From assembly GCA_030621915.1 (NCBI GenBank), contig JAUXGV010000005.1, positions 1 to 34,974 of the forward strand: a stretch of 34,974 nucleotides of DNA, given 5' to 3'. Under the pieces are notes generated by a model. That model ran no database searches, was not told where the DNA came from, and saw only the letters and a program-made list of their open reading frames with translations. Positions 1 to 34,974 of this stretch are shown here, piece after piece. This DNA comes from Flavobacteriaceae bacterium (GTDB taxonomy: Bacteria > Bacteroidota > Bacteroidia > Flavobacteriales > Flavobacteriaceae). A program made the position numbers and the translations under genes. Each line of letters starts with the position of its first letter. The first letter of the stretch is position 1.

Positions 1-1368
1 ACTGGCATGGCCAATTACCTCGTGCAAGGCTGTATGTAGTTTATCTGCTTTTTGGCCGTATTTTTTTTCATATTCAATTTCATTGTCATCAATTGCAAAC
101 TCTTCCAACCTGCCACTTCTAGAGACCTTATTTGATGCACCAATAATATTGCCCAACGAAATTGATTTTGACCCGTGTTGTTCTCGGATCCAATTGTTAT
201 TTGGTAAATTAATCCCTATTGGTGTGGAAGGTGAAGAATCTCCTGCTTCTCCAACAACGTTTACCGTATTGTAGGAAACACCAACAACATTTTTCTTTTT
301 ATGCTCCTCCATTAAAGTCGAATTGTCTTCAAACCATTGAACGTTATTTGCCAAAGCAGCCATTTTTTTAGACATATCAAAATCTTTTATCTGAACAACA
401 GATTCATAAGATCCCTTGTACCCTTTAGGGTCGTTATATACTTCTATGAAACCATTGATATAATCAATATCTCCATTGATAGATTTTGCCCAAACGATGT
501 TGTATTTATCCCAAACTTTTAAATCCCCCGTTTGATAATACTTGATTAAGAGTTCTAATCCTTTAGCCTGATCTTGATTCTCGGCAACATTTTTAGCTTT
601 TTCCAACCAATAAATGATACCATCAATAGAAGCTCCATACATGCCTCCACTTTTCCAAACCTTTTCTTTTAAAACACCATTTTCTTTAATCAATTTTGAG
701 TTTAACCCAATTTCAACAGGCATGTTTTTATCAGTTTTAATATTCGAATAATAATTGTCAACATCTTCAGCTGAAATATTCTGTCCGTAAAAATTTATTG
801 CTGAGCCTTGAACTAATCCCATATCTGCATTTAAATTAACTTTTTTATTATCAGAATTATCAAAAAGTACTGAGAAAGCTTCTCCCTCTAATTTTGTATC
901 TGTTTGTGTTAATATTTCTTTCAAATATTCTTGTGAAAATTCCGGAATGAATTTGTCGTTTGAATAATGGTGATGAATGCCATTTGCAAACCAAATTTGT
1001 TTTAAAAAGATCTCAAAATTTTTCCAATCTCCACTGTTTTTATCGCCATTATAATTCTGGTATATATTTTCAAAAGCTCTTCTTATGGTTAAATTATGAC
1101 GATAATTTTGATCATACATAATATCTCGTCCGGCCAATCCGGCCTGAGTTAAAAAATAAACATATTTTTTTTGTTGTAAACTCAACCGTTCAAAACCTTG
1201 AACCTCATATCGTAATATTTTAATATCGGCAAACTGTTCTGCAAAATATTCAAATTCATTTTGAATCTCTTTTTTCTCCGTTTCATTAATTGATTCATTT
1301 TTAGAATTAACACAGGATAATAACAAAAAACTTATCCCTATCGCACTTAAAAAATGTTTATAATTCAT
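1..1368 (-). CDS. Dipeptidyl-peptidase III-like (M49 family) lipoprotein, C-terminus cut by window edge
   Basis: My translation of the minus strand from ATG at 1368 is open to base 1 and absent from the ORF track. It starts MNYKHFLSAIGISFLLLSCVNS (lipobox) and ends at the edge with LHEVIGHAS, an M49-type HExxxH zinc motif. Confidence 0.85.
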   Translation of the reverse strand, partial: MNYKHFLSAIGISFLLLSCVNSKNESINETEKKEIQNEFEYFAEQFADIKILRYEVQGFERLSLQQKKYVYFLTQAGLAGRDIMYDQNYRHNLTIRRAFENIYQNYNGDKNSGDWKNFEIFLKQIWFANGIHHHYSNDKFIPEFSQEYLKEILTQTDTKLEGEAFSVLFDNSDNKKVNLNADMGLVQGSAINFYGQNISAEDVDNYYSNIKTDKNMPVEIGLNSKLIKENGVLKEKVWKSGGMYGASIDGIIYWLEKAKNVAENQDQAKGLELLIKYYQTGDLKVWDKYNIVWAKSINGDIDYINGFIEVYNDPKGYKGSYESVVQIKDFDMSKKMAALANNVQWFEDNSTLMEEHKKKNVVGVSYNTVNVVGEAGDSSPSTPIGINLPNNNWIREQHGSKSISLGNIIGASNKVSRSGRLEEFAIDDNEIEYEKKYGQKADKLHTALHEVIGHAS

Positions 1369-1477
1369 TAGTTTTATATTTTTATTTGAAATTCAAAACT
1401 AACCAAAATTGACTTGCTGACCAAGTGATTAACTCATTTAAAATGTTGATTATAGACAGGCAGAATTTTTATTTACT

Positions 1478-1485
1478 TATATTTG
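1478..1485 (+). promoter_or_regulatory. Putative Bacteroidota -7 box (TATATTTG) upstream of SRPBCC gene
   Basis: Matches TAnnTTTG about 28 bp before ATG 1513; no convincing -33 box seen. Confidence 0.35.
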
Positions 1486-1512
1486 GAATACAGAATAAAA
1501 AACTTGGATAAA

Positions 1513-2556
1513 ATGAAAATACTTAAAAATATATTACTATTGCTTGTGATTTTGTTTATTGCCGGTGCAATTTATTTAACAACATTGGATGGTAACTACG
1601 ATGTCAAAAAATCAAGAATCATAAAAGCGAAACCTGAAATAGTTTTTAGTGATTTGAATGATTATAAAAATTGGAGTGATTGGGGGCCTTGGTATGAAAA
1701 AGACGCTACAATTCAGGTCTCATATGCAGAAAATACTATTGGGGTTGGCGGTTCCTATTCATGGACCAGTGAACAAGATGGAGGAGGATTCATGGAAACC
1801 CTAAAAACTGAAAAACCAAAAAGCCTAGATCAGAAAATTATATTTAAAACACCTTTTGGAGATATGAAATCTGATATATATTGGAGACTTGAAGAAATAG
1901 GTGAAGGCACAAAAGTTACCTGGGGTATGAAGGGTAAAATAGGTTTTTTTTATAGATTTATGACAAAGGGAATGGTAGATGAAATTGGATTGATGGAAGA
2001 AAGAGGACTGGAATTATTAGACTTAAGCATTCAAAAAAAAATAAAAATATTTAGTATTGAAAGTGATGGAGTTGTTGATTATAGTGGCGGATTCTATTTG
2101 TATTTATCAACTTCGTCTAAGATTAGTGAAATGGACTCTAAATTTCCAACTATGCTGGGAAAAGTAGGTGGTTTTGTCGAATCAAATAACATACGAACAT
2201 CTGGCAGTCCTTTTACTATTTATCACAAATTTGATGAACAAAATGCTACAACCATTTTCTCTGTTTGTATGCCAATACCAGAAAGAATGATTACTCCAAA
2301 AGGAACTGAACTCTTAACAGGATTTATGGAAAGAGGAAAATATTTTAAAACCACCTTAAAGGGTAGTTATAAAAATTCGAAAACAGCATGGGAGCAGGCC
2401 ATAATTGGTGTTGAAGAATTGATAGATTATACCAAGCTTGAAAATGGAGAACCATTTGAAGTATATGTTAATAGCATTATGTCAACTCATAACCCTGCTG
2501 ATCTTATCACTGAAATTTATATTCCAGTTAAAAAAGTGAAGCTTTTTAATCCATAG
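1513..2556 (+). CDS. SRPBCC-family protein with C-terminal GyrI-like/effector-binding region
   Basis: ORF 1483-2556. N-terminal TM, then SRPBCC-like segment (KSRIIKAKPEIVFSDLNDYKNWSDWGPW); the C-terminal half resembles GyrI-like small-molecule-binding domains. The track start is TTG within a TATATTTG -7-like box, so ATG at 1513 is preferred. Confidence 0.75.
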   Translation: MKILKNILLLLVILFIAGAIYLTTLDGNYDVKKSRIIKAKPEIVFSDLNDYKNWSDWGPWYEKDATIQVSYAENTIGVGGSYSWTSEQDGGGFMETLKTEKPKSLDQKIIFKTPFGDMKSDIYWRLEEIGEGTKVTWGMKGKIGFFYRFMTKGMVDEIGLMEERGLELLDLSIQKKIKIFSIESDGVVDYSGGFYLYLSTSSKISEMDSKFPTMLGKVGGFVESNNIRTSGSPFTIYHKFDEQNATTIFSVCMPIPERMITPKGTELLTGFMERGKYFKTTLKGSYKNSKTAWEQAIIGVEELIDYTKLENGEPFEVYVNSIMSTHNPADLITEIYIPVKKVKLFNP

Positions 2557-2591
2557 TTTCTTTAATTCAGAGCTGTCGATTAAGTGAAACC

Positions 2592-3161
2592 CTAAATTAA
2601 TACTTCTTTGTACCTAAAACAACTTGGAGAATGATCATTAACCATCCCGGTTGCCTGCATATGGGCATAAATTACTGTTGAGCCAACAAATTTAAAGCCT
2701 CGTTTTTTTAAATCTTTGGAAATGATATCCGATAGTTCAGTATTGGCAGGAATTTCATCCATGTTCTCCCATTGATTAACAATAGGCTTGTTGTGAACAA
2801 ATTTCCAGATATATTTTGAAAACGAGCCAAACTCTTTTTGAATTTTGACAAAGGCTGCTGCATTATTTATTGTGGCTCTAATTTTTAGTTTATTGCGAAT
2901 TATCCCAGCATTATTGATCAATTCATCAAACTTATTTTCATCATATTTTACAATCTTTTTATAATCAAAATTATCAAAAGCATTTCGAAAATTCTCACGT
3001 TTTCGAAGAACAGTTATCCAGCTAAGACCTGCCTGAAAAGTTTCAAGGATTAAAAATTCAAAAAGTTTGTCATCATTAAAAACCGGAACACCCCATTCTG
3101 TATCATGATATTCTATATATAATGGATTTGTGCCACACCAGGCGCATCTTGATTTATTCAT
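2592..3161 (-). CDS. tag: DNA-3-methyladenine glycosylase I
   Basis: MNKSRCAWCGTNPLYIEYHDTEWGVP start, LSWITVLRKRENFRNAF, and C-terminal MVNDHSPSCFRY are typical of Tag. Confidence 0.93.
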   Translation of the reverse strand: MNKSRCAWCGTNPLYIEYHDTEWGVPVFNDDKLFEFLILETFQAGLSWITVLRKRENFRNAFDNFDYKKIVKYDENKFDELINNAGIIRNKLKIRATINNAAAFVKIQKEFGSFSKYIWKFVHNKPIVNQWENMDEIPANTELSDIISKDLKKRGFKFVGSTVIYAHMQATGMVNDHSPSCFRYKEVLI

Positions 3162-3430
3162 TTTTAATCAATTTTTTGATATAAATAACTTTTTTAACCC
3201 AAGAGGTAAAAAATAACACTTCAGTGTGATTCTTATATTGTTGATTAAACTCTCTAAGATTATAAATTTAAGTATAATGTATCCAACACACTTCTCAATC
3301 CAATGACTCGGGGGATATTGAAAGGATGAACATGGATGTTCTTTGTATATTTTTATTTCTATAGTTGAAATATTACTTTTTCAAGATACAAAAAAAATAA
3401 ACTATTTTTGAATACATATAAGAACTGGAA

Positions 3431-3883
3431 ATGAAAAAAATTAAAGAAGCATTGATTGAAGAATGTAATAATTTCATTGAAGATAGATTGGATACTATAA
3501 ATAAAATTATTTCATCAAATAAAAATGCATTGCTTTCAGAAACTAAAAGTTCGGCAGGAGATAAACATGAAACTGCTAGAGCTTTATTACAATTGGAAAT
3601 AGAGAAAGCTTCTATGCAACTTCCTTCTGTAAAAAAAATGAAGGAAACCTTAGATAGAATAAATCTTCAAACAAAACACGATATCATTCATCTTGGAAGT
3701 CTAATTTATACAAATCAAAGAAATTATTTTTTAGCAATTAGCGTTGGGAATTTGTCAATTGATAAAAAAGAATATTTCGTTATTTCACCTTCATCCCCAA
3801 TCGGTTCCTTATTATTGGGTAAAATTAATGGAGATTTTGTCCCATTTAATGATTTTAATATTGAAATTTTAGAAGTTCATTAG
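3431..3883 (+). CDS. GreA/GreB C-terminal-like domain protein (often auto-named 3-oxoacyl-ACP synthase in flavobacteria)
   Basis: Coiled-coil N-terminal half with SSAGDKHETAR, then a small beta domain with SPIGSLLLGK resembling the GreA/GreB C-terminal SPIGRALLGK motif. Confidence 0.7.
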   Translation: MKKIKEALIEECNNFIEDRLDTINKIISSNKNALLSETKSSAGDKHETARALLQLEIEKASMQLPSVKKMKETLDRINLQTKHDIIHLGSLIYTNQRNYFLAISVGNLSIDKKEYFVISPSSPIGSLLLGKINGDFVPFNDFNIEILEVH

Positions 3884-3987
3884 TAGTTAATGGAACTGCC
3901 ACCTTCGTACCATATATTACAATTTAAAAATAAAGATAAAAAAGCATCAATAAAAGTGCTTTAGCATTAGAATAAGTTATCACGTAA

Positions 3988-4881
3988 TTAATTTAGAGCA
4001 TTTACACTACCAATTTCATTGGGTAAAAATTGCTTCAAGGTAGCTTCAATGCCATTTTTTAAAGTAATAGTTGAGGAGGGACATCCATTACACGCTCCTT
4101 GTAATATCACATTAACTTCTTTTGTTTCTTTGATATATGATAGAAACTGGATATTCCCTCCATCTCCTGCTACTGCAGGTTTTATATATTCATCCAAGAT
4201 AGATATAATTTGTTTGGAAATGTCATCATTGGTTGGTTTAAAACCTGGTGCTAATTCAGAATTTTTAATATTTTCAATTTTTTTTGGCTGATAATTTTTG
4301 GATATAATGCGTCTGTCAGATTGTAAATATTCTTTGATAAAATCTCTAATTTCAGTATTAATTTCAAACCATTCAATACTTTCATCTTTCATTATAGAAA
4401 TATAATTATCTGAAATAAATACTTCTTTTACATATGAAAATTCAAAAAGTTCCATTGCTATAGGAACTTCTCTGGCTTCATCCCTAGTGGAAACCTCAAT
4501 ATTTTGAGCGGATAATAATTTGTTAGTTACAAATTTTTGAACACTTGGATTTGGAGTGCTTTCAGCAAATACTTCAATAATAGATGTTTTATTTTTAGGA
4601 ATAAATATTGATTCATTATCCTGTAAATAGTTAGAAAACATATCTTTTAATTCTTCTTGTACTTCATGCCATTCAAGTATATCAAATTTTTCGATCGCAA
4701 TAAAATTAGCAGTTACATACACATTTTTCACAAAGGGAAGATGAAATAGTTGTTTCACCAAATCAGAATTTTTAGCGTCCTCAACAGAATGATATTCAAA
4801 ACTATTTTCAGTTAACATTTTGTCAAAAACAAATTTTATGATGGCTGAATTGTTCGTATTTTCAATTTTTATATTCGACAT
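3988..4881 (-). CDS. NifU family protein with two Nfu N-terminal-like domains and a C-terminal NifU domain
   Basis: C-terminal GACNGCPSSTITLKNGIEATLK with CxxC; two internally similar ~90-aa Nfu_N-like segments precede it. Confidence 0.88.
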   Translation of the reverse strand: MSNIKIENTNNSAIIKFVFDKMLTENSFEYHSVEDAKNSDLVKQLFHLPFVKNVYVTANFIAIEKFDILEWHEVQEELKDMFSNYLQDNESIFIPKNKTSIIEVFAESTPNPSVQKFVTNKLLSAQNIEVSTRDEAREVPIAMELFEFSYVKEVFISDNYISIMKDESIEWFEINTEIRDFIKEYLQSDRRIISKNYQPKKIENIKNSELAPGFKPTNDDISKQIISILDEYIKPAVAGDGGNIQFLSYIKETKEVNVILQGACNGCPSSTITLKNGIEATLKQFLPNEIGSVNALN

Positions 4882-4902
4882 TTTAAATCATTTTTATATC
4901 TG

Positions 4903-4910
4903 CAAATTTA
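4903..4910 (-). promoter_or_regulatory. Putative -7 box (TAAATTTG) for the NifU-family gene
   Basis: Minus strand reads TAAATTTG about 22 bp upstream of the ATG at 4881. Confidence 0.35.
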
Positions 4911-4939
4911 CGAAAGATTTTTTTCTATATTTGAATATA

Positions 4940-5110
4940 AACCCAGATTTTGCATTAGAATAACTATTCCGTATTGAAACTACTGCAAAATAAGATATTT
5001 AAATTCACTTTAAAATCGAACCATAACTTATGCTATGATAAAATTTTAAAGTGAATTATTTTATTGCATTTTCAAACCTCATTACGAAATTCTAATGCAA
5101 AATCTGGGTT
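4940..5110. mobile_element. MITE-like non-coding palindromic element, ~171 bp
   Basis: Perfect 21-bp terminal inverted repeats AACCCAGATTTTGCATTAGAA (4940-4960) / TTCTAATGCAAAATCTGGGTT (5090-5110); perfect inner 15-bp inverted repeat AATTCACTTTAAAAT (5002-5016) / ATTTTAAAGTGAATT (5043-5057); central CATAACTTATG palindrome. Possible 3-bp TAA duplication if the end is ACCCAG...CTGGGT. No ORF inside. Confidence 0.75.
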
Positions 5111-5135
5111 AATGTTAAATTAAATAAATTGGGTC

Positions 5136-5645
5136 ATGATAATAAAGGAGTTAAAGGGGGTAAAACCAATTTTTGGTAAAGCTTGTTTTTTTGCAGAAAA
5201 TTCTGTCGTCATAGGAAATGTTGAAATGGGAGATCAATGTAGTATTTGGTATAATGCGGTAATTCGAGGGGACGTTAATTATATTAAAATGGGTGATAAA
5301 GTAAATGTACAAGATGGGGCAATCATACATGCAACCTATAAAGTATCACCAACTAATATTGGAAATAATGTTTCGATTGGCCATAATGCCATTGTACATG
5401 GATGTACTATACATGACAATGTTTTGGTAGGTATGGGAGCCATCATTATGGATGATTGTATTATTGAGAGCAATTCCATTATTGCTGCTGGAGCTGTCAT
5501 AACAAAAAGAACAATTGTTAAGTCTGGTAGCATTTTTGGAGGAATGCCAGCAAAAAAATTAAAGGATATTAGTGAAGAACTAATATCAGGAGAAATTGAT
5601 AGAATTGCTAATAACTATATAAAATATGCAAGTTGGTATCAATAG
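5136..5645 (+). CDS. Gamma carbonic anhydrase family / left-handed beta-helix hexapeptide protein
   Basis: Hexapeptide repeats VVIGNVEMGDQCSIWYNAVIRGDVNYIKMGDKVNVQDGAIIHA and the GHNAIVHGC histidine motif. Confidence 0.9.
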   Translation: MIIKELKGVKPIFGKACFFAENSVVIGNVEMGDQCSIWYNAVIRGDVNYIKMGDKVNVQDGAIIHATYKVSPTNIGNNVSIGHNAIVHGCTIHDNVLVGMGAIIMDDCIIESNSIIAAGAVITKRTIVKSGSIFGGMPAKKLKDISEELISGEIDRIANNYIKYASWYQ

Positions 5646-5680
5646 TTTCTTTTTAACGATGACAAAATATTCATTTGCAT

Positions 5681-5713
5681 AAAAAAACCCATCCGCCTGA
5701 GACGGATGGGTTT
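5681..5713 (-). terminator. Rho-independent terminator, main use for the minus-strand ompH/bamA cluster, possibly bidirectional
   Basis: 11-bp stem AAACCCATCCG / CGGATGGGTTT with 7-nt loop; U-tract on the minus-strand transcript; lies between convergent gene ends at 5645 and 5736. Confidence 0.88.
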
Positions 5714-5735
5714 GTGATATAATTATATTATAATA

Positions 5736-6245
5736 TTATTGAATTCCCAATTTTGTTTTAACGGCAGGTAATAAATCTTCACCTTGATCAAAAACTATTA
5801 ATCCTTTTCCAGGAGATGAATCAAATATATAAATAAATCCTTTTTCAGCGGCTACATCTTTCACCGCTTGTTGTGCTTTTTCAACTATTGGTTTTAATAA
5901 ATCAAATTGCTTTTTTTGAATTTCTTCACTAGCTGTTTGACTGTATTTTTGAATTTTTTGTTGTATACCGGCAACTTCTAATCTTCTTTCTTCATTTTTT
6001 ACATCTGTTTGAGTCGGAGCTTCTGCAGTATATTTTTTTACTTTAGCGTCATATGATGCTGCCTGTGAATTGTATTCATCAGCATAAGTTTGCTGTACTT
6101 TTTTTAACTCAACTTCCATTGCCTTAGTTTCAGGCATCGCTTTTAAAAGTAATTCACTATCGATATGACCCACCTTTTGAGCTTGTACTGTGCTAAATGC
6201 AGTAATTAATATAACTGCTACGAATAATTTTCTAAATAATTTCAT
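5736..6245 (-). CDS. OmpH/Skp family periplasmic chaperone
   Basis: Signal peptide MKLFRKLFVAVILITAFSTVQAQ, then KVGHIDSELLLKAMPE and a long helical region, as in OmpH/Skp. Confidence 0.9.
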   Translation of the reverse strand: MKLFRKLFVAVILITAFSTVQAQKVGHIDSELLLKAMPETKAMEVELKKVQQTYADEYNSQAASYDAKVKKYTAEAPTQTDVKNEERRLEVAGIQQKIQKYSQTASEEIQKKQFDLLKPIVEKAQQAVKDVAAEKGFIYIFDSSPGKGLIVFDQGEDLLPAVKTKLGIQ

Positions 6246-6287
6246 TGTTTTAATAATTTGTTTATAATAATTTCTTCTTTTTAATTT

Positions 6288-7160
6288 CTACTCATTGTTA
6301 TTTTTAACTTGTTCTTCTCTTTTCTTATTTCGATCTTCAATTTCTTTTAATTTGGCTGCACGATTATCATCAGCAACTTTTTTTAAAGAATCTCTCATTC
6401 TAATTCTTGCCGCTTGTTGAGTCTTAATCTTGGCCTTTAAAGCTTCTCTTTTAGCAATCTTATCATCAATTCTTTGCTGTTCTTTTGTTTTTTCTTTTAC
6501 AACAGGTTCATCCGTATTTTCAACATCTACATTATTAGAATTTACGGTTTCATTTTGTTCATTATTCGTGGGTTCAGAACCTACCACTTCAGCATCATTT
6601 ATTTGTTTATTTTTCCTGTCGTCAATTATTTTTCTTTTTCTGTTTTTTACGATACTATTTAAAACCAATTCGCTAATATCTAATTTACTATTGGTGTATA
6701 GCATAATTAAATCAGATGACTTATCGAAAACAACATCATATCTCTTATTTTTAGATATTGTCTGAATCGAATTATAAACCTGATTTTGCACAGGTTCAGC
6801 CAATTGTTTTCTCAATTGAAACAAATCTCCTGTTGGTCCAAAATAGGCTATTTGCAACCGCTGGTACTCTTTAACTTTTATTTCAATATCCTCCTCTCGT
6901 TCAGCAATCAATTCCTTCGTCAATAATGGCTTTTCATTGCTCAAATCTATTTTTAATGTTTCAATCTCGGCAGAAAGTCCATCAAGTTTCACTTGCCAGT
7001 TTTTAACTTTAGAATCTAATTGTGATTGAGCTTCAACATATTCGGGAATATTTTCTAAGATATAATTCATATCAACATAGGCAATTCTTTGTGCTTTTTG
7101 TGCAAAAGAACTAAAACAGATAAAAATTAATATAAAAGTTAATACTCTTTTCATTGTCAT
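6288..7160 (-). CDS. OmpH/Skp family protein, paralogue with charged C-terminal extension
   Basis: Signal peptide and RIAYVDMNYILENIPEYVEAQ; charged low-complexity C-terminal tail. Confidence 0.87.
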   Translation of the reverse strand: MTMKRVLTFILIFICFSSFAQKAQRIAYVDMNYILENIPEYVEAQSQLDSKVKNWQVKLDGLSAEIETLKIDLSNEKPLLTKELIAEREEDIEIKVKEYQRLQIAYFGPTGDLFQLRKQLAEPVQNQVYNSIQTISKNKRYDVVFDKSSDLIMLYTNSKLDISELVLNSIVKNRKRKIIDDRKNKQINDAEVVGSEPTNNEQNETVNSNNVDVENTDEPVVKEKTKEQQRIDDKIAKREALKAKIKTQQAARIRMRDSLKKVADDNRAAKLKEIEDRNKKREEQVKNNNE

Positions 7161-7223
7161 TTACATATATTTTATAAAAAATCATGCCAAATTATAATTC
7201 GCAGCAAATATACTTAATTTCGC

Positions 7224-10022
7224 TTAAAACTGTTGGCCTATTATAAAATGTGTTTGCCATCCTCCAATTTCTCCAGCAGACCCCGCATAAGGATCAAAAC
7301 CATAACCAAAATCAATACCTAACAAACCAAAAGCAGGCATAAATACTCTTACACCGGCACCTGCAGATCGTTTCAATTTAAAAGGATTGAATTGCACTGA
7401 ATTGTCCCATGAATTTCCTCCTTCTAAAAAGGTAAGCGCATAAATGGAAGCCGATGGTTTCAATGTAATAGGATATCTCAATTCAAACCCAACTTTATTA
7501 TAAATGGTTCCACCTCTTAAATTTGATAAACTTCCATTGGGGTAACCTCTTAATGATATAACTGTTCGCCCATCAAAATTGCCTTGTTGTAATCCATCAC
7601 CACCCATATAGAATCTTTCAAAGGGTGGAGCTCCAATAGCGTCATTATAACCATCCATATATCCAACTTCTGCGTTTGACATTAAAATCATTTTGCCAAT
7701 AAGTGCAGTATACCATTTACCCGTAAAGGTTACTTTGTAAAATTCTAACCACTCATATTTTTCCTCATCTGGTAAACTGGTATAATCCTTATTATTAAAG
7801 GATGAATATGGAGGTGTTAATTTTAAACCTAAGTTAAATTGTGAACCAGTGCTGGGGAAAATCGGGCTAGGACCCGCATTATTTCTTCCAAAATTAATAG
7901 CTAGATTAAAGTTGTTTGAAATTCCGGTATTGTAATTAAACGAAGGTAAAAAGTAATTTTTTAAATCAAACCTTTGATAATTAAATGATGTGGATAAAGT
8001 AAAGAAATCATCGGGCCAAGTGAGTCGTTGGCTCAACCCAACTGATGCTCCAATAATATCTAATCGTTGATCCTTGTCTACATCTCTAGTGATATAATCA
8101 TACCTAAATTGTTTAGAATTGTAAATTGAAAAATTAAATCCCTTAGGTTTTTTACCACCCATCCAGGGCTCAGAAAAGTTAATACTATAGGTTTGAGAAT
8201 ATTTACTAAACTGCAATCGCAAACCTATGCTTTGACCATCTCCTCTTGGAACCGGTTTGTATTCGTCAAGCTTAAAAAGATTTCTAATGGCAAAGTTATT
8301 AAATGAAAGTCCCAATGTACCTATAAAGGTTCCGCCTCCATATCCACCTTGAAGCTCGATTTGACTGGATCCCTTTTCAGCCAAACTATATTCAATATCC
8401 ACTGTTTTGTCTTGATGATTCGGCTTAACATCCGGTACAATAGCTTCCGGATCTATATAACCCAATTGACCTAATTCACGAATAGATCGTACAATATCTT
8501 CCTTGCTAAAGAGTTCGCCGGGTTTGGTTCGGATCTCTCTCATTAGCACGTGGTCATTTGTTACATCATTTCCAACAATTGATACTTTCCTGAAGGTAGC
8601 AACTTCATCTTCAATTATTCTAATTTCTAAATCAATAATATTGTTTTCTGTACTTGTTTCAACCAAATCAACTGAAGAAAATAAATACCCCCGATTGTAA
8701 TATAAATTGGAAATATCCTGTGAATCAGGAGATCCATCACCTTTTACTCTTTCAATTAAGGCTTTTCCATTATAGGTGACTCCTTCATCAATTCTCAACA
8801 TACTCTGAAGTTGTCGATCTGAAAATGCAGTATTCCCTAAAAAGGAAATTTTACCGAATTTGTATCTTTCACCTTCATTAACTGTTATGTCTAAATTGAT
8901 CGTATTATTATCATTCCAGGATATCGAATCCTTAATAATTAAAGCATCACGATAACCAATTTCCTGATATTTTTCAACTACCTTCTTCAAGTCATCTTCA
9001 TAAACATCCTCGACTAATTTTGATGCTGTGAACATGCTCAATAGTCCTTTTTTAGCAATGGATTTTTCTTTTGTTTTTTTGAGTAATTTTTTCAATTTTT
9101 TATTACTCAATGCCGTATTATTATGAAAAGTAATTTGATTTATTTTTATCTTGTCACCCTTGTCTATAAGAATTAGAGCATCCTGAGAATTCGTTTGCGA
9201 AGTGTCTATCTTAGTTGAAATCGTAACTTTTGTTTTTAGAAACCCTTTTTCCTTATATTTTTTTTCAATTTGATTTTTGGTTGTAGTTACTAAATTTTCC
9301 GTAAGCATAGAGCCATTTTGAAATTCAATTTCTTTTTGAATCTCTTCAATTTTTGATTTTTTAACCCCCTTAATTGTTAATTTACCAACTTTATCCAGTT
9401 CATCAACATTAATTTCTAAATAAACCGAGTTTCCATCAATTTTTGTTACATATACCTCAACATTACTAAATAGTTTTGATCCCCATAATTTTTTAATTGC
9501 AGAAGATAGCTTATCTCCGGGGATTTTAATTTGTTGTCCGGTATTTAGTCCTGAAAAAATTAAAATGGATTGCTCTGCAATTGTTTCTATACCAACTACC
9601 GAAACACCACCAAGTATGTATTTCTTGTTTTTATCAATGATAATGGGTCCTGTATTTTTTTCTATTTTAGGTATTGTATCCAATACACTGTTGCTTTTTG
9701 GCAATGTGTCATTGAATTTCTCCTCCTTTGGGGCCGAAAATAGATCTCGATTCACAGGTAATATGGTATCCAAAGCATTCTCTGATTTCGGTACAGAATC
9801 CAAAATTTGATTCGCTGGGATAATGGTATCTAAGGACTTATTTAATTCAGATTTGTTTTTGGTTTCTGTTTTAATTGGGGCAAGAGTATCCTGTTTTTTA
9901 TCAATATTTGATTTCTCTTCTTGTGCATTTCCAGTAAAAATTATGAAAATTAAAAATAGGGGTAAAATACTGATTATTAGCTTATTTTCTGCCTGTATAA
10001 ATTTGTTCACTTGTTTTTCCAA
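7224..10022 (-). CDS. bamA: Outer membrane protein assembly factor BamA
   Basis: Multiple POTRA-like segments, C-terminal beta-barrel including GGDGLQQGNFDGRTVISLRGYPNG, terminal F. Adjacent to ompH genes. Track start is TTG; GTG at 10010 (MNKFIQAENKLIISIL) is an alternative. Confidence 0.93.
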   Translation of the reverse strand: MEKQVNKFIQAENKLIISILPLFLIFIIFTGNAQEEKSNIDKKQDTLAPIKTETKNKSELNKSLDTIIPANQILDSVPKSENALDTILPVNRDLFSAPKEEKFNDTLPKSNSVLDTIPKIEKNTGPIIIDKNKKYILGGVSVVGIETIAEQSILIFSGLNTGQQIKIPGDKLSSAIKKLWGSKLFSNVEVYVTKIDGNSVYLEINVDELDKVGKLTIKGVKKSKIEEIQKEIEFQNGSMLTENLVTTTKNQIEKKYKEKGFLKTKVTISTKIDTSQTNSQDALILIDKGDKIKINQITFHNNTALSNKKLKKLLKKTKEKSIAKKGLLSMFTASKLVEDVYEDDLKKVVEKYQEIGYRDALIIKDSISWNDNNTINLDITVNEGERYKFGKISFLGNTAFSDRQLQSMLRIDEGVTYNGKALIERVKGDGSPDSQDISNLYYNRGYLFSSVDLVETSTENNIIDLEIRIIEDEVATFRKVSIVGNDVTNDHVLMREIRTKPGELFSKEDIVRSIRELGQLGYIDPEAIVPDVKPNHQDKTVDIEYSLAEKGSSQIELQGGYGGGTFIGTLGLSFNNFAIRNLFKLDEYKPVPRGDGQSIGLRLQFSKYSQTYSINFSEPWMGGKKPKGFNFSIYNSKQFRYDYITRDVDKDQRLDIIGASVGLSQRLTWPDDFFTLSTSFNYQRFDLKNYFLPSFNYNTGISNNFNLAINFGRNNAGPSPIFPSTGSQFNLGLKLTPPYSSFNNKDYTSLPDEEKYEWLEFYKVTFTGKWYTALIGKMILMSNAEVGYMDGYNDAIGAPPFERFYMGGDGLQQGNFDGRTVISLRGYPNGSLSNLRGGTIYNKVGFELRYPITLKPSASIYALTFLEGGNSWDNSVQFNPFKLKRSAGAGVRVFMPAFGLLGIDFGYGFDPYAGSAGEIGGWQTHFIIGQQF
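9654..9833 (-). repeat. Tandem degenerate 30-bp (10-aa) repeat in the BamA N-terminal extension
   Basis: In-phase units: LDTIIPANQI / LDSVPKSENA / LDTILPVNRD / LFSAPKEEKF / NDTLPKSNSV / LDTIPKIEKN. Confidence 0.8.
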
Positions 10023-10734
10023 ATCGTCTTTCTCTACTTTGATAATCTAATATTGCTTCGTAAAAATCTTTCTTTCTAAAATCGGGCCATAGTACATTTG
10101 TGAAATACAATTCTGCATAGGCAATTTGCCATAATAAAAAATTGCTGATACGTTTTTCACCACTCGTTCGTATCAAAAAATCAACGACGGGCAAAGTAAA
10201 TGTATATAAATGACTATTTATAGTATTTTCATCAATTTCTTCAATATTCAGTTCATTATTAACAATTTTTTTAGAAATATTCTTAACAGCATTTATTATT
10301 TCTTCCCGAGAGCCGTAATTTAAGGCTAAAGTGAGTGTTAAGCCCTTGTTATTTTTGGTCTTTTCAATTACTTCTAAGAGCTCTTTCTTAGCATTTTTTG
10401 GTAACTTTTCTATATTACCTATGGATTGTAGTTTTACATCATTTTCCTGAAAGGTTGTGAGCTCTTTTTTTAGAGAATTTACTAGTATACCCATTAAAAT
10501 ATTAACTTCAACTTTGGGGCGTTTCCAGTTTTCTGTGGAAAATGTATACAGGGTTAGTGCAGTGATTTCTAGTTCTACCGTCGCTTCAACTATTTCTTTA
10601 ACGGATTTCACACCGTTTCTATGACCAAATACTCTTGTAAACCCTCTTTTTTTTGCCCAACGCCCATTGCCATCCATAATTATGGCAACATGTTTAGGTA
10701 ATTTGTTTTTATCAATTTGATCCTTAATATTCAT
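9982..10734 (-). CDS. uppS: Isoprenyl transferase (undecaprenyl diphosphate synthase family)
   Basis: HVAIIMDGNGRWAKKRGFTRVFGHRNGVKSVKEIV and DFLIRTSGEKRISNFLLWQIAYAELYFTNVLWPDF. ATG at 10734 is preferred over the extended track ORF, which runs into the upstream gene. Confidence 0.94.
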   Translation of the reverse strand: MNIKDQIDKNKLPKHVAIIMDGNGRWAKKRGFTRVFGHRNGVKSVKEIVEATVELEITALTLYTFSTENWKRPKVEVNILMGILVNSLKKELTTFQENDVKLQSIGNIEKLPKNAKKELLEVIEKTKNNKGLTLTLALNYGSREEIINAVKNISKKIVNNELNIEEIDENTINSHLYTFTLPVVDFLIRTSGEKRISNFLLWQIAYAELYFTNVLWPDFRKKDFYEAILDYQSRERRFGKTSEQIYTGRK

Positions 10735-10736
10735 CT

Positions 10737-11396
10737 TTAAAAAAAGTGGTTTCCGGTATAACAGCCTTCCCTGCCAAATGCATATACAAGGGTTATTCCT
10801 GTAAATACATACCAATCATTCCCATTTGAGTAATTTATTTGTGTACCATCAACATATTGAGGATATCCATCAATATCATCTTTAAAAGTATATCTAAATG
10901 AAGTCTCAAAAGCGACACCTATGTTTCTTGCTAATTTTGTTTTGTAACCAATACCAAAAGGAACTGTAAAATTAAAAGTTCGTCCATTATTAACAGTACC
11001 GTAATTCACAACAGCTAATTCTGCAATAATATAAGGAGTTTGAGTATATCCTATTTTTGATAAATTGTATTTAAAAAAATGATATTCAATTCCAGCTGCC
11101 AATTCATGTAAGCTATTACTAAATTCTAATCCTCTAAACTTTCTATAGGAATTATTAGAATTAATGTCATTACCAGTAACTTTTGAATAGGTATAGGTAG
11201 CTCTTATTGAATATTGAGGATGCATATTCCATTTGTAAATTGCTCCAATTGCATAACTATTGGGGTAAATATAAGTTGTCTTGCCTATGTCACCAATATA
11301 ATTACTTCCCCCTAAAAAAACTCCTACTTCATTAATTTGAGCAAAAGAAAGTTTGAAACAGACAAAAAACAAAAAAATAAATAACGTTTTTTTCAT
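10737..11396 (-). CDS. DUF6089-type outer membrane beta-barrel protein
   Basis: Signal peptide MKKTLFIFLFFVCFKLSFAQ then INEVGVFLGGSNYIGDIG; position between nadK and uppS is typical of this family. Confidence 0.8.
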   Translation of the reverse strand: MKKTLFIFLFFVCFKLSFAQINEVGVFLGGSNYIGDIGKTTYIYPNSYAIGAIYKWNMHPQYSIRATYTYSKVTGNDINSNNSYRKFRGLEFSNSLHELAAGIEYHFFKYNLSKIGYTQTPYIIAELAVVNYGTVNNGRTFNFTVPFGIGYKTKLARNIGVAFETSFRYTFKDDIDGYPQYVDGTQINYSNGNDWYVFTGITLVYAFGREGCYTGNHFF

Positions 11397-11506
11397 CATA
11401 AAAAATAGTTCGCAAAGATAAATAAATACTCTTTCAATCAATTGAATTAAAAGCCCTTTTTTGATTAACAGTTTTTTAAGTGTAAAATTGTGTAATAAGC
11501 AGTAAT

Positions 11507-12388
11507 TTAATTGCGTTTATCTTCTCCCCAAAGTAATTTTTCACGAAGTGTTTTTATGAAAGTTTGGTCGTTTAACTGAACTATTTTTACAGTGAAGTCA
11601 CATTTTTCAACTGAAATTTCATCATAACTTGAAATTGTTGTTTGACGTGAGTCTAAGGAAAGAAGAGCCTCATGCTCTCTACTGTCCACTTTTAAAACAA
11701 TTTTGGTTCCGTCAGGAATTACCAAAGGCCTGGCTATCAAACTATGTGGAGCAATAGGAGTTAGGACCAAATTATTGGAATTTGGTGAAATCACAGGGCC
11801 ATTGCAACTCAGTGAATATCCGGTTGAACCTGTTGGAGTCGCAACAATCAAACCATCCGCCCAATATGTTGTTAAATATTCACCATCAAGTATGGTTTTA
11901 ATTGATATCATTGATGAAGTATTTTTTCTTATTACAGAAATTTCATTCAAAGCAAAATTCAGCTCTTTAAGATCACTGTTTTTATTCTTTGTTGTTGCCT
12001 TGATCAAAGTTCGTTCTTTCAAAACAAAACTCCCCTTTAACAAAGAAATAATTGAATCATGTATTTTTTCCTTTTGAATAGTTGCTAAAAAACCTAATCT
12101 TCCTGTATTTATTCCTACAATTGGAATGTTTAAATCTCTCACAAAGGTAACTGAACGTAAAAAAGTACCATCACCTCCCACACTAAAGAATAGGTCAATG
12201 GTAGAATCTAGGTCATTATAATTTTTAAAAGTACCATGTTTGATCTCAGAGTTTGTCTCTTTGTAGTAATTGTATAGTTTTTTTTCAAAAACAATCGTAA
12301 CGCCATTTTCAACCAGAATATCAACTAATAAATTGATGTATTTTTTTGTCGTTTCATTGTTCGACTGTCCATAAACTCCAACTTTCAT
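11507..12388 (-). CDS. nadK: NAD kinase
   Basis: SVGGDGTFLRSV (GGDG), NTGRLGFLAT, and TPTGSTGYSLSCNGPVISP motifs. Confidence 0.95.
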   Translation of the reverse strand: MKVGVYGQSNNETTKKYINLLVDILVENGVTIVFEKKLYNYYKETNSEIKHGTFKNYNDLDSTIDLFFSVGGDGTFLRSVTFVRDLNIPIVGINTGRLGFLATIQKEKIHDSIISLLKGSFVLKERTLIKATTKNKNSDLKELNFALNEISVIRKNTSSMISIKTILDGEYLTTYWADGLIVATPTGSTGYSLSCNGPVISPNSNNLVLTPIAPHSLIARPLVIPDGTKIVLKVDSREHEALLSLDSRQTTISSYDEISVEKCDFTVKIVQLNDQTFIKTLREKLLWGEDKRN

Positions 12389-12405
12389 AAAAAAATGTTA
12401 TAACA

Positions 12406-13065
12406 CTAAATGTTTAAATATTTTTGCAAATAATCTGATCTGTTATTCAGTTCCTCTAAGTATTTATCCTTTTCAAATTCATTTAAAATATTATAATTAT
12501 ATCTTCTAAATGATTGCAAGGTATTGCTAATATCATGCAAACTTAATTTTAATGTTATTTGAATAATTTCGTTTTCAATATTTGATACAAATGCACCAAA
12601 TAATGTAGCTTTGTTAGATTCTATAATTTGAGATATTTCACTAAATGAATATTCATTAATTCCTTTTTCAATCACCAAAACAACACCATTTTCATGAATA
12701 AAAGGTGTGCACTTAAAAATATTTAAAAAATCATCCAATTCATAGTATCCAACGTATCTATTCTTATCATTCAATACAGGAATTAAATTGGTATTGTAGG
12801 TGGCAAAATACTCAAGAACTTCAAACCAATTTACTTTTTCCGAAGTATAAAATGCTTGCAATTGATTTTTTATTTCTAATAGGGTTTTTTTGTCAAATTC
12901 TGGATATTCTAAAATTTCTCTGGCAATCAATCCACAAAATAAGTTGCCATCTACTACAGGCAAATGAGAGTAAGGAAGGCGGTTAAATAAATTCAGAGCT
13001 TTGACAATATTATCCTTCAAATTTAAAGGTTTGATATCATTTAGTATGTAGTTTGTTGTAAGCAT
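12406..13065 (-). CDS. CBS domain-containing protein
   Basis: CBS-pair-like FNRLPYSHLPVVDGNLFCGLIAREIL and NLIPVLNDKNRYVGYYELDDFL; upstream neighbour of nadK. Confidence 0.82.
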   Translation of the reverse strand: MLTTNYILNDIKPLNLKDNIVKALNLFNRLPYSHLPVVDGNLFCGLIAREILEYPEFDKKTLLEIKNQLQAFYTSEKVNWFEVLEYFATYNTNLIPVLNDKNRYVGYYELDDFLNIFKCTPFIHENGVVLVIEKGINEYSFSEISQIIESNKATLFGAFVSNIENEIIQITLKLSLHDISNTLQSFRRYNYNILNEFEKDKYLEELNNRSDYLQKYLNI

Positions 13066-13180
13066 AAATTTATTCGTAATACCAGAAATAACTTTTAAAA
13101 TTGTAATTTTGTAAACCGATATTAATTTACTTCGTAAAGATATAATATCTTCTTTTATAAAATAGACAATTAGGTTTTTT

Positions 13181-13903
13181 ATGACAAAGTTAAGTGTAAA
13201 TATAAATAAAATTGCAACCCTTAGAAATGCCCGTGGTGGTCATACCCCGGATTTGATACAAACTGCTATAGATATTCAGGAGTTTGGAGCACAAGGAATT
13301 ACCATTCATCCAAGGCCAGATGAAAGGCATATAAAATATCAAGATGCCTTTGATTTAAAACCAAAGGTTATAACAGAATTCAATATTGAAGGAAATCCAA
13401 TCGATAAGTTCATTGATCTCGTTAAGAAAATTAAGCCTGAACAAGTTACTTTGGTTCCTGATTCAATTGATGCTATTACCTCAAATGCCGGCTGGGATAC
13501 TATTAAAAATCAAAGTTTTTTACAGGAGGTTATTGCAGAATTTAAGCGAAATAAAATCCGGACCTCTATCTTTATGAATCCTGATGCCTCATTAATGGAG
13601 TCAGCTGCCAATACTGGAACAAATAGGGTAGAATTGTATACAGAAGCTTATGCCGTTGGTTATTCCAAGGGGAATTCAAAAAGCATTGAGCCTTATATTG
13701 AGGCTGCTAATAAAGCCAATCAATATGGAATGGATGTCAATGCGGGTCATGATTTAAGTTTAAATAATCTCGAATTTTTTGCAAATAATATTCCCAATTT
13801 ACTGGAAGTTTCAATTGGCCATGCCCTGATCTGTGAATCATTGTATTTTGGTCTGCAAAATGTTGTGAATATGTATTTGCAAAAATTAAAGAATAAAAAT
13901 TAA
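13181..13903 (+). CDS. pdxJ: Pyridoxine 5'-phosphate synthase
   Basis: MTKLSVNINKIATLRNARGGHTPDLIQ, GAQGITIHPRPDERHI, VNAGHDLSLNNL, and EVSIGHALI motifs. Confidence 0.95.
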   Translation: MTKLSVNINKIATLRNARGGHTPDLIQTAIDIQEFGAQGITIHPRPDERHIKYQDAFDLKPKVITEFNIEGNPIDKFIDLVKKIKPEQVTLVPDSIDAITSNAGWDTIKNQSFLQEVIAEFKRNKIRTSIFMNPDASLMESAANTGTNRVELYTEAYAVGYSKGNSKSIEPYIEAANKANQYGMDVNAGHDLSLNNLEFFANNIPNLLEVSIGHALICESLYFGLQNVVNMYLQKLKNKN

Positions 13904-14225
13904 TTCAACATATCATAAATTGGCGAATTTATGTCATAAAGAAAATTCAAAGAGAAGAGGAGTACAATATAGAATTGTATGGTTCAAATGATTGGGAGGA
14001 CATTGAAATAAATTCAAAATCTGAATGGGCTAATTTAATTGAAAATCTATTTCAGGTTCAAAAAGCACTAATAGAAATTTAATGAATCAATCGGATTCAA
14101 TTCTAGAGGATCCAGTGCCGGGAAGAAACCATAATTTTAGGTTTTTAATTGAAGGAATGATTCAGCATGATATTTATCATTTAGGCCAAATAGGTTTGAT
14201 GGCCAAATTAAAAACAGAATCGTAA
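13903..14225 (+). pseudogene. DinB-family protein remnant, N-terminally truncated and split between two frames
   Basis: Manual translation: IQHIINWRIYVIKKIQREEEYNIELYGSNDWEDIEINSKSEWANLIENLFQVQKALIEI* (to 14082), then in another frame MNQSDSILEDPVPGRNHNFRFLIEGMIQHDIYHLGQIGLMAKLKTES* (14082-14225). The H-x3-WR and HDxYHxGQI segments are DinB-like. Confidence 0.75.
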
Positions 14226-14999
14226 ATGGCAAATATATTACATTCGATAATTTTAGAAGAAGGAGAGCCATTATTAATCCTCCATGGATATTTTGGTATG
14301 GGTGATAATTGGAAAACACTTGGTAAGAAATTTGCCGAAGATTATCAGGTTCATTTGATTGATCAAAGAAATCATGGGCGAAGTTTTCATTCAGATGAAT
14401 TTAATTATGAACTAATGGTGGAGGATTTATTCAATTATATCAAACATCACGGCTTAGGAAAAGTGAACCTTTTGGGTCATTCTATGGGTGGAAAGGTAGC
14501 CATGTTCTTTGCTGTAAAACACTCGCAATTAGTGAATAAATTGTTGATTGCTGATATAGGGCCAAAATTTTATCCTCCCCATCATAAAACGATATTAACT
14601 GCCCTAGAATCAGTTGATTTTTCTACTATTAGGTCAAGGGGTGAGGTTGATATAATACTTCAAAAGTTTATTCCAGAAATAGGCGTTCGACAGTTTTTAT
14701 TAAAAAATCTATATCGTAAAACCAAAGACAGTTTTGATTATCGTTTTAACCTCAAAAGTTTGGTAATGAATAATGATGAAATTGGTATCGGTTTGGCATC
14801 GAATGATCAATTCTTGGGGAAGACCATGTTTTTAAAAGGTGAAAATTCGGCATACATCACTAAGGATGATGAAACGTTAATTACTTTCCATTTTCCTGAT
14901 AATGATATTGTTACTATTAGTAAGTCAGGGCATTGGCTTCATGCGGAAAATCCTTTCGAATTTTATCAAAATGTTGTAGGGTTTATTGAAAATGTTTAA
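14226..14999 (+). CDS. Alpha/beta fold hydrolase (YbfF-like)
   Basis: LLILHGYFGMGDNWKTLG, IDQRNHGRSFHSD, LLGHSMGGKVAMFFA nucleophile elbow, and SGHWLHAENP catalytic His. Confidence 0.92.
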   Translation: MANILHSIILEEGEPLLILHGYFGMGDNWKTLGKKFAEDYQVHLIDQRNHGRSFHSDEFNYELMVEDLFNYIKHHGLGKVNLLGHSMGGKVAMFFAVKHSQLVNKLLIADIGPKFYPPHHKTILTALESVDFSTIRSRGEVDIILQKFIPEIGVRQFLLKNLYRKTKDSFDYRFNLKSLVMNNDEIGIGLASNDQFLGKTMFLKGENSAYITKDDETLITFHFPDNDIVTISKSGHWLHAENPFEFYQNVVGFIENV

Positions 15000-15028
15000 T
15001 TTGGTGATTTAACCAAAAATTATTTATT

Positions 15029-15367
15029 ATGAATTTTATTTTGAAAATGTTTCTCACCGCAGCTGCGGTATTATTAATTGCTAATTTTTTAAGCGGTGTT
15101 CATGTTGAAAGTTATTCAGTTGCAATTATTGTTGCCCTGGTTTTAGGATTTTTGTTTGCCTTCTTGAAGCCAATTTTGGTCATTTTAACTTTGCCAATCA
15201 CCATTGTAACTTTAGGTTTTTTTCTACTTGTAATTAATACTATAATTATTTTATTGGTAGATAAATTGGTAAGTGGGTTTGGTGTTGATGGATTTTGGAC
15301 AGCTATGATTTTTAGTATTTTGCTCTCATTTGTACAGTCTATATTACATTCTTTGGTAAAAGAATAA
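15029..15367 (+). CDS. Phage holin family 4-like small membrane protein (cellular, not a prophage marker)
   Basis: 112-aa hydrophobic protein with several TM segments; GFLFAFLKPILVILTLPITIVTLGFFLLVINTIIILL is typical of this family. Confidence 0.82.
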   Translation: MNFILKMFLTAAAVLLIANFLSGVHVESYSVAIIVALVLGFLFAFLKPILVILTLPITIVTLGFFLLVINTIIILLVDKLVSGFGVDGFWTAMIFSILLSFVQSILHSLVKE

Positions 15368-15552
15368 GGAGTATTTTGTCAAGAAATTCCTTAACTTATT
15401 AAGTTCTTAGACAAATTAACAAACATTAACTTGATTTGTATATTATTTGATGTTTTTCCTTGCTATTATATCATTCTAATTGATTATTTTTGCACCCGCA
15501 TTTATTGGAAAATAAAAGTATATTTTTTAAAGATTTTATAAATAATTATCAA

Positions 15553-16875
15553 ATGAATATTACCAAAGAAAGTATTGATGCATTGAATGCTGTCGTGAAA
15601 ATTGATATAAAGGCAGAGGATTATCAGAATAAAGTTGATCAAGAATTGAATAATTATCGTAAAAAAGCGAATATTCCTGGATTTAGAAAAGGGCATGTGC
15701 CGATGAGTTTGGTAAAAAAGCAATATGGTAAATCAGTAATGATTGATGAAGTAAATAAATTGATACAAGAATCTCTTAGTAATTTTTTAGTTGAGGAAAA
15801 ATTAGATGTATTAGGAAATCCATTGCCTAAATCTCAAGACGATTTTTCTTGGGAAAAAGATGAATTTACTTTTGAATTTGAATTAGGTTTGGCACCTGAG
15901 TTCGAAGTTAATTTGAAGCCTAAAAAGGCTATTAATTCATACAAGATTGTTGCGGATGAAAAAATGCTAGATGATCAGATTAACAATATTAGAGAACAAT
16001 ATGGTAAAATTGTGACTCAAGAAGCAGTTGCAGAAGATTCTAATATTACCGGGAGTTTTGTGAATAAAGAAAAAGAAATTGATAAGAAATCTACTTTTAA
16101 ATTTGAGAAGATTAATGGGAAAGGAAATGTTAAAAAGTTTATTGGTAAAAAAGTTGGAGATCAGCTTGAATTGAAATCAAAAAAGTTATTTACGGATGAA
16201 CATATTTTAATGAATATTTTGGGTATTTCACATGATGAGGCTCATGATTTTGATGAAACTTTGCAGTTTACAATTGAAGAAATTTCAAGAACAGAATTGG
16301 CAGAAATCAATCAAGAATTTTTTGATAAAGTATTTGGGAAAGATATAGTAAAGAGTGAGGAGGAATTGAAGGCTAAATTAAAAGAAGATGCAGAAAAACA
16401 ATTTTTGACTCAAGCCGATCAGCAATTATTGAATGCGATTACGGAAAGCTTGATTGAAAATACTAAATTTGATTTGCCAGCTGAATTCCTACAAAAATGG
16501 TTGGAGGTAGCCGGTGAAAAACCATTATCTACTGAAGAAGCTATTGAAGAATACAATCGTTCAGAGAAAGGATTGAGATATCAATTGATCGAAGGTAAAA
16601 TAAGTAAGGATAATGATATTAAAGTTTCTTATGAAGATTTAAAATCATTTGCCAAGGGATTCATTAAAACGCAAATGGCGCAATATGGTAACCCAAACCC
16701 TGAAGAAAAGGAATTGGAAGAAATTGCCAATCGCGTTCTAACAAATCAGGAAGAATCAAAACGACTTTCAGATCAATTGATGAATGAAAAATTACTGACT
16801 TTCTTTAAAGAAAATGTAAAGCTGAAGGAAAAGGAAGTTACTTATGAAGATTTTATTAAAGAGGTTTATAAATAA
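15553..16875 (+). CDS. tig: Trigger factor
   Basis: MNITKESIDALNAVVKIDIKAEDYQNKVDQELNNYRKKANIPGFRKGHVPMSLVKKQYG carries the GFRxGxxP ribosome-binding signature. Located before clpP-clpX. Start placed at the internal ATG. Confidence 0.92.
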   Translation: MNITKESIDALNAVVKIDIKAEDYQNKVDQELNNYRKKANIPGFRKGHVPMSLVKKQYGKSVMIDEVNKLIQESLSNFLVEEKLDVLGNPLPKSQDDFSWEKDEFTFEFELGLAPEFEVNLKPKKAINSYKIVADEKMLDDQINNIREQYGKIVTQEAVAEDSNITGSFVNKEKEIDKKSTFKFEKINGKGNVKKFIGKKVGDQLELKSKKLFTDEHILMNILGISHDEAHDFDETLQFTIEEISRTELAEINQEFFDKVFGKDIVKSEEELKAKLKEDAEKQFLTQADQQLLNAITESLIENTKFDLPAEFLQKWLEVAGEKPLSTEEAIEEYNRSEKGLRYQLIEGKISKDNDIKVSYEDLKSFAKGFIKTQMAQYGNPNPEEKELEEIANRVLTNQEESKRLSDQLMNEKLLTFFKENVKLKEKEVTYEDFIKEVYK

Positions 16876-16907
16876 TTTATAATCTCAAATTATAGAATAT
16901 ATAATTG

Positions 16908-16938
16908 CCTCATAAGTTCTTAAATTTATGAGGTTTTT
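16908..16938 (+). terminator. Rho-independent terminator after tig
   Basis: CCTCATAA / TTATGAGG stem followed by TTTTTATTTT. Confidence 0.8.
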
Positions 16939-17067
16939 ATTTTATCAAAAACTTGTTTGTATTTTTTTAGTTGAAACAAGGAAATAATTTGAAACTGATT
17001 TAAAAAAGATTAAATGAGTTCAAAGTTAAATTAAGTATATTTACAGTCTTATCTTAAATATTATTAG

Positions 17068-17727
17068 ATGAATTACGGAAATGAATTTAAAAATTTCGCT
17101 GTTAAAGATCAAGGAATTAACAGTTTGTATGTTGATAAAATTATTAGCAGTGTAACCCCATATATTATTGAAGAACGTCAGTTAAATGTGGCACAAATGG
17201 ATGTGTTTTCAAGATTGATGATGGATAGAATTATATTTTTGGGTACAGGAATAAATGATCATGTAGCCAATATCATTCAAGCTCAATTGCTGTTTTTAGA
17301 AAGTGTTGATTCTTCTAAAGATATTTCAATATATATTAACTCACCAGGTGGAGGTGTATATGCAGGATTGGGTATTTATGATACTATGCAATTTGTTAAG
17401 CCTGAAATTGCAACAATTTGCACCGGAATGGCAGCCTCAATGGGTGCAGTGATTATGTGTGCTGGTGAAAAAGGAAAAAGATCGGCGCTGCCACATTCAA
17501 GAATTATGATTCATCAACCTATGGGAGGTGCACAGGGTCAGGCATCAGATATTGAGATAACAGCACGAGAAATAATGAAGTTGAAAGAAGAATTATATGC
17601 CATTATTGCCAAGCATTCAGGTCAAAAAGTTGAAAAAGTGCATGAGGATTCAGATAGGGATTATTGGATGAAAGCTGATGAAGCTAAGAAATATGGAATG
17701 ATCGATGAAGTTCTAACTAGAAAATAA
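17068..17727 (+). CDS. clpP: ATP-dependent Clp protease proteolytic subunit
   Basis: IYINSPGGGVYAGLGIYDTMQ, GMAASMGAVI (Ser), and RIMIHQPMGGAQGQASDIEI (His). Confidence 0.97.
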   Translation: MNYGNEFKNFAVKDQGINSLYVDKIISSVTPYIIEERQLNVAQMDVFSRLMMDRIIFLGTGINDHVANIIQAQLLFLESVDSSKDISIYINSPGGGVYAGLGIYDTMQFVKPEIATICTGMAASMGAVIMCAGEKGKRSALPHSRIMIHQPMGGAQGQASDIEITAREIMKLKEELYAIIAKHSGQKVEKVHEDSDRDYWMKADEAKKYGMIDEVLTRK

Positions 17728-17822
17728 TTAATAGGTTTTTGAAACTACCCTTAATAAAACTTTGAGCTTTTAATGTTTTGAAAATTATTAAAAATTTAGG
17801 CAAATTAAATTTATTATAAATT

Positions 17823-19064
17823 ATGTCAAAAAAGGAAGAATTAGAATGTTCGTTTTGTAAACGAAAAAAAGAGGAGACAAATTTATTGATTGCAGGAATA
17901 GATGCACATATCTGTGATAAATGCATTGAACAAGCACATGGAATTGTTGTAGAAGAAACTGTAGCTGAGAAAAATGAGAAGGCCTCATCTGAGTTTTTGG
18001 TTAAAAAGCCCATTGAAATAAAGGATTTTTTAGATCAGTATATTATAGGCCAAAATCATTCTAAGAAAGTAATGTCTGTTGCTGTTTATAACCATTATAA
18101 ACGTTTATTACAAAAGCCTAATTCTAAGGATGACGATATTGAAATTGAAAAAAGTAATATAATTTTAGTAGGGGAAACAGGAACGGGGAAAACTTTAATT
18201 GCAAAAACTATTGCAAGAATGTTAAACGTTCCCTTTGCCATTGTTGATGCAACCGTATTAACAGAGGCTGGTTATGTTGGAGAGGATGTAGAAACTATAT
18301 TAACACGATTGTTGCAGGCTGCAGATTATAAAGTAGATAAAGCCGAAAAAGGTATTGTATTTATTGATGAAATTGATAAAATTGCCCGTAAAAGTGACAA
18401 TCCATCCATAACCCGTGATGTTTCTGGTGAAGGTGTTCAACAGGCTTTATTGAAGCTGTTGGAAGGTACTATAGTTAATGTACCACCAAAAGGAGGAAGG
18501 AAGCATCCTGATCAAAAATTTGTTGAAGTAGATACCCAAAACATTTTATTTATTGCAGGTGGAGCCTTTAGTGGAATTGATAAAGTAATAAGTAAAAGAT
18601 TGAACATGCAGGCCGTGGGTTATAGCGCCTCAATTTCTGATGACAAAATTGATGAAGAGAATCTTCTTCAATATATAATACCTAGTGATTTAAAAACTTT
18701 TGGTTTGATTCCTGAAATTATAGGTCGATTGCCGGCCTTGACTTATATGAAACCTTTAGATAAAAAAACCCTGCGTTCGATTTTAACGGAACCTAAAAAT
18801 GCCCTCATCAAGCAATATAAAAAACTGTTTGAAATGGATGGGATTGAGTTTTCTATTGATAACAGAGCCTTGGATTTTATTGTGGATAGGGCGGTTGAAT
18901 ATAAATTAGGTGCCAGAGGATTGCGATCTCTTTGTGAGGAAATATTGACAGATGCGATGTTTGAATTACCAAGTAGCGAAGAAAGCAAATTAAAAGTCAC
19001 CAAAAAATATGCTGAAAATAAATTAACAAAAGCTACAATTAAAAAGTTAAAAGCTGTGTCTTAG
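17823..19064 (+). CDS. clpX: ATP-dependent Clp protease ATP-binding subunit ClpX
   Basis: N-terminal CSFCKRK...[11 protein letters not shown] zinc finger; Walker [32 protein letters not shown]. Confidence 0.97.
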
Positions 19065-19082
19065 CCTTTGATGATGATACTT

Positions 19083-19116
19083 TAAAAAAGTTACGCTTTA
19101 TTGTGTGACTTTTTTT
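19083..19116 (+). terminator. Putative Rho-independent terminator after clpX
   Basis: AAAAAAGTTAC / GTGACTTTTTT stem (one wobble pair) ending in a T-tract. Confidence 0.65.
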
Positions 19117-19140
19117 GGCTTTAATATTTAGAAATTTTAA

Positions 19141-21138
19141 ATGATTACAAAAAACACCATTGATAAAGTTTTTGAAACAGCTCAGGTAGAGGAGGTGATT
19201 GGTGACTTTGTAAATTTAAAAAAAGCAGGTGCTAATTATAAAGGGTTGAGTCCTTTTGCTGATGAAAAAACACCATCCTTTATGGTGTCTCCTGTGAAAC
19301 AGATCTGGAAGGATTTTAGTACGGGTAAAGGGGGGAATGCCATTACATTTTTAATGGAACATGAACATTATTCCTATCCTGAAGCAATTCGCTATTTGGC
19401 CAAAAAGTACAATATTGAAATTGAGGAAACTATCCAATCTGATGAACAAAAACAACAATCAGATGAAAGGGAAAGTATGTATCTGGTTTCTGAATTTGCA
19501 AAAAATTACTTTCATGATATTCTTTTAAACTCAGAAAAAGGAAAAGCTATTGGCCTTAGTTATTTTAAAGAAAGAGGGTTTTCTGATGAAATTATCAAAA
19601 AGTTTGAATTAGGTTATGGATTAAATGATTGGTCAGCTTTTACCGATGAAGCTTTACTTAAAAAATACGAACTTGAATTTCTTGAAAAAACGGGCCTTAC
19701 TATCGTTAAAAAGGACGATGAAACAAATTCTGTGCAAAGAAAGTTCGATCGTTTCAAAGGGAGGGTGTTGTTTCCAATTCAAAGCATGAGTGGCAGAGTT
19801 TTAGGCTTTGGAGGGAGAACACTTTTGACCGATAAAAAAGTAGCGAAATATGTAAACTCACCGGAGAGTATCATTTATCATAAAAGCAAAATTTTATATG
19901 GTATTTACCAGGCCAAGCAAAGTATAGCCAAAGAAGATAATTGTTATTTGGTAGAAGGATATACAGATGTGATCTCAATGTTTCAATCCGGAGTTGAAAA
20001 TGTAGTGGCCTCTTCAGGTACTGCCTTGACATCGGATCAAATAAGATTGGTAAATAGATTAACACCAAATATTACGGTCTTGTTTGATGGTGATGCCGCG
20101 GGTATACGAGCCTCTATTCGAGGGATAGATCTGATCCTTGAACAGGGCATGAACGTTAAAGTTGTGGCATTTCCTGATGGTGAAGATCCTGATAGTTTTG
20201 CAAAGAATAAAACACAAAGTGAATTAAAGGAATACCTTAAAAATAATGCTCAGGATTTTATCCAGTTTAAAACTTCTTTGCTTTTAAAGGAAACTCAAAA
20301 TGATCCTATAAAAAAGGCAGAATTGATCAGGAATATTGTGATAAGTATATCTAAAATCCCTAATAATATTCAAAGAGAAATTTACATACAAGAATGTGCC
20401 AGAATAATGGATATTTCTGAGAATGTATTATTCAATGAATTATCTCAAAATAGAAAAAAGGAACAGCGTGAAGCTTCAAAGACATCTACAAGTTTGTCAT
20501 CAACTTTTACAGGTATAAAAAAGGAAACTAAGCAAGCTGAAAAGGTTGATGAGTTATTTGGTATAGAGAAAAAACTTATTGAAATCCTTTTACTATATGG
20601 TAATAATGAGGTTGATTTTGTTGATTATACAACGGTAATTGATGATGATGGTAAAAAGATAATAGAAAAAGAAAATTATACAAGTTTGGTCTCTAATGAA
20701 ATTTATATTCATCTTCAGGATGATGAAATTGAATTTACAAACCCTATTTTTTTGAAGATTTACCATGAAATAATTCATAAATTAAATCAGAATCAAAATA
20801 TAAGTATAGATTCCTTTACAAATCATCAGAATATGGAAATAGCAACTGTTGTAACAAATATTTTGATGGATGAAGAAAAACATGTTTTGAGCGACTGGGA
20901 ACGAAAAGATATCATAGTTAAGTCAAAAGATAAACATTTACCCAAATTAGTTACAGATGTTATCTATAATTTGCGCAGATTTCTAATTGAACAGAAAATT
21001 AAATCCCTTATCAATGATTTAAATTCCTCAAATGCGGCAGAAATAATTATGGATAATCGTGATGAGAATATGGAAATGGTTCTAAATTACACCTCTTTGA
21101 AACAATTGCTGTTTGAAAAACTCAATCGAGTATTATAA
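19141..21138 (+). CDS. dnaG: DNA primase with cysteine-free zinc-binding-like N-terminus
   Basis: N-terminal YKGLSPFADEKTPSFMVSPVKQIWKDFSTGKGGNAITFLM aligns to the DnaG CHC2 region. TOPRIM: YLVEGYTDVISMFQSG, SSGTALTSDQIRL, VLFDGDAAGIRA. Confidence 0.95.
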   Translation: MITKNTIDKVFETAQVEEVIGDFVNLKKAGANYKGLSPFADEKTPSFMVSPVKQIWKDFSTGKGGNAITFLMEHEHYSYPEAIRYLAKKYNIEIEETIQSDEQKQQSDERESMYLVSEFAKNYFHDILLNSEKGKAIGLSYFKERGFSDEIIKKFELGYGLNDWSAFTDEALLKKYELEFLEKTGLTIVKKDDETNSVQRKFDRFKGRVLFPIQSMSGRVLGFGGRTLLTDKKVAKYVNSPESIIYHKSKILYGIYQAKQSIAKEDNCYLVEGYTDVISMFQSGVENVVASSGTALTSDQIRLVNRLTPNITVLFDGDAAGIRASIRGIDLILEQGMNVKVVAFPDGEDPDSFAKNKTQSELKEYLKNNAQDFIQFKTSLLLKETQNDPIKKAELIRNIVISISKIPNNIQREIYIQECARIMDISENVLFNELSQNRKKEQREASKTSTSLSSTFTGIKKETKQAEKVDELFGIEKKLIEILLLYGNNEVDFVDYTTVIDDDGKKIIEKENYTSLVSNEIYIHLQDDEIEFTNPIFLKIYHEIIHKLNQNQNISIDSFTNHQNMEIATVVTNILMDEEKHVLSDWERKDIIVKSKDKHLPKLVTDVIYNLRRFLIEQKIKSLINDLNSSNAAEIIMDNRDENMEMVLNYTSLKQLLFEKLNRVL

Positions 21139-21146
21139 TAATGGGT

Positions 21147-22019
21147 TCACTTGACTTGGTATTTGTCAAGTTTTAATTTCGGATTCTTGAAATGAAAGAT
21201 AATCCCGAATAAGGAAATCAAAGCAGTAATAATTGAAAATAGCACCCCAACAGATACTGATATTGAAGAATTAATTTCTAATATTAAAGAGGCTTCGTAA
21301 AACACATATTCTCTAATGCCAATTCCTGCAAATGAAAATATGGAAAGTACTGAAGAAACTAAAAATATAACAACATATTTTAGATATTCAACTTGACTTT
21401 CGAGACTGTAAATTATACCAATCACACTCAAAACCTGTAGCCCTTGAACTGCAAGAGAAATTAATAATGTTTTAAAGAATATATTTAGGTATTTAAAGAA
21501 AAATCGTTTTACAATAAAATAAGAAATAACAACAATAATTAATATCAGTATTGGAATCAACCAAATTAATAGAGGTAAAGGAATCAAATTATACCCTAAA
21601 AGACAGATTAAAATGCCAATGGCAGTTAAGCCCATAAATCTATCAACAAAAACAGCAGAGGTTAAGGCTTTAACCTTCCATTTAAAATTTTTATTAAGGA
21701 CATATATTTTATATGCATCTCCACCAATACCACCAGGAATAAAAAAATTATAAAACATTCCTATCAAGTACAGGATATTATTACTTTGATTACTTAGATT
21801 AAATCCGGATTCCTTAAAAAAATATAAAAGTCTTTTAGCGGATAACCATTGAGACAATAAAAAGAAGACTATTGATAATAAAATATAAAGTAATTTGACA
21901 TCTTTAAGAGTACTCCAAATTTCAACCAAGGAAATTTTTGTAAAAACAAAGTATAGTAAAAAAATACTGACACCAATTTTAAAAATGGTAGAGATTAATT
22001 TTTTTCTACTTGTTTTCAA
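21147..22019 (-). CDS. Lysylphosphatidylglycerol synthase TM-region / flippase-like (UPF0104-type) membrane protein
   Basis: Polytopic; FFIPGGIGGDAYKIYVLNK and FSFAGIGIREYVFYEASLIL match the PGGIGGDxxR and GIGxRE-like motifs of this family. Confidence 0.82.
   Translation of the reverse strand: MKTSRKKLISTIFKIGVSIFLLYFVFTKISLVEIWSTLKDVKLLYILLSIVFFLLSQWLSAKRLLYFFKESGFNLSNQSNNILYLIGMFYNFFIPGGIGGDAYKIYVLNKNFKWKVKALTSAVFVDRFMGLTAIGILICLLGYNLIPLPLLIWLIPILILIIVVISYFIVKRFFFKYLNIFFKTLLISLAVQGLQVLSVIGIIYSLESQVEYLKYVVIFLVSSVLSIFSFAGIGIREYVFYEASLILEINSSISVSVGVLFSIITALISLFGIIFHFKNPKLKLDKYQVK
21149..21178 (+). terminator. Putative dnaG terminator overlapping the 3' end of the convergent gene
   Basis: ACTTGAC / GTCAAGT stem followed by TTTAATTT. 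Confidence 0.55.
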
Positions 22020-22956
22020 TAGTGGTAATTTTTCTTATGTTAAAAGGTTTTTTATCCTGTGATTCATAATAGGTCTTCATTAATAAGTCGGTAACAATTC
22101 CGATGGTAAACAATTGAACACCTACTAGAACCATTAATACGCCAAGTATCAGAAGAGGTCTGTTTCCTATTTCGTTACCAAGTACTTTTAGAATCAATAA
22201 ATAAATGTTTATAAAAACTCCAATAGTGAAAAGAAAAATACCAATATTGCCAAATAGATATATAGGTTTTTGTAAATACTTTCTCTGAAATAATATTAAT
22301 AGTAAATCATTAACAACTTTAAAGGTTCTGCCCAAACCGTATTTTGATTCACCATATTTTCTAGAATGGTGCTTTACTTTTACTTCGGTAATTCTTGCCC
22401 CATTGATATGAGCCAATAACGTAATGAATCTGTGCAATTCGCCATATAATTTAAGCTCTTTTGCGGTTTCTTTTGTGAATATTTTTAAGGCGCAACCGTG
22501 ATCTTTGATATTAAGTTTGGTTGTTTTACCTATGATATAGTTTGCAATTTTAGAAGGAAAGGTTCTTATTAATGAATCCTTTCTTTTTTGCCGAATACCG
22601 GTTACGATATCCCAATCCCCTTTGATTAATAAATCGAGCATATTAGGAATGTCAGAAGGATCATTTTGCATATCCCCGTCCATGGTAATTATAAATTCAC
22701 CTTTGGCATAATCAATACCGGCTTGTAAGGCTGAACTCTGTCCGTAGTTTTTTTTCATTTCGATTAAAACTACATTTGGATTCTTCATATCCTTTACATC
22801 ATTTCTGGTGTTGTCAGTCGAATAATCGTCGATATAAATAATTTCATAGGAATATCCCTTCAATGCATCTTCGATAGCTTTTGTCAATAAACCGATATTG
22901 CCTTCTTCATTATAAACCGGGATAATTATGGATAGTAATTCTGAAATATTCATCAA
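22006..22956 (-). CDS. Family 2 glycosyltransferase (DPM1/ArnC-like) with C-terminal TM helices
   Basis: LSIIIPVYNEEGNIGLL, IDDYSTDNT, TMDGDMQNDPSDIP, and two TM segments at the C-terminus. Confidence 0.9.
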   Translation of the reverse strand: MMNISELLSIIIPVYNEEGNIGLLTKAIEDALKGYSYEIIYIDDYSTDNTRNDVKDMKNPNVVLIEMKKNYGQSSALQAGIDYAKGEFIITMDGDMQNDPSDIPNMLDLLIKGDWDIVTGIRQKRKDSLIRTFPSKIANYIIGKTTKLNIKDHGCALKIFTKETAKELKLYGELHRFITLLAHINGARITEVKVKHHSRKYGESKYGLGRTFKVVNDLLLILFQRKYLQKPIYLFGNIGIFLFTIGVFINIYLLILKVLGNEIGNRPLLILGVLMVLVGVQLFTIGIVTDLLMKTYYESQDKKPFNIRKITTIENK

Positions 22957-23064
22957 TTAAAATTAAGAATCAAAAATAATATAATTATTTTGAATATAAT
23001 CTTTATATGTTTATTAAGTGTATTTTTGAGTCCAATAAGCCGTATCAAATTTTGTAATTACCCT

Positions 23065-24735
23065 ATGGAATCTATTTTTTCAAAAAACATTAGAATTTTT
23101 TTATATTCACTTCTGGCTTTAGTTTATATTTCGGGTTTGTTTATTCCTGTGATGGAATACGATTCGGCACAACATGCGACCATGGCCATGCATATGTATT
23201 TGGAAAATGACTTTTTACATCTCTATAAAGGATTTGATGATTATCTGGATAAACCACATATGCATTTTTGGTTATCGGCTATGTCCTTTAAAATATTTGG
23301 CGTGTCGCATTGGGCCTATAGATTGCCGGCTTTAATTTTTACAATGATTGGTGCCTATTCATGTTTTCGTTTGGCAAGGGAGTTATATGGTAGAAAAGCC
23401 GGACATATTGCCTCCTTTATATTTCTTTCAACTCAGGCAATTATTTTGGCAAATCATGATGTTCGTACAGATGCTGTGTTAACAGGTGCAAGTATTTATG
23501 CAATTTGGCAATTGGTTAAATATATCAAATCAGAGAAATTGTTACATGTCATATTGGGTTCCATTGGATTAGGAGTGGCATTCAGTACCAAGGGGCAACT
23601 TGCTGTTTTGATGATTGGTGGGGCACTTTTATGCTATATTCTATATAATAGAAAATGGAATACTGTTTTCAATTGGAAAGTTTTGATGGGAATTATAACT
23701 TTTTTAATCACTTGTATTCCTATGTTATATGCATATTATGTACAATTCGATTTGCATCCCGAAAAAATAGTAAATGGTCAAACCAATGTTTCGGGTATTA
23801 GATTTATTTTTTGGGATCAGAGTTTTAATCGATTTTCTGTTTCAGACGCCGAGGCAAGTGGCTCTAGTACGGATTATTTTTTCTTTTTCCATACCATGTT
23901 ATGGGCATTTTTACCTTGGGCTGTTATAGCTTACATAGCTATTTTTCATAGAAGTATACAATTTGTTAAAGCTAAATTTAAACATAAAAATGGATTAGAA
24001 TTTTTGACAGTTGGAGGTTTTTGGCTGATCATGATCATTATTAATTTATCTAAATCCAAACTACCTCATTATATGAATAGTCTGTTTCCTGTTTTAGCCG
24101 TATTAATATCAGGATATCTTGTTTATTTGTTGGAATCATCAAATAATAAAATACTTAAAATAATTCTTAGGGTTCAATATTTTATTATCAGTTTGGGAAG
24201 TATTTTAGCAATTGTTCTTGTTACCTTAGTTTTTCCGGCTTCATATATCCAATTAATTTTTTATGGTCTTTTATTTGCTATATTATGTTATAATATTTAT
24301 AGAAAGAATGAATTGGTTTCAAAAACAATAATTATTTCAGTGTTGTTTTCTGTTTTTGTGAACTTTAGCCTGAATACACAATTTTATCCCAGTTTGTTAA
24401 ATTATCAGGCAGGTAGTAATATGGTAAAAGTTATTGATGAAGAAAATATTGAAATTGACGATGTTTATATTTTTGATAAAGCTTATAGTTGGTCATTAAA
24501 CTTTTATACAAAAAGAGATACTCCAAGTCTGTCGGTTGAAGATTTTAGCAATAATAAAGGAAAATGGCTCTTTGTTTATGAAAAGGATTTGGAAAGATTA
24601 ATATCTCAAAATGTACATTGGGAAACTATCTATGAAGTACCCAGATATAGAATTACGATGTTGACATTGCCATTTTTAAACCCTAAAACAAGAAATAGTC
24701 AGTTGAGTAAAGCCTATTTGTTACAACTCAATTAA
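23065..24735 (+). CDS. ArnT/PMT-like membrane glycosyltransferase (GT83-type)
   Basis: Polytopic; N-terminal YDSAQHATMAMHMYLENDFLHL...YLDKPHMHFWLSAMSFKIFGVSHWAYRLPALI is typical of the PMT_2/ArnT family. Track start 22990 is TTG; ATG at 23065 is preferred. Confidence 0.87.
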   Translation: MESIFSKNIRIFLYSLLALVYISGLFIPVMEYDSAQHATMAMHMYLENDFLHLYKGFDDYLDKPHMHFWLSAMSFKIFGVSHWAYRLPALIFTMIGAYSCFRLARELYGRKAGHIASFIFLSTQAIILANHDVRTDAVLTGASIYAIWQLVKYIKSEKLLHVILGSIGLGVAFSTKGQLAVLMIGGALLCYILYNRKWNTVFNWKVLMGIITFLITCIPMLYAYYVQFDLHPEKIVNGQTNVSGIRFIFWDQSFNRFSVSDAEASGSSTDYFFFFHTMLWAFLPWAVIAYIAIFHRSIQFVKAKFKHKNGLEFLTVGGFWLIMIIINLSKSKLPHYMNSLFPVLAVLISGYLVYLLESSNNKILKIILRVQYFIISLGSILAIVLVTLVFPASYIQLIFYGLLFAILCYNIYRKNELVSKTIIISVLFSVFVNFSLNTQFYPSLLNYQAGSNMVKVIDEENIEIDDVYIFDKAYSWSLNFYTKRDTPSLSVEDFSNNKGKWLFVYEKDLERLISQNVHWETIYEVPRYRITMLTLPFLNPKTRNSQLSKAYLLQLN

Positions 24736-24736
24736 T

Positions 24737-25528
24737 TTATCTTTTAAGACTATCAGAAATTTCACAAACCGGAATCGGATCCATTTTGTGCTTGTTTGCT
24801 TTATTTAGACGAGTATAGATATTCAAAACTTCTTTTTTTCGCCCATCAAAATCAACAGAAGATTTGCCTTCCTCAACCATTTGCATGGCCCATTCCAACT
24901 CGGGATAGGATGCTCCAATTTGATCTTCATCAGTGCGATCATCACCCCATAAACCATCTGTAGGAGCAGCTTCAAGAATTTCTTGATTTATTCCTAAATA
25001 AGCAGCTAGTTCATAAACCTCAGTTTTTATCAAATCGGCAATTGGACTCAAATCAACACCACCATCTCCATATTTTGTATAAAAACCAATACCAAAATCT
25101 TCAACTTTATTTCCCGTTCCAGCAACCAAATATCCCTTTAATGCGGCAAAATAATATAGAGAACTCATCCTTAATCTTGCACGTGTATTGGCCAATGTCA
25201 TGAATTCTGTTTCTTCACTTTCCACATCTGGAAAGGCGTCTACCAAACTATCAAATACAGGTGTTAAATTAACTTGTGTTAAACTCACCTTGTTATAGTT
25301 TTTTTGCAACCAGTTAATATGATTTCTTGCCCGGCTTACTTGAGTGCTTTCCTGATGTATTGGCATTTCTAAGCACAATAAGTCAAGTCCTGTTTTAGCA
25401 CAGAGAGTAGAAGTTAATGCTGAATCAATTCCGCCTGAAATTCCTATTACAAAGCCCTTAGCACCAGCCGATTTTGCGTAATCTTTTAACCACTTTACAA
25501 TGTGATTTGTTACCTTTTCTGCATTCAT
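24737..25528 (-). CDS. nadE: NH3-dependent NAD(+) synthetase
   Basis: GISGGIDSALTSTLCAKTG PP-loop; VAGTGNKVEDFGIGFYTKYGDGGVDLSPIADLIKTEVYELA. Confidence 0.96.
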   Translation of the reverse strand: MNAEKVTNHIVKWLKDYAKSAGAKGFVIGISGGIDSALTSTLCAKTGLDLLCLEMPIHQESTQVSRARNHINWLQKNYNKVSLTQVNLTPVFDSLVDAFPDVESEETEFMTLANTRARLRMSSLYYFAALKGYLVAGTGNKVEDFGIGFYTKYGDGGVDLSPIADLIKTEVYELAAYLGINQEILEAAPTDGLWGDDRTDEDQIGASYPELEWAMQMVEEGKSSVDFDGRKKEVLNIYTRLNKANKHKMDPIPVCEISDSLKR

Positions 25529-25594
25529 ATTGAAAGTATTTATCTAAATTTGCCAAGCACAAAAATATTAAAATTAAACTTAAATACTTTATAA

Positions 25595-26578
25595 TTGATT
25601 CCTGTTAAATTAAAACCATTTAAAATTATCTTTTTTTTATTTTTAATATCAATTACACATACAAGCTGTGACAAAGATGCTATCAATAAAGTTGACATTA
25701 GTGATATTGAAGTTACAACTGATGTAGAACGATTTGACGAATTATTTTATACAACAGATCCTGAGAATCTTAGTAATCTAAAACAAAAGTTTCCTTATTT
25801 ATTTCCAAAATCAAATCCGGATAGTGTATGGATAAATAAAATGCAGAACAAAGATGAGCAAGCCCTTTTTGAAGAATCACAAAAATTGTATGCAGATTTT
25901 ACCGATGAATCACAAAAAATAAATTCTTTATTTAAGCATATAAAATATTACTATCCTAATTTCAATGAACCAAAAGTCATAACAATTTTAACCAATGTTG
26001 ATTATAATAGCAATGTGATATTAGCTGATAGTTTGTTGTTTGTTTCTTTGGATATTTTTTTAGGAAAGGATAATCAAGTTTATAGTGAGTTTCCAAACTA
26101 TATCAAGCAAAACTATACAAAAGAACATCTTATTGTAGCGGTTGCAAATAAATTTAGTGAACAGTACATATCACCATTGGCATTTAAAAGTTTTGTTGCA
26201 AGAATGGTTCAGGCTGGAAAAAAAATGGCTCTAACTCAATCATTTTTGCCCAACATTGAAAGAGTTGAAATCATAGGCTATACGGATGATCAATATGGTT
26301 GGGCAGAAAATAGTGAAATTGAAATTTGGAAATATTTTATGCAGAATGAGATGTTGTACGATACAAATCCACAGTTATCATCCCGTTTTATTGAAGAAGC
26401 GCCATTTTCAAAATTTTTTTTAGAGGTTGATAAAGATTCACCGGGTAGAATCGGAACTTGGTTTGGCTGGCAGATTGTTGATTCCTATCTAAAAAACAAT
26501 GATACATCAATTCAAAAAGTTATGTTAATGGACAATGAAGAAATTTTCAAAAAATCAAAATACAAACCAAAGAAGTAA
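25595..26578 (+). CDS. gldB: Gliding motility lipoprotein GldB
   Basis: Lipoprotein signal (FLFLISITHTSC), VTTDVERFDELFYT, GRIGTWFGWQIVDSYLKNN, located between nadE and gldC. Start is non-ATG (TTG in the track). Confidence 0.88.
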   Translation: MIPVKLKPFKIIFFLFLISITHTSCDKDAINKVDISDIEVTTDVERFDELFYTTDPENLSNLKQKFPYLFPKSNPDSVWINKMQNKDEQALFEESQKLYADFTDESQKINSLFKHIKYYYPNFNEPKVITILTNVDYNSNVILADSLLFVSLDIFLGKDNQVYSEFPNYIKQNYTKEHLIVAVANKFSEQYISPLAFKSFVARMVQAGKKMALTQSFLPNIERVEIIGYTDDQYGWAENSEIEIWKYFMQNEMLYDTNPQLSSRFIEEAPFSKFFLEVDKDSPGRIGTWFGWQIVDSYLKNNDTSIQKVMLMDNEEIFKKSKYKPKK

Positions 26579-26689
26579 TGATTTTATTTTTCCTGGATTA
26601 ACAGGATAATTAATCTACATTGAATAATTATTAACAAGATTCCTGTTCCCGATAGTGATTGGTACGGAGGAATGATAGAAAATAATAGA

Positions 26690-27025
26690 ATGGCAATAAA
26701 ACACAGTTCAGAAATAAAAATAAAGGTAGCTTTAGATGAAAATAAAATTCCTGAAAAATTAACTTGGTCTGCAGATGATGGGAATATCAAGAACAAACCA
26801 TCTAAAGCAATGTTACTTTCGGTATGGGATCAGAAAAGTAAAGATACGTATAAAATCAATTTATGGACTAAGGATATGCCTGTTGATGAAATGAAACAGT
26901 TTTTTCATCAAACTTTAATTTCAATGGCAGATTCCTTTGAAATGGCTACAAATGATGAGAAGATGAGCGCAACTATGCGTGATTTTTGTGATTATTTTGC
27001 TGAAAAACTGGAATTGAAGAAATAG
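26690..27025 (+). CDS. gldC: Gliding motility protein GldC
   Basis: MAIKHSSEIKIKVALDENKIPEKLTWSADDG...KAMLLSVWDQKSKDTYKINLWTKDMPVDEMKQFFHQTL; directly downstream of gldB. Start placed at internal ATG 26690. Confidence 0.93.
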   Translation: MAIKHSSEIKIKVALDENKIPEKLTWSADDGNIKNKPSKAMLLSVWDQKSKDTYKINLWTKDMPVDEMKQFFHQTLISMADSFEMATNDEKMSATMRDFCDYFAEKLELKK

Positions 27026-27067
27026 TATTTATTTGTTATTCACTTATCAATACTTAAAATTCTTTTT

Positions 27068-29872
27068 ATGAAAACCATTGCTCAAATATTATTTCTATTG
27101 ATTATGACCTCTTGTAGTCTTGAAAAGGATGCAAAAGAAGAATCTGTGTGGATAATTTCTGCGCCTAGTGGAGATGAATTAACAAAAATTGATAAGAAAG
27201 GAAAAACTGTTATACCAAATGGGAGATATATATCACCGGCCGGAAAAAGTATTTTAACCGCACCACATCCGTATGGGCTAACCCTGAGCCCAAATGGAAA
27301 TATTGCTGTTACATCAAATTCAGGAACCAATCCTTTGTCAATTACTATTGTTAGAAATATTTTATCTGAAATTCCGGAAGTGCAGCAAGTTCCTCCTGGC
27401 CCATCAACTGATGATGGTGTTTTAGCTTCCGTATTTATGGGATTGGCTATCTCTCCTGATAATCAGACTATTTATGTAGCCGGCGGACAAGAGAATAAAA
27501 TCTATTTATTTGACGTATCCAGCGGTGATCAAAAAGGATTTATTGATTGTTCTGATCAATCTGAGTTCGTGGATTACTCTCACGGCTATATTGGAGATTT
27601 GGAATTGTCAAAAGATGGTGAAACAATTTATGCAGTGGATCAAATTGGATTTAGAATGGTTATAATTGATACGGAGACTGGGACAGTAAAACACTCAGTT
27701 CCAGTAGGAAGATATCCTTTTGGAATATGCATATCTCCTGATGAAAAAAAAGTATATATAGCCAATGTGGGTATGTTCGAATATTCCTTTATCAAGGAAA
27801 GCAAAGAAAAAAATGCCAAGATAAAAACAGTTGATTATCCTGTTTATGCTTATGGCTCAGAGGAAATGAAAGAAGGAATTGAAAATGATACCATTTCAAT
27901 TGCCGGTTTAGGTGATGTAAATGCGATTGAGGCCTTTTCTGTATTTACGGTAAATATTGACGATCCTTCAAATCCGAAAGTTGTGTCTAAAATCAAAACC
28001 GGACATTTGGTAGGTGCTTTGGTTGAAGGAATTCCAGCTGTTGGCGGATCAAGTCCAAATTCAATTGTAGCAACAAATGAATTTGTTTATGTGAGTAATG
28101 GGACCAATGATAATATTTCAGTTATCTCAGTTGAAAAAGACACGATTGTAAAGACCATATATGTAAAACCAGATAAAAGAATAAAACAATTTAGAGGGGT
28201 AATTCCTTTTGGTTTGGCATTGAGTCCTGATCAAAAAAGATTATATGTTGCAGAATCAGGAATCAATGCCATAGGGATAATCAATACTTCAGATTCCAAG
28301 GTCATTGGGCATATCCCTACAGGATGGTTTCCTTCTAAGATTGAGGTAAGTAAAGATGGAAAAAAATTGATCGTTACAAATGCTAAAGGATATGGAAGTG
28401 GTCCAAACGGAGGAGCTGATTTTGAAAGGGGACCGGAAGGTAGTTATATTGGTTCTTTAATGAAAGGAACCATTCAGATAGTTGATATTCCAACAGACGA
28501 GGAATTGAAGAATATGACACAAGAAGTTATTTCTAATAATTTTAAGTTTACTAAAAGTTCAGACACCATATTTAATAAACGTAAAAATAATCCGATTCCA
28601 TTGTACCCAGGCGAGAAAGAAAGTCCTATCAAACATATAGTATTCATATCCAAAGAAAATCGAACATATGATGAAGTATTTGGTCAGATTCAAAAGGGAA
28701 ATGGTGACCCCACACTGGCAAGATATGGCCGGAATGCTACATTTACAAATGGAGAAAAGACGGATACCATATCCAATGTAACGGTAATGACAAATCATTT
28801 GTCATTGGCCAAATATTTTGCGATTGCTGATAATTTTTATGTGGATGCTGATGTGTCTGCCGATGGCCATCGATGGTTGGTGAATACCTACCCAAATGAA
28901 TGGTGTGAAACATCAACAGCTGCTAGTTATGGAGGTAATCGAAGTTTTAAGGAAGATTCAAAAGCTCCGGGAGTTTTTGCCATGAATGGTGCCGCAGGAG
29001 CAATTTATCCTGAAGATTATAATGAAGCAGGATCTATGTGGGATCATTTGGAACGAAATAATATTGATTTCTATAATTTTGGTTTTAGTGTAATGTTCGA
29101 ACCAGCTCTCTACAAGTCTGAATACAAATATTCAGGGATTCACCAATATGTGAATTACCCAATGCCACAACCACTTTTTGAGCGAACTTCAAAAACGTTT
29201 CCTACCTATAATATGGCAATTCCTGATCAATTTAGAATAGATCAATTCATCAAAGAATTTGATGAAAAATGGATAGATGGTCAAGAAGAAATGCCCAAGT
29301 TTTTAACTGTAATTATTCCCAATGATCACGGGGCCAGGGATAGGCCTGACGCTGGATATCCTTTTAGGGAAAGTTATATGGCGGATAATGATTTGGCATT
29401 GGGACGGATTGTTGAATATTTATCAAGTACACCTTATTGGGAAAATATGTTAATTGTAGTAACCGAGGATGATGCTCAAAACGGAGTGGATCATGTTGAT
29501 GCCCATAGAAGTTTATTAATGATGATATCACCTTGGGTAAAAAAAGATTATGTCAGTCACGGTCATTATAGTTTTGGAAGTATATTTAAATCCTTCTGGA
29601 ATATATTGGAAATGCCCTATTTGAATCAATATGATGCAGGGGCAACTGATTTAAGTGACTTTTTTGTTGAAAGTCCAAATTTAACACCATATCACGCCGT
29701 TGATATTGATTATGATATTTTCGATCCTCAAAAGGCCTTGGATCCATATGATGAAAAATTTGATTGGAAAGCTGTTGAGGAATCTCCTCAAATTGATAAT
29801 GTAGAAGATATGTTTAAAGAAAGTAAGGAACAGGATGAGTTTCGCTTGAAAAATAGAGAGAAAGAAAAATAA
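27068..29872 (+). CDS. Lipoprotein with YVTN-type beta-propeller fused to a phosphoesterase (PF04185-like) domain
   Basis: Lipobox LLIMTSCSLEKD; repeated YVTN-like blades (GLAISPDNQTIYVAGGQENKIYLFDV, GICISPDEKKVYIANVG, GLALSPDQKRLYVAESG); C-terminal HIVFISKENRTYDEVFG and IPNDHGARDRPD. Confidence 0.88.
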   Translation: MKTIAQILFLLIMTSCSLEKDAKEESVWIISAPSGDELTKIDKKGKTVIPNGRYISPAGKSILTAPHPYGLTLSPNGNIAVTSNSGTNPLSITIVRNILSEIPEVQQVPPGPSTDDGVLASVFMGLAISPDNQTIYVAGGQENKIYLFDVSSGDQKGFIDCSDQSEFVDYSHGYIGDLELSKDGETIYAVDQIGFRMVIIDTETGTVKHSVPVGRYPFGICISPDEKKVYIANVGMFEYSFIKESKEKNAKIKTVDYPVYAYGSEEMKEGIENDTISIAGLGDVNAIEAFSVFTVNIDDPSNPKVVSKIKTGHLVGALVEGIPAVGGSSPNSIVATNEFVYVSNGTNDNISVISVEKDTIVKTIYVKPDKRIKQFRGVIPFGLALSPDQKRLYVAESGINAIGIINTSDSKVIGHIPTGWFPSKIEVSKDGKKLIVTNAKGYGSGPNGGADFERGPEGSYIGSLMKGTIQIVDIPTDEELKNMTQEVISNNFKFTKSSDTIFNKRKNNPIPLYPGEKESPIKHIVFISKENRTYDEVFGQIQKGNGDPTLARYGRNATFTNGEKTDTISNVTVMTNHLSLAKYFAIADNFYVDADVSADGHRWLVNTYPNEWCETSTAASYGGNRSFKEDSKAPGVFAMNGAAGAIYPEDYNEAGSMWDHLERNNIDFYNFGFSVMFEPALYKSEYKYSGIHQYVNYPMPQPLFERTSKTFPTYNMAIPDQFRIDQFIKEFDEKWIDGQEEMPKFLTVIIPNDHGARDRPDAGYPFRESYMADNDLALGRIVEYLSSTPYWENMLIVVTEDDAQNGVDHVDAHRSLLMMISPWVKKDYVSHGHYSFGSIFKSFWNILEMPYLNQYDAGATDLSDFFVESPNLTPYHAVDIDYDIFDPQKALDPYDEKFDWKAVEESPQIDNVEDMFKESKEQDEFRLKNREKEK

Positions 29873-29920
29873 TTCTATTTAATCAATTGGTTTAGAACAA
29901 TAATTTGAATTGTTATTAAT

Positions 29921-31051
29921 TTACTTTTTAAAATTTAAAATTTTGTGGATGATAGATTTATAATCTGATTCGTTATTTACAAAATCCAGATCTGAAACAT
30001 CTATGATTAAGGTATTCAAACTTTCTCTGGTTTTAATAAAATTTATATAGCCCTGATGGATTTGATTTAAATATTTGGGTTGAATATTTTGTTCATATTC
30101 TCTTCCGCGTTTTTTAATATTTTCTAATAACCTTTCTGTATTTTGATATAGGTAAACATAGATATCCGGTTTGGAAATTTCTTTGTAAATAATATCAAAC
30201 ATTTTCCTGTACAAATTAAATTCTTCCTTAGCCAAAGTAACTTGTGCAAAAATGAGTGATTTGAAAATGAAATAATCCGAGACAATAAAATTTTTAAATA
30301 AATCAAATTGTGCCAAACCATCTGATAATTGGTTGTAACGATCAGCCAAAAAACTCATCTCTAAAGTAAAAGCATAACGATCTTTATCCTCATAAAATTT
30401 TGGTAAAAATGGATTGTCAGCAAATCGTTCTAAAACCAACCTTGCATTGAAATCATCGCCAATTTTATTAGCAAGTGAAGTTTTGCCTGAACCTATATTG
30501 CCCTCAATAGCTATATAATTAAATTTTTCAACCAAAGAAATTGGTCGAACTAGTTTTAATTCAATAAGGTTAATTTCTGTTTCATCTTTGCAATTATTTA
30601 AACAATATGTTATTGTTTTTTTTGCAATAGGATGGATGATATTTGGAGCTATTTCGGATAGTGGAACCAAAACAAACTTTCTTTCCAGCATTCTAGGATG
30701 GGGAACTTTTAAATGATTATAAAAAATAATTTCATTGTCAAAAAGCAAAATATCAATATCAATATTTCGGTCGGAATAAGTTGAAGAACCCTTCCTTTCT
30801 CTTCCCAATTCATTTTCAATATGGAGTATTGTTTCAATTAATTTTTCAGGATTTAAACTGGTTGAAACTTCAATGCAAATATTATAAAAACAACTACTTT
30901 CAAAACCCCAGGATTTGGTTTCGTAAATAGAAGATGTTTTTTTCAAATGCCCAATCTGATCTCCAATATAATTGAGAGCCAATTGCAAATTTTTGAACTT
31001 GTCACCCGTGTTACTTCCAAGGGATAAATATGTTGTCCGAACGATTTTCAT
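29921..31051 (-). CDS. folK: Fused HPPK (FolK) and deoxynucleoside kinase
   Basis: N-terminal YLSLGSNTGDKFKNL, DRNIDIDILLFD, VPHPRMLERKFVLVPL (HPPK); C-terminal YIAIEGNIGSGKTSLANKI and LERFADNPFLPKFYED (dNK). Confidence 0.93.
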   Translation of the reverse strand: MKIVRTTYLSLGSNTGDKFKNLQLALNYIGDQIGHLKKTSSIYETKSWGFESSCFYNICIEVSTSLNPEKLIETILHIENELGRERKGSSTYSDRNIDIDILLFDNEIIFYNHLKVPHPRMLERKFVLVPLSEIAPNIIHPIAKKTITYCLNNCKDETEINLIELKLVRPISLVEKFNYIAIEGNIGSGKTSLANKIGDDFNARLVLERFADNPFLPKFYEDKDRYAFTLEMSFLADRYNQLSDGLAQFDLFKNFIVSDYFIFKSLIFAQVTLAKEEFNLYRKMFDIIYKEISKPDIYVYLYQNTERLLENIKKRGREYEQNIQPKYLNQIHQGYINFIKTRESLNTLIIDVSDLDFVNNESDYKSIIHKILNFKK

Positions 31052-31165
31052 CTTAATAAATGCAAAGAAAATAAAACAAATGGATAAAAGTTTATATTTG
31101 CATTCATATTTTTAGTTATTGTAACATTCAGGTGCAATTTTCGTCAAATTAGAAAACAGATTTAA

Positions 31166-32932
31166 ATGACATTTTTAAGAGAATTATTGGCAGTTATTTT
31201 AGGAGTATTCATCTCATGCTTTATTATGTTTATGGTATTGATGGCAGTTGGAACTGCGATTCGATCTTCCTTTGGAGAAGTAACAGATATAAAAGTAAAA
31301 AGCAATTCTGTATTAACCTTGAAATTTGAGGAACCCATAAAAGATTATGCCCCGAGAAGTTCAGATCCTTTTAACGAATTGCTAGGCTTGAGAAATAAAA
31401 GAATGGGCCTGAATAGCGTCATCAATGCCATTGAAAATGCTAAATATGATGATAATATTATTGGAATCAGTATTGAAGCCATGCAATTAAAAGCAGGCAT
31501 AGCTCAAACACAATCTATTCGAGACAAGCTGTATGAATTTAAGGAGTCAGGGAAGTTTATTACAGCCTATTCAGACTATTATGATCAAAAAAATTATTAT
31601 TTGAGTTCAGTGGCAGATTCTATTTACGTAAACTCGGTTGGTGGTATTGATTTTAAGGGATTAGGTGGGTCAATGTTGTATTTTAAGGATTTTCAAGATA
31701 AGTATGGTGTAAAAATGGAGGTGATACGTCATGGAAAATATAAAAGTGCGGTTGAGCCATTTTTGAGCAATGAAATGAGTGATGCGAATAGAGAGCAAAC
31801 ACAAGCTTTTTTAAATTCGATTTGGGGTGAAATAGTTGATGATGTTGCCGAAAGCAGGAATAAAACTAATGAAGAAATTAATTATTTAGCTGATGAACTA
31901 TTAGTGAGAAATCCGGACTTGGCCAGAGAAAACAATATGATTACGAGTCAATTATTTCGAGATGAATATGAAGATATACTTAAAGATTTGGCAGGAATTT
32001 ACAAGAAAGATGATTTGAATAAGTTAAAATTAGCAGATTATATAAGCTCAGGTAAGGGTAGGATTAGCTCAACAGCGCAAGATAGAATTGCTGTTATTTA
32101 TGCTCAAGGTGAAATTAGGTTTGGAACAGGTGATGAAAATGTTATTGGTCAGGAAATGATTATAAAGGCTCTGAAAAAAGCAAGAAAATCAAAACAAATA
32201 AAGGCAATTGTTTTTAGAGTCAATTCTCCGGGGGGAAGTGCCTTGGCGTCTGATTTAATTTGGAGAGAATTGGAAGTTACTAAAAAAGAAAAACCTTTGG
32301 TGGTTTCCATGGGAAATATGGCTGCTTCAGGAGGTTATTATATATCCTGTAATGCCGATAAAATTATAGCTGAACCCACTACCATCACGGGTAGTATAGG
32401 TGTTTTTGGAATGTTACCAAATATGAGTGGGCTCTCAGAAAAATTGGGCATTCATGTACAACAAATTGGAACTAATAAACAATCTGTTGGTTATAGTCCT
32501 TTTAAACCTATTTCAGAAGAATTTTATGATGTGACCAAAGAAGGGGTAGAAAGGGTTTATACAACTTTTGTAGAGCGGGTTGCTGAAGGAAGGAATATGA
32601 CTTTTGATGAAGTTGATAATATAGCACAAGGAAGAGTTTGGACAGGCAAGGAGGCGCTTGAAAAAGGATTGGTTGATGAATTAGGTGGCTTGGAGGATGC
32701 TATTTCTGTAGCCGCTGAATTGGCCGAAATAGATGCTTATAGAATTAGAAATTACCCTGATTATGAATCAGATTTTAAAGATTTATTCAAATCACCCTTT
32801 AGTAATACAACAAAAAATTTATTAAAAAAAGAATTAGGTTTTGAGAATTATAGAATATATGAAAGTCTAAAACAGATAACACAGTTTAAGGGAATTCAAG
32901 CCAGATTGCCATTTGTTATCGAAATAAATTAG
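31166..32932 (+). CDS. sppA: Signal peptide peptidase SppA, 67K type
   Basis: IAVIYAQGEI, VFRVNSPGGSALASDLIWRE, VSMGNMAASGGYYIS (Ser), GSIGVFGMLPN, and an N-terminal SppA domain with RHGKYKSAVEPF (Lys). Confidence 0.95.
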   Translation: MTFLRELLAVILGVFISCFIMFMVLMAVGTAIRSSFGEVTDIKVKSNSVLTLKFEEPIKDYAPRSSDPFNELLGLRNKRMGLNSVINAIENAKYDDNIIGISIEAMQLKAGIAQTQSIRDKLYEFKESGKFITAYSDYYDQKNYYLSSVADSIYVNSVGGIDFKGLGGSMLYFKDFQDKYGVKMEVIRHGKYKSAVEPFLSNEMSDANREQTQAFLNSIWGEIVDDVAESRNKTNEEINYLADELLVRNPDLARENNMITSQLFRDEYEDILKDLAGIYKKDDLNKLKLADYISSGKGRISSTAQDRIAVIYAQGEIRFGTGDENVIGQEMIIKALKKARKSKQIKAIVFRVNSPGGSALASDLIWRELEVTKKEKPLVVSMGNMAASGGYYISCNADKIIAEPTTITGSIGVFGMLPNMSGLSEKLGIHVQQIGTNKQSVGYSPFKPISEEFYDVTKEGVERVYTTFVERVAEGRNMTFDEVDNIAQGRVWTGKEALEKGLVDELGGLEDAISVAAELAEIDAYRIRNYPDYESDFKDLFKSPFSNTTKNLLKKELGFENYRIYESLKQITQFKGIQARLPFVIEIN

Positions 32933-32948
32933 GCATTAATATCCTCAT

Positions 32949-33491
32949 ATGAAATTTTTACTTCATGGTCAGGAAACAAAAAGACTTAAATTTAGAAAAA
33001 TAAATCCTTCTGATTTTAACATTTGGTTAAAGTTTTATGAAGATCCTAAAACTTCTTTATATTGGGTTTCAGAAGATCGATCACCTATAATAAAATGCGA
33101 AAATTGGTATAGTAAACAAAAATATCGCTATAACAATGATTATGGAGGAATGAATGTGTTGATTGAAAAGTCAAGTGGAGAAATAATTGGACATAGTGGA
33201 ATATTAGTTCAAATGGTTGATGGAAAAGAAGAACTCGAAATAGCATATTCTCTGTTGCCTGAATTTTGGAATCAGGGTTATGCTATAGAAGCGGCTGCAA
33301 AATGTAAAGATTTTGCCTTTGAAAATGATTTTTCTCAATCTCTAATTTCAATCATAAGTCTTTCAAATATTCCTTCTCAGAAAGTGGCTCTTAAAAATGG
33401 AATGAGGATTACACAAAGTACTTCTTATAATGGAAATAAAGTAAATATCTTTAGAATCAATAAAACAGATTGGGAAAATTATATTGATTAA
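32949..33491 (+). CDS. GNAT family N-acetyltransferase
   Basis: TKRLKFRKINPSDFNIWLKFYEDP, ELEIAYSLLPEFWNQGYAIEAAAKCKDFAFEN, and SLSNIPSQKVALKNGM. Confidence 0.9.
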   Translation: MKFLLHGQETKRLKFRKINPSDFNIWLKFYEDPKTSLYWVSEDRSPIIKCENWYSKQKYRYNNDYGGMNVLIEKSSGEIIGHSGILVQMVDGKEELEIAYSLLPEFWNQGYAIEAAAKCKDFAFENDFSQSLISIISLSNIPSQKVALKNGMRITQSTSYNGNKVNIFRINKTDWENYID

Positions 33492-33531
33492 AATTAAATC
33501 AATTATCTACTCATTTTATTACAATGTTCAT

Positions 33532-34020
33532 TTAGCGGTTCATGTTTCTAAATTTAACAAAGCTATAGTCATACTTATTTTTTTCATCCGATTCAAAATC
33601 TGTTCGAGAAATTTCTTTCCAATTTGATGCGTCAAATTCAGGAAAAAAGGCATCCGCATCAAATTCATGATGAACAAATGTTAAATCCAATTCATCTGCA
33701 ATATTCATGGCTTGCCTATAAATTTCAGCTCCACCAAGTATATATGGATTGTCATCAGTTTTGGCTTTTTCCAAGGCCTCATTTAAAGAATTTACCACGA
33801 TACAATTCTCAGCCTTAAAACTTTTATTTCTTGTAATAATTATGGTAGTTCTATTGGGTAAAGGATTACCTAATGATTCGTAAGTTTTTCTTCCCATTAT
33901 AATATGATGACCATAAGTAACTTCTTTGAATCGTTTCAAATCAGCGGGTAAGTGCCATATCAATTTGTTGTTTTTGCCAAGTGCATTATTCTTGGCAATC
34001 GCTGCAATAATTGTAATCAT
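33532..34020 (-). CDS. folA: Dihydrofolate reductase
   Basis: MITIIAAIAKNNALGKNNKLIWHLPADLKRFKEVTYGHHIIMGRKTYESLG; YILGGAEIYRQAM. Start placed at 34020, not the extended track start. Confidence 0.95.
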   Translation of the reverse strand: MITIIAAIAKNNALGKNNKLIWHLPADLKRFKEVTYGHHIIMGRKTYESLGNPLPNRTTIIITRNKSFKAENCIVVNSLNEALEKAKTDDNPYILGGAEIYRQAMNIADELDLTFVHHEFDADAFFPEFDASNWKEISRTDFESDEKNKYDYSFVKFRNMNR

Positions 34021-34030
34021 GAATTGGAAT

Positions 34031-34399
34031 TCAAGAATTAATTTCTTTTTCAGAACTATCGCGAGTAAAAGCACCATCTTTTTCAAGTGACTTTTCTAGT
34101 TCTTCAACTTTGTTTTGATGTTTTCGGATTAGCTTTTCTGTTTCCAAACGAACCCATTCTTTTCCAAAAAATCGATTCATAAAAAAAACATTGATAAAAT
34201 GAACGATCAAGATAAATATCCAAATAAAAATAATCCATACAAACCAATCGTATTCTGGTTTGAATTCGATAACCTTATTTAAAATTACAAAGAATAAGGA
34301 ACCAACCAAAAACAATATAAAATGAAAATATAATCGTTTTTTTTGCTTGATTCGTTTTCTTGCCTTTTCGTGTAGCGCGTATGTATCGTTTTCTTTCAA
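34031..34399 (-). CDS. 2TM domain-containing protein
   Basis: Charged N-terminus with two TM helices (LYFHFILFLVGSLFFVILN, WFVWIIFIWIFILIVHFINVF) and FFGKEWVRLETEKLI, as in flavobacterial 2TM proteins. Confidence 0.8.
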   Translation of the reverse strand: MKENDTYALHEKARKRIKQKKRLYFHFILFLVGSLFFVILNKVIEFKPEYDWFVWIIFIWIFILIVHFINVFFMNRFFGKEWVRLETEKLIRKHQNKVEELEKSLEKDGAFTRDSSEKEINS

Positions 34400-34414
34400 A
34401 TACTTAAATTTTAA

Positions 34415-34624
34415 TTACATATCTTTTACCCATTCCTTGATATATTCAGTAAAATCAGGAGTGTCTTTACCTTCATCTTCATGGGTCAAATCCAAATCTT
34501 TAATTTTCTTAGTGTAATATTTATCCGAAGCATCCAAAAAATCCTGGATATATTGTAATAAAACTTCATCTTCAATTCCATTGATCTTTTGTAAAATCTT
34601 ATTTTTTAACTCCTTTGAATTCAT
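34415..34624 (-). CDS. Hypothetical small acidic protein
   Basis: 69-aa ORF in tight series with the 2TM gene; helical N-terminus ELKNKILQKINGIEDEVLLQYIQDFLD. Confidence 0.6.
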   Translation of the reverse strand: MNSKELKNKILQKINGIEDEVLLQYIQDFLDASDKYYTKKIKDLDLTHEDEGKDTPDFTEYIKEWVKDM

Positions 34625-34736
34625 AATATATTATTTAGGATCAATATTTAAATCTGAACTAATTGGCCTTAATATAGAAGGCATTCACAAAATTATAATC
34701 TTTATATGAATAATCAAAGTAATTTATTAAATTCGA

Positions 34737-34974
34737 TTAATTTTTTTCTGTTTCAACAATAAAGCCTATAGGTAGTGTAAACCGAACTTTAACCTGTTTT
34801 CCTCTTTGAATTCCAGGAGCGGAATATTTTGGTATTGCTCTAATAAGTCTGGTAGCTTCTGTTACAAAAGGTTCATAATCGTTTCCCTTTGTTTTTATAT
34901 CAGTAATATGCCCTTTTAAATCAATGACAAAAGAGACATAAACATTATATTGACCCTCAGGTAAATTTGTTTTT
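34737..34974 (-). CDS. TonB C-terminal domain protein, N-terminus beyond the window
   Basis: Minus-strand translation open to the edge: ...EGQYNVYVSFVIDLKGHITDIKTKGNDYEPFVTEATRLIRAIPKYSAPGIQRGKQVKVRFTLPIGFIVETEKN*. Not in the ORF track. Confidence 0.85.
   Translation of the reverse strand, partial: KTNLPEGQYNVYVSFVIDLKGHITDIKTKGNDYEPFVTEATRLIRAIPKYSAPGIQRGKQVKVRFTLPIGFIVETEKN

Follow-up and report, generated by a model that had tools for sequence, protein, structure and literature searches.

The element described here lies in a 254-bp gap between two divergent genes, within a window of 34,974 nucleotides (the whole stretch of DNA that was analysed). The left neighbour is an nfu gene and the right neighbour encodes a hexapeptide-repeat protein. 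The features of the locus are listed below in window coordinates.

3988–4881, minus strand: nfu gene (NifU-like scaffold; Pfam Nfu_N and NifU), the left neighbour
4926–4933, plus strand: promoter-like TAnnTTTG box TATATTTG of the hexapeptide/carbonic-anhydrase-like gene, conserved in the genus (orthologous-gap alignment)
4937–4941, no strand: left target-site copy, 5 bp, decayed (ATAAA; family consensus TTNAA)
4942–5108, minus strand carrying the family-conserved fold: 167-bp element, a putative miniature transposon or MITE (boundaries from the target duplications in 76 copies; covariance model; fold energy)
4942–4960, plus strand: left terminal inverted repeat CCCAGATTTTGCATTAGAA (perfect inverted match to 5090–5108; IS1380-family elements have the same ends)
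5002–5016, no strand: left arm of the inner stem (perfect 15-bp inverted repeat with 5043–5057; inner helices covary in the family)
5022–5032, no strand: small central hairpin CATAACTTATG, where the family has a conserved GCATAG..CTATGG tip
5043–5057, no strand: right arm of the inner stem (perfect 15-bp inverted repeat with 5002–5016; inner helices covary in the family)
5090–5108, minus strand: right terminal inverted repeat (perfect inverted match to 4942–4960)
5109–5113, no strand: right target-site copy, 5 bp, decayed (TTAAT; family consensus TTNAA)
5136–5645, plus strand: hexapeptide-repeat gene (gamma-carbonic-anhydrase-like; Pfam Hexapep), the right neighbour

An earlier note on this DNA had described perfect 21-bp ends, an inner 15-bp inverted repeat and a central 11-bp palindrome, with no ORF. 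The ends are indeed exact reverse complements (AACCCAGATTTTGCATTAGAA at 4940–4960 and 5090–5110), the inner repeat is present (AATTCACTTTAAAAT at 5002–5016 and ATTTTAAAGTGAATT at 5043–5057), and no ORF of 80 amino acids or more lies within the element. The central 11 bases (5022–5032) are also there, but because their number is odd they do not form a perfect palindrome; they make a 5-bp stem around one C. Folding, which the note had proposed as a check, gave −68 kcal/mol for the minus strand and −55.6 kcal/mol for the plus strand, a stability far above chance on both (z = −12.2; 0 of 200 shuffles equally stable). With the covariance model, positions 4942–5108 scored 143 bits on the minus strand.

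A BLAST search of the source genome found three more copies at 74–77% identity, two of them at contig ends, showing that the element is dispersed and multi-copy, and further copies turned up in several species of the genus. The covariance model gave 25 matches in the own genome, a count that includes second-strand matches of the same copies, and at least 10 full-length copies were read there directly. Hence the element has the properties of a MITE: it is 167 bp long, below the limit of about 300 bp, occurs in many copies and contains no transposase gene. One congener had 20 covariance-model matches, two complete congeners had none, and an Aquimarina genome (G222) had 110, corresponding to about 100 copies of the element. 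When an even sample of the phylum was searched with stricter filters, a strong match was found in 4 of 297 genomes, including the own genome. The matches are patchily distributed, as expected of a mobile element. Searching with the exact end pattern matched at least 117 stretches; among the matches listed, the core of the element occurs only in records labelled Bacteroidota or its subgroups, including Aquimarina (the same family as the window's host), Tenacibaculum, Maribacter, Dokdonia, Galbibacter, Algoriphagus, Cyclobacterium, Labilibacter, Carboxylicivirga, Saprospiraceae and others. Several copies in G222 are identical at different sites, which points to recent movement, and have perfect target duplications; the same genome carries a frameshifted IS1380 copy, and its element copies look like the outcome of a recent burst.

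Orthologues of the hexapeptide gene are present in 20 of the 22 genomes of the genus, and the empty site that the note had proposed to look for was common among them: 18 of 19 orthologous gaps lack the element and are 79–99 bp long. Removing the element and one target copy from the gap in the window leaves 82 bp. The likely promoter box is kept just upstream of the insert, which lies about 8 bp beyond it. Given the Bacteroidota promoter consensus and the position of this box, the element probably lies in the leader of the hexapeptide/carbonic-anhydrase-like gene, that is, in the 5′ part of its transcript. With ORFs called by length only, none of the copies is inside an ORF, and their orientation relative to genes shows no clear bias (36 tandem, 14 convergent and 11 divergent), which argues against a function for the adjacent gene and in favour of one in the life of the element itself. 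The nineteenth gap (G004:C86, L031, approximately 802–1059) holds a different, unrelated inverted-repeat insert of 258 bp with ends CCTGAATTCGACCTAAGG. This end has 7 matches in its own genome, G004, and 2 in G018, and the insert folds more stably on one strand (−97.6 versus −73.2 kcal/mol); it is possibly another MITE family.

The boundaries of the element follow from the family. Perfect 5-bp repeats border 61 of the 76 two-ended copies with flanks, compared with approximately 24 for shuffled partners. They are mostly TTTAA or TTAAA, giving the target consensus TTNAA, and the variable middle base agrees in 68 of the 76 copies (34 shuffled). Perfect duplications flank 19 of 20 copies in the Aquimarina genome, and one copy there has TTTAT on both sides. 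This last copy places the outer AA/TT in the target, outside the element, which therefore runs from CCC to GGG (4942–5108 in the window). A 3-bp TNA duplication with ACCC/GGGT ends was ruled out, as the outer bases match too and the copy with TTTAT on both sides does not fit it. For the window copy the earlier note had considered ACCCAG/CTGGGT as outer ends, flanked by a 3-bp TAA duplication; TAA is instead the middle of a decayed 5-bp duplication, and the true ends are CCC (4942) and GGG (5108). The duplication of the window copy, ATAAA/TTAAT, has two mismatches, and the copy is 64–71% identical to the others read in the own genome, so the insertion is old.

The note had not been able to name an IS family. 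The ends allow such an assignment, to IS1380, because IS1380 insertion sequences of other Bacteroidota have the same end sequence. Looking for insertion sequences with the same ends, we found IS1380 transposases at L067/L104, L091, L183, L150 and L202, and an intact one at L179. The L179 element has an intact transposase ORF, ends CCCAGTTAATTCATTAGA and TCTAATGCATAAATTGGG, and TTAAA on both sides, and its protein is 44% identical to the transposase of L091. The latter, from Aquimarina, is an IS1380 element with two such ends that passes the NCBIfam cut-off across most of its length and is frameshifted; L141 is another IS1380 element with two such ends. Two contigs of a further Flavobacteriaceae genome start inside a transposase gene whose stop codon lies within the same end sequence, and the C-terminal 102 residues, the only part available, match IS1380 weakly in both NCBIfam and Pfam. 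Thus, the terminal inverted repeats match those of autonomous-type IS1380 elements (L067, L091, L141 and L179), and both the ends and the duplication length match the transposase-bearing L179. The named relative ISEcp1, also of the IS1380 family, makes 5-bp target duplications, as reported for ISEcp1 units (PMC10100714). The window element therefore resembles the IS1380 insertion sequences (L179, L091 and L067) in the CCCGNATTATGCATTAGAA-like ends of the Bacteroidota members and in the 5-bp duplication, and differs from them in lacking a transposase gene and in having an unrelated core. By inspection, no internal sequence from IS1380 was seen in the core, and only the ends of about 19 bp are common to the element and the insertion sequences; sharing of ends with IS1380 is supported, descent of the core from IS1380 is not. 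A search of the own draft genome, which is 77% complete, gave no IS1380 transposase, which leaves current mobility in that genome unsupported. On a metagenome contig labelled Verrucomicrobium spinosum (L202, DYRQ01000050.1), an IS1380 transposase with 63% identity to that of Aquimarina adjoins the same end; this reflects either transfer across phyla or wrong binning.

The core keeps its pairing throughout the family. In an alignment of 54 copies, 46 stem pairs form in 94.1% of cells, compared with 33–51% for slid partners and 80.5% for shuffled ones, and compensatory changes on both sides occur in 35 of the 46 pairs (359 cells versus 87 shuffled), figures from a MAFFT alignment that is not structure-aware and shuffle statistics that are inflated by the relatedness of the copies. 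The pairing is also strand-specific. With the orientation of copies set by sequence motifs and not by energy, 53 of 53 copies share the strand on which they fold better, the mean difference being 13.7 kcal/mol (the outlier core L146 was excluded). In a second set, 28 of whose members were not in the first, all 30 copies fold better on that strand, and the model strand equals the motif strand in all 30. Because the copies are related, changes were counted on a tree, which is rough for such short sequences, giving 106 changes from Watson-Crick to G-U versus 20 to A-C in a structure that had been predicted with G-U allowed. For this reason pairs were also chosen strand-neutrally, and G-U again exceeded A-C in total (197 versus 52), in columns (40 versus 9) and in tree events (117 versus 38). 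A double-stranded cruciform or neutral decay predicts equality, so the excess argues for constraint on one single strand, which appears to be the minus strand in the window. The unpaired segments CAATAAA and TTTGMAG and the GCATAG tip are conserved in the family as well. Compensatory changes together with strand-specific pairing that tolerates G-U on one strand are what is looked for in a structured RNA. The earlier note had set covarying stems against an insertion; here both hold, the element being an insertion with covarying stems. We consider it probable, from these sequence comparisons, that the fold on one strand is selected. That the folded strand acts as RNA is the simplest choice and seems somewhat favoured, and single-stranded DNA with G-T pairing may be the folded form. 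Rfam gave no match at the gathering score; weak matches below the threshold, mostly to microRNA families, were taken as chance.

Several other explanations were weighed. MITEs are usually regarded as decayed leftovers, their hairpins a mere consequence of inverted repeats. The element could be a passive one, in which the palindrome comes from inverted repeats and the covariation from template-switch repair and shared descent, with no strand under selection. Template switching in quasi-palindromes can produce paired changes, and the copies are related in a way that the shuffle control ignores. Such an element should show as many G-U as A-C pairs, however, against the 197 and 52 found strand-neutrally, and the persistence of the unpaired segments and the tip also counts against it; we regard this explanation as unlikely, yet as one to be taken seriously. 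The element could also be an RNA that regulates the nfu or carbonic-anhydrase-like gene in cis, as a leader, an attenuator or a terminator, and is retained for that role; this would fit the position just after a likely promoter box and the covariation of the stems. However, the element is absent from 18 of 19 orthologous gaps, its copies adjoin many unrelated genes with no clear orientation bias, target duplications are the mark of an insertion, and in the leader of the carbonic-anhydrase-like gene the conserved fold would be antisense, which makes this role very improbable.

The two remaining alternatives concern the type of mobile repeat. IS982-family genes and remnants are present in the genus, and known MITEs of Cardinium and Porphyromonas come from IS982 and IS5 (PMC9769881, PMC4596501), so a parent in one of these families was considered; it is IS1380 elements that carry these ends, though, and we give another parent family very little weight. 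The first candidate to be examined was IS982, whose intact element in the genus (L051) has other ends, ACGTGAGTTCGACGTAA; an IS5-type transposase fragment in L054 lies near a look-alike end for which there was no matching second end. The earlier note had also allowed for a REP/BIME-like repeat, and a REPIN-type repeat moved by a RAYT transposase would likewise be palindromic, intergenic and multi-copy. REP and BIME repeats are built of palindromic units of 20–40 bp and lack target duplications, whereas the present unit is approximately 167 bp long, with 5-bp target duplications and 19-bp DDE-type ends shared with IS1380, and we discount this origin almost entirely. The note's other suggestion, a non-autonomous insertion element, holds up: the copies are dispersed, target duplications flank them, orthologous sites are empty, and there is an IS family with the same ends. 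We give a probability of approximately 0.9 to the element being a miniature transposon that IS1380-type transposases move in trans.

The repeat family, boundaries, duplications, empty sites, IS1380 ends, covariation and strand bias are all established computationally; that IS1380 moves the element, that it is transcribed and what its fold does are inferred. On this view the window contains a single copy of a non-autonomous miniature transposon whose copies have spread across Bacteroidota. Its 19-bp ends would be recognised by an IS1380-family transposase supplied in trans, and insertion at TTNAA targets would duplicate 5 bp. By inspection, the long-hairpin core is not insertion-sequence DNA; its pairing appears to be kept strand-specifically by compensatory change. 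The element would thus probably work as a folded single strand, RNA being the likeliest form, in aid of its own spread or persistence and not of an adjacent gene. Only tentatively do we propose the full form of this reading, a mobile folded RNA (or single-stranded DNA) on IS1380-type ends whose fold is needed for spread or persistence and which is not a passive remnant. If this is true, the fold could, for example, recruit the transposase or a host RNA-binding protein, or limit read-through.

The transcripts of other bacterial MITEs of 100–200 bp, such as Correia/NEMIS and ERIC, form long stem-loops (PMC2229807). The present element is similarly small and intergenic, with inverted ends and a long stem-loop as RNA, the last being predicted here, whereas those repeats have other ends and TA target motifs and occur in other phyla; strand-specific covariation was measured for the present element alone. 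The bcr repeats of Bacillus cereus are likewise MITE-like, some with conserved secondary structure, and are transcribed in UTRs; they are confined to the B. cereus group and are not known to have IS1380 ends (PMC3446304). Among Bacteroidota, MITECca01 of Cardinium (PMC9769881) and BrickBuilt, MITE239, MITE464 and MITE700 of Porphyromonas gingivalis (PMC4596501) also have a parent insertion sequence, but the parents are IS982 and IS5, respectively, and the ends differ, being of the kind GAGACC.. and ACGTCAGTTCGA. In the literature searched, no MITE of this kind linked to IS1380 is described, although ISfinder may list one, and neither Flavobacteria nor IS1380 appears in a 2024 review of prokaryotic MITEs (PMC10969869). 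Across the family, from Flavobacteriaceae to Saprospiraceae and Marinilabiliales, one defined fold is kept on a single strand. This makes it possible to test whether a non-autonomous transposon spreads better when a folded single strand is under selection, and what IS1380-type transposases need. For annotators, it provides a covariance model for a repeat that is absent from Rfam and reaches about 100 copies in one genome.

Short forms of 57–118 bp also occur, with both ends kept and the cores reduced (L082 1459–1521, L118 1323–1379, L129 6314–6431, L135 25–142 and L157 3163–3280); three of them are exactly 118 bp long. Two copies of the element, L016 and L017 (G006:C47), contain a GC-rich palindrome of about 22 bp (CCCGCCTTGCCG..GGCAGG) that is also found elsewhere in the genus, for example at L056 1–60, and is thus a smaller repeat nested in the MITE.
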